Assembly (NCBI GenBank): GCA_903813345.2
Contig: CAIIXF020000006.1
Location: forward strand, 33,517,524-33,581,523
Source: Owenia fusiformis
Lineage: Eukaryota; Annelida; Polychaeta; Sabellida; Oweniidae
Direction of reading: 5' to 3'
DNA: 64,000 bases
The notes beneath the pieces are model-generated. The model had not been told where the DNA came from. It ran no database searches and saw only the letters and a list, made by a program, of their open reading frames with translations. Shown piece after piece: positions 1-64,000 of the stretch. Each line of letters opens with the position of its first letter. Within the stretch, counting starts at the first letter, position 1. The translations under genes and the position numbers were made by a program.

Positions 1-2790
1 TCTCGAGATTTAGTACAGTACATGTATATGATTTGAGTATATTCTAATTGTCATTTTTGTAGAGGCAGTCAGTTGTATTATTGATTCAGTAGTGTAGATA
101 GGTTCAAAGTAATTCTGTTATTTACATATTTATCAAATATTGGATTGATCCATACTTATATTATTTTATCAGATTGAATTAAATGAGTTGACATTTTTTT
201 ACAGCTTACGCTATAACACATTGGCATTTATTGATATTTTTGTAATGTTTTAAATGTAATGTACAATGTTAGCCTTACTCCCTTTGGGACATCCTTGTTT
301 TTGATGTATAGCTCCTTATGAATGTTTCTATTAATTTGTATGATATACGAAAGTAAAGATTTACATTAACTAGAATCATGAAATAATATTGTGCATTATA
401 ACTGTCAAGAACTTTGTCAATATATATAAGTGACAGTTATCAAAAGCTAGGTTTTGTATTTCATTTTTGGACGAAATCTAACTTCATCAACATATAATTA
501 TATGATTAGCATTCTTTGGTTCTCCTTATCTCTTGGCATATTTATTTGTTAGTTCAAGTCTAAAAGTTTAATTTATCATATTTTTCACACAGAGGAGGGA
601 TTTAAATTGTAGATGCAATTCCATGTCTTTATTTCTGAATGAAGTATATAAAATTCTAATATTTTTATCATATTATTTTGATTAATTGCCTTACATTTGC
701 ATTACAGTAACTTCTATGCCCCTCTTTTATTCTACAATAATTGTTGTTGCAAAAACTTGTTAAACTTGACCATCTTCCTCCAATGAGGATTGGCTCCCAG
801 CATCTAAACTCAATATTTTCCAACAATGAAAACCCCAAAATGTCACTGTTTTCTGAAATTATAACCGACTATAAATTCAGAATAAACAGTTTAAAAGATT
901 CGATCACTTGTGAGTTTTGGAATTTTTTGTTCGGAAATAAGACCAAAATTCACGATTCAAATGTTGAAGTGAACAAAATGGCGGCTGTTTGAATTCAAAT
1001 TTTGTATCACGACATAGGGACAGAATATCGATGTTGCACTCTGGGAGTCAATCCTCCTTGAGCTTAATCTATATTATTAAGCAATGATACTCTTCATATT
1101 TTGCACAAAGGAAGGGATGTAGTTCACAGTAACTTACACTGACTTCTGACCTGAATATCATTACGATCAGAATTTAAGGCAAATTTATTAAGATGAATTG
1201 AATCTATGATTTCATTTGTGGCGCTTTTCTCCATATTATAAAAAGTATATTTTATAGTTTTTATGCATCAATTTACATGTTGAGTATTGATGAGACAAGT
1301 TGGTGTTGTATTAACAGGCGGAAGTTTTTTAATAATCAGAATATGTGATAAAAAATGAATGTGGGACTTTAGACTCCACCAATACCAGATCTTAGGCTTT
1401 ACCAATTTGACATTTCAGACTCCACTAATAACAGAGAAAACCAAATAGAAATTAGAATATATAAAATAACGCAAATTCCTAAAAACCTAAACTTCTATGA
1501 AACCTAAACATCATAGCCATTTCTGTCATCAGAAAATTATTCAAACATTTTATTAACAATTGGAGAGACAAAAGTCAATTTTTATGTTTGGCACATTTTA
1601 TAATTATAAACAGAGGAATGTGTAAGGTATGTAGAAGAAGAAACACAGAAACACATTTACTTGTGTAGAATGAGAAAATTTATGGAGATTGATAAAGAAG
1701 TTCCAACTTTAAAAGCGTGACATATGTTATTGCAATAATGATTTTATTGAGAATTCTACTGAATGTACTTGATGACCAGAAGAGTCCTTAACAAAGGTCT
1801 ATAAATCTACTACTGTTCAACCTAAACCTGCCATCTGTAGTTAACACAACAAGGACCATTTAATGTTGCAGCGAAGAGTAGAGTGAAAATGTTAAAGGAA
1901 AATAAAAAAGTCAGAACTGTAATCTTTGCTTAGGTATGATATAAAATATACTGAATGAAGGGATATGAAATAATGACCGATTTTTATTAGAAAATTTCTC
2001 TCAATTCTTGATTTTTGCACCTTTAATATTCTGATATTAAGGAATTAAAACAGGTTCCATTAACATAGGAGGTAATATGATGCCTAATAATATAAAATCT
2101 ATTTATTAATATCTAGTGCCAAACACTTGCACATGAGATTTTATTTCTCTGTTTTCTTTGTGGTTGTATTCCAGTAAAACCTGTTGAATCTCAACACTAC
2201 TCAGATTGGTCAAAAGTGTTCAGATTAGCAGGTGTTCACATTTAAAGCTATCTTATGTTTTCATATATGAATGGGCCAGATTTCTAACCATACGACAACC
2301 CAATTTTTACCCGTAAAAATCTTTTATATATACATGTTCTCTCCTAACAAATAGCATAGATGAATTAAACAAATATCTTAAATCCTTGGCCCCTGAACTG
2401 TTTAATCAACAAATCTCTATCTTAAAGTTTTTAAGTATGACTTATATAATGTCTCAACTGAATTAAATTCCAAATTGTTGATAAGAAAAGCATCTTTTAT
2501 ACCCTTCGACTTCGCTTCTTAAAGCCCCCCTCGCATATGAACGAATCCACCAAACGCAGTCTTACAAATAGGACTTGAGTAAAATTCATTCTAATCAGTA
2601 TGTACGTTATACATTGTTGGGTGTTAGTATGTGTGAGTATCCCTACGGAAAGCTTTGGATGACTTCGGAAGCATTTGTGCAAAGATTTGCTTTGATTCAC
2701 ATTTTTACATTCCCAAATGCCAGAATTGACAATTTATCTAATTTGCAAGCAGGATACATCTTTTATTAATACCAATGCATAAATTCTCTC
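1..2790. other. left flank, no gene recognised
   Basis: AT-rich sequence with no convincing exon. The short open frames have no recognisable domain or splice context. Around 1615-1720 one frame reads like the Cys/His tail seen at the C-terminus of LINE proteins (ETQKHIYLC), but it is too short and broken to call. The motif at 2176-2240 (CAGTAAAACCTGTT, then TCAGATTAGCAGGTGTTCA) recurs near 37735 and resembles the end of a small DNA transposon. The betaglycan signal-peptide exon was looked for here and not found. Confidence 0.5.
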
Positions 2791-3072
2791 CCTATATGAT
2801 TGAACTGCACCCCTGAATTTTATTGGCTGTGTTTAAAATGTGACCTTTGAAAAGACCCAATTTATGCTATTTTATTCCTATATGATTGAATTATAACGGG
2901 CAATTATAACATGTGACCTATGAAAAGACCCAATTTATGCTATTTTATCCCTATATGATTGAACTATAACATGTGACCTATGAAAAGACCCAATTTATGC
3001 TATTTTATCCCTATATGATTGAACTATAACATGTGACCTATGAAAAGACCCAATTTATGCTATTTTATCCCT
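2791..3072. repeat. tandem repeat, ~60-bp unit, 4 copies
   Basis: The unit begins CCTATATGATTGAA and ends at GCTATTTTATCC. The last two copies are exactly 60 bp and almost identical. The first two carry extra sequence and have diverged. No coding potential is seen. Confidence 0.85.
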
Positions 3073-3311
3073 TTCAATATAAAATGCATCTTCTCCAATA
3101 CTTTGATTTTGCTACTAAAAGAGAGCTTTGATCTCACCTAACAAATCAGAATACTTGGGAGTATGGTTGATACAAATCCTGCTAACTAATCAAAATAGCT
3201 GCTTTTGGCCTTATTTTAATCTGATCATCATAATTTTTATTTCTCCTATTAGGGGCCTAATGTACTAGGCTGTTACATTTGAGGTACAGTATATAAAATG
3301 TTACTAATAAT

Positions 3312-3860
3312 CATGGCGTAGAATAATGGAAATAACGTCACAACGCATGCGCGTAAATCGACATTTCATGGTCCAAAGATTTCAATGGAGAGCAGTCTTC
3401 ATCAAAATTTAAAATCTTAATAACTTTTTAGCAAATAATTTATTTTCTTAGGATTCAACGGATCCTTGTTAGACCCAACGAAGTGTTCATTTTGATATAT
3501 GAAACAGCAAAATCCATCCACAGATCTTTCGGCCTTTTAATGATTTAATTTTCGGGATATTTTGCTAAAATCCCCCATTGGCCGCCATTATAGACTTTGA
3601 AAAAACCCAAATCCTCATCATTTCATATCATTCGTTAAGTGACCTAAACAACTCCAATCGCTTAGGATTCAACGGATTCTAAGAGATCAAAGCTAATACA
3701 ATATGTTGACAACCCCCGTTTCAATATTTGCCGCATAATCTTTCGGCCTTTTAGGTTATAAATTTGTCAATATTTTGATTTTCGACCATTAATGACGTAA
3801 TTGGATCCAAGATTCATTGTCCCGGGATTCATGACGCTATTTCCATTATTCTACGCCATG
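3312..3860. mobile_element. MITE-like DNA element with 29-bp terminal inverted repeats
   Basis: Positions 3312-3340 and 3832-3860 are inverted copies with one mismatch (CATGGCGTAGAATAATGG at the outer edge). The 549-bp interior has no open frame. It contains two diverged internal copies of a GGATTCAACGGAT...TTTCGGCCTTTTA module, so the element probably arose with an internal duplication. The target-site duplication is ambiguous because the termini are palindromic (CATG). A non-autonomous DNA transposon is the best reading. Confidence 0.8.
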
Positions 3861-4329
3861 GCCTAAAATCGTTGGTAATATTTGCCTTTCGCACATGATT
3901 TCTTTTCTAGTACATTTGTAATTTATTCATTTAACTTAACTTAAGGCCTTCGAAGGATTGGGACATCACTTAACCTTGGCTGATGTATTCCTTGATTCAT
4001 TTATTATATCCCATGATACACATTTCATTGATGCACATTTCAATTTTGATGCCACATCAACTTGTCAAGGTTTTATTGAAGGTTAAGATTGAAAGATAAG
4101 AGGAGTATTAAAACATTTGAACGTGTTTTTAAAAAAGTAAAAAATGAAGTCAAAGTAGAGATGTTAGAAATGTTATCTGTCATTGTTAGAATGCAAATAT
4201 AAGTCGTGAGAAATGTGACATCGCTGTCATTGTTAAAATGCAAATAGAAGAAGTCATGAGAAATATGACATCGCTATCTTTCATTGTTATAATGTTAATA
4301 CTAGTAAATTAAAATAAGTCTTAAATGTA

Positions 4330-5370
4330 CCAAGTACAGGTTGGTAAAAATGGCAACCTTGCATTTCCTCATATCTTTGTCATTTTAAGGAATTACACTC
4401 TGTTATTTGGCACATTTGTACAATGTACATCATTCAGATGTGGCCATCATCGCGCTGTAGGCAAATCTGCACAAGTTATCAATGACCCGACTGCATTCCT
4501 CAGCAGGCATGGCCTGAACGTCACCAATGATCTCCCTTTTTTAGGTCTGCAATTGTCCTGAGGTCATTCTTGTTCACTCTATTTTGATGTATTTCATACC
4601 TACTGAGGTTCTAGGTACATAACGAGCGGGAATATATACTGTATCTAGCCTAGGCCCGCTAGGCCCGGGGCGGGATGGATACACGCTGTATCCATCCCGG
4701 TCCCGCTCCTGAAATTTTTTTTCACAATTTTTTCAAATTTTTTTTCAAAATTTTTTTCAATTTTTTCCTTAATTTTTTTCACATTATTTTTCAAAAATTT
4801 TTTTTTCACATTTTTTTCAAATTTTATTTTTCAAAATATGAGTTATATGAGTTTGATAATCTCAGAAACTTAAAAAAACACTTTATAACACCAAGAAAAT
4901 GCGTATCTTAAGTATATTTTTGAATTTTGGAACTTTAAAAGGTATATGACGTACCTAGAACATCAGTAGGTATGAAATACATCTGTTATGTACGGTCGGT
5001 TTTGGATACAGGGTTTGTCCCTCGGGAAATATGTGTATATCCCTTGGTCCCTGCGGTCCCTCGGGATATACACATATTTCCCTTGGGATAAAACCTGTAT
5101 CCAAAACCTCCCAGTACATAACCCTTATATATCCTACGGGTAGAAGTCAGGTAAGGATATTTTGGACGATGTGTGCAGGTTTGCCTATAGCGCAATACTG
5201 GAGCATGTTGTTTAAAGTGCTGTAACATTGTGACTATCTGTCTGATGGTACTGGTCATGAAATATGGTGATGTACAGATGTGCCAAAAATCAAGGAGTTA
5301 TTTCTTAAAATGACAAAGATATGGTGAAAATAGCTACCGGGTTGTCATTTTTTTGCCACCCTGTATATGA
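4330..5370. mobile_element. composite foldback element
   Basis: About 1 kb in which the ends fold back. The outer left arm (~4335-4475) matches the inverse of ~5170-5368, sharing for example CATATCTTTGTCATTTTAAG and GGCAAACCTGCACA-like blocks, with a CAGGGTGGCAAAAA-type terminus. Inside it, 4586-4618 and 4951-4983 form a second 33-bp inverted pair with one mismatch around a T-rich stretch. A hairpin with perfect 20-bp arms (5024-5043 / 5063-5082) sits on the right. The short open frames here have no recognisable protein. This looks like nested foldback insertions. Confidence 0.7.
4984..5125. repeat. two-tier hairpin repeat, copy A
   Basis: The outer stem pairs 4986-5012 with ~5094-5121 (TTTTGGATACAGG / CCTGTATCCAAAA). 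The inner stem 5024-5043 / 5063-5082 is 20 bp and perfect. The architecture and outer-stem sequence are the same as at 61670-61850, but the inner-stem sequence differs while still pairing perfectly. Confidence 0.75.
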
Positions 5371-5600
5371 TAACCCAATGTTTTTTTCTTCCTGAAGATT
5401 ATACAGGTACCATTATACAATACAATACAGGTACCATTATACATACAATTTTACAATGCTGTAGATATCAAATAAATATTAAAAAGATACTGTTTTTCTA
5501 GCTTGATGAAAGATTTTATATATATATAGCTATAAATGATTATCTATATTGTAAGATATTCTTAAGAAAGTGTACATATTGTGGATTCAGCCAATTACTT

Positions 5601-6022
5601 AGATGTGAGTATGTAGTCACCAGTTTTGCCACCAGGTGGCTGATTCGGGGGGAATAACATGGCAGCTAGGGTATTAGAAAATTCCCTTAAACTTGAATAT
5701 TCATCAGTTTTAGTGGTTCACTTTTCATATTATCCTTATATATCTGATAGTTATGCAACTTAAAATATGTTCAGTTAAAGAAAATATTACCTGCCCAACA
5801 CAAGAAAAGATATTTCCATTTTTGTGATTTTACAACATGGGGCCTATGGGGAATCTCCCCAAACTAGAAGTCACTTTTTCAAAGAAAATTGAATTTTCAA
5901 TGTTGATAAACTCTTTTCAAAACTAACATTTTTAGATGTAATTTTACACGAAGATTCCAAATATGACATCAGTTTGACTGAATTTTTAATGACGTAAATC
6001 AAGATTATTTCTTCTCGCATCT
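5601..6022. mobile_element. MITE family 'AGATGCGAG', copy 1
   Basis: It starts AGATGTGAGTATGTAG and ends CTTCTCGCATCT, a terminal inverted repeat of about 12 bp. The ~420-bp body matches the element at 17403-18638, sharing CACCAGGTGGCT near the left end and GTAAATCAAGATT near the right end. A weaker partial relative of the right half lies at about 40556-40735. No open frame. Confidence 0.75.
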
Positions 6023-6342
6023 AGGATATTTGTTTTGCATCGTGTTCTTGCCTGTCTCCCTGGCTTGTAAGGTTGTCACCTTTGCAGTTCATGTTTTCAC
6101 ACTAGCTAGTTGCATTGTCACCCTAGCTATTCACATTAGTTAGACATGTTTTGATCTAGCTATACATGTTTTAACCTTAACTATTTATTTGTATTACCAT
6201 AGCTGTCTACATTTTCAATTTATTCTAGTTAGCACTTAAACTATATTCAAGTAATTAATTTGGCTGTTTATGTTAAATGGCCACAATAGTTATTCAAGTC
6301 ATCATCTTTATTATTTGGGTTATTATCTTAACCATTAAGATT

Positions 6343-6496
6343 ACTAATTACCACCTTAGCTATTCGAAATACTAATTACCACCTTAGCTATTCAAAATAC
6401 TAATTACCAACTTAGCTATTCAAAATACTAATTACCACCGTAGCTATTCAAAATACTAATTACCACCTTAGCTATTCAAAATACTAATTACCATCT
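6343..6496. repeat. tandem repeat, 28-bp unit, ~5 copies
   Basis: The unit contains ACTAATTACCACCTTAGCTA followed by TTCAAAAT. The copies are nearly identical. Degenerate relatives (ACC..TTAGC phrases) extend upstream to about 6060 and downstream to about 6560. Confidence 0.85.
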
Positions 6497-7274
6497 TGGC
6501 TTTTGAAGTTGCCATCTACGATATTTAAGTTACCAATTACAATCTTAGCCATACAAATAACCATTTTAACGAGCATTCCACTATTCTTTCCCTCTTTAGC
6601 TGTTGTAGCTGATCAGGAAGCATAAAAACAAGGTTCAGAGAGAAGGTCAATTAATATGATAGCAGGAATTTCAATTATTGAACCAAATGGCATGGTTTCT
6701 CATATTAACAAATCTAGTCAGTAGAGCCCTAGCATAATACACAGGGGTTTCATTTGAATCTCTAACAGGTAAAATGGATCAGAACAAAGGCCAACATTAT
6801 TAAAAGAATTATGATTTTAACATGGAAACAGTTGCAAATATTCCTCAAAACAAAAAGTGATTATGGTTAACAAAACCGGAAATGTCCTGTTGCTAATGAA
6901 ACCATTAATATATTACTGTTTTATTCCTCATATTCAAGAGAGTTTTGTTTTATAAATAATAAAAATACTACTTGCCTCAAGGCCCATGGTAATGATACAT
7001 ATATTAATAGAGCTGATCTTTTCATGCTTTCAACATTGAAACAGTTGGACCCATGAGAATTAGAAAATTATCTTGAACAAAGTTGAAAATCTTTTATATG
7101 TACAATCCAGTTGATATTCTTGAAAATAATGAATAAATTGATTAGTTTGACCAAACTCTTTATGATTTTCCCTGGCGTTTTGGCAGAAATGTTAACTCTT
7201 ATTAGATGATATACAAATGTTTCTGGTCTTGTCATTTTTCTGCAAATAAAATATGCTAATATAATATACAATAT

Positions 7275-7397
7275 ATAGAGATTATCCTATATGAGGTTAA
7301 GGATATTGGGATTATCCCGAGGCTAATATAATATATCTGAGGTCCCGGGGATAGATATATTATATTAGACAAGGGATATAGGATAATCTCTCTCTAT
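7275..7397. repeat. palindromic hairpin element
   Basis: The outer arms ATAGAGATTATCCTATAT and its inverse flank an inner perfect 16-bp stem (CTAATATAATATATCT / AGATATATTATATTAG) with a CCCGGGG-containing loop. The layout resembles the two-tier hairpins at 4984 and 61670, but the outer sequence is not the same. Confidence 0.6.
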
Positions 7398-7399
7398 AT

Positions 7400-10054
7400 A
7401 TACATGAAAATGTATACACCATGCAGATAGCAAGAATGCACTGAATCTAATAGCATTGATGTGTACACAATACTTGAGACCCTTGTTATATTAATTGCAC
7501 CCTCATTGCACTCAGTGATAGTCATATCCCTTACATAATCATTTCATGATCACAATCTGCTCTTTTTCTTTTTAAAATGAGGTAGGATTGTTCAGTAGTT
7601 GTGTTGTTGATGTCACATCTTTGCTCCTGCTTTTTTACAAGTATATGTATATAAAGTTTTTCTTTTTTTCGGTAGAGTATTTTTTAAAAATCAGGTATTG
7701 TACTGGTATTTCTATTATTGTAGCACTGCGCGCATCATGCATATTCCAGTAGATATAGTTCATCATGATTGAGGTCATAAAGCTGAAGTGGCATTGAGAG
7801 GAATTAACAAGGAATATAATTATATGGATGAATTCTCTATTCAAAATACAATGTGTACCAGTATATGTAAAAGCAAGAAAGTTGGAAAAACCTATTCAGA
7901 TATATTAAATAGATAATATAACATTAGTTATTGTTGTTTTGCAGATTTCTTGAAAATAAATTGCTCTGTCCTTTATTGTCATTTTTATATATAAGTTTCA
8001 TGTCTATTTCATTTACTTCGTACTTGTTTCTCTCTTTGTACCATAGTATGCTTTTAAATGTCAACCAGCCTTGTACTAGACTCACAGGTTGCAGTTTAAT
8101 ATGTACCAGATAACCTAACCTGGAAATGGTAATGAGGTTGATCATCAATTTCAAATAAATATTTACCTCATAAGTCATTGCCCTTTTTAATAGATTGATT
8201 ATTTTTTAAGAGAACAAAATGTAGATTATTACTAGTCATTGAGAATTTTTCATCATTGAGAAAAAAGGGTTTTGTCTTCACTTGATTTAAGTCTTCAATA
8301 AATGAATTAATATAAGATATCAGTATTTAAAAGATAATGCTTATACTTTAGAAATAATTTATGAAAGAAATTGATTGAGAAAATGTCTTCTCTGAAAAGT
8401 CATGGTTGGTTATCCTGTATTGGTAATTCTTTATTGAATAGTATATTTCATTTTTAACACACTGCACGTTTTTTATGCAGGATATTAGTTAGGAAAAACA
8501 TATTAGAAATAAATGAATTTCAAGATCCCAAAATTATAAAGTTAAATATTTTCTTGAAACCTACATTGAAATGTTAAAAATAAAAGGTTAACAAGGATTT
8601 AAAAATCGTAAGAGCAGCATAAAATAAATTAAGCAAATACTTCAGCCGCAAGTCACAACTATATATTAGAAGTTAGTTCATAATTTTGAAATGTATTGCA
8701 GTAGTAGATTTTTGAGCACATTCTGTACCTAAAAAGGATGTGATATTTAGGTTGTTGTCTAATAGATCTTCTAACTGAATTGATCCATTAGGGCCATTGT
8801 TTCTTCTGATTAGTGCTAATTAGATCCTTCTACATAATATCAATAACAGATCATGACTAGTCCATGCAATTACTCACTTTTCAAGGAATTTTTTTAGAAT
8901 ATGCACTTCATTTTTGTTTGCGTTGTTTCTATATTTTTGTGTTTACTTTTGATCTTTTGTCATTCCACACGTTTTACTTGTATTTTTCATTTTAAGGCTT
9001 GAGTTCCAGAATATTTTCCTTATGGGAATATCCGCATTTGTGATGTAAAAAGTAACATGTAATGGGAATATGTGGTTTAAATAGGATGCTTTTCTCTCAA
9101 TATTTATTAATAATCCGGTACAAAATGAGTGTTGTATAGAGCCCAGTATATCCCAAGGGTAATACTAGCCAATCCTACATGTCTAAAGTCAGATGGAAGT
9201 AGAAACATTCCGGAAATTAGGTAAACGAGTGAAATTAAATCTGTTGAATTTTAATGAAAGTGATGTTAGACATTAGGCATCTTTAGTTCTACTTTTTCTT
9301 ACTCAAGGATGAAACAGAAAGGTTACTCAAATGAGAAATCACTCAGGAGAGGTGTTACTCATGGTTGAAGTTACACAATAGCTCAGATTGGGTAATTTAT
9401 AATTTAAGAAATCAGGGAGAATTAATTTAAGGGAGACATACTCAACAGAAAAAGATATTTCATGGATATTATTAAAAGAAAAATGTCTGTAGGCTCTGAT
9501 TATTATTATGTTCTTGGAGTAGGCTTGGTTTAGTAAAATAGAACTTCCTTTTTGAATGCCTGCCCTTAACTTCAACAGGGAAAGTCAGCTTTAGAACTAA
9601 TGGGTACATTTAATTCTGAAACTGAGCATTTAGGAAGAATGATTCTGGACTCATATGGCCTGATAAATGATTCTAATGTGCCTAATTTTTGCAGTGTTCT
9701 TGATTGTAAATCAAGTTCATGATAGATTGAGGAGACCTTGTTCAATTCTATGTTTTATCAAGTCTACCATATTTTATATATACTATTTTCTTTTACTCAG
9801 CATTATCATCAGCCACACTGTACTCTGACTATTATAGATGATTTTGTAGTTTTAATGCTTTATAATATTGATCAGTCATACTATATCTACAATAAAACCG
9901 CTCCATCTAAATACCACTCAGTGTGAACACTTTTTATAGGTCCCTACTAAAATGTGAACATGCGCCATACTAAAAAGTCATGGTACATTCCATGTATTTC
10001 TACTTTTTCGAAACTTAGCACTTTAATTCATGGCATATTTCTATGTATTTCCAG
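7400..10054. other. gene-free stretch upstream of the first recognised betaglycan exon
   Basis: AT-rich, with no domain-bearing frame. Donor-like sites were checked for a signal-peptide exon ending in phase 1, and none has a hydrophobic N-terminal reading frame. The 5' end of the gene therefore probably lies further left. Confidence 0.5.
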
Positions 10055-10267
10055 TGATAGCAGATGTTCACTGTCATATGGAATCATATTTTTCATCACC
10101 GTTTGTGACAGCACAATACCAACAGGTTACCATGACAACAGGGTGCAGAAGTCGTGATGTCACATCTACCTCACAACAGGTTTACGTACTTCAACTTATC
10201 AGTGGGGGGCCTAGTCACGGTCACCATGGCGCTCAGGTTTCACTCAGTATTGCACCAATCAAATCGG
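10055..10267 (+). CDS. TGFBR3: betaglycan exon 1 of those found (orphan domain start)
   Basis: Acceptor TATGTATTTCCAG, donor GG|GTATGT; phase 1 in, phase 1 out. It encodes the mature N-terminus with cysteines in VHCHMES and TTGCRS and the strand QQVYVLQLISG, matching human EVHVLNL. A second AG at 10062-10063 in the same phase could move the start by 9 nt. Confidence 0.85.
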
Positions 10268-13200
10268 GTATGTAGATCTGATACTACCTTTACTTCAATT
10301 GCGACAAATTAAAAAAAGGGATATTAAGAAGGGTCATATGGCAGTACAAAGCCAGTTATTTCAGGTATTTGGTGAAAGCATGAGATTAGGCAACATATCC
10401 ATTCCATTCATCTTCCGAAACAAACGCCTAATATATTGTGGGTTAGATAATCAACTGCATATTACTGACATCACCTATATATAATATATCTTTATAAATG
10501 ATCTAACAATAGTTGCATATAAAACATACAATGATACAGCTGCATATATATCTCTACCCTTTGCTCATATCATTCTACCCTCTGATTATGTTGGATCATC
10601 TTACAGATGCTGGTAAAACCTTATTGATCTCAAATGAATCATTTTTGGATATGTTTATTATGTTATTGCATATGTATGCAAACAAATAGAGCAATTTTCA
10701 TGATTTTCTGACTACATATTTCACCTGAATAAAGCATAGATCATAATTTGAGTCAATAAATTAGGTTTGATTCTTGCAGAGTGACATTTCTACAGGTACA
10801 TTTACACTCATGCTGTGGTTATTATTGACAATAAGCTATGTGTCATTTGTAAATGAGCTAGATCGTGATGAAATAATGGATTCATTCCTCTGGGCCTCAG
10901 TTGAACGCATCAAGACACCTGAGCATAAATTAGAAGTGAATGAGTCAAGAATATTGATGCCAAATTCGTGAAAATTGGGAATAAAAATGTGTGTTGTCTT
11001 TATTGCTTTGAATAAATTTTTAGATTGGTAGAACATTTAAGGACTTAATAAATAAATTGTCTGGTTAGCAGTATAGTATCTAATCATTCCAAACTATCCC
11101 CGGCAACCTCAATCCATTGCTTATCATCTTTGGCCATCCCAATCTATAGCTGATCATCCCAAACTGTCCCATGCCATCCCAAACTATCCTTGATCTTCCC
11201 AAACTATCCTTGATCTTCCTCAACTATCCCTGATCATCCCAAACTACCCCTGATCTTCCTCAACTATCCTTGATCATCCCAAACTACCCCTGATCTTCCC
11301 AAACTACCCCTGATCTTCTTCAACTATCCCTGATCATCCCAAACTACCCCTGATCTTCCCAAATTACCACTGATCTTCCCAAACTACCCCCGATCTTCCT
11401 CAACTATCCTTGATCTTCCCAAACTACCCCTGCTCTTCCTCAACTATGCTTGATCTTCTCAAACTAGCCCTGATCTTCCCAAACTACCCCTGATCTTCCC
11501 AAACTACCCCTGATTTTCCCAAACTATCCCCGATATGTTACATTTTCAACGATATTTGGATGTAATTCATTGTTGATTTTAGTTCAGCCTCTGAAATTCC
11601 ATTCACCATTCATGGAACATCAAAATTCCTTTGTTATATAGTACACAACATGGAAACGCTAGCTGTGAAAAAATTGCTTTTGATCATTGGTCACCTTCAT
11701 TGGTTAGTTCTTTTCATTATGTGTAAAATTCTAAATTGTGTCCTCTTTTTTATTTAATTTCTCTGCCCTAAAAGAAAGCTTTATCTAGTAATTATTGCTA
11801 CAGGGTAAAATCAATTTATGTGGCAGTACAGTTGCAACTCTTGTAAGAACATTTATTTCTGTGATATGTTTAACTGTTTATACCTTCCAACACCCAACAA
11901 ATCTTTGCTTTAGCATACCTGCCCGAATTCTAGGATTAATACCTAAAGATCAGAGGAGGTTTTCAAATTTATTGACGTGAGTTTAACAAAATGAAAGATT
12001 TATTTCATCATCTGGTACCATTAACTGGCCAAGAATTTCCAGTTTTGTTAAACCCTATCTCAAAATGTTAATTTGGTGAGGATTTCTTTTCAAAATTTCT
12101 TTGATAAATTTGAATGTACTAAACTATTTTTTGCATTTTAGAACAATTGAAAGTTTTGACTTGAAGTTTCATTAGTTTATATTTACCAATCATTTAGTTT
12201 TTTACTGATTTTTTCTGAATGCAACTACTGTAGTTTCAAGATATTAATGTCTATCTGGACAAGATAATGCAAAAGAATGAGAAACATAGGAAATATTTGG
12301 GGTAAATCTTCAAAAATGAAAAAGGAAAGAAAAATATAGAATTTTTAGTGAAGGGCAATACATTGTGAGAAATGTTACACTTGTTTGTCTTGATTTCTAA
12401 ATAGTAATAAAATGCAGAGGATTTGACAAATGATGTGCAAATAAGATTTATTCTCAAAAAAGCTTGCTTTTAGCCATTTTATTATGCTTAAACTTTTAGT
12501 TCCGACTTTTATCTCATGCTAGATATATTATACCTATGCTCTTTAAGGGCCAGTTTCCTGTTGGTTTTTAATTAATTTAATAAAAACAAAGATTATGACC
12601 TTTAAAGAGCACTTTAATTAGAACATCAAAGGACTTGTTTTTAGTTAAGATGACCTCTATTAATATTTCCATTAGTATCTTAAGAATGTGATAAATAGTG
12701 ATATAATTTAGATCCGGGAGTTGAACTTTCATAACCTGAATATGAATGTCCTAAGGAATGTTAATCAAGCAACTGTTACGCATCCTTCTATTGTTGATAT
12801 AACAGGGTATGAAAATAGATAAGAGGGTTTGGCTCAGGACTATAGTCATAATAGGGAAGAAATATGAAGTTCCTGCATCAAGCCCATGAGTTGCCCCCCC
12901 CCCCCCCTTCGCTCTAACTACTGTAGTCTCCATTCAACTCGGTCTGCTTGCAGAATTATATATGAAAATATATAAACCGACCCCCCCCTTCGCTCTAACT
13001 ACTGTAGTCTCCATTCAACTCGGTCTGCTTGCAGAATTATATATGAAAATATATAAACCGACCAAAACAAGACAAAATACATATGTTTTCAAACTTTTCC
13101 AAAGCAGACATATTAATTTGAGAAAACATAATTTGAGAAAACATACTTTGATATGCCTTGATTTGATATTGCTCAAAGTTGCTATTTTCTAGTTTTGATT

Positions 13201-16200
13201 AAGATACGAGAGGATATGCCATTTACATTTACCTATTTGCAGGTAGATTGCTTGTAAATCTTCATTATGTTTCCTTGTTATTATTACACATTAACCATAA
13301 ACACATTATAACAAGAAACAGTGCTTAATAGCCTTCTCATGAACCCATAATTGGTTGTAAAAAACCAAATGCATTTTAGCATGCGTTTCGGCATGTGTTT
13401 TTGCCAATTGACTTCCTATATAGCGACCATATATCAGAGAAAGCACTCAACGTATCAAAATCTTGTCTTGATGATTTTCCTGTTAAGTAAACCTTGTACA
13501 GGCTTGTAGGTGGACAATATAAAATGAAGTAATAATGAAATATGTGAAATAATATTATGCATGCTGGCTATCTATCTATTTTCTGTGGCACAGAAAAAAA
13601 ACATTGAATTTTGATGAAAATATTCTAAAATCATTCACATTCAGTTTTTGGTACCAAAATTGGTATTGGTAAAAAATATTTCACACCTCAGTTACTTTTC
13701 ATTATTACAGTACATGTATGTTTAACAATTTTGGGTGAAATAAAAGACATTGCCTCCATAGAAAACAAGGCAATGTCATGATGTGATGTGATGCAAGACT
13801 ACATGTAGCTTGGCTATAGTTTGATTTGCACAGATTAAATCTTGATCCATAGAGTTGTTTCATGACTGAAGGAATGAACTGGTATATGAAGATAAATCAT
13901 TATGACTTTGTGCACATTTTGATTTGAACTCTATTATTGCATGCTTACATTGAAAGCATGACTTAAAACATTAAAAGGATCATGCAATTAACACCTATTC
14001 ATAAATTGGATGAGCCAGCAGCTATTTTATTTATTCACAATTTATTCAGATTTTGTAATTTGACACATCCTTTTGATTTAGATTAAACATTAATTAATAA
14101 AAAGAGGGCTTGTAACCTTGTATAAATATACCTGATTGCACCCATTTTAAAGTTAAATTATGAACAATTGGCAGACTTTTTGAAAAATTTACAAAATGAG
14201 AAAAATTGTGCAAAATGAGAAATTAATGTGATATCTTATGAGAAAACATTTATTGATGACTTTTGGACGTAGCACTCTGTTTAAGAACATATATTTTTCT
14301 TGTGGTTGCTCAATTTAAAGTGACTGTAGGTTTTCGTAAAAATATAATTTTTGATAACTAAAAAATAGTTGATGGATCTGGTTGAAGTTTTATACAATGA
14401 TGCTTGAGGGACATAATGAAGCAAGTGGGCGCAGCACCTACCCGAGATTTTGAAAATAGGCTTGCAACCACCTGAAAATTCATTTGCACCCACTTGAAAT
14501 TGAGAAAAATCATGCTGACTGCATCCTTTTCATTCAATGTACCAAAAAGCCAAATTACTCCTCTTTGCAATAGAATTATCATTCATTCACAGGGAGTCAT
14601 AGCTGGCCGAATAATCATTAATTTTGCAAAGTGGGGCAAAATTCAGCTCGAACCCAAGTTTTAAACATTGCAAAAGTCACTACAAGGGGCATAGGGGCTA
14701 TTGGAAGAAGGTGTGACAGGTGTGGCATAGACAGTAAAGTATTCATACTCATACTCTTGCAAGAATACATCCTATACCCCACCAAATTGCCACCACTTCC
14801 TTGCATATAAAGATGCGCTCATCTGTCCACGTCATGCATGGTTCAGCCCTGAGTCATCTGTGGGTTAAAGCAGAGAAAAGCAGCCCATTAGTCTACATGG
14901 GCAATTCTTTCTTGAGGTTTTGCAATATCTGGTGGAGGAATTGTGAGCACAGATGATCCTGAGATAGCTCCAAAAGAAAAAGTCACAACAATTCAAGTCG
15001 GGGGAACTTCCATTGGCACTTAGCCCTTGTACTGATTTTTGCAATATCTAAAACTTGGTCCAGAGCCGATTTTGACCAACTGTGTAAATGGAAGGATTTC
15101 TCACATGTAAATGAAGGACATACCATTGCAAAGAGGAGAGACGTGGCTTTATGTTACATTGAATTAAATTGATGTAGTCATCACTAGTTTTGTAATTTTA
15201 CTAGATGACTACTTGTTGCGTTTTTTATACACCCTGTATAATAGGACTCTGCATAAGAAGGAATTTTCAGGCTGCCTGCTAAATATAAAATGATCACCAT
15301 TTTCATGAAAATTGTACTACTAAATACCAGTTATAGGGTTTTGTCCAAATTTTATAGCTAATGTCTTATGGGCAAAAGACATTTGCTCAAAAGGGAATTA
15401 TGAACATGACTACTAAATTCAAAATAGCCAACTTATTTTGTGAAATAATTATTTTTCAAATATCAGTTTTCAGATTTGGTTCAGATTTTATTTGCCATGC
15501 CTTGTTATATGGACATAAGCCTCGGTTTGAAATAGGAATTTTCAAGATGGCTGCTGAATTCAAGTGATTTGATTTTTCAGTAGGAGTTGAGTTGCTGTTT
15601 TTTTAGTTTGAATAAGTACTGGATTTTTGTTAATTTACTAGCATATTCAGCTTAGTGACATAAATATGATAATATGGTACATACAAATCTCAGCAGAAAG
15701 ATGTTTTTGGAGATGCTAATTTTGATTAAAAAAAATCCTGTTAAAATAGCTTAGTAAAAGGCAATAATGTGAAGAGGTTACCTTTGGCTATAGAACTGCA
15801 GCTACATCATTCATTAAGAAACGTGGCTGTTAAACATTGCTCCATAGATTACAATATGTCATCAGACTATTGTCTTGAAGAACAAAAGCCCTAGTGCCGA
15901 AATGGAAATAAGAATTAAGAAAATATGTCTTATTTAAACCTCAGTCACAATTGCTACAGCGAACATACAGCCTATTATTTCTAAGGTCTTTTCTGTACAA
16001 CCTTTTAAATGATGATGCATGGTCACTGTAGGATGTCTATATGGCAGGTGTAGTTTTTGACAAATACCATGGCAGACACAAGACAGCAATCCTACAGTCA
16101 CCTCAAATGTAACTGTGGTTCACAATGGTCAATCGTAAGGTATGAAACCTGAGGGGAGCCTTAAGTCCTTCATACGCCTGATGTATGGCCACCATGGAAC

Positions 16201-19200
16201 CTTTATATGGGTTTGCTATGGTTTGTTATTACCTTCTATAATATAAAGTCAAGTTACCATAGTTACCCTTATTTTTGACCAATTAAATAAGAGATGCTGA
16301 TATTTTAATAATCAATCAGAAAATATTTTTCATTCATTGTGTGAAAATTTCATGAGAAAATATCAAATATCTTTGAAATGAGAGCATTTTTTCGTTAACT
16401 TATTGAACGACCTGGTATTATGACGGTAGAAATGAAAACCAAGTTATAATTTCTATGGCGACTCTACAGCCTCTAAAAATCTGGACACACCGTATGGAGA
16501 CCATAGATTTTCTACGGTTGCTTTGGGAATTAGCTGATTTCAGGGAACTTTGATTGACGTATGGTCGCCACAGTGCAATTGTGACTGTGGTTTTAATTTA
16601 ATTGAAACCATCCTTAGAGTCTAATATAGAACCTTTTTTTTCAGTGCAACAACATTATATACAATGTATCTTAATATATTGACCAACGACTTTATGCAAT
16701 CTAGGGTTATGTCATGGATAGATATTGAAGTGATGTAGTTAATGGAGTGGGTTCACATAGCGGTCACAAAACAGGAAGTTGGTTGCAAACATAATAAGGT
16801 TCCGTGTAATAAAAATTCAGCTTCTGATCAGCTGTTACGGCTAATTACATTACATCTTATAGAAATTTCTTGTCTTTTAATTTTTTTTACACAATAACAT
16901 GTTCAATGAATATGTACCTTTTTATGTTATAGTTAAATAGAATATATACCAACATATAATTTACTTATATTTTATTTTCTGTTTTCTAATTAGATACATA
17001 ATATATCCCAAGAATTCAAACAATTATTTTTTATTAAATCAATAAGGCAAACATATTTTGCATCAAATAGCAAAAGTAAAAAGCCAGATACAATCTTTAA
17101 ATTAAATTATATTAGATTATGTTCTTTGATTGTATATTAGTATTATATTCTTCTATTACTCCCATAAATGGCAATGTGGCTGGACAATGGGGATTTAGGC
17201 TAGCATGTGTCAGCATTAGTAACAAATTATTATACTTTTGTAAGCATTTGCAATAACAAGGTGGCGACATTTTATCAGGTTAATGCCTTTTATGAACTGA
17301 GGTTTTTATTTTGTTTTAATATAAATCCCATTAAAGGCTGTAAGTGTAATTTGTGTGACTGCTTGTAATAAAGCAAATATCTTGACACATATACAATTAA
17401 CCAGATGCGAGTAGGTAGTTACCAATTTCACCACCAGGTGGCTCGTTCGGGTCAGATAGCATGGCGGGTATAGTAGAAAGTTCCCTTTAACTTAAATAAC
17501 ATCTGTTTTAGTGGTTCAATTTTCATATAACCCAGTGATCTCGCTAGGCTTTTGGACTCCGGCGGGCCGCTGGACACTCTCGTGTTCAAACCTGAAAGCG
17601 CCAGTCTCTGGTGTAAAAAATAAATGCCGCCGGGATCTAAAATATTTTTGAAAATGTTTTCTTTGCCACTTTACATGCTCTTTCACCTCAGCTTAAAGAT
17701 TCTAATTTTCTAAAATAAAGTCTTAAGAACCGGTGATTTTCAATTGAAATCACCGTATCATTAAGAGTATTTTTGAAGTTGTTACTTCCTGTGGTTTGAA
17801 GAGAGACATCTATTGAGAAAAAACTAGCAATTGATTCATATTAACATACTTCGTCCAATACAATTTGCCATTCCCATTTTATCATGTAGATTTAAATAAT
17901 TAAAATTAAATCTTGGGGAGGTAAATTCTAAAACAAAACAGCCACTAATTAAAGCTTCTTTGAGGAATGTGTTGAGTGGGAAATTTGAATTTGAAAGTTT
18001 ATACCACATGATGACAATCAAAAGTTGGGATTTAAATATTTTCACATAGTCTGGTATAGAAATGATAATGTTTATACTCTCATAAAGACAGCAATATTTC
18101 TCTGAAATGTTTGACTAGAAAACATATTCTAAGATCTTCTAAAGCTGACTCTGTTTAGCCAGGATTTGCCAAGGGGGGGGGGGGGGTCACTTTTTGAAAA
18201 ATGGCCCGGGGGTTTGAAGTTTGAACCCATCGAAATTGAGAACTATCATTTCATCTTTCATCACGGGGGGGGAGGGGTTATTGCCGCAAATTCTGAATTT
18301 TTTTATCCGGGTTCTAAAAATTTCCTGGTGAGAACCCTGTAACCCTTATGTATCTAATAGTTATGCAAATCAAAATATGTCCAGTAAATGAAAATGTTAT
18401 CTGACCAATACAAAAAAAAAAATTTCACTTTTTGTGATTTTGTAACATGAGCTCTATGGAGAATCAACCCGAACTAGAAGTCACACTTTCAAAAATAATT
18501 AAATTTTCAAACTTGATAAACAATTTTCGAAACCATATTTCGTGATGTCCTTTTACATGTAGATTTCAAATATAACATCCCTTTGACTGAATTTTGAATA
18601 TTTAATGGCGTAAATCAAGATTTTTTCTACTCGCATCTAGATATCTAGTCTATTTATAATACACAAGTGATAACCATCATTCTTCTGTGATTCTTTCTTT
18701 TCTTTAATACATTTAATGATTTAAATATAAATATACAGTACATTAACTGCCAAAGTTCAAATCCTTGGTGGCTATGTAATCTTACAGCATATGTGTGTAT
18801 ATATTGCACAACTGTGTGTTGCAGTCTTTTGAAAACATGAAAATGACATGCCATCTTGTTCAAAATGTGTTTATATTCTGCCAAAATGGTAGAATATTAA
18901 CAGTTATATACCAAATTTTTCTTTTCACCCCATTACAAAATAACATGACTTCATCTTAAAGAATAAGGGAATGGCTTGTGGTCACTTTACAGATCCTAAA
19001 ATGAACACTCGATGCTCCACACCTCATGCAAATTTTGGAAAGCAACACATCTAAGGAATGGTCATTTCACATTGCATTATTGGAGTCCAGGGCTTAAATT
19101 CTGAAACATTTCATCATAATACCTGAGTGACATCTCAATTCTTTGTTGCGAGAAATAAAGAAAATATGATAAGCATAAGAATGGCTGTATTATTTAAGAA

Positions 19201-22200
19201 ATATAGACCAAGAGCAGAGGTTATCCTTTGTCCCTAGTCCTAAGGGGTGTATTCGACGAAATTACACCTGCTCTGAGGTCTATATTATGTTTTCGAACAT
19301 GAAAACTCACCAAAATGTTGAATATTCATTATGGTGTGCCATTACTTGTACGACCCACCGTTATGACGTCACACATTACTCATATTACCAGGGACATTGT
19401 TCTGGGTGAAATGTTGACTTTGTTTACGGATTATAGAAGGCGTGAATACAGTCATGTTTGAATATGATTTAGTACCCAATTAAGAAAAAACCTGAAGAGA
19501 TCACTTTACTTATTGAAAGTTGTAACTTCTCTTAGTGATAAGCTTAGATCATAAGGAGGTCTCATAATATCAGAGCATGTTGTTAGTGACACTGTAAGAT
19601 GTGATAAATATCATAATGTAATAATTTCCAACACTTTCTAACATGTTTCAAAGCAGTTATAAGTCATTTAATAATTAGTGAATTTATGCTCGACTTTCAA
19701 CCTATTTAGTACTGTAAAAATAATTGTTTGTAAATGATATACCATAATAAGAGCCTACTCATTTACTCATTGAAACCAAAGTGTCAAGTTTTGTTTTAAT
19801 GTGACAAAAGCAATAAGGGAGGTTTTGAATTAGAGCAGTTAACAAAAAAGTAACATGCAAATGCACGAGTTGGGATTGAAAGATTTGCCCGCTACGGTGG
19901 AGCATGCTGTTTCTCATAAAAACATAAAGGAAACTTCACAATTTATTTTTATTTTTTAAATCATGTGTTTTTTATACCAAAGATTAGTACTAGTACCAAA
20001 AAGTATTAGTACCAAAAATTACTATTCCTTGCAATGTGTATATCATTTGTGGCCAACCTTCACTTCTGTTTGAGTCCAATAATGCTAGGAGTAAAAGCTA
20101 TATTTAAAACGGATGTATCCTACTTGCAATCAGAGTCCTCTAGATCCATAACCATGCATTAAATATGGTATTCTGCTATTTCAATAACGCCGTCCAAGTA
20201 TTGCAAAAACGTAATGAAAAATCCATGGACCCGGAAATAAAAAGTGATTGCGTTTTGTGGACGCAGTGCAAGCCATACTCATACAATCAACTTTGGATGA
20301 ATGATTTGATAAAGATCTTACCTTCAGTCTCTTTATTTCGTCAGAATCCAATAAATAATTGAAGAAAATTCTATTTCTAAAAGAAATAAAATTTTCTTTC
20401 GAAATTTCCTTCCCGGAAGTTGATTTCTGATCGAAATAGTACGAGGCATGTGATAGGACAAAAATTTATACAATACTCGATTTCCGAGCAGTAATCAGTA
20501 TGAGTCCTACGATTGGCCGGTAGCTTAAGACCTGATTCAAACCATTTTCAATTGGTCAAGTGTGATCACGTGATCATTATTTGAGACTGCATATGCGCAA
20601 GAAACTGAACTAAAAAGTTGAACCTCGCGCAGATTGCCCCTAAACTAAACATGCTAAAGCAAAATCAATAGCAAATTGTTTCGAAATTCGCAAGGAAAAG
20701 GTGTTTTAAATGGGAGAATATAAGTTATGATGGTATCTGTATCATTCAATGACATACTAGACTTGCAAGAACGCTGATTCAGACCGATAAATAGCAAAAG
20801 CAGTGGTACAAAATTTCATCAATTTATTTCATCCAGTGTAAAAACGTGACTTTTGAATTCCCGGGAACATTTTTTCAAGGGACGCAGTTTTTTGAAGGGA
20901 GACGCATTTTTTGAAAATCATTACGTCCAAGGGACGCAATTTTGGACAAGCCTACTGAAAACACTGGGTATTAGTTCAAAGTAATTTCTATTTGCTTCAA
21001 TGCATTTTTTTCTACTACCCAGACCTCAAAAACATTATGAAACCCATTTTGTCCAATACTATGTGGTTTCAATCTGGCTGCCCTTTTCAAAATTGAGTAA
21101 AATTGTTGTCTCTGTCAACGACACTGTCACCAAATTGCTCTGGCAACCATTATTTCATTGTTAGGAGGTCATGAGCTTTGAAACTTTTCAAATAAACTAA
21201 CAGTTACATTTTTAAAACATGCTGATCTAGGGCATCCAAGCAATGGTTAAAGGTATTCAGCTTTTTGCTTTAGCTTTTTTGTAAGGAAAGATCAAGGGCA
21301 TTTAACTAATGGTCAAGGGCATTGAAGCAATGGTCAAAGGTATTCAGCTGTTTGCACTTATTGTTTTGTTTGGAAAGATCAAGGGCATTCAGCCAATGGT
21401 TCAGGGTATTCAACCAATCTTCAAGGAGATCCAACCAATTTTCATTGGTGTTCAACCTCTGATCAAGGACATTCAACCAATTCCATTGGTATTCAACCAA
21501 TGATCAAGGGCATTCAACCAATTCCATTGGAATTCAACCTCTGATCAAGGGCATTCAACCAATTTCATTGGTATTCAACCAATGATCAAGGGCTCTCAAC
21601 CAGTTTCATTGATATTCAACCAATGATCAAGGGCATTCAACATGAGAGTTGTCAATTATATTCATTCTAAGGAATAATCAACCGATTCAGGTACACAACA
21701 TACGCCTGATCATGAAATTATTTTCTAGTCTACCAGTAAAAATTGAAGCAAGTAAAAGTTTTTCATTCGTCATTTAACAGACTTAGATTGGCAATTGCCA
21801 TAAATCTCATAAATAAAGAACATGGAACTGACCTTACAGTAAGGCTATTTGATTAGGTCAAACTTGCAAGTACTCAAATTAGATGATAGGAATTGTATAA
21901 AATATATTGTTATGTATTTTTGAGAGTTACTATTTTATGCATTAGTTTGTATTTTATTGATAGGAGAGGTTTTCCTCGGTCCTTATTTTCCAAATGATGT
22001 TAGTGGCAATTGCTACCTTTAGGCTGAGATAGATAATGGCTGCTGTGGCCTTTCATAGAAGTTGGAATATCTGGGCTAAATGGCAGATATTTATGAAGGC
22101 ATATAGTTCTGTAAGCGTAATTCTGATTGGTTATATGGATAGATCAAAGAATAATCTCTATAGAAAAAGAGTTAGGATGAAGCTCTCTTTTAAAGAAGCA

Positions 22201-25200
22201 AAATCTCACTACTGAAAAGGGTAGAAATCCTGAATATAATATGAAATGGACTAATGGGAGTGATGCCAATAATAAAGCGAGGTACGTCACTAATCCCGGA
22301 CACTGTTAAGGAAACAATAGAATTTCCTAATTGGTTCATGTCATTTCCGTGACTTCTCTGAAGATATCTTTTTATATTAAAGTAATAAGCTGTTTCTCAT
22401 AATAGCTAGCATTAGGGATTTCCTAAGGGAGGCATTTAAAGCAGTATGGTTCTCCTTAAGGAGACAGTGGGGCAAATGGGATAAATAGGAATCTCCTTTT
22501 GGAGACAATGATGTATATTTCAGCCATAATTTTGATGTCGCTATCTATTGAAATGTTTATTTGTGACCTATTTGCTTTCATTTCGACTTTTTTTAGTGTT
22601 CATTCAGTCTCCACCCCTAGAATAGGACGGGAGTGATTTATATAACCTAAGGGCTTATTGCAAAGCTTGCTATTTTCATTTGACCAATTTTGATGATATT
22701 TTACAATTTATGTTTTCAGGAATACACTCGGATACTTTGATCTTCGTGCTAAGTTCTCAGAGACGTACAACATGGAGGATATCCAGCAAACACCTCAACT
22801 CTACAGTCAAACACATATTTATTGTAAGTAGCCTTTCTAGTTCTACCAATTTTCTGTTATTTTCCTCAACAGCTACATATATTTCTATATATATTTCCTT
22901 CTCAAGGCCTAATCTTTCTGAAGAAATGGGAATAGGGGTGGTTTAGGGGTGTTTTTCTTGTGTACATTGGCGCATGAAGGAAGAGGGTATTGCCAGATTT
23001 TTTTATTTGAAACCGAGCCTAGAATTGAAAGCTCTATAGCTAATTAAAGTCAAAGTGTAATAATGACAGAAATGTCAGTCAGTATTTAGTCTCCTAAATC
23101 AAGCATAGAAGATCTCATTTCTCATATTATATTTAATTCTGCACCATGTACAGTTTACCAGGAACCCATACAGTATGTAAATACTTTGAAGAATAAATGC
23201 AAAATGTTTTAAGTCAAAGTCAAGCTAATTTTTATTTATTTTAAAAACACATTTTTTCTTGTTATTTTTTTTATTATTGGGAATGAACCAGAGAGGGTCT
23301 AAATTTTATTTTCTGGGGGCATGCCCCCGATCCCCCTAGATTGCGCAGCATGCTTCACGTGCAGCGCTTCACACAGGACCCATCAATACCCAAAAGTCGC
23401 CCCCTCCCTTGGCAAATCCTTCTGATGCCCCTGTTGTATCTAGCACTTTGTTAAGAGTTTTGACAGTTAGTGCTTTATATGATTTGAACACCATTTCCTT
23501 GTTCCTTGTTGTAAAAATCATTAATATAATGATTTGTGAAATCCATCTTATCATTTATAAAAAGTATAATTTCAAAAATATATTGGTTTCACAGAGTTGA
23601 ATTGTTAAGAACTTTCTCTGAGCATAAGAGTCCACTTGGTAACACTCTTTTAAAGCAGCAAAATCAAACCATTAGAAAGGGTGGAAAGAACACCTGTCTC
23701 TAAATTAAAAAAATATATATTAGGACATACATTTTTTCTGAAAAAAGCTAAATAACAAACACCAATACAAATAGATTACATTGTATACAGTATACTTCAA
23801 ACTTCACATGCCTTATTTTCACACTGATTTAACAACTTCTCTCTGTCACTTGCTAATCACTCTACGCCATGACTATAACAAATAAGTGCTGTATTGTTGA
23901 TGTTATTTTGTCTTGTCCTATATACTGGGTGTATGTGTTAGTGGGCAGGTGTCCTACATACTGGGTGTGCATGTATGTGTTAGTGGGCAGGTGTCCTATA
24001 TACTGGGTGTATGTGTTAGTGGGCAGGTGTCCTATATACTGGGTGTGCATGTATGTGTTAGTGGGCAGGTGTCCTATATACTGGGTGTGCATGTATGTGT
24101 TAGTGGGCAGGTGTCCTATATACTGGGTGTGCATGTATGTGTTAGTGGGCAGGTGTCCTATATACTGGGTGTGCATGTATGTGTTAGTGGGCAGGTGTCC
24201 TATATACTGGGTGTGCATGTATGTGTTAGTGGGCAGGTGTCCTATATGCTGGGTGTGCATGTATGTGTTAGTGGGCAGGTGTCCTATATACTGGGTGTAT
24301 GTGTTAGTGGGCAGGTGTCCTATATACTGGGTGTGCATGTATGTGTTAGTGGGCAGGTGTCCTATATACTGGGTGTGCATGTATGTGTTAGTGGGCAGGT
24401 GTCCTATATGCTGGGTGTGCATGTATGTGTTAGTGGGCAGGTGTCCTATATACTGGGTGTATGTGTTAGTGGGCAGGTGTCCTATATACTGGGTGTATGT
24501 GTTAGTGGGCAGGTGTCCTATATACTGGGTGTGCATGTATGTGTTAGTGGGCAGGTGTCCTATATACTGGGTGTATGTGTTAGTGGGCAGGTGTCCTATA
24601 TACTGGGTGTGCATGTATGTGTTAGTGGGCAGGTGTCCTATATACTGGGTGTATGTGTTAGTGGGCAGGTGTCCTATATACTGGGTATATGTGTTAGTGG
24701 GCAGGTGTCCTATATACTGGGTGTGCATGTATGTGTTAGTGGGCAGGTGTCCTATATACTGGGTGTGCATGTATGTGTTAGTGGGCAGGTGTCCTATATA
24801 CTGGGTGTGCATGTATGTGTTAGTGGGCAGGTGTCCTATATACTGGGTGTGCATGTATGTGTTAGTGGGCAGGTGTCCTATATACTGGGTGTATGTGTTA
24901 GTGGGCAGGTGTCCTATATACTGGGTATATGTGTTAGTGGGCAGGTATCCTATATACTGGGTGTGCATGTATGTGTTAGTGGGCAGGTGTCCTATATACT
25001 GGGTGTGCATGTATGTGTTAGTGGGCAGGTGTCCTTTATACTGGGTGTGCATGTATGTGTTAGTGGGCAGGTGCCACATGAATCTTGTCATCAAAATAAT
25101 TATCTGTTCAATTTGAAATTTTTACAGATGTAAGAGGCAACTAGTTCTGATTTTAAGGATGCTTTGAATATTACATGGCTGCCATTTTACTCTTTATAGT

Positions 25201-28200
25201 ACAATATCTCTCACTTTGTGTCTTCAAGCTCAAGAGACATGAAAAATTCAAGAAGCGACCAAATTGATATATCAATATACAACGTACATATAGTCATTTT
25301 TGTTCCATGCTAATATTTTTAGTGCTAAACTGCACTTAGGTTGAGTAAGGGCTCTGACCTTCTCATTTTTCGTATTATCTGTACTTCATATTTCTTCTCT
25401 TGTCATCTTTAGTGTTTGTCTGTTATTTTTCAAAATGTTTGATTTTCAAAATAATTATAAGTAGTGACTTCATGTTAGTTAAATTTACTTTACTCCTTGC
25501 CAATTCTGCTCCTTTCATCTTTATTTAAAATAAACTTGAACATAATGTCATTTTATTCCTGGGGATGTAATTTGTTAGGGATGAAACTTGGCCATTTTAG
25601 TTTTACTCAATATGACAAGAATTTGTTAGGGCAATCTTGTAATTTTTCACTTGATGCACCAACTGTCATAATAATACAAGCAGAGCATCTTTAAGTTGTC
25701 ACGTCGTGCAGCAGACCACACGGGTACTATAGGAATAAAAAGGATCTGGCGCAACTGAAAAGAGAAAAGCAACCATTTTTCATGAATTCTCAATGATTAT
25801 GAGATTGTCTCTAAAGTACTGAATGGTTATTGTACTTATAATATTATATTGTGACATATTTCAGATTTGCTACTTTGTGTAGTCAACATTTTCTTGTTAT
25901 GTTTCTGTTTGATATGCCAAGGTCAGACTCGAAAAGTCTCCATTTAGTTTTGAGATAGTGATCATTACCAAGTCACCATGAAATCATTCTCCCAAAGGAG
26001 ACTTAGGGAGACTTATCTTTTGAAGCAGAGTTCTCTCAGTCACTGGCTATATCTGTACTGCATGGAACAATATTGTTCTAATAGTTCTTTCTCTTGTTTT
26101 TGCGAACCTCCTAATGAGATAAGATAGGCCTGCTTATTAAAGGATGTCCAGTGAGTGATTGTGATCACCCATTAAACAAATATCACATTGTCTCATTTTA
26201 GAATGTAAAATAAAATAATAAACAGTGGAATTACAGTGAAATAGAATAAATAGGCATGAACCATAGACTTTAAACTATATTGAAACATAAGTAAATCATG
26301 TGCATCATTGAGATTTAAAAGAGGAATGCTGTGAAATGAACCTGACTGGTGAGAAATTAATCACAGGGGAGGTTAGTTTAGTATTCAGAGTTTGTGATCA
26401 AGCCACTGATTGATTGTTCCATCTTAACAGCACCTTCAAAATAATTGTTTCTGGTCTACGGAAATCAACCTTTTCTCCTCGGAAAAATTGAAATAATCTA
26501 TGAATTTTGAATATTTTTGGAAATGAGGATTTAAGTTTCATTAATAGATGATGCGATTTTTGTGTCCTCTTATTTGAGATTTCATAATGTTATTTTTATG
26601 ATTGTATTTTTGAAGGGATAGACACACCTGCCCAAAGATGTTATGAAACATTTCTGACCAGTTTTGGCAATTTGAATGATATATTAGTCTCCCTATATTT
26701 TTTCACAATTCCAAGTAAGTGTAAAATTTTCATTTGCAAATTCAGACCTTTGGTCCAAATAGACAATTTTTACTCATTTTTTCAATTAAGTATAACTTGA
26801 GTTTTCAATGGGTGCAAGTTTATATTCAAAATCTCAATTAGGCAAAGTAATCACTGAATATTGTTTTAACAAAGGTTTTCATAAATTATTTGTGAGGTAC
26901 GGAAGCATAGATATTATTATGTAAAATTACCAGGGGGTTTGTTATTTAATTAAGAGCTTAGATATATTGGTTTATGAGAGTTTTGTATACCGGTATGTGG
27001 TCAATGACATGCCAGTAAAAGCAAAACAGACCTCTCTTGTATTAGAAAACCTTGTCTTGTACTGTTTATAGAAGAATAATAGTGTGTACGTTGACTTCAT
27101 GTTTTTTCCAATAATAACATACTCGTATATTTGTATATTTTCATAAAATATGGTGCCCCTTTTTAATGCTGTTTTAGTCAGAGGATTGTATTTACATCTA
27201 TCCTCAGGGTCATGTTATTATATAGTATTTAAAAGCAAGGTCTGCATTTATAATTGTCACCTTTATGTAAGCTTAAGGTAGGCATATTGGAATGAGTAAT
27301 GTGGCTTTAGGAAGCAGCATAAGAAACCATTGTACTGTATACATGTATGATTGACTTTATTGACTTTAGGGAGCGTTTAATTACATAGATCGCTCGGTAC
27401 TGTTATATAAACTATGTAAATCTGGAATTCATCCACAGACTAAAATGTACTAGATTATAGAGAGCATGTACTCTAAATCTAAGTCATGTCTCAAGTTAGA
27501 AAATGGAGTCACGGAAACTTTTGACACTGAAATAGGAGTTTTACAAATTGAACGTGTAAATAAATATAAATATCTCGGTGTTATTCTTACTGATAACAAT
27601 AAATTTGATTTTAACACTGCTTATCCTAAAGAACAATCACGAAAGGCAAAATTCAAAATCAAACAACAGTATAAGAAATTCAATGATGTACCACCGGATG
27701 TTGCTCTTAACCTTTTTGATTCATTAGTCAGTCCAATAAATTACATCATTAATAGATTTAAGCATTCCCTACATATTGCTCAATATATGTCAGCATCAAA
27801 TTTTTACCGTTTTTGAGATATTTGACGTCAAAAAACAGTAAAGATAAGTTATTTTTCAACTTGCTTCAATTTGACCAAATTTCAAATCTGACATTAGTTT
27901 TAGGATTTGACCTTTACTTGACCTTCAGTGACCTTCGAAAGGTCAAAAAAGTTGATTTTTCAAATTGATTTTTGGATGTAAATTTTGGTCAGCTTAATCA
28001 CAAAAGACCTTACTGAGCTCTGAATAAGTAAAATTTTCAAGGTCATCAAACTAGGTCACGTAACTATGCTATCTAAGTTTCTCAAAGTTCAAGACTACAA
28101 ATCCAAATCAATATTTTTGTTTGAAAGTCAGGATATAAATTCCTCTGAAGGTTCCAAACTGTGTGAGCACAGGACCGTGGGTCCTTCATTAAAAATAGCA

Positions 28201-31200
28201 TATTGTATTGATATATATTGACATAACTTAAGTTATCATTGAGAACCTTCACAAAAATGACAAAATCATATTACCTTGCGGTTACTTTCATAAAAAATGG
28301 TACATTGATATTTGAAAATAGTACATTGATATTTGACCTGACAGAATTACCACGGATGTACTCTCACAAAAATGACAAAATCATATTACCTTGCGGTTAC
28401 TTTTGAAAAAATGATACATTGATATTTGAAAATGGTACATTGATATTTGACCTGACAGAATTACCACGGATGTACTTTCACAAAAATGACAATATCATAT
28501 TACCTTGCAGTTACTTTCGTAAAAAATGGTTCATTGATATTTGAAAATGGTACATTGATATTTGACTTGGTAAATGATAATACCATATTACCTTGCAGGT
28601 ACTTTTTTCAAAAAATGGTGCATTGATATTTAATCTGGCAGAACTACCACAGTATATATAGTTTCACAAAAATTGTATATTGATATTTGACCTGGTTTTA
28701 ATAAAAAATTTCATATATTAGTCTATATGTTTGGCTTGACCCCAATTACACTGTAGGTTGCATTTTGTAAAATGTCATATGTTTTTTCGACCCCCAGGTG
28801 TGTGACAGAGGCCTGGAAATCACAATGATTTACATTTGATACCTGTTCTTAGTCTGAACACAGTTTATATATATCTTTTATTGAATCTCTGACGTCATTG
28901 CATTGCAATGACATATTAGTCACTACAAACTACAATATACAAAATTAAACTAAGACTAAACTAACTATTTCATAGGAAATATACAAAGTTGTAAAAGTTT
29001 CCATTCTTGTTGCTTAATCATTGTAGTTTTTCTCTATTGAAACGAAGTATCAGATTTTCTTGCATTTCTGTTATACTTTTGGGTATGTACTTGATGACTG
29101 TTTATGTTATTCCTTGTTGATTCAACTTTTTCTCTTTTTTTGTTGTAGGTTTTTTCTGAAGGAGACAGTAAGATATTATTTTGACTGATTAGGTTATCAC
29201 TTGATATTTGAATTTTAAGATTTTTGTTTTATATCATCTGTTCATTTTTTCAAACCACATCGCCAAATTCCAAATGTGGACAAATTCTAATTTTGAAGGT
29301 ATTCAAATACCAATATTTTTTTGCTCTAAATGCAGCTTTACCATATTGTTTGTCCAGTTTCATATATTTATGTGAGTTCTCCCCTCTTCTTCATTTACCT
29401 TTCATTTTTTTATTAATAGCGTTATACAGTTTCATAAGCCAACAAACAAGTAAAAACAACCAACTTACACAGAAGTCATTCATCAATCACCTATTGAAAA
29501 TGAACTGGGTAAATACACTGAACTTTGGGTGAAGTTACATCTTTAGCTGGTAGTTGGGTTTGTTGCTAGTAAAACATGAAGGTTAAACAAACCATTGGGC
29601 AATCTCTCTACTTATAAACAATGCACTGCCCTTGTCATGATGTATGAGCACCTCAGATGTAAAATGGATCTTTTAGAAGTACTAAAAATAGATGTTTTGT
29701 CTCATTGGGTATCAATTATTCTAGGGGTATCTCTGTGAATATGTTATCATTTGGAAAAGTATCAATATCATGAGAAAATGTATGACAGCATATGTTAAAG
29801 AAATGTTTTTCCATGAAAAGGTTTTCCATGAGATGATAAATAAACTGAATGTTATATCTTAAACACTACACGTCAATACAATCCAATGTGGTACCAGCAA
29901 TGTTTTATATATACCATTTAAATAAAGTTATTTTAGATGATTTCCAAATAATTTCAATGTTTGAAGAAAGAGTATATTTTGCAGTAGCAAGAGTTTGCAT
30001 TGAGCAATAATGCTTGGCCTCAGGCCAATAGATAGTCGATGAATCAGAAGCACTCTAACCAACCAATCAACCAAAACAGAAAGGCTATGATAATCTTTTT
30101 TCTTAAAGAATAATTAAAGGCGCAAAGATTAAGGGCATCCCTGATTGCAGTATTCTCAAGTGATATCACCATAGAGAGAGAAGACACTCTGGATCTTGTA
30201 TCCTTGCTATGGGAGGGGATTATGTATAAGATGGGTAGAATGAGAAAGCAGAGTAGCATTCCATGTATATTGAACCATTAGTCCAAAAATTGTTCTACTT
30301 TAAATTGTCATAGTGTAAGCCAGTTTAAAACAAAAGTTATGAATTTAGTATTAGTATAAATATTCTTTCAGTGTCAATATGGTGAACATAAAGGATTATG
30401 AACAGTAAGAGATAAAGTACAACTGTAAATTGTAAAATAGTCAATACTCTAAAATATACAGGAAAATCAGATTTTTGTGAAAAATTAGTTGAAATATCTG
30501 AGGTGGGCTTGAAATTAAATGCTACGGTGCTAGCAGAGTTCAGAGTTCATTCCAAGTTATCAAGGACAGATCCAGATTTTTGTGTTGGTATGGGGCATCC
30601 ATGAACAAAAGGTTTACTTACTAGGGATAGTGCACAGACAAAGATAGACAATTTAGACAATTTTGTTAAAATGAATAAAAAGAATTTCTATGGAATACCA
30701 TCTCCTTAATACAGCACTGCACTGCACTGCACTGCACAATATTAACTTGTGTAAATAGGTCCTTAATAACCCTGCGAACTTGAAGATGATGTGTAACAAA
30801 GATGATAAAAAATGGTAGCTTCAATCTTTGATGTTTTGATACCTATCAACAGCTACTGTTATCTCAGTATGAATCCTAATGGCAAGTCTCATAGCTTCTA
30901 AATAAGTTTGACAGTGACCAACAGGTGCCTACATTGTTGTGTTAAACACATTGGCAGAATGTCAGCAAGCATTTTTTCTAAGTACCTTCATGATCAGTTG
31001 TTCTTCACAAGAGTAGGGAAGTTTCCTGGTTTATATGTGGAGGGTGCATATATAGAGTCATAAAATAACAATAAAAAATGATCACTTAGTCCTGCTTCAA
31101 GTCCTTTTAATGTTAGGTAAAATAGACTTGATGCAATACTAATGTCAATAAATAGTAGTACAACATGGAAGTGGCCTACCATAGGTTGTTGTTCCAGTTT

Positions 31201-34200
31201 TATTGACTATTCTATCGACTGAAATCTTCTTAACCAATATATTTGGAAGGAAATGTTTACTGTAGAAAAATGTTTATCATAAGAAAGCAGTGTTCAAGAT
31301 GGAAATTTTGTTCACTCGTGATTATTGTCTAATTAGTGTTCATTTGAGAACATCTTTTATTGGAATGGTACACTACAGAAAGTGAAGGAATTATAAACTG
31401 CAATTGAAACAACTTTATTTTGAATGAGAAACTGAAATTTGCACTGCATTTGAACTGCATAACTCACTCAGCAATTCCCAGGTTCTTCTGACCACAATTT
31501 ACTGATGTAAAAACCACAACCTTGGAAGTTGTTAACATTAAAACATTTTCTGCCAATTAAGAAAAGCTAACATCTTAAATTTCTTAAGCTTTGAATTGAT
31601 AATTTTTACAGTTCAAATGCTATTATAGTACTATGTTATTTGTATTGGAAATTCAGAAAATATATACATTTCAAAGCTTTAATGTATTTTTAATATGAAT
31701 AACTTGGGTGTGGTTGGGGTGCTTCTTTAACATGAGCTAATGTTAAACTGCAGCTTGATTAATGTTAAGTGGACCTGGGAGATTTTTACCAATATCATGG
31801 CAGTACTTTTTAATGGTGAATACAAAAGATGTGTATTGGCATAGAATTAATTAAACCGGAATGAAGTCAAGATTCTGTATTGCAGAGAACTGTTACAATG
31901 ACTGGCAGTAAACCTGTTAAATAGAATGACCAGAGAAATTTAATGCATGGGGAATGTATCTGTTAAACAATAGCTACCCCTGCATAAAATATCTCAATGA
32001 TTATACTTATTCTATTCTATTTCTGATTTATAATTGAATGAGATATCAGCATTTCAGATGTTTCTGTTCAGATTATGAACAAATTACTATACTACTTACT
32101 CGATTCCTTGCTTATTTCTGTCATTTTTACATTATTTTTGCATTTTAAATCATGAGCATAGGCGACCACATGAAATGTTCTATGTGGTAGTAACTATCTA
32201 CATTGTTAGCAAGACTCATCTTCACATTCACTTCATTTTACTTGCATATTTTCAATAGATCCAAAAGTTACCCTATTTTGGTATGACCTATTATCTTTAT
32301 CTGGATATTTCTGTTATTCCGTTGTCTCTGTAGTTACCATCTCTTATTGTTTTCCCACTTATTGCATTCCTCTTTCAATTCATTCCAAACTTTTATTTTT
32401 TCCCATCTTTCATTCCCATATCATTTTATTCTCATATTCTTGCATTCTCATCTCCTCTTATTAGCTCACATGGTGAGCTTTTGCAATCGCTCACTTGTCC
32501 GTCTGTCTGTCCGTCTGTCCGTCTGTCCGTCCGTACACTGGCATGCAAAATGCTTGAAAAGAGGACGAAATGGCGGAACTGCTTGAAATGGCTGAAATGG
32601 CGAAACAAGCACAAGCAGCGAAACTTATTTTAATTTCAAAGATGTTTTGATTGAAAAGATTGAAACAGTTGAAAAGCCTTGGTGAAATACTTGAAACATT
32701 CATGTTCATTTTTTTTCTTTTCATTCGTTTCGCCATTTCTTCCTGAATTGGTCATGTGATTGAAAAGATTGAAATAGCAAACAGGCGCAAGCAGCAAAAC
32801 TTATGCTTCATTTTCAAAGGCGAATCGATTGAAATGCTTGAAAAGTTTTAAATGATGCAAGCATTGAAACAGAGGAAATGATTCATGCATTGAAACTATT
32901 GAACTGATTGAAACAATTCAAACAATTCAAACAATTGAAACTCAATTTACAGTATACATGTATACAGGGCTTTACATCCCTTTCTTTCTGTTCTCCATTT
33001 TTGTTCCATTTCTCCTCATTCCCCTCATTTCATTCTTTCTTATATTTTCATCTTTCACTCCCCCATTCTTGCATTTTTATCTCCTTTCATGTCATTCTCT
33101 GTTTTACAGCACAGTAACTATAGAATTTCTTTATGTGCAGAATTTGCAATTTCTCTGGATCTTTTAAGTATTCCTGAGTGATATATCCTAAAATCCATGT
33201 ATACGTTTAGCTTACGTTTAATATACTGTTGAGATGAATCAATAAAATCTACAACTTTTTTCATGCAAAAAAACTGGAAGGTGTGTTAATAATTATCTGA
33301 CACAATAACATAGTGTAATATATTATGACCAAGAATTATGAATCAGATTTGCCCCTATTCTCTACATGCTATATAATGGAGATAATGATTTCCAGTCTTT
33401 TATTGATAGATGTAAAGCATCATCCATAAAACACATTAATATTGCATGATATCAAACTATGAATTTTTACTATGTAAACATTGTGATTTATCAGAGTGTC
33501 CCTCTTTATATAATCCTTGAGAGGGTATTCCAAGGAATAGTATTGCAGACTGTGGATCCCACAATTATAAGTTATTTTCTAGACTTATTTCTCTATAACA
33601 TTGGGATATCTTTCTACGTAACAAATCCTCATATACAGCCTTGGGAGCAATGCAAACTGTAGTGGTCCCTCCATTCATTTACATCTAATTTTTTAATTTT
33701 GCCTGTTTTCCTGGGGCTGTTCATTATACTTACCCTGAGGCCTGTAGATTAAAATAGTAATTGCTACTGCATATGAAACTCTCTTTTAAGAACGCAAATT
33801 CATATTGAAAAGGACTGTAACTAAGATTAAAGTTCATCATTCATATATTTCCGTTTTGGTACTAGCATTGCACAGGATTGGTAGAGTTAATAGCTTTCAC
33901 AATGTTTTGTATTCCTGCCTTTTATATCCAAACATTATATATAATAGGCATCATTTTATATATTCTTAATGTCATTATTTTAGGTAAATAAATCCCCTGG
34001 TGAGGGAGACATTATCACAAGATTTTCATTATCCCATTTAGATAAAAGATCAACTGGGATAAAAGATCTCAAAAGTGCTTTGTTCTGGAATCTGCTAGAT
34101 CCCATAATACACTATATCATGGCATCTCTAGATGATGTTGATAAAAGATACAAAAATGACATTTGGAGGCTACTACTGATTCATATAGGCTCAAATTGTA

Positions 34201-37200
34201 AAAGTGCAAGTGAACAGATTCATTCAGGTTTAAATGATAGTAAGTTTTAGATATTAGATATCAGACAGGCTATGACTTGGGGTATCCTTCACTGCAAAGA
34301 ATCACTTATCGTTATTTCTACACTATTTGCATCATCAATCTGAGATGTTACTACTAAGTGATAGGTTTTTGACCCATGACTTACTTGTTGTTCTTGTATT
34401 TAATAAGCATTCAGAGGTTCGAGTTTATGGGCTACATTTATGTACCCTCATACTTCTGCATAGTAAAACCTATTTATTCAAACACCATTCTCATCTGAAC
34501 ACCAATATAATAACACTTTTGCAGGGTGGTTGGTTCCCTTTTTATGTCACCACCACTTTTGTTAACAAATTGCTATGGTCTCCAACATTTTTTATGGATG
34601 GTGGTCAGTGTCCGGTGGTTGGTGTTTGGTGTCTGTAACAAATAGCAGGTTGTTACGTTTTGCATGTTAATGCCTTGTTGTATCTAAAGACTTCCATTGT
34701 TAAAACTTGAAATATGAATACCTTTCAATCAGAACCACGAGTGATTAGATAGGTTTTACAACATATCTCCAAAACTATTTGATTCTGCTCTAGGAACTTC
34801 AACGACTCAAATGCAAATCTTTCTAATTGGAATCATGCCTCTTGTCATACATTACTTGATTTGTGGAAGGACCCAGGTATTATTACCCTTATTGACTGAA
34901 ATCCTTGCTCTCCAGGAAATACTTGGGTTGTTGGAGATAGAGCTGGAAAGACCTTGTGCTCTCTCATAAGCGCTCTGGGAATTCTTATGTTTTAGCAATA
35001 TCCTCACAACCTTAGTACACCCCAGGTCTTATAAAAGCTGCATAATGCATAAAATAACTAATTACGAATCTTTAGTTCAGTTGACTAGATTTCTTTCTAT
35101 TTGCATTTCATATTGACTTAATACCAAGATTTGTAATTTATCATAACTCATATTGCATATTTCTGTGCTTCCAGGTAAATCATGACTCTCGTGTGCGGAA
35201 AGTGGGTCGAATTAACCTAACTGTGGTCAAGCCATTGGACATCGCCCCTGGATCAACAGAGCTTTTGAAATGGGTTAGGCTGAGGTATGATGCTGTTACT
35301 GGATTCTCGGAAATCAAACAAGCCAATCACATTCAACAGTCTGTCGGGATAGGTTAGTTGATTCGTTTATTTGTTTCATGTATTTTTAGCTCTAATGGGT
35401 ACACTATTGGGTCACTCACTAGGATGTGTTTGTCCATCTGTCTGTTTACAATGTTGGTACTTTTTTTACCTTATTAGTTAAATCTTTTCCAAATTGTCCT
35501 TATTTACTACATACAGTATAAAAAACATGAGCTTGTGTCAGTTATTGTTGTTTCACTGGCCACATTTGTAGAATGCTCGTACTTTTTTATTGTTTAAAAA
35601 TCCCTTTTTAGCCAAAGTCCCAAAAATGTTGTGTTGATTTGCTTCAGCCTTTTTCTTGTCATTTAAAAAGGCTATAATTCAGATTCAGATGTGTCTGATA
35701 AACCATCAGACTGTCTATCAGGAAAATAACTCAAATACTGTGAATGGGTTTTCTTTATATTTGTTAGATTTTTGGGATGTTAATATTTTAGTTGTTGTTA
35801 TTATTCATTTGTAGAACCAGATGCCCCTGCCACATGTGTATTGTCAAATGAACCATCATCAATGACACAATCACGCTACATCCAATCACAAGATATTAAG
35901 GGCTGTGCTGATCCTATGGCAACTGGGTGAGTTACTTAGAGCCTTTTTGTTAAGTAAAAACGATTTTTATGAAAGTCATTTCAAAGATTGAACAAAGAAC
36001 ATACTATTTCAAAAACATAATTGCAAAAATATTTTGCAACCTAAGTAGCATCATGGTGGTGTCACTCAGGTGGCAAAATATTTTTGAAATTTAAAAAGAG
36101 ATTTTTATGTCAGTCTTTTCTAAATATGCTTAACTTTAATAATAAACCAATATTGATTGTCTAACCAGGTTGAAAAAGGAATATATTATGCTTTAAATAT
36201 CATTTTAACATTTGTTTCTGTTAGAAATAAAAAAATTTGAAATGTATTTTTCTCTTTTTTCTACACTTTCATGCATGGATGAGTTCATTTCTTGCTTATT
36301 TATCAACCAATTTTCTTCATTTCTTTTTCAAAAAATAACATTGGGTGAGACTTCAATATAAGCCAAAGTGGTTTAAACTTTATATGGGGCCTTTAAAAGA
36401 GAGTTTCTTCTGTACTCTTATTATAAGAGATAATCCTTTGCTCTAGCATTACTTAATCAGTATAGGTCCATCAAAAAGGCCATAACAGCTAGGTTTGCGG
36501 TCATAAAGTAGTACCAATCTATTTAGAGTGTTGTAATTATTACGATTTGCCTCTAAGCCTCAGGGTAATGATTCTTTCTATTGCTCTCCTTGAACTTCAC
36601 GTCTCATATTTTTCCTGTTTCTTATATATAGTGTATGCAGACATGACTATACACATGAAGTGTAATAATGTTTGTTATATATTTCATGACCATGCACATG
36701 TGTCAAAAATCAGTATATATCAGTGCTCATATATCTGGAATGTTGGGCACTTCACTAAAATCAGCTTATTGTCTTACTTCAAGAATATCATTAGTTTGAA
36801 TTGAAAGTTTGCAAGAATGATAGTTCTAAAATGTCCATTTAAAAAATGTATTCAAGGAAACCTTTATTCCCAAGAATATGCTCTTATATTCTTCAAGATT
36901 TCAATGGATTCTGACGGATTCCATTCAATAAAATTTGAGAGGGCATTGAGAATGAAGAAATCCATGGGAAATTGGGAAATATTATACTCGTATAGTGTAT
37001 ATTCAGCATTGAATGAAAACTTGATTTAAAATAGCTTGTTCCAGTTGATGAGAGCTTTTACTAGACAAATACAAAACTTCTGCATTGTGAAACTATAGTA
37101 GATTCATAGACATTGAAATAGAAATCAAGATCAGCCAGGATGATTTCAAGATCAGCATTAACTATTCCCCACTTGTGCTCAAATTCTCAATCTTTTCAAT

Positions 37201-40200
37201 GCTGGCAATTATATACTGCATACCAAAAGCAAATTCAAGTCAGGTTACACGTAATTCTTCACAAATTTTATTTTAATGGGAATTAGACAATTAGGTGCCT
37301 GGCAACTTTTCTTCTTGATCTAATAAGAGACTAATTAATTAAAAAGCAATGGTCCATAACCTCTACGTCAATGCGTTGAAACTACAATTGGTTTTCCTGG
37401 AATTGAGAAGGATTAAGAATCATCTAATTGGAAGATCTTAACGTTTTCATTGCTGGGATGAGTTACAGATCCACTACTTATTGTTTCATTCTACCTTGGA
37501 ATTTCATACTTTTTAGCATATACTGCCAGAAGATGATGTGTGTCCTACTTATCTGCAATAGAAGCATGGAATTAAATGATCAGGCATATGACCCCCTCTT
37601 GTCATGGGAGCCTATATTTCAAGAGTAAAAACATGTGAAGATCATACTCAACATTTAAATAAAAATATTATTGTCTCTTGGAATTGATGCCTACCCTTAA
37701 GTTAGAATTGCTGACTCTCCTTTACAGTAAAACAGCTCAGTGAAACCTGTCTAATCTGAATGCCTTAATATGTTCAGACTAGCAGGTGTTCACATTTCAA
37801 GTTTTTTTAAATATTTGAGTCAGTGGGACATATAAAAATTTGGACTAAGAACAAAAATGTGCAAAATTCACTGTATTTGTAATATCTATCTTAGATTCTA
37901 AACAATCATTGATTGGATACCATATCGACTGATCTGCATAATGCTGATTAATACCATTGAGTGGCCACAAAATGGCGAGTAATTATGGGAGCTACTCACT
38001 TCTGCGTATAAGCAGAGAAACAAAAAATGGCATCTTTACATTCATGTTGAGAAGTGAACCCAATAAACATGAAGCCATATTTTAGAATATTTAACAAAAA
38101 TAATTTCTTTGAGAGATTCCTCTTAAGATGAAACATTTTCTTGGGACCTCATGCAGTGTGCATTAAGGAGAGGGTTATCGATTTCAAAATATTATCATTT
38201 AAAGTACAAACGGATGAAGAGCGCAGAGTCGATAGGTCCAGGTCTAGTCTAGGAATGTCACTCTGTCCTCCTTCAGGTTGACCCTGAGATAACCCAATCT
38301 TGTTTCCTCTTAAAATCCCATCTCCAAAATTTCATCCCAGTTAACTTGTCCCAACCTTTTTTCTTATATAGCTTTAGAAGGGAGGTCCACAATCTGTATC
38401 AAAGTTTAGGATTTGGGATTTATGCCTGAATATTTATTTTTCATTTCTCAGTCATTCTTGATAGTTTACTCTATTTACATGTTGATACGAAAGCCTCAGA
38501 GAATTTTGTGTTTCATTGTTTTCCTTTTAAAATATAAGTTCTCTTTTGTCCTTAGTGAAAATGGAGAATGAGGGTAAATATCTCTGCAGTTGCTTTGAAC
38601 ACTAGAGTGAAAAAGATTATATGGAGCAGGGAATAAAGTGAAATTTGAAATTCTGTAAACGTACTACAATTTCAATTTTAGGATGTTAAATTAAAATAGC
38701 TCAAAACGGATGTCATAAGTGTGACAATTTTAGCACGAGAAACCACAATATTATCATACATAAAAGATTTTGGTCTATTCAGGTTCAAATATGTCTTTTT
38801 AAACGGTTGTTTTTGATTTTGAGATTTGTGGTATCTCCGCATAAATCACTGTAGTGAATTTCAGTCATTAAGTGCACATATTTTCACAGGATTTTTTTCT
38901 AGTTTCTTTTCATCAATGAATCATTCCTTTGGATGTGAACTAAAAATACTTGAGTAGTAGTTTTGATTATCATAATAAACCTCGCTGCCATCTTTAGTCC
39001 AGATGCAATGTTATTTGCAACAAATCATTTAAGAAAATGTGATTATTTTAGCCTAATGGCGATTATATCTTAATTTGGTCCAGGGTCGTCACCTCATAGG
39101 ATTGCCTATATTAACTGAAATTGCCCTTGCAATTACATCGATGTTTTTGGGCATGACCTCCTCATATGTGCAATAGAGAAGGAGAGTTTTCAAGTGGGAT
39201 TGACTGCTACAATATTGTGTTCTTTCAATCTAATATACTGAAACATGATATTATGTTATTCCAATGTCCCTATTAGTATTAGGTTGTTTCAGTCATATAT
39301 TTGTATTATTTATTCTCGGCAACTATGTGTGTGATTGATTATTAAAATATTGAAATTTATATATATTATTAAAATATTGAAATTAATATATATTACTAAA
39401 ATATTAAAATAAATATATATTATTAAAATATTGAAATTTACATATATTACTAAAATACTGAAATTAATATATATATTATTAAAATATTGAAATTAATATT
39501 TATTATTAAAAAATTGAAATTTATGTATATTATCAAAATTTTGAAATTAATATATATTATTTAAGTATTGAAATTAATATATATTCCGCATTAAGGGCTC
39601 ACATGAGAGGGGGGGGGCAAAGTGTCTAAATGCCAGACTAATAAAATTGAAGATATTCATTAAACTTTTTTTTTGATTTAATAACTTGTCTTGCAGTGAC
39701 CTCCACATCATTGAAGTGGCATCCACACACACAAACCCGCTGAAGATGTCACAGAATGACATCACAGTTAACTTGGATTCATCAAGAGGAGAGCGCCATC
39801 TGGTGCTGGTTTTGAAGTCACAACATGGTGTCCAGTGGGTACTACGGTCAAGAAACTTCAAAGGATCAATCATTATTCTGGTAAGTAGAGGTCTTCTGTA
39901 TAAAATAGCTTTTTGTATATTTTGTGTTATAACAAGAAGTGGTGAAATTTGCAGTGAGATTTTGTTAAAGCCATGAGTTTTCTTTGTGACCATATATCTC
40001 TGTATGTCTCACATCATAGAGATAGTGGAACAGAAACAAAAATTTATCCCTCCCACTCCCAGAATTTAATTGGGTGTTCTAGCATGTTATCGAGTACTAT
40101 ATTTACACTTTAGTTGTATTGCATGGGTACAAAGAATGCAGATATTGATTCTAATTAGAGAATTAGAGAAGGAGGACAATTGATGCGAGTTACCTTTGTA

Positions 40201-43200
40201 ATGACCATTCTTTCTATTGTAGAATTTCATAAATGATCAGTGAACAACTAATTATAATTATCAAGAACAGTATATTTTAAACAATCATCATAAATGATTG
40301 AGATTTACTTATTTATTTTTGATGTTTTTAACACATTCTATTCCTGTTTTTCAGAGTAACAACAATGTTGACCACAGTGCACTCCATAATGTTGAAATAC
40401 AGATGCGTACTATGGTTCAAGTACATTCTGGTCGCAATTTGATTCGCTGGATTGAGGAGCAGTACACAACGATGCGCTCATATTCGTCTATCTCAGTGGC
40501 CAATCATATTGATTTGGACCTTGGGGAACTGCCAGGTAATTACTCGTCACATTTCATGATTTTATCACATGGGCTCCATGGGAATCTTAGTAACCCTGCC
40601 TGGAAATGACATTTTCAAAACTGATATCCGACGAGAAACCATTTTTAGATGCACTTTTTTATCTGGTAGATATTATACACAATATCACTTTGAATTCTGA
40701 ATGAATTTACCTGAAAATCAAGATTATTTCTATGAGCATATAGTCTTTTGCCCAATAATTGCAGATGGCTCCAAGGCCATAATACTTTTCAAAATAGAAA
40801 TAAAACATCTACTTAACATTTCCAGTTGTTGAAGAGGCCCATGATGTTCCAAAAAACCCTATTCTACCCATGGATAGTTTCTTAACCATGGTGAATAAGG
40901 ATAGGTCAAGGCCGGGGTCCCATGTCTCTCCTTTTGACTCTGTTAGTAAGACGCAAGTTGCAATCCAACAGGCCATTAACATTCAATGCGACAAGAGCCA
41001 TCTGGTGGTGTCCTTGAGAAAACCCATTTTACAGGTAAGTGTATTGAACAAGGTTTACAGGACATTGGGTATAGGCAGGAAGAATGCAAAAATGATTTTT
41101 CTAAAACACTAGTATTTTTGTGCAAAAATGCCAATATTTTGACTTATTTCACTGAAACTGGTAATTATGTTCCAGAGTCATATATAATATCTTCCTCGTA
41201 AGCCTCACTGATTTGAATTTGCCTCGCCTATTTGAATTTGCCTCACTTATTTGAATTTGCCTGACCTAATTGAATTTGCCTCACCTAATTGAATTTGCCT
41301 CACCTATTTGAATTTGCCTCACCTAATTGAATTTGCCTCACCTGTTTGAATTTGCCTCACCTATTTGAATTTTCCTCACTTATTTGAATTTGTCTCACCT
41401 ATTTCAATTTGCCTCATTTATTTGAATTTGCCTCGCCTGTTTAAATTTCCCTCACCTATTTGAATTTCCCTCACCTATTTGAATTTGTCTCACCTAACTT
41501 TGAATCCTGGCTATGCTCCTGATCTCTATGGATTGATAATGAGACATGGACTCCAATGTCTCTCTATTTTTCCCCCATTGTTATTATAATTTTGCAATAA
41601 AATGACAACAAATGATGTGGGAATGTCAACGTTTCAATTCAAGCTCTGTTTCTGTAATGTAGGTGTTATGTTTTTCACCCATTCTAATCATAATTTTGCA
41701 ATTACTTGACCACAAACGATGTGGCAATATCAACTTTTCAATTTAATACTCCTTATCTATAATCAAGGTGTGATGTTGTCACCAAGCCCTTTAAGTGACA
41801 AAGCTGCAATTTGTTGACCTCTAGGAATTTATTAGTAGAAAATAAATTCCACTGCTTGCAACTAATTTAGAACAGGAAGAAAATATTTACAAATATATAA
41901 TTACAGTAAATGAATGCTTTTGTTGTTATTATTTGTATTAGCCCTCCTGCTGTCATGCCAAGCTGAATGAATATGGTATTTAACCTCTTGAATCCCAAGC
42001 TCTAAAATTGGTTTGAAACCAGAGGATTTTTCATTTTTCCCAGAGAAATTAGTCGACAGAGATTATTTCTAGACATTTTAAAATGTATTTTGTGTAAATT
42101 GGCTAAAAGTTGTTCAAATAAGAGCAATTTTAGTGTAAACTTATGCGACAGATCTCGTCACTCTGGGTTTCAAGTTCATCTCTAAGGTGACAAGAAATCT
42201 TGTCACTCTGGGTAGTTAAGAGGTTAAACAAATATGTGTATAATAAATGTGGAGTAATGCAGGGTTTTTACAAAGGCAGAAAGATGGTATTTCCTTGGCT
42301 GGAAAAGTCATGAAATTTCATGAATGGATTCAAGTTAGAGTACTGAGAATGGTTAAGGATGAGTCACGATTAACAAGCATTGGATTGTAAAGCACACGTC
42401 TTGATATTTCTCTTATCTTAATTTCCAGATGATTGGGATGGATGCTGGCCACCTGAGTCTCTCTGATACATCATGCATTGCAAGGTCAAATATGACACAC
42501 TTCATACTGGAGTCACCATTCACTGGATGTGGTACTAAGAGGAGAGAAGATGCAGATGGTGTTGCCTATGCCAATTCAGTAGGTTTTTCTTTAAGAAATG
42601 CTAAAGTGAATGACTTGTAGTGATTATTTTAGTATTTTTCAATTACTTTTTTCAGAGCAAATACATAGTATGCAACTTATCAATACATGGGATTTTGAAA
42701 TGTTCAATTTGGAAATTTCATATTTTTTAGTGTAAATTGGAAATTTCATATTTTTTAATGTTCTTAACATGTTATGTCTCATTGTTTTGATGCAACCCTT
42801 TTTAAGTATGTTTCACTTTTCTGTCTTGGTGTTGAAGTTTAATAACGCAATATATTTTTATGTTTAGATCAAGGTGTTACCAATAGATGATGAATACAGT
42901 GGTAGCCATGGCAACCCTCCTGACCACTCAGGAATGGGAATGATGTTCTCTGATGATGCAAACACTCACCTTGATGATGAAGACTTCCAAGTTGGAGAAA
43001 CCATCAAAGTTGCTTTCGAATGCCTCTTTAAATCAGACACAGCGGATGAAAGGAAGACTATTGAACAACCCAAGCATCATATTCATCCCAAATTTGGTCC
43101 TAAATTGCGTGACACTTTGGGATACTCGCTGGAAGTTTTCACTGATAATTTCAACTCACCAGAGAAAAATTTTCCAATCTTGCTGCAAGAGAAAGAAAAG

Positions 43201-46200
43201 ATCAACATTGAGGCTAGTATTAATGCTGATAAGAGGCTACATGTTGTAGTTGACACATGCTGGTTGTCCACTGACCCCTTGGATACAAGCAAGGAACATA
43301 AGGACCATACTCCTCCTTTAATACAATCTGGGTAAGATATCCTCCTTGATACAATCTGAGGTTTATTTCTCAAAAGTTGTGAATAAGTTTTTTCGCAAAG
43401 TTAGTAAATAGTAACTTCATATGCCATTTTTATCATAATCTAGGTACACTTCTGGAGGTCTTGTAAGTCTTCCATAAGTCAATTATACATCAGATATTAT
43501 CAAGTATACAAGAAATTCATTTGGGTCTGTTATTCATTTGAATTAAAATACATTATCAGTGCTTTACCATTGATAATGTTACGAATTATATTCACTCACA
43601 TTTAATAGTTTCATTGGAACTGCAATAAATGTCACATTGTGCATTGTTTGTTCATTTAGGTGCAATAAATGTCACATTGTGCATTGTATGTTCATTTAGG
43701 TGCAATAAATGTCACAGTGTGCATTGTATGTTCATTTAGGTGCTATAAATGTCACATTGTGCATTGTATGTTCATTTAGGTGCAGTAAATGTCACATTGT
43801 GCATTGTATGTTCATTTAGGTGCAGTAAATGTCACATTGTGCATTGTATGTTCATTTAGGTGCAATAAATGTCACATTGTGCATTGTATGTTCATTTAGG
43901 TGCAGTAAATGTCACATTGTGCATTGTATGTTCATTTAGGTGCAATAAATGTCACATTGTGCATTGTATGTTCATTTAGGTGCAATAAATGTCACATTGT
44001 ACATTTTATGTTTATTTAGGTGCAATAAATGTCACATTGTGCATTTTATGTTCATTTAGGTGCAATAAATGTCACATTGTGCATTGTATGCTCATTTAGG
44101 TGCAGTAAATGTCACATTGTGCATTGTATGTTCATTTAGGTGCAGTAAATGTCACATTGTGCATTGTATGTTCATTTAGGTGCAATAAATGTCACATTGT
44201 GCATTGTATGTTCATTTAGGTGCAATAAATGTCACATTGTGCATTTTATGTTCATTTAGGTGCAATAAATGTTACATTGTGCATTTTATGTTCATTTAGG
44301 TGCAATAAATGTCACATTGTGCATTTTATGTTCATTTAGATGCAATAAATGTCACAGTGTGCATTGTATGTTCATTTAGGTTCTATAAATGTCACATTGT
44401 GCATTGTATGTTCATTTAGGTGCAATAAATGTCATATTGTGCATTGTATGTTCATTTAGGTGCTATAAATGTCACATTGTGCATTGTATGTTCATTTAGG
44501 TGCAGTAAATGTCACATTGTGCATTGTATGTTCATTTAGTTGCAATAAATGTCACATTGTGCATTTTATGTTCATTTAGGTGCAATAAATGTCACATTGT
44601 GCATTGTATGTTCATTTAGGTGCAAACTTGAGGAAAGGACAGAGTGGGAGGAAGGCAACAACATAGCAAAGAAAAGATTCAGTTTCCTGTTCTCGAACTA
44701 CTTGCATAATGATGAGAAAACGTACCTGCATTGTGAGCTTGGTGTGTGTTCATCTGATAGAGACTATGCAGCACAGCTTTTCAAAACAGTAAGCCAAATG
44801 TTTGTTAGTGTTCATTGCAAAATGAAGATGCTGGGATATATTTGACTGTGTTCCTTTCTTAAAGATCCTAGTATATGCACTTTCTTTTCAAAATTGATGA
44901 TGCAAGGATATATTTCGGGGTTTTCACTTTTCAGCCTGTGAAGCGCAACTTTATCAAACAGGAAGCAAATTATAGTTTTGTTATCCTTCCTCGGGATACG
45001 TCATGTTTTGATGACAAAATTGAATATTTGCAAATCCCAATTGTCACAATTTGAAGCATTGGTTTAGAAGACAGCATGTGGTGTTCAAAATCTTGTATGT
45101 ATGCAAACACTATGAGGATAATGTAGTATGTCAAGTGTATACCTTATGTTAAATAAAACAATTTGAAATAGTACTATGAACCTCAACACAAGAAAACCAG
45201 TCTTATCACAAAATTGAAAATTTTGCTACAGAGCCAAAAATGTGCCCAATATTAAGAGGAAAATGTGCTAAATTCAAATCTGTCTTTTTGGTCTACATCT
45301 GCATGGAAAAATTGTTAAGTCATAATCTATGACTCATTTTAAAGGCACTTTGTGCTTTTTAAGATTAACAAAAAATTCAAATATTGTAAAGATCTGTGAT
45401 AAGACCCCCTTTCCTGTGCCCTGGCTCATATAAAGCCCTTGTGAAAACTTTGTACCTTTTCAAAATGGCTGGTCAACCTCACAAAAAAACATTCACAGAT
45501 TTTTAATATTTCATTCTTATCTACTTTTATTGGATATGTTCATATTTCTGTTTCAGTGTGTTGCCCCAGATACATACTGTCTGTTTAAGAAGAATGGCAT
45601 TAATGGCTATGGAAATACAGCCAATGGCCACATGAAGATAGTTCACCTTGGACCATTCATGACTGAGACAGCCAGGATAAAGTCTCTCCCTCCAGGTAAG
45701 CCAACCCTTAATTTGCTTCTATTTAAAAGAGATTGCCATCTACACTCTTAAAATGAAAAAAATTCTTTTGAACAGTATCACATCAGGTCTCAAGGTCAGA
45801 GTTTTCTGTTCTGATTTCCATGTTCTTAAAAAAGTCATATTGTAATGTTTATTTTTATAAGGGCTATTATTGTATTTTATGGCATTGCTATTAACATTAC
45901 TAGGAAAGCCGTATGTCGGTCTGTTTGTCCGTCTGTTCGGGCAATAATTCAAATTTCGGTTGACAGATTTGATTCAAATTTATAGGCTTATGCCTTATGG
46001 GGGTAGGACCTCTGCTTGTGAAGTGTGAACGAATTTTTAATATGATCACTTATTAAAATTGCAGCCATTTTCTTAAGAACTATAGTCTTTGATAACTCAA
46101 TTACTAGAGGGTGGATTTGGTTCAAATTTTATGTGCTGTTGCCTGGGTACAAAAGAGCCTTGCTCAAGAAGACAACTTCAAGATGGCCATTAAATACCAT

Positions 46201-47834
46201 TTGATTCAAATTTTACATGCTGATACCTAGGTACATAGGAGCTCAAGAAGGGATTTTCAAGATGGCAGCTAAATTTCAAAATGGCCATCATCAATTTCAA
46301 AGGCATCAACTGAATTTCAAAATTGCTGCCATTTTTCATAAAAAGGCAATCTTTGATAACTCAAATATATATATATATCTTTTATTGACTCTTTAGATGT
46401 CATATCAATGACATATTAGTCACTAAGGTAGAGCAGTTCTTCCCATTGTCGAGTTGAAGAACTGGTATCTTTATCCTGGCTAGAACCATAGACAATTCTA
46501 GCCAGCGCCAGCCTTTTATCGAGTTAGCAGCACTCTAGTAATCGCCGGTACAGGTCAGCAGTCATAGGTCAAAGACAAATCACAAGAAGTGCTGTGACCT
46601 GGGTTTGAACCCAAGACCTCTACTTTTTCAGCCTGAAGCCAGACTTCCTGCTTTTCAGACCAATGCCTTAACCACTAGGCCAACCCGGCGACCACCAGTG
46701 GACAGATTTACTTCAAATTTTATATACTGATGCCTAGAGATAAAGGAGCTCTGCTTGAGAAGAAATTTTCAAGTTTTCATTAAACATGTAATCCTTGATA
46801 ACTGAAGTACCAGTTGACGGATTTGGATTTTTTATATGCTGATGCCTCGGGACATAAGAGCTCTTCTAAAGAATAAATTTTAAAGATGACAGCTGAATTT
46901 CAAAATGGCAACCATTTTTCATAAAAACATAATCTTTAATAACTCAAATACCATAGATTTGGCTCAAATTTTATATGTCAAAACATTTGTAATTTATAAG
47001 CCCTTTGACTTTTTCTGCAATTTTATTTTTCAAAAATGATTTTATTTGTTTTGTTTCAGTTATTGAGACAAAACCAATTCAGCATGCTAACACAGATGAC
47101 AGCAAGATTCCCAATAGGTCATATGCCAAGAATGATGCTACATCTCAAATCAACACAGATATAACAGAGAAGTGCCAGTCAGTGATTATAAATGGAGTTG
47201 ATACGCCAACTGTTATAGGCATCTCTGTAGCAGCTTTCATAATAGGAGTTTTGCTAACTGCAGCACTATGGCTAATTCACACCCATACTGGTGAGTTTAT
47301 TGTTAAAAGATGAAACCATTTCACCTCTGGTTTTATTGTTTGTGGCCATATACCCAAACATTTCCTGCTTTCAGACTTTTGAATTGACTAAAACTATTTG
47401 GGAGAATGAGAGAACCCCATTGTTCTCCCCAACCAAAACAAATATGGACAATCTTCGTTTTAACTTTTGTTTCTGTATGTTTTATGATAAGAATTCACTA
47501 AAAAACCATCAGAAATATCTTACATTTTAAGAAAAATATTTAAACTTAGCACACTCCTTGTTCTATTGGTTTATAGAATAGTATATGGTAAAAAGCCGAA
47601 CCCCAAATACATTGAATTTGCAAAGAAGGTATGTTCTCTGTATTGAATCCGCCCTTGTTTCATCCTTCTTTAAAGCCAGTTTTGGAGGTCATTAAAAATG
47701 TCTATTATTGTTATTACTTTGCAGGTCCAGGGAAGATACAGCAACGTAGAAATCGTGTTCCACGTCGTATACTCCGAACACCAGAGGGCAGCAGTGAATC
47801 CACACCCAACAGTACAACACCAATGCAGACGTAG
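10055..47834 (+). CDS. TGFBR3: betaglycan, TGF-beta type III receptor (13 exons; signal-peptide exon not found)
   Basis: Membrane co-receptor that presents TGF-beta-family ligands and inhibin to signalling receptors. Thirteen exons chain without a phase conflict into about 814 residues, against 851 in the human protein. Order: orphan domain (exons 1-7), with four cysteines at human-equivalent places (VHCHM, TTGCRS, ATCVL, KGCAD); ZP module (end of exon 7 to exon 11), with ten matching cysteines and the near-identical block HFILESPFTGCGT; Ser-Gly sites in an acidic stretch (EYSG, HSGMG) where vertebrate glycosaminoglycans attach; transmembrane segment starting at GVDTPTVIGI; then HTHTG and a Ser/Thr-rich tail of about 40 residues ending PMQT. 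Introns 1 and 2 are each ~12 kb. The intron before exon 10 is largely a splice-site-bearing tandem array. The family assignment rests on co-linear similarity over all exons; orthology in this lineage is inference. Confidence 0.93.
11090..11531. repeat. tandem repeat, 20-bp unit, ~22 copies
   Basis: The consensus is near TGATCTTCCCAAACTACCCC, with variant units (ATCATCCC, CTTCCTCAACTAT). It lies in betaglycan intron 1, about 0.8 kb after the exon. No coding frame. Confidence 0.9.
12901..13062. repeat. 81-bp direct duplication after a poly-C tract
   Basis: Two apparently identical copies (CTTCGCTCTAACTACTGTAG at 12907 and 12988) in direct tandem, each preceded by a run of C. The identity implies a recent duplication. 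The open frame across them is a repeat artefact. Confidence 0.85.
15241..15570. repeat. dispersed repeat, 'TTTTCAAGATGGC' family
   Basis: Degenerate modules of a phrase (a drug-like 'GATTTGGTTCA.ATTTTAT', then 'GGAATTTTCAAGATGGCTGC') that also make up 45905-47000. The family looks like a degraded dispersed repeat. No protein. Confidence 0.55.
15936..16595. mobile_element. DNA element with ~35-bp imperfect terminal inverted repeats
   Basis: The left end AAACCTCAGTCACAATTGC and the right end (inverse of AAACCACAGTCACAATTGC) face each other and continue into CGAACATAC / CGACCATAC. Smaller inverted blocks inside (CACTGTAGGAT / ATCCTACAGTGAC-like) suggest a foldback structure. No open frame. Likely a non-autonomous transposon; its borders are approximate. 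Confidence 0.65.
17403..18638. mobile_element. MITE family 'AGATGCGAG', copy 2, interrupted
   Basis: Perfect 12-bp terminal inverted repeats, AGATGCGAGTAG at 17403 and CTACTCGCATCT at 18627-18638. The body matches copy 1 (5601-6022) except for an 807-bp block absent there (17533-18339). Confidence 0.8.
17533..18339. mobile_element. nested insertion with CAGTGATCTC...GAGAACCCTG ends
   Basis: Flanked by TAACC on both sides (17528-17532 and 18340-18344), a likely 5-bp target duplication. The ends are imperfect inverted repeats (CAGTGATCTCGC against CAGGGTTCTCAC). The interior contains GC-rich and G-run tracts and no long open frame. The site without the insertion is seen in copy 1 of the host MITE. 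Superfamily not determined. Confidence 0.7.
19199..19290. repeat. short imperfect hairpin
   Basis: AATATAGACCAAGAGCAGAGG pairs imperfectly with ACCTGCTCTGAGGTCTATATT across a loop with CCCTAGTCCTAAGGGG. It is similar in size and layout to the other palindromic repeats of the window. Confidence 0.45.
21236..21645. repeat. tandem repeat, ~20/40-bp unit
   Basis: Alternating phrases TCAAGGGCATTCAACCAAT and TCCATTGGTATTCAACCAAT. Because CCAAT and ATTGG occur in the same unit, single strands could fold. The matched open frames on both strands (21306-21503) are produced by the repeat. Confidence 0.85.
22720..22823 (+). CDS. TGFBR3: betaglycan exon 2 (orphan domain)
   Basis: Acceptor TATGTTTTCAG, donor ATT|GTAAGT; phase 1 in, 0 out. 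It encodes 34 full codons including LIFVLSSQRRTTWRIS, matching human VVFLLNSPHPLVWHL. Introns of about 12.4 kb lie on each side. Confidence 0.9.
23319..23410. repeat. possible DNA-transposon remnant
   Basis: GGGGGCATGCCCCCGATCCC followed by CCTAGATTGCGC resembles a GC-rich phrase common at the ends of degraded invertebrate DNA transposons. It is recognised by resemblance only; no target duplication or matching end was found. Confidence 0.3.
23914..25071. repeat. minisatellite, 29 units of 42 or 36 bp
   Basis: Nineteen 42-bp and ten 36-bp units (19x42 + 10x36 = 1158 bp, exactly the array length). The short unit lacks 6 bp of the TGTGCATGTATGTG region. Both lengths are multiples of three, which is why three overlapping frames of 406-415 codons stay open on both strands. 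They have no domains, and the array lies inside betaglycan intron 2, so they are not genes. Single-base variants (TATGCTGGG, TATATGTG) mark individual units. Confidence 0.95.
27373..27816 (+). pseudogene. decayed LINE reverse transcriptase fragment
   Basis: The first segment (27373-27452) reads AFNYIDRSVLLYKLCKSGI, a palm-region phrase of non-LTR retrotransposon reverse transcriptase, and ends in a stop. The next frame (from 27466) carries a TFDTEIGVLQ phrase and then jumps directly to the thumb phrase NKYKYLGVIL. The catalytic YADD region that should lie between is missing. A conserved LFDSLVSPI phrase follows. It is an inactive relic in betaglycan intron 2, in the same orientation as the gene. 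Clade not determined. Confidence 0.75.
28245..28700. repeat. tandem repeat, ~115-bp unit, ~4 diverged copies
   Basis: The unit contains CACAAAAATGACAAAATCAT, TTACCTTGCGGTTACTTT and twice the phrase TACATTGATATTTGA. The copies diverge to the right. No coding frame. Confidence 0.8.
28868..28925. repeat. SINE 3'-tail fragment
   Basis: ATATATATCTTTTATTGA, then CAATGACATATTAGTCACTA matches the left (3') end of the SINE at 46365-46692. The tRNA-like head is absent, so this is a truncated copy. Confidence 0.6.
32461..32540. repeat. (GTCCGTCT)n-bearing dispersed repeat end
   Basis: TTAGCTCACATGGTGAGCTT leads into iterated GTCCGTCTGTCC. Related degenerate phrases occur at 35385-35445 and 45905-45935. 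The overlapping short open frames are not genes. Downstream to ~32940 are irregular GAAA-rich repeats of a TTGAAATGGC kind. Confidence 0.6.
33984..34239 (+). other. candidate alternative betaglycan exon (unproven)
   Basis: A 256-bp block preceded by TTATTTTAG and followed by a strong donor ATA|GTAAGT, open in one frame for all 85 codons with no start codon needed. Read from the acceptor it enters in phase 0 and leaves in phase 1, exactly as betaglycan exon 3 (35175-35352) does, so it could replace that exon but not be added to it without a frameshift. The protein begins VNKSPGEGDIITRFSLS. I do not recognise it. An open stretch this long can occur by chance. Confidence 0.3.
35175..35352 (+). 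CDS. TGFBR3: betaglycan exon 3 (orphan domain)
   Basis: Acceptor GTGCTTCCAG, donor ATAG|GTTAGT; phase 0 in, 1 out. It encodes RINLTVV and LLKWVRLRYDAVTGFSEIK, aligning with human LLNWARKEYGAVTSFTELK. Confidence 0.92.
35815..35926 (+). CDS. TGFBR3: betaglycan exon 4 (orphan domain)
   Basis: Acceptor TTCATTTGTAG, donor GG|GTGAGT; phase 1 in, 2 out. It carries the third and fourth orphan-domain cysteines (ATCVLSN, KGCADPM), matching human PKCNIG and EGCVMS. Confidence 0.9.
39335..39588. repeat. tandem repeat, ~27-bp AT-only unit, ~9 copies
   Basis: The unit is TATTATTAAAATATTGAAAT plus TAATATA. The array ends about 110 bp before the acceptor of exon 5. Confidence 0.85.
39697..39880 (+). CDS. 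TGFBR3: betaglycan exon 5 (orphan domain)
   Basis: Acceptor CTTGTCTTGCAG, donor CTG|GTAAGT; phase 2 in, 0 out. It encodes DLHIIEVAST and HLVLVLKSQHGVQWVLRS, matching human EVHIIELIT and LILILKCKKSVNWVIKS. Confidence 0.95.
40355..40535 (+). CDS. TGFBR3: betaglycan exon 6 (orphan domain)
   Basis: Acceptor CTGTTTTTCAG, donor CAG|GTAATT; phase 0 in, 1 out. It encodes GRNLIRWIEEQYTTMRSYSS and VANHIDLDL, aligning with human GNLVKWALDNGYSPITSY and VANRFHLRL. Confidence 0.93.
40826..41034 (+). CDS. TGFBR3: betaglycan exon 7 (linker and start of ZP module)
   Basis: Acceptor AACATTTCCAG, donor CAG|GTAAGT; phase 1 in, 0 out. A Pro/Ser-containing linker leads into NIQCDKSHLVVSLRK, which contains the first ZP cysteine and matches human SVKCDNEKMIVAVEK. 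Confidence 0.92.
41195..41495. repeat. tandem repeat, 20-bp unit, ~15 copies
   Basis: The unit is near TTTGAATTTGCCTCACCTAT with point variants. It lies in the intron after exon 7. Confidence 0.88.
42429..42578 (+). CDS. TGFBR3: betaglycan exon 8 (ZP-N)
   Basis: Acceptor CTTAATTTCCAG, donor TCA|GTAGGT; phase 0 in, 0 out, 50 codons. It encodes SDTSCIARSNMTHFILESP and FTGCGTKRR, carrying ZP cysteines 2 and 3. This is the most conserved block against vertebrate betaglycan. Confidence 0.95.
42868..43331 (+). CDS. TGFBR3: betaglycan exon 9 (GAG-site linker and ZP-C)
   Basis: Acceptor TTTATGTTTAG, donor GG|GTAAGA; phase 0 in, 2 out. It begins with an acidic, Gly-rich stretch holding DDEYSGSHG and DHSGMG, then ECLFKS (Cys 4) and VVDTCWLS (Cys 5). 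Reading through the donor gives GGG then TAA, so a transcript retaining the intron would stop at once after QSG. Confidence 0.93.
43621..44620. repeat. 25 x 40-bp tandem array carrying the exon-10 acceptor
   Basis: Exactly 25 units without a length change (1000 bp). Each runs TGCAATAAATGTCACATTGT then GCATTGTATGTTCATTTAGG. Every unit contains ATTTAG. The last ATTTAG (44614-44619) is the real acceptor, and the exon starts G|TGCAA just as each unit does. At the hexamer position 16 units have AATAAA, 6 AGTAAA and 3 TATAAA, each followed by GT-rich sequence. Read in the frame arriving from exon 9, any unit stops at its own TAG after 12 codons. Confidence 0.95.
44620..44788 (+). CDS. TGFBR3: betaglycan exon 10 (ZP-C)
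   Basis: The acceptor TTCATTTAG is the last unit of the 40-bp array; donor ACA|GTAAGC; phase 2 in, 0 out. It encodes GCKLEERTEW, AKKRFSFLFSN and LHCELGVCSSD (Cys 6-8), matching human NICPKD, DKKRFSFVF and LQCELTLC. Confidence 0.93.
45557..45695 (+). CDS. TGFBR3: betaglycan exon 11 (end of ZP-C)
   Basis: Acceptor TTCTGTTTCAG, donor CAG|GTAAGC; phase 0 in, 1 out. It starts CVAPDTYCLFKK with the last ZP cysteine pair, matching human CVPPDEAC, and continues into the juxtamembrane linker. Confidence 0.92.
45905..47000. repeat. dispersed repeat, iterated 'TCAAATTTTA..GATGCC' modules
   Basis: About six degenerate modules combining GATTCAAATTTTA, TGCTGATGCCTAGG, TTTTCAAGATGGC and TTTGATAACTCAA, in betaglycan intron 11. 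A SINE interrupts one module at 46365-46692. Confidence 0.65.
46365..46692 (-). mobile_element. tRNA-derived SINE
   Basis: On the minus strand the head reads TTGGCCTAGTGGTTAAGGC (box A TGGCCTAGTGG, 46672-46682) and GGTTCAAACCC (box B, 46602-46612) at tRNA-like spacing, with room for a long variable arm as in Ser or Leu tRNAs. A body of about 230 bp follows, ending in an AT dinucleotide tail at 46365-46378. Another fragment of the same tail lies at 28868-28925. The surrounding module continues across the insertion. Confidence 0.85.
47060..47290 (+). CDS. TGFBR3: betaglycan exon 12 (transmembrane segment)
   Basis: Acceptor TTTTGTTTCAG, donor ACTG|GTGAGT; phase 1 in, 1 out. It encodes a polar linker and then GVDTPTVIGISVAAFIIG and LLTAALWLIHTHTG, nearly the same as the vertebrate betaglycan membrane span (GLDTLTVMGIAFAAFVIG). 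Confidence 0.96.
47725..47834 (+). CDS. TGFBR3: betaglycan last coding exon (cytoplasmic tail)
   Basis: Acceptor TTACTTTGCAG; phase 1 in; ends at TAG 47832-47834. The tail is basic (RRNRVPRRILR), then Ser/Thr-rich (EGSSESTPNSTTPMQT), like the vertebrate tail. The final residues MQT lack the Ser/Thr at position -2 of the vertebrate STA PDZ-binding end. Confidence 0.9.
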
Positions 47835-50304
47835 CCATAGCAACCTCATTTCATTATCATCATCATTATTACAGAGAAACATCGGAGCTCTTGGAATTGT
47901 CTAGAAAGAACAATATGCTCATAAATTAATCACTCATCAATCAGGGGTGTCAGACTAATTGTCAGAAGAGCCAAAATTACCCATCAGTTGAGGGTGTAAT
48001 GGCTATTCCTGGAACAGCTGGGCATTGCTTTTCAGTTTGAATTTTGAGGATATGTGGCTCAGTTTGAATATTGCCAATACAGATGCTATGATAGACAATG
48101 TAGCATAAGACTAAGACTGGTATAATCCAGAAGAATCAGCTGATTTACCTACCTGAGAACACATAATTTAAACTCATCATTACCCATCATGCATTTTTCA
48201 AAATGGCTGAAACAGGACAGTGTTCTGTGATAACATGATGCGGGTATAAAGTGTGGTAGCCAAAAGTGCCATGTCTCACTTAAACAGAACTAGCGGATTC
48301 AGCCATTTTAGTCATTATCGTAAATTATTGTAAGAGTCAAAGATGGTGGGAGTTAGCCCCAACAGTCCCAGCCCCAATGATGCAGAAATATACCTCATGG
48401 GACTGGGGGGCTCATTTTGACCACCTACGGGTGAAATAACCTCAGGATATTTAGGTGTTTGGATAGGTCAACTAGGTTGGTGTAAAAACCACAAAGGGGT
48501 CTGTGAGAAGCGGACACTGAAGACCCCTTAGAAACTGTTGACAACTGACCATAGGGTTGTGTTAAAAAGCTGGTGGGTGTGCCAGAATTTGGTAGCCATT
48601 ATTGAGTCGGGGAGCGGTGACTTCTATTAGAATATAGAACATATCAATGTTAGGAAAGAAGTATAGAAACTCATACCTTCAAATTTTAGTTCTGTCTTAT
48701 ACCTCACTACTTCTGTAGAGTGATCAACTGGTGCGATATATTTATTTTTGCATGTAATTAATACCCCCCCACACTTCTGTGTTCATACTACGCATGAAAA
48801 AACTCGAGTACATTTAAATCAACAAGATATTTTAGTTTCAGTTGAATTTTCATATTTATTCCTATCTTGTTAAAATACTTGATCCTGTAAGTTTTTAGGA
48901 GTCTGTCACACAAATTCTCTCTTATTTTAAAAAGTTGAACTTCAAGATTTTCTGAAAATATTTGTTACACAATAAGCATGATTTATATGTTTGTAGTTGA
49001 ATACAGGGTGTTTATTATAATTATCTGCTGGAATTGATACAATCATTTGTTCCCTCAAAAAGTATACAGTAAAACTTGTTAATTAAACAGCAAATGTGTT
49101 TGAAAGTATAAGATGTTTATATTAAACAGGTTTTACTGTACCCTACAGTTCAAGTGCATTGACTCCATGATTAAGGTATGTAAAGGTGAATGAATTAGAA
49201 TGGATTAATCATTTGTCTCTGCCTACCTTAACTTGAACTTCCAATGTTATCACATTTTGGAAATATTTTGAAACTTTACCTCAAGAGTTTAAAACTGTTA
49301 GTTTTAATACGTTGAATGCTTATCATTAAATAAGATTTCAAGGATGTCATGCTTTAAAACTCATTATGGAGACAAAACGGGGAAATATTAAGAAGTCACA
49401 ACTAAGCACAAAAAAATTAATTATGAAGGCTCTCTAACCCACAATCTATCTTTTCTTTTAGGACTTTTGCCATATTTTTTTCTTTAAAATTTGAAGGGTT
49501 TTCTCAACTCCTGTTGATTCAACTTCTCTTATTCCATTCTGTCCCTCTCTATTTTGGATTTTAAAGCATGACTGCAGTAATATTTTATCTACTTGATGTT
49601 AAAACTGTTATGGCTTTGAATGGCAACAATCTATGACCCAGGTTAGTTTTTTTATTATTATTTAAATATATAAGGGAGAGGAGATCCCTTGATTTGATGT
49701 ATATAGACCAAATGGGAGAAAGTGTACATAGATGTCTTGTATATAACACTACGCTGTATAATTATTGCTTTATATATTATCACATGTACTATGTATGGGC
49801 TGAATTAATACGGGCATTTTAGCGACCTATAAAATAGTTTTAAACCAATTGCAAAGACATACCATACCTCACAGGTTTTATTGATTTTCTGTGTCTTAAA
49901 GGGTATTGCATTAATATTTTTCATAGAGAGATATTCTAAAGCAATCTCCTTTAAGGTATGATATTTTAAACACATGGTGCTGTTCATTTTAAAGTCAGGG
50001 GAAATGTAACGATTTTTTACCTCAGGCTAGGGTGATTTAATTCTGTGTATAGCATTATAATATTAAAGAAATTGAGAGTTGAGGCTTTTATTTTTTACAC
50101 ATTTCTGTCAACATAGATTATATATGCCATAAATATCACAGTTTATTTCCCCGAACCTCATGTGCTATGATATCGGGTATATTTGAGCAAAGATTAGCTA
50201 AACATTTTATTAATTTGCCCTAGCCTAATGTTTCAAAATTTATTTTGAAAGTTACACGTCAACTGGTGCAGAATATATAAATGATCACAATTAGTCTGAA
50301 TGCG
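47835..50304. other. betaglycan 3' flank, probably 3' UTR
   Basis: No further coding exon. No AATAAA is seen close to the stop; the clearest hexamers are at about 52652 and 53238, with ATTAAA near 50060, so the 3' UTR could be long (the vertebrate gene also has a long one) and may include the arrays at 50305 and 51975. The transcript end cannot be fixed from sequence. Confidence 0.4.
49067..49138. mobile_element. 72-bp mini inverted-repeat element
   Basis: CAGTAAAACTTGTT at the left and AACAGGTTTTACTG at the right, with TA on both sides, as expected for TA-target transposons. The CAGTAAAACCTGT phrase also occurs near 2174, with a related GTAAAACAGCTCAGTGAAAC phrase near 37728. Confidence 0.6.
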
Positions 50305-50770
50305 TCATTGGCATTTCATCATAGTATACATTGGCTTTTGCCATTTCATCATTGTATGCATTGGCCAATGGCATTTCATCATAGTATACATTGGCATTTG
50401 CCATTTCATCATTGTATGCATTGGCCAATGGCATTTCATCATAGTATACATTGGCATTTGCCATTTCATCATTGTATGCATTGGCCAATGGCATTTCATC
50501 ATAGTATACATTGGCATTTGCCATTTCATCATTGTATGCATTGGCCAATGGCATTTCATCATAGTATACATTGGCTTTTCATCATTGTATGCATTGGCCA
50601 ATGGCATTTCATCATAGTATACATTGGCATTTCATCATTGTATGCATTGGCCAATGGCATTTCATCATAGTATACATTGGCATTTCATCATTGTATGCAT
50701 TGGCCAATGGCATTTCATCATAGTATACATTGGCATTTCATCATTGTATGCATTGGCCATAATTGGCATT
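50305..50770. repeat. tandem repeat, 60-bp unit then shorter units
   Basis: CATTTCATCATAGTATACAT and CATTTCATCATTGTATGCAT alternate, joined by TTGGCCAATGG. The first four periods are 60 bp; later ones lose the TTTGCC segment. The open frames on both strands here are repeat artefacts. Confidence 0.92.
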
Positions 50771-51974
50771 TCATCATTCATTGTTAATCTTTTGATAATT
50801 TAAAAGCAACAGTTTTAGGAAGCCATATTGTGAATGAAGTATCCAAAAGTGCATGTTCTGAAATGTTAAGTTGAGTAAATCACAATCTGTATATGATACT
50901 ACAAAGTCCATATATGCTACAACACAGTCCATATATGATACAGAGTGCCACCGTGTAAACTGTACATAGTCACCCAAAAAATGAGAAAATGGTGGAATGA
51001 AAATGTAATGAACGATTCTATAGGACAAAACAATGGATTTTACAATGCGTTCAATCAAACTAGAGATAAACTATTTATGTTAGCCATTTTGTTGGAAAAA
51101 TCTGAGGAGTGCAAAAGGAATTTCAGTAAAGAATGATTTTAATGGATAGTCAAGACTTCAGTTCAGATGTTTATGGATTATAGAAATGTTTTTGAAAATG
51201 TTCACACTATTGTCTTTTGTGTTACATAAATTTTCCCAATGCGTTGAATACATTTTTCTCCCAAAGTTTTGTTCTGGATTTTATGTGAACTTTCATCATA
51301 GAATTATATGTTGTTTCGGTGGATATTGACCATTTCTGTGCACATACTTTGTGCATTATTGTACACATTATTGTATGTTATTGTGCATATTCATTGTGCA
51401 CATTGTCTTAATTATAGATTACCTCAAATATTTATGTTTGAAATTGTTGAAAATGTTCACTAGTGTTTGTATGATATCTGTGCTAACCAAAGTCCCTCTC
51501 ATAAAGATACATTTTGTGATATTTATGCAGTAATTTATATAGGGTGAACAGAATATATTATTATGAGAGGTTATATGTTGAACTGCTGTATGTATGGCTG
51601 TATATTAAGATAATCATGGTGTACATATTTGAACATAGGTGGCACCACCAGACAATATATGCAGATGGCCTACTAGACTAGTAGAGACACCTATGTTCAG
51701 AATTATAAATACATAGCAACGCTGTTGTAATTAGATGTCAGATTTGTATGAATTTTACAACAGGAGAAAATATTTTACTCCATCTATTTTCAAGTCTTAT
51801 TTTATACACTGGTCACTGGTATTGAAGTTGTATGTGTATCTATATCTACCAGTGGTTGCAGTTTGTAAACACATCATCAAATAATCATTCTAATATTTCC
51901 AAGATTCAACAGGGGGCATGCTTTGAAGCGCATAGAGTGTAAAGAGACAGGGGAGAACCATGAGATATGTGTGT
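50771..51974. other. no feature recognised
   Basis: AT-rich sequence between two arrays. Short open frames only, without domains or matching splice sites. Confidence 0.5.
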
Positions 51975-52425
51975 GAATCATAAAGTCATGTGAGAATCAT
52001 GAGATCATGGGAGAACCATATGAGATCATGGGAGAACCATATGAGATCATGGGAGAACCATATGAGATCATGGGAGAACCATATTAAATCATGGGAGAAC
52101 CATATGAGATCATGTGAGAACCATATCAGACCATGGAAGAACCATATGAGATCATGGAAGATCCATATGAGAATCATATGAGATCATGTGAGAACCACAT
52201 GAGATCATGGGAGAACCATATGAGATCATGGAAAAACCATATGAGATCATGTGAGAACCATATGCGATCATGGGAGAACCATATGAGATCATGGGAGATC
52301 CATATGAGATCATGTGAGAACCATATGCGATCATGGGAGAACCACATGAGATTGTGGGAGAACCATATGAGATCATGGGAGAACAATATAAAATCATGGG
52401 AGAATCATGACATGGGAGAACCTTG
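51975..52425. repeat. tandem repeat, 21-bp unit, ~20 copies
   Basis: The unit is CATGGGAGAACCATATGAGA plus T, with variants GTGAGAACC, GGAAGATCC and GCGATC. The 21-bp period keeps several frames open on both strands, but no protein is implied. Confidence 0.92.
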
Positions 52426-55106
52426 TAATTGTTGAGGACCTACCCTTTCTACCACCTTTATATATAGTCTCAAATAAGGCTAGGGGTATTAAATTTTGTT
52501 TAGCTTGCAAAGTTTTGTAAAATCAGGAAACAAGACTTTTTCTCATTTCAGAAATTTACTCCTCCCCCTTCCCTGCTCCTTATGTAATAACACAATGTGA
52601 AAATCTTAATCTTTTGAATACCAGTGACAGAAATATCACATAAATTCCCAATAAAATAGTCCCAACTTGACAAATTTTTCCAATTTAGTATTTACACAAA
52701 TTGTGTGTTTGAGTGTGTATACTTGGCCAGTTTCACTAACTACATCAAAATGAACACCAAATACTGTTTATTGGGGAAAAAAGAGGTGAAACTCATAAAA
52801 ATGAAAAATGCTGTAGTATTCAACAGATAAACTTTTTAAATTTTATGTTTTTATTTTATCTTATTTAAAATAGATAGATACTCTTTAGAAAATCGTGAGT
52901 ATAGAATACATTTCTGAAACACTTCTTGATGGGTTATGTATCTATTTGATGTAAGGTTGTATATTATTATACCATTGTGTTCATAAATGTAAAGGGTGAT
53001 CATAAAGTATCTTTACAATTATAATACAGTGTGGACACCCTGTATTTATCATAACATTAGATTAACTCAGGCATTGAAATCCTAATTCATCTCATTAAAT
53101 TCAGGATAATTCAGCACCTCATAATCCAAAATAAGTTATTTTAATGCACTGTACTTAGAAATATACACTGTCTGCACTAACATAAAGAACACCTAACACA
53201 TTTTTTTAAAATTACCTCAACTCAGATTAAAGAACATTAATAAAAGTTCTTGTTAATGAGGGACTACGCAAATCAATAACTAATAATTACAAATTATCAT
53301 TTTTATTATGTTTATTAGGTTATTGTATGATTTAAAACATTTTTATTTACCTAATACTTAGTACACGGGGCATAACATGTGCCAGGACAATAACTCAACC
53401 ACAAGGGACCATGTTATTGTTCGAATACTATCTCCTTGTATTAGTTATTAATCTGTGTAGTCCTTGTAAATTACAATCTATACATTGCATGGTGCGCTGA
53501 TTCTGAATACCTCTCATGATTTTTGTGATTTCTAAAAAAGAGCAATTTTGGCCAATATATTGCCTCGGATGTGTTTGTCTATATGATAGTACTAGCATAA
53601 TACTTGACAAATGACATTTTTGGAAAATCTCTAGCTCCTGATAAAACTGTATATTTATGTTGAACAATTATCTTTAACCACTTACTTTAAAAATAATCTT
53701 TTTTAAAAGATGGCCAAATGAGCCTTTAATGTGAAGAAAAGTGTTCAAGTATTTCGCATGTTTATATGGTAGGAGTGGTCACATGTACAAGGTTGTTTGA
53801 GAGTATCGCCATCTTCACTCTATGATACAAATGCCATTCTAGTACTATTGTGTATCAAACTTGATTTGCCAGTATTGTACCTCATATTCAGTATTGTACC
53901 TCATTAAATACTGTATCTTATATTCAGTACCTCATATTCAAATGAATGTAAATTAATGTTATCAGTCTCACACACTACCCCAAAACTTGACCATTTATGA
54001 TAATTTGAGCGTTCTCTGAATGTGTCCATTTCCTCAATTTGAAGATTGCCTCACTTTGGGTTTAATTGGGGCTGTGCCATTAACTGTAAAGTGATATTAG
54101 TATGGTGCACAGCGACCAATGGAGGTATTGTCACATTTTAACGGATGAACATTTTCTGGGGTTGTGTGCTATACTGAGTAGTGATATATTGTCATCTGTA
54201 AAGAGCACTTGTGTATGATATTGTGAAATTATTTATAGAGTAGTGATTAGACATAGATTCATGTATTCATGTAAGTGTAGCTGTCACATAGAATAAGAAG
54301 AAAATAAAAAAGAATATAAAATATTAAAAAATATGAATGCATAGTTTTCTTTTTTTGGTTGATAATATTAATCAAAAATTTGAATGTTTGTTGTTGAAAC
54401 TAAAGAGGCCAGAATTAATATGAGATTTACAAGATTCCGAAACATCTTGAGGACCCCCCCCCCCCCCCCCCACCCCCCATTTCATTACAAATGGGCTTAA
54501 ATATATTGTTAAAGTCATGATCATATGATATGTAAGACTAGGGGGCCTTCTTGTGTCAGCCAATTAAAGAATAGAAAAGAGGCATATTTAGACAAGCCCT
54601 CAAATATGATGCACACATCTACATCATGTACATCTATATAGATAAATAGTTGATATGGGTTTAAAAACACACACTTATGTCAAGCACATGTCCAACCCTG
54701 ACCCTCTACTTCAACTGACAGCTCCACATCATTACAGAGATAAACAAAATGTTAAAAACAATCCAATACATCTTATCTGGCATTCTCTTGCACATGCATA
54801 CTTAATATAGCTTTGTACTAAATAATCTCAATGATATATTTGCTTGTACAATAAACTCCTGAATTCAAAATCAATGTGTTGCTAATAAGGAGACATCTTC
54901 TTTTCAAATATTTTAAAAAATCAATGCTTATTTTGAAAGAAAATTGGATCTCTTGGAATAGTTAAAGCTATTGTCCAGGTTTCAACCAATCAAAATTGAA
55001 ATTCTGGTGCAAGCAGTTCTATTAAGTTTTAAGATAGCCCTTAAGGCTGTAAATATTTAACAATGAATTTTTTATTAGTGTAACATCTCAATTCCACATT
55101 TCAATC
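52426..55106. other. intergenic stretch, no gene recognised
   Basis: Contains AATAAA hexamers (about 52652, 53238), a short CAGTATTGTACCTCATATT repeat at 53878-53940 and a C-run at 54453-54478. No exon and no clear promoter motif upstream of the carboxylesterase start. Confidence 0.5.
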
Positions 55107-55231
55107 ATGGCTGTTATGTTTCCCATTGTCTGCATGTTAATGGAACTGCTATGTATTCAAGCAATGGGCCTTAATGTTAAAACCAAGTTTGGAATGGTCA
55201 AGGGTATCACCACAGGAAAGGCTAATATCTG
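55107..55231 (+). CDS. carboxylesterase exon 1 (signal peptide)
   Basis: Start ATG in CAATCATGG (G at +4); donor TG|GTAAGT, phase 2 out. It encodes the signal peptide and the first strand [11 protein letters not shown]. Confidence 0.88.
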
Positions 55232-58200
55232 GTAAGTTTTAATAATTGATATCTTTAGTTGTTCCAAATACATGCACAGAATTCTAATTATGTAACATCT
55301 AAAAAGCAACAAGGGGAAAGGAACTAAAATAGAGGCCATTAAATTAACAATATTGATTCAGCAATATGAAGATAGTATGCACACATGGTATGAGCGGACA
55401 GATCAAATGAATGACCTTGACAATCAGATCAGAGGAACTGAAATGTTATCTGATTATTTACATCAATTCAATAATCATATTACATGATAGATGGCACTCT
55501 AATTGCAGGTATGGTATACCATATGCTGCTCCCCCTGTGGGTGAACTAAGATGGACTGATCCACAACCTCCCAACCCCTGGAACAGTGTGTTGAACTGTT
55601 CCACGCCAGGGGTGGGCTGCCCTCAGACCTGTATGTTGGGAGGAGACTTCTGCCCAACTAAGGTACACTCCCCATCAAAAACTTGGTACTAGAAATCTCA
55701 TTTAGAGCATGTGTTAAGTCTGATTTAAGCCCTGAACCCAGTGCATTGTATGCTGAATCATTCAATTGAAGGTGTTGTTTCCAAATCTTTGCATGACCAC
55801 AATGTATCTTGGGCATGTTGAGTCTTAGACTTAAATTCTTCACACACACTTATCATTTCAAATGTTGCCATTGGTGCCTTTTAATAGGATAACCAATTTG
55901 TGATAACAAATCCTGATACATAGCGAACCTTGTCTTACGAAACCACTCATGTATTTCAGACATCAGAAGACTGCCTCCAACTAAATGTGTTTGCCCCACT
56001 AAAACAGAGCCATCTATTACCAGTGATGGTGTTTATTCATGGTGGGGCATTTTTCTGTGGCATGGGACCATGCAAGGCATTTAATGGTGAAACAATGGTG
56101 AACTCAACTGGTGTTATACTGGTTACCATTAACTACAGACTAGGTATGGTCTTATTTCAGTTACCATTAATTACAGGCTATGGATGGTTTCATTTTAGCT
56201 ACTATTAACTACAAACTTTCTAAGGGACTATGCATTAGAGATGGGCCATTAATGACGTCATGTAATCAGGGGTATTGGAGTTTATGGTATATGGGCCATT
56301 AATGATGTCATAAATTTCAGTTGCACTGGGGTTCATGGTGTATGGGCCATGAATGATGTCATGTATTTCAGTTGCACTGGGGTTCATAGTGTATGGCATC
56401 CTCCTAAGCAGGTGTCCAGAATCTGTACATCCTTCTTCCCCTGCTATAACCAATTTGGAAGCGCCCAGTTTAACTGAATCATATGATCTAATTATGCGCA
56501 ATGGCTTATACACGATTTCTGTCGCAGTGTTGCGACAGCCAATCAGATCGCGAGTTCTTAATCAGGGAAATGGTAACTGCTTATCGCAGGGGGTAAAAAG
56601 AAAGTGATGATCGGAGGATGAGTGTATGGTGAATAAATGATGTCATGTATTTCAGGGGCACTAGGATTCATAATGTATAATGTAATTCAGGGGCACTAAG
56701 ATTCAAAGTTTATGTGGAATTAATGATGTCATGTATTTCAGGGGCATTGGGATTCATTGTGTATGGACAATTAATAATGTCATGTATTTTAGGGGCACTA
56801 GGATTCAAGGTGTATGTGGAATTAATGATGTCATGTTTTTCAGGGCCATAAGGATTCATTATGTATGGACAATTAATGATGTCATGTATTTTAGGGGCAC
56901 TAGGATTTATGGTGTATGGTTCTGGGCTCGGAGCAGCTTCAGGCAACTATGGCCTAAAGGACCAGATCCTTGCCCTAGAATGGGTTCAACACAATATAGC
57001 AAACTTTGGAGGAGATAGATACCAGGTAAAGCTCCTATAAGTTTCTTGTCTATTTATCATAGCATCATAAAATAAAAAAGAAGACATGACCAGGCTCTTT
57101 TTCTCATTATTTTTTTAATCAAATATTTTTTGAAATGAAAAAAAATTGGCATTGATACCATGTGAGACCACGTGATGTTACATTACTTGATTCCAGGTGA
57201 CACTATTTGGCCAGAGTGCAGGAGCCCAGTCAGTGGGTCTACATCTGATGATACCACAGAGTGGATCTCTCTTCCAAAAAGCGGCCATTTTGAGTAATCC
57301 TCTTGGTATCCCAATACAGTCAACTGAAAGTGCCAAGACAATTGCAAATGCTCCTGTTTTCATCCTGAAATGTGAAAACCCAGAAGCACCTGATAAAGTC
57401 ATGCCTTGCCTCAGGAGTAAAACTGCCAAAGAAATTGTTGATGCGCAAATTACATTTGGGGATACTATTGCATTTAGGAGTGCATCATATGTGAGAAAAT
57501 CGCCAAACTATTTCCAGTGGGAAGAGTTATGGACTCCTGTTATTGACAATGATTTGATTCTAGAACAGCCATTGGTAGCCTTCAGAGAAGGGCGGTTTGA
57601 TACGACTAAATCATTGATAATTGGGAATGTAAAAGATGAAGGAAATCTTTTTGTTTATTACGCAATCACTGATAAAATCAATGTCTTGGAATACGAGGCT
57701 GCCATGAAACTAGCATTTCCGAGACACTTTCTTAATGTGAATGAAAAGTACCCCCCAAGTGTAATTAATGATGATAATAGAGAGCAAGTGTCACAAATCA
57801 TCACGGATTATAACTTTATTTGCCCGACTAGAAATGCCACACGCTCGATTGTTTCAATCCAATCAAATATCTATATGTATTTGTTTGACCATGGGGAAAC
57901 TGTAAACCCATCAGATGGATGTGAGCACAAGTCTTGTCATGGTGATGAACTTGAATATACATTTAAGTCTGTAACCTTCAACTCTTATGAGGAAAACGCA
58001 TTATCCTCCACCATGTTAACATATTGGACAAACTTCGCAAAAACTGGAGACCCTAACACGGGATACAATGAGGACTTGAAAAATTTGAATTTATCCAAAT
58101 GGTCAAAATATAACCAGGAAAATAATTGGCCATTTATGCATTTTAAAACTCCAGAGAGTTCACTAGAAACTGATTATGATTCTGTAAAATGTAATTTCTG

Positions 58201-58246
58201 GGACAATGTAGGTTATCCACTGAACATAAGTGACTGGCCTATTTAA
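55107..58246 (+). CDS. secreted carboxylesterase, crystal-protein type (5 exons, 547 residues)
   Basis: Type-B carboxylesterase/lipase, an alpha/beta hydrolase cleaving carboxylic esters. The start [19 protein letters not shown] is a signal peptide, so it is probably secreted or lumenal. Landmarks in order: [15 protein letters not shown]; a Cys-rich loop (GCPQTC, FCPTKTSEDC); oxyanion motif [24 protein letters not shown] with nucleophile Ser205; VKDEGN with acid Glu346; CHGDELEY with base His446. The triad is complete and the length is normal. The loop has no Trp at the choline-binding place, arguing against a cholinesterase. Gln before the serine and the GCPQTC loop fit the crystal-protein-type branch (from memory). 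Exon phases 2, 0, 1, 0 chain cleanly. Substrate unknown. Intron 3 has splice-junction repeats at both ends. Confidence 0.94.
55509..55662 (+). CDS. carboxylesterase exon 2
   Basis: Acceptor CTAATTGCAG, donor AAG|GTACAC (weak beyond GTA); phase 2 in, 0 out. It encodes [14 protein letters not shown] and the GCPQTC loop. Confidence 0.88.
55960..56143 (+). CDS. carboxylesterase exon 3 (oxyanion hole)
   Basis: Acceptor ATGTATTTCAG, donor CTAG|GTATGG; phase 0 in, 1 out. It encodes [24 protein letters not shown] and VTINYRLG. A diverged copy lies at 59252-59393. Confidence 0.93.
56122..56215. repeat. tandem copies of the exon-3 / intron-3 junction
   Basis: The exon end TTACCATTAACTACAGACTA and the following intron start recur as TTACCATTAATTACAGGCTA and CTACTATTAACTACAAACTT, period about 38 bp. 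The first repeat keeps GGCTATGG where the true donor is GACTAGGTATGG, so the copy has lost the GT donor. Confidence 0.8.
56226..56919. repeat. 51-bp tandem units carrying the exon-4 acceptor
   Basis: About nine units, each spanning GGGCACTAGGATTCATGGTG to TGATGTCATGTATTTCAG. The repeat phrase equals the first ~25 nt of exon 4 and its acceptor (ATGTATTTTAG|GGGCACTAGG at 56895). Units at 56250-56400 are the more diverged; unrelated sequence at about 56400-56620 splits the array. The last four units are full length. The unit nearest the exon reads GGCCATAAGG and has an in-frame TAA. Confidence 0.88.
56895..57025 (+). CDS. carboxylesterase exon 4
   Basis: Acceptor ATGTATTTTAG, donor CAG|GTAAAG; phase 1 in, 0 out. 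It encodes [27 protein letters not shown] and FGGDRYQ. Its start is the last element of the 51-bp array. Confidence 0.92.
57197..58246 (+). CDS. carboxylesterase exon 5 (catalytic core and C-terminus)
   Basis: Acceptor TTGATTCCAG, phase 0 in, stop TAA 58244-58246. It carries all three catalytic residues (Ser205 in FGQSAG, Glu346 in VKDEGN, His446 in CHGDEL) and ends NISDWPI with no membrane anchor or retention signal. Confidence 0.95.
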   Translation: MTLFGQSAGAQSVGLHLMIPQSGSLFQKAAILSNPLGIPIQSTESAKTIANAPVFILKCENPEAPDKVMPCLRSKTAKEIVDAQITFGDTIAFRSASYVRKSPNYFQWEELWTPVIDNDLILEQPLVAFREGRFDTTKSLIIGNVKDEGNLFVYYAITDKINVLEYEAAMKLAFPRHFLNVNEKYPPSVINDDNREQVSQIITDYNFICPTRNATRSIVSIQSNIYMYLFDHGETVNPSDGCEHKSCHGDELEYTFKSVTFNSYEENALSSTMLTYWTNFAKTGDPNTGYNEDLKNLNLSKWSKYNQENNWPFMHFKTPESSLETDYDSVKCNFWDNVGYPLNISDWPI

Positions 58247-58478
58247 GTATATAAAATGTGTCTATAACTGCTCTTACAGTATTCAATTCAACTTTAAACC
58301 TTAATAAATTTAATAAGCTAAGATGGAAAAACAGTATATTGTATATCTATTTATATCTATTAGTATATTTCAAAATACATGTCTAAATGTATAGAGTACA
58401 TGTACAATGCACATGTACACATTGTATAGAAATATGTACACTGTACATTGTATTCAGTAATATGTTAATTGTTACAAA

Positions 58479-58484
58479 AATAAA
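58479..58484 (+). terminator. carboxylesterase polyadenylation signal candidate
   Basis: AATAAA 233 nt after the stop, followed by T/G-containing sequence. An earlier AATAAA at 58303-58308 is an alternative. Confidence 0.5.
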
Positions 58485-58734
58485 ATCACTATCTTGTCAA
58501 GTCTTGTTCTAACTAGGTCATTGCAAATATATGAATCTGATTGTCCAGTTTTTTTGGCATTCCTGGTATTATGTTGGGCCTTGTATCCTCTGCCTAATAG
58601 TTCAGTGGAATTTCTTATGAGATGAACTAATATCCACTATTTAGGAATATGACCATGTGTATAACAGTGATAGCATGCATCTATGTTATACCTCTAAGGA
58701 ATATCTTTCAAAATAACTTTCAATAATTGTTTGG

Positions 58735-58793
58735 TCATTTTATTCCCTTAGGTGGATCTTGGTCTTCTAGTGTAAGTATGAACTCCCATTCCT
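58735..58793 (-). CDS. THYN1: THYN1 exon 7 (C-terminus, stop)
   Basis: Acceptor TTTTCCAG; ends TGA at 58737-58735. It encodes EEWEFILTLEDQDPPKGIK, matching human QEEFDFVLSLEEKEPS. The final codons GGA ATA AAA TGA contain an AATAAA hexamer. Confidence 0.9.
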
Positions 58794-61700
58794 CTGGAAA
58801 AGAAATTCCATATTTTAAAATCAAAATATGGAGGAAAAGAGAGAATAACCAAAAAGTATTGTTAATTAAAATATTTAATGTGTATACTATGTACAGTAGC
58901 TACATGTAGTACTGTAGTATACAAGAAACACAATATCATTATCTATTTCATCAACAGGGGTGTCTGAGCCATCATAAAAGAAATACATCACAAGCAATAC
59001 CCACCTTTGGTGACTGGTTGTACAGATAATCTAGCCCTGGTAAATAGGGCTATATTGCTGAGGGGTCCCTTGCTTGCCTTGTGCTCTAAGTGGTAGTGTT
59101 TTAACTCATTCAGTGATATGTATCTCTTCAACATTCGTATATATTTTACATCTACCATGTGCCATCTAGGGTCCTCTTTCTTAGCCGTGCTACATCAAAT
59201 AAAATGAAAGAATTTAAAGCGAATGTGATACTGGAAAAGCCCTGATCCCACTGCCCCACAGGGCCATCTATTACCACTTACCACTTGTATGGTGTTTATT
59301 CATGATGGGGCATTTTTCTGTGGCATGGGACCATGCAAGGCAGTTAACGGTGAAACAATAGTGAACTCAACTGATGTTATACTAGTTACCATTTCCCTGA
59401 TTCAAAGATTTCTTTCCATTTACAAACAAAGCTTTTTTCCATCCACTAACTAAACAAACTTGATAACATGTAGAATTTGGTGTGAAATATATGAGGTGGT
59501 CCCTAAGTACTTACCTATCAAAGTGGACATCTTTCTTATCAAACTGTGTGTGGTCGGGGTATGACTCCTTGACGATCTAGAATGAAACATACATCTTACA
59601 CTCTGAAAATCAATACCTTGGTCTCCATATGGATATGGAACCACTTTTCACCAATTATAGATTTTTTGCACATGAGTAATTTTTTGAACTGAATGCAAAA
59701 ATGTTATTAACTATTTGAAACTGTTTGAACAAGTATTTACTTGTGTATATAAATGTTGCCCTTTGCATTTTTATTATCCTTCTTACTAATTCATATGCTC
59801 AACCAATGATTTATGTATCTTTGATTTCGCATCAAACAGTTGTATGACATGAACAGAGACTGATACAATATCTTACCTCAACAATTCCCGCAATGCCAGG
59901 TGGCTTACAATTACTGTGATAGAAGAATGCTAGCTGACCTACTTTCATTTGGTCACGCATAAAATTCCGCGCCTGAAAGAATTCATAATGAAAATATAAA
60001 TTTTACAATAACAATACAACTTCACAATGGCAATGGCATACTGATTTAAATATTTGAAATGAACAACATAAAATGCGCCACAGGTTCAGTTACTTCATGG
60101 AGGGTATTATTGCTCATTATAGGGCAATGTTATTGTAATTGGATTTAGGGGTCCCTTACTAATTACACTGGACAAAATGTTTCTAAAAGTAGGGGTCATT
60201 GCAACAGCTCCCACTCCGTCAATATGCTTTCAATTTCTGTTTACTTTACATGGAATGAAAGATGAGTATCCACTACTAATGTCCAAGTAAAAATGTATCC
60301 ACAGCAACATGCTGTGTTAAGGCTTTGAAAAGGAGTGGGAACACTTTAATAGTTTAATATACAACCTTTAAATAATTTCTGTATAATTTCATCTCTCTGG
60401 TAAGTACATTTGTAAGTGAAACTACCTTCCTGTGTTCACTTTTAGGGGTTCAATAAACTTAAGGTCAATGGGTCACAGAACTTTGAAAGGTGTTTCACTT
60501 GAGAGATTGTATTGTAAATGTATTACAAAGAGGAGTATGTACATGTAATTCTAAGTGTGCATTCGTTATATACCAAATATCGGACCATCAGCTGAAATAA
60601 TGATTACCCAATTTGCATTTGAATAGATTTTATTGCCCACAGCTGAGAAGTCCGTGAAAGCACCAGCTTCCGAGTGGGGTCGACTTTTGACTCAACAATC
60701 GATTTTATCTGTTTACCTAATCTTTCAAATGAGGTTTATCATTTATAATATCAATAGGCTATCCTGGACCCTGTTGCTTTAATAGCTTTATTGCATGATA
60801 ACTATCTCAAACTAACACCAAATGACAACATGTTCGCTAGAATCTTCATAAAACAGATTATATAATGTTAGTTCACTGCTAGTTGCAATATTTTCTAGCG
60901 AATACACACTAAATGTAAGTCTTGCTTAAAAGACCCTGTACTCCCCCCCCCCCCTTTATCCTTCTCTCTATATCGCCAGGTAAAGAGAGTGAAGGTGACA
61001 CATGTGACAGGGGGGTGGATACAGTCTTTGAGCAAGACTAACTAAATGTGTGTCCATAACTACATACAATATCTATGGTTTGATCTTGACTAACCTGATA
61101 ATTCCTGACCCCATCCCAGCATGCCGTTTGATCTGGTTCCTTTTTGAGGTCTTCAATACCAAACTAAAAACACAAATGTTATTTCAAACAATATTCAATT
61201 CAGTGTCTAAAATAGGGTGTGTATTTTTTCTAAAATGATCACTATTGGTTTACTTTTAGATTCTTATTTTTCCACAAGAAATTGACATGAAGGGAGTAAT
61301 TGCTATGTGCTTGTGGGGATTCTTTTGTTGCTAGAAGTATTCACCGAAAAATATAATATATTGGCATGGAACCATATCACTATATTAAAGTCAATAAAGA
61401 CCCATATTTATTTATAGGGGTAGGGATAATAAATTCAAAGTGTATGGTCTCACACTCACCTTTACATCCACACCCTTTTCCATGCGTGTTTCAGGCTCAG
61501 ATTTCATCAACCAATGAGGGAATACATCATTTGACACAGGAACTTCTTCCAAAGGTTTTTTAGATGATGTCACTTTCTTCAAAGTTTCAGTTGAAACACT
61601 GCCACCAACAGATCCTAAAATGCAATTTCTGAATGTAAATTACATTATCCTATGACAAGTAAGGTTTTGGGTACATAACAGCGGGATATAATGGGGTTAT

Positions 61701-62024
61701 GCACTGGGAGGTTTTAGATACAGGGAATATCACGAGGGATATACAATATATCTTCCGGAGGGCCCGAAGGAACCAAGGAAAGATATATTGTATATCCCAA
61801 GGGAAATTTCCTGTACCAAAACTGACCGTGCATGGCTGTTGTATTCCAGACCTGATGAGGTTTGAAAGCATGTGTTCCATATGCCGATGCGTTAACTTGC
61901 TGACTAACTCCTTCAGTACTTGAGCAGTGAGCACCTAAAAAAGTTTTCGCATTATTTGTTTTAGATTTTTTATTTTGTTCACACTGCACATGTTTGTCTG
62001 CCATCTCTGTCTTTTGTTTCAGTG
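58735..62024 (-). CDS. THYN1: THYN1, EVE-domain nuclear protein (7 coding exons, 231 residues)
   Basis: Thymocyte nuclear protein 1 homologue. The EVE domain is a PUA-related fold linked to binding modified nucleic-acid bases; the protein is nuclear in vertebrates. All exons chain in phase to 231 residues, close to the human 225. A Lys/Ser/Thr-rich N-terminus is followed by the EVE domain from about residue 57: HWLMKSEPETR, CWDGVRNYQARNF, FFYHSNCKPPGIAG, IVKESYPDHTQFD, WHMVDVKYIRMLKRYI, LFTRARLSVQPVTKEEW. The start ATG at 62002-62004 is chosen because it gives the right length and phase, although the first coding exon's donor (G|GTGCTC) is weak. The CDS spans 58735-62004; the exon begins at 62024 with 20 nt of 5' UTR. 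The gene converges on the carboxylesterase. Confidence 0.95.
59005..59189 (-). CDS. THYN1: THYN1 exon 6
   Basis: Acceptor TTGATGTAG, donor AAAG|GTGGGT; phase 2 in, 1 out. It encodes KKEDPRWHMVDVKYIRMLKR and FTRARLSVQPVTK. The downstream AG (GGCTAAG) would break the frame, so the first AG is used. Confidence 0.93.
59252..59393 (+). pseudogene. carboxylesterase exon-3 copy, partial
   Basis: From CTGCCCCACAGGGCCATCTA to CTAGTTACCATT it matches exon 3 of the neighbouring esterase with scattered differences and a 9-nt in-frame insertion. The oxyanion HGGAF has become HDGAF. Both exon edges are missing and no other esterase exon is nearby. It lies in the intron between THYN1 exons 5 and 6, antisense to THYN1. 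A dead fragment of local duplication is the simplest reading. Confidence 0.88.
59515..59576 (-). CDS. THYN1: THYN1 exon 5
   Basis: Acceptor TTTCATTCTAG, donor TAG|GTAAGT; phase 0 in, 2 out. It encodes IVKESYPDHTQFDKKDVHFD, matching human IVKEAYPDHTQFEKNNPHYD. Confidence 0.95.
59877..59972 (-). CDS. THYN1: THYN1 exon 4
   Basis: Acceptor TTCTTTCAG, donor GAG|GTAAGA; phase 0 in and out, 32 codons: ARNFMRDQMKVGQLAFFYH then SNCKPPGIAGIVE. Confidence 0.96.
59973..61094. other. THYN1 intron 3
   Basis: 1.1 kb between exons 4 and 3; a C-run at about 60943-60955. No additional gene recognised on either strand. Confidence 0.6.
61095..61163 (-). CDS. THYN1: THYN1 exon 3
   Basis: Acceptor TTTTTAG, donor CAG|GTTAGT; phase 0 in and out, 23 codons: FGIEDLKKEPDQTACWDGV then RNYQ. 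Confidence 0.95.
61460..61614 (-). CDS. THYN1: THYN1 exon 2
   Basis: Acceptor CATTTTAG, donor AAAG|GTGAGT; phase 1 in, 0 out. It encodes a Ser/Thr/Lys-rich linker and HWLMKSEPETRMEKGVDVK, the start of the EVE domain. Confidence 0.95.
61670..61850. repeat. two-tier hairpin repeat, copy B
   Basis: The inner stem 61736-61754 / 61780-61798 is 19 bp and perfect. The outer stem (GGTTTTAGATACAGG / CCTGTACCAAAACTGACC) is related to copy A at 4984-5125. It lies in THYN1 intron 1. Confidence 0.75.
61935..62024 (-). CDS. THYN1: THYN1 exon 1 (first coding exon)
   Basis: Acceptor AACTATTTCAG upstream; 20 nt of 5' UTR, then ATG at 62004-62002 and MADKHVQCEQNKKSKTNNAK, ending in phase 1 at a weak donor G|GTGCTC. 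A longer read-through to a later GT (near 61850) would leave in the wrong phase. Start and donor are inferred from the fit in length and phase. Confidence 0.7.
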
Positions 62025-62135
62025 CTGAAATAGTTATGACAGGAATTCCCAGGGCGGGATTTATAGCCATCGTATGTCCCGGAGATAGCCTTATGAGGGA
62101 TATATGATTTATATATCCCTGATCCTCATTGGAGC

Positions 62136-62260
62136 TAGCCTTGAAGAAGGCTTTAGCATTTGTTGATTTTTAAAATTTGGGGATGATACAAGGCTTTACA
62201 TTTGGAAAAAAATATCCAAATTTTAAAAATCAACAAATGCTAAAGCCTTCTTCAAGGCTA
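62136..62260. mobile_element. 125-bp perfect palindromic insertion with 9-bp target duplication
   Basis: Arms 62136-62180 and 62216-62260 are 45 bp, inverted and without a mismatch (TAGCCTTGAAGAAGGCTTTA at the outer edge), around a 35-bp loop. CATTGGAGC occurs immediately on both sides (62127-62135, 62261-62269). The perfect arms and exact duplication show a recent insertion. Confidence 0.9.
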
Positions 62261-62516
62261 CATTGGAGCAGGACATGAAATATATTCACCCAGATATTGA
62301 ATATATTCCAGGTTAATATGTCCCTGAAACCTCATCAGGTATCGAATACAGAACTGATATCTCAAGGGAGCAAGACATACAGTGTATATATGTATCCCAC
62401 GGTCTCCTGCTACATATTTCCCACTGTATATCTCTCCCTCTAATGTTCCCTAGACTCTGTTTTTGTTCAGAGTTGAATCTGTCAATTAAAGAACGAAATG
62501 CGCTTGTAATTAAGGA

Positions 62517-62916
62517 CAGGTGCATGTTGGGAAATTTTCTGCATTCCTCAATTGAGTCACATGTTATTTTTCAAACATGAATAACTCATTCCCCACATTG
62601 TCTACATCTTCCAAGTTTGCACAAAGAGTGCACTTCTGTGCCTAGAAAAGCCTTGTGAGAAGGTTTGTTTTGTAAAATGTATAAAAAATGAGAAAACTCA
62701 TTGAAAAAAAATTCTGAAAATTTTTTTTCACTGAATTTTCTTGTTTTTTATACACTTTATCAAAACATTCTTCTCACAAGTCTTTTCTAGGCACATAAGT
62801 GCACTCTTTGTACAAAACTGGAAGATATAGACAATGAAGGGAAGGAGTGATTCTTGTTTGAAAAATAACATGTGACTCAATTGAGGAATGCAGAAAATTT
62901 CCCATCATGCACCCTG
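62517..62916. mobile_element. 400-bp foldback element
   Basis: Two ~185-bp inverted arms meet near 62716, with outer ends CAGGTGCATGTTGGGAAAT and ATTTCCCATCATGCACCCTG. Internal matches include GCCTAGAAAAG and its inverse. No open frame. Confidence 0.85.
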
Positions 62917-64000
62917 ACCTTGAAGAACGAAATGCGTTCGTTTTTTTCGGCGTTCTTTTTTTTCTGTATCGGTGATCACTTTTTGGAAGATTTGTGTGAC
63001 ATATTCTGTCACGCAAAAAAAAACTGGCGTGACTTCAAATTTTCCAGCAAATGTGTGACAAGTACGTAAATTGTGGGACAGTTGGACAGTCTGCAAATAT
63101 GTATATAAAATACGGTCCATCTTATATTGAACCCCGCATATTGTACGCTTTGCTTGGTCGATTTCAGAATCAGATCCAAAGTGTGCAAACTGCAACCAGG
63201 CTCTGAGTTTACTCGAGTCTCTAGCCAATTCTTGGCTAGAAGTGTTTCCATCTGGAACACCATGAACTATTGTAAAGCTTAAGCCGGCGTTCAATGAATT
63301 CATGTAATATTCTAAAAATCATTCTGTTAATATTTCATGAATTGAAATGATAACGGCTTATCTTGTTGATGGGATATTGAACGTTTTCATTTAAAATAGA
63401 CGTCGTCTCGTTCTTCATTTTGAAAGCATGCCTTTTTTCCGCTATAGCGATTTAGTCAAGATGGCCGCTTGTTACTCGAGTCTCTAGCTTACAGCTAGAC
63501 GAAACTTCATTGATTTCGTATGTACTGTGCTACAAAATTTCATTTCGGAGTTTTGACACATGGTGAAATTTTCTCGCTGTAGCTAAAAATGGCTTCCGGT
63601 TCTGGACGTGAATAACATTTGAAATTATTCTCGCTTAAAGAAATCAAATATAACAATAGATTCAGACGGGGATGTGAGCTGATGTTCTTCAAATCTATAC
63701 ATAAAGGTATATTTCATATTATTATGCCATATTTACTGTGCGTGTGACACAATGATTTACAATATTTATAATACTAAGGCAGCTCAATCTTCCTCCTCAA
63801 AGCCGGAATATAGAGAAGGCTTTGGACCGAAGTAAGCCGCTTGTTGTAAAAATTTCCTTCAGTTTTATTTTGTGAATAAATATCCTGCGAGGTAGACCAA
63901 TTTATGAAATAGGACTACGTGTAAAGATCAATGAAGGTGAGTTTATTATGTTTACATCAATAGGTCTAAGTCGGCTCGGCAATTTGAGGCAAATTCAAAA
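62917..64000. other. right flank, no gene recognised
   Basis: CpG is more frequent than elsewhere in the window (for example CGGCGTTC, AAGCCGGCG, GGCCGC), so a promoter or upstream 5' exon of THYN1 or of a rightward gene could lie here, but no exon was recognised. TTACTCGAGTCTCTAGC occurs at 63207-63224 and 63471-63488. An open frame on the minus strand (62905-63303) shows no known domain. Confidence 0.4.

Follow-up and report, generated by a model that had tools for sequence, protein, structure and literature searches.

An annelid gene carries, at one of its intron–exon boundaries, a tandem array in which the 3' splice site has been multiplied. The array lies in the window – the stretch of 64,000 nucleotides of the Owenia fusiformis genome analysed here – where eight exons, running from 40355 to a stop near 47834, join into an open reading frame of 550 aa (all splice sites of this gene were placed from sequence, and the exon numbers are those of the preliminary description of the locus). 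A domain search of the frame identifies a ZP-N (1e-9) and a ZP-C domain (1.2e-13), its best relatives of solved structure are TGFBR3 chains (7lbg_D, E 6e-24), and the orphan-domain chain 6mzn is matched at 5e-5 over residues 14–83; a single membrane span and a short tail can also be discerned by eye in the translation. Since the TGFBR3 chains and the orphan domain come well ahead of uromodulin (0.015), the gene is, on its predicted protein – orphan-domain part, ZP-N and ZP-C, span and tail – a betaglycan (TGFBR3) orthologue, an identity already proposed in the preliminary description and borne out by the match to 7lbg_D.

The array occupies the intron between the two exons for ZP-C, here numbered 9 and 10 (coordinates of all features are collected in the table). 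At their joint, the 133-position ZP-C profile is divided such that exon 9 covers positions 5–66 and exon 10 positions 94–127. Transcripts reading through the exon 9 donor would, as described earlier, stop at once, at a TAA. The real acceptor had been assigned to the last unit of the array, and our placement agrees; a candidate branch adenine, picked by eye, lies in a TCAC about 25 nt before the exon 10 AG. A further exon considered at 44935, between exon 10 and the exon at 45557, was dropped for want of a phase-0 donor by eye, and it is also disfavoured by the direct join of exon 10 to 45557, which extends the TGFBR3 alignment through CVAPDTYCL.

Table. Features of the betaglycan intron 9 region and of the second boundary array, in window coordinates (a slash in a motif marks a splice boundary)
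Feature	Position	Strand	Remarks
Exon 9	42868..43331	+	First half of ZP-C; donor TGG/GTAAGA
Truncated dispersed inverted-repeat (MITE-like) element	43354..43637	+	Genome copies align to 43354–43378 and, piecewise, 43384–43637
Tandem array	43621..44620	+	25 units of 40 bp
TGCAA, element-side copy of 5-bp homology	43621..43625	+	In 10 of 12 element copies
Last array unit	44581..44619	+	Putative acceptor of exon 10, AG at 44618–44619
Exon 10	44620..44788	+	Second half of ZP-C; first exonic base 44620
Purine-rich start of exon 10	44620..44659	+	10 all-purine hexamers; candidate splicing enhancer
TGCAA, exon-side copy of 5-bp homology	44621..44625	+	Inside exon 10
Second, decayed boundary array	56241–56396 and 56640–56919		51-bp units; carboxylesterase gene (PF00135), 12 kb away

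Unit by unit, the array comprises exactly 25 copies of 40 bp without a single indel, and the poly(A)-like hexamers within them are AATAAA in 16 units, AGTAAA in six and TATAAA in three, which confirms the counts of the preliminary description. TRF places the repeat at 43621–44625 (period 40, 25.1 copies, 95% matches, 0% indels), that is, with an end 5 bp inside exon 10. ATTTAG is present in 25 of 25 units; the base after this acceptor AG is G in 23 of them (A and T once each), and AG/GT joints occur in 23. Such an arrangement is far above chance. Thirteen distinct units are found among the 25 – units 2, 7, 9, 15 and 25 being identical – with a mean pairwise difference of 4.6%, and the whole variation comes down to about 13 substitution events. 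As these few substitutions and the lack of indels fit a young or homogenised minisatellite, the constant unit length needs no selection: of the two causes suggested earlier, recent homogenisation fits and selection is dispensable.

Multi-unit duplications are the expectation under unequal exchange; higher-order duplications in the array were not significant against shuffles (P 0.45 over offsets 1–17; 0.11 for adjacent units). RNA folding likewise revealed nothing beyond shuffled sequences, with z of 0.49 for a single unit, −0.84 for three units and −1.10 for the last units with the exon. In the 498-Mb assembly, a 33-mer of the unit gave, at up to three mismatches, 25 forward matches, all inside the array, and no reverse ones (two control readings: 0 and 0 matches), and the locus – intron, array and exon 10 as query – was found in one copy. 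The 40-bp unit is thus likely unique to this locus in the assembly, with the proviso that a search of this type may miss repeats. The assembly also yields three matches to PF16915, the erythrocruorin-linker family, which is an annelid one. Within the window, the array is one of 31 merged TRF arrays, which make up 10.7% of its length; another, at 23930–25073 (42-bp units, 28.5 copies), is open over its full length in two plus-strand frames and one minus-strand frame. By eye, the open frame at 27454–27816 resembles the terminal part of a reverse transcriptase from a LINE.

The sequence directly upstream of the array has, unlike the unit, dispersed matches in the genome. They define an element that lies in intron 9 and overlaps the first 16–17 bp of unit 1, the match continuing 16 or 17 bp into this unit in three of seven other loci (L004, L005 and L008). 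The copy at L008, on C7, is 380 bp long and bounded by imperfect inverted repeats (88% over 26 positions); the window's own copy is without its 3' part, the match stopping at position 246 of 380. On the same contig, some 46 kb before the window begins, lies a further copy (C6:33470839–33471248). To compare both sides of the boundary, 12 element copies were used (13 rows were examined, one of them spurious at E=9.8; L032 covers the right side only). In eight of the 12, unit positions 1–16 agree at 14 or 15 of the 16 bases, while the remaining four match at 8, 8, 12 and 12, the two at 8 carrying a 1-bp deletion; at unit positions 17–40, by contrast, the 12 copies match at only 5–9 of 24. AATAAA stands at the same place in the element in nine of the 12 copies and TGCAA in 10. 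By this alignment, the unit is a chimera, the first 16 bp of which – AATAAA included – derive from the broken end of the element; the last 24 bp, ending in ATTTAGG and without a match in the copies examined, are presumably the native end of the intron.

These observations suggest how the array may have been born. An inverted-repeat mobile element, its homology to the dispersed copies being plain, would first have inserted in intron 9. Deletion of its 3' part would then have placed TGCAATAAATGTCACA beside the final 24 nt of intron 9, at the breakpoint seen in the alignment; the element-free intron should accordingly have ended in sequence like TTGTGCATTGTATGTTCATTTAG. In such a one-copy ancestor, the TGCAA of the element and its counterpart in the first bases of exon 10 would lie 40 bp apart, and their mispairing, by slippage or unequal exchange, would copy 40 bp. 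The joint predicted for this event, ATTTAGG-TGCAA-TAAATG, is the joint present in the array consensus. Later expansion would have led to 25 copies. Compared with units 24–25 and their flanks, the modelled duplication matches at 129 of 130 positions; as the model ancestor was assembled from the last unit, only the joint is an independent test. As the native boundary is preserved in the rightmost copy, the coding sequence would have come to no harm. Without invoking selection, duplication of this kind explains why the array ends on a splice site and accounts for the acceptor and the poly(A)-like hexamer of every unit – both of which are, under this model, by-products of one tandem duplication.

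Arrays of this type have been described in lancelets as mirages: tandem repeats across intron–exon boundaries, with units of 10–160 bp, in the genes for Adh3, the globins BflGb6/BflGb9, troponin C and PGBD5, and, in the available parts of the two sources, without aberrant mRNA and with normal splicing (PMC3087553, PMC3902484). Like the Owenia array, lancelet mirages are, as far as these excerpts go, minisatellite-like repeats that span or coincide with the boundary, with AG/GT signals in many units. The betaglycan array has the corresponding marks – minisatellite-size repeats (25 x 40 bp, 95%), a unit spanning the boundary (ATTTAG/G + TGCAA) and an AG in 25 of 25 units – yet it differs in being found in an annelid, in its 25 units and in having just 6 exonic nt per unit. 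We therefore consider it, with good confidence, a mirage-type minisatellite that arose by tandem duplication across the intron–exon boundary, its last unit most likely still being used.

If so, the last unit must somehow be told from the 24 before it. For the scoring of acceptors, a matrix was built on 49 others in the genome; since 39 of these belong to carboxylesterase paralogues, they are not a general sample. Exon 10 and the exon at 56895 did not contribute their acceptors to the matrix. L083, the shown part of which equals that of L081 (the full 761 bases differ), was excluded from the counts, L089, being too short, was not used when exons were compared, and the AGs of L070, L085, L091 and L089 were placed by hand. 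Under four pseudocount choices, the exon 10 acceptor scores above one of the 49 acceptors and none of the 10 other window acceptors (above eight of 48 in a matrix version with three AGs misplaced and one absent). Of the 24 decoys, 21 equal or exceed its score. With the real acceptor weak and most decoys no weaker, the sequence at the AG cannot decide the site.

What does distinguish the last unit is what follows it. The first 40 nt of exon 10 contain all-purine hexamers in a number approached neither by the 48 other exons compared (at most four) nor by the 11 other window exons (at most three), and no such hexamer follows any decoy; among these 49 exons, the start of exon 10 is the most purine-rich (38 of the 48 others being from carboxylesterase paralogues). 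Together with the downstream donor, and in keeping with known splicing biology, this suggests exon definition by a purine-rich enhancer. The last unit would most likely be kept for splicing by virtue of having the only AG that adjoins the purine-rich exon and its donor, although the purine-rich start may simply encode protein.

The consequences of decoy use can be read from the frame. Splicing of exon 9 into a decoy would add 13 codons (counting the one that spans the joint) and then reach a TAG in 24 of 24 cases – a stop that had been noted before and that is in fact the acceptor TAG of the next unit. Betaglycan would, on this reading of the frame, be truncated inside the ZP module, as already claimed, and more precisely within the ZP-C domain, exon 9 matching profile positions 5–66 of 133. 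The 24 surplus acceptors are probably ignored by the cell; in case of rare decoy use, the RNA with its 13 codons and stop would probably be cleared by nonsense-mediated decay, and the AATAAA hexamers, a heritage of the element, probably go unused.

Could the surplus acceptors nonetheless do something? Decoy exons have both splice sites and promote intron retention. In the available part of PMC12017769, such exons are discussed in connection with intron retention in OGT; the array resembles them in offering surplus intronic splice sites, but consists of putative acceptors only. By analogy, 25 branch-site/AG modules might compete, with the purine-rich start of exon 10 deciding the outcome, so that splicing slows, the intron is retained and expansion or contraction of the array shifts the balance between full-length and truncated or retained RNA – copy number thereby tuning the amount of receptor. 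Both this brake and its tuning by copy number we deem unlikely: the high scores of the decoys speak for it, whereas lancelet mirages are reported, in the excerpts mentioned, to leave splicing undisturbed (PMC3087553, PMC3902484), and selection on copy number would be invisible from one genome.

A functional switch, in which decoy splicing or polyadenylation in the array yields a truncated, soluble betaglycan, was favoured in the preliminary description, where it was suggested that the DNA could encode such a receptor; on the present evidence, it is improbable. The stop after every decoy, the 16 AATAAA hexamers, which by eye are followed by U/G-rich sequence, and the weak real acceptor make it a possible reading, the positive evidence for which is this layout. 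However, AATAAA derives from the dispersed element and is commonplace in the window besides (78 on the plus strand outside the array, 1.24 per kb); truncation would cut the ZP-C fold halfway, an unlikely route to a stable secreted receptor; and spliced decoy products retain downstream junctions and should be targets of nonsense-mediated decay. Nor do the units show significant avoidance of change in their signals: with about 13 events over 40 columns, none in the six columns of ATTTAG has a chance probability of about 0.12. The claim of a DNA-encoded soluble receptor is thus not supported.

Two further readings fare worse. Recursive splicing, with the units as zero-length exons and the intron shortened by 40 nt per step, would draw on the AG/GT joints, but it is very doubtful: 40 nt is very little for an intron, and one of 1.3 kb does not depend on such steps. 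Moreover, the donor regenerated at AG/GT, TGG/GTGCAA, is poor – it scores −0.2, where each of the 10 donors used for comparison lies between 3.09 and 12.14 and 45% of all window GTs do at least as well – and recursive splice sites were rejected on this count. That a dispersed satellite, or an element with tandem repeats of its own, landed beside the exon is hardly credible in spite of a 71% match to another genomic array (L003), given that the latter has a 21-bp unit of different sequence, that the 33-mer was found only in the present array and that, past the breakpoint, none of the 12 element copies resembles unit positions 17–40.

With tandem duplication across the boundary as the preferred account, it can be asked whether the position of the array on an acceptor calls for any explanation. 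When the arrays of the window were rotated past its 12 identified acceptors, a mean of 1.27 overlaps resulted, and the two actually observed are not exceptional (P(>=2) 0.39). Chance may thus suffice. TRF arrays were found at none of the 10 other window acceptors and at none of 40 acceptors sampled elsewhere (40 of 99 carboxylesterase matches, one family); on these counts, the idea that arrays at splice boundaries are widespread in the genome was rejected. The betaglycan case is therefore uncommon, and as a null model the rotation may be too lenient.

The second overlap is a decayed array in a carboxylesterase gene, the units of which comprise about 26 intronic and 25 exonic bp and carry ATTTCAG/GGGCACTAGGATTCA or similar. 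The real exon at 56895 forms its final copy, and eight more such AGs are visible, with four acceptors outscoring the real one in the first matrix version. This array is split by a dispersed element of some 208 bp and high copy number (about 56397–56604; 39 other scored matches, 88–95% identical, from 1680 first-look candidates); it must therefore be older than the insertion, and the flanking carboxylesterase exons still join in frame. Boundary arrays can evidently persist. At the other end of the same intron, the exon end NYRL and the donor are duplicated as well (56122–56217; 38 bp, 2.5 copies), such that both ends of the intron before 56895 are repeated. A partial, diverged copy of a carboxylesterase exon at 59229–59453 is, by eye, probably a piece of a pseudogene.

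Beyond mirages, the closest parallels concern the gain of introns. In the potato RdRp gene, according to the accessible text of PMC4974935, a tandem duplication across the intron 1/exon 2 boundary copied the branch site, pyrimidine tract and 3' splice site. Like the Owenia array, this is a duplication over an intron–exon boundary that includes the 3' splice site; as far as described there, however, it was a single one and gave a new intron that is used, whereas the array runs to 25 copies and has probably produced no new intron. The gain of introns through duplication of AGGT (Rogers 1989 and Hellsten 2011, both cited in the part of PMC4974935 available) offers another likeness, as units with AG/GT joints are formally GT...AG segments; the difference is that the GTGCAA donor is poor and the copied piece mostly intron rather than exon.

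With 25 near-identical acceptors in a gene that needs one, the betaglycan array provides a natural competition test: for 95% of events to use the last unit, the exon context would have to give it an advantage of about 450-fold relative to an average decoy (0.95/0.05 x 24), a figure directly accessible to RNA reads. For Owenia fusiformis, life-cycle transcriptomes have been published (PMC9977687). The origin of mirages is called unclear by the authors of PMC3087553, in the parts of that article available, whereas in Owenia the seeding event is legible in the sequence; in the open-access literature searched, no mirage traced to a mobile element was found. The array has an ordinary but instructive origin. 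It would extend the mirage phenomenon, found described as such in lancelets only, to an annelid and give it a concrete route of birth: a mobile-element fragment and a 5-bp homology over a splice junction.
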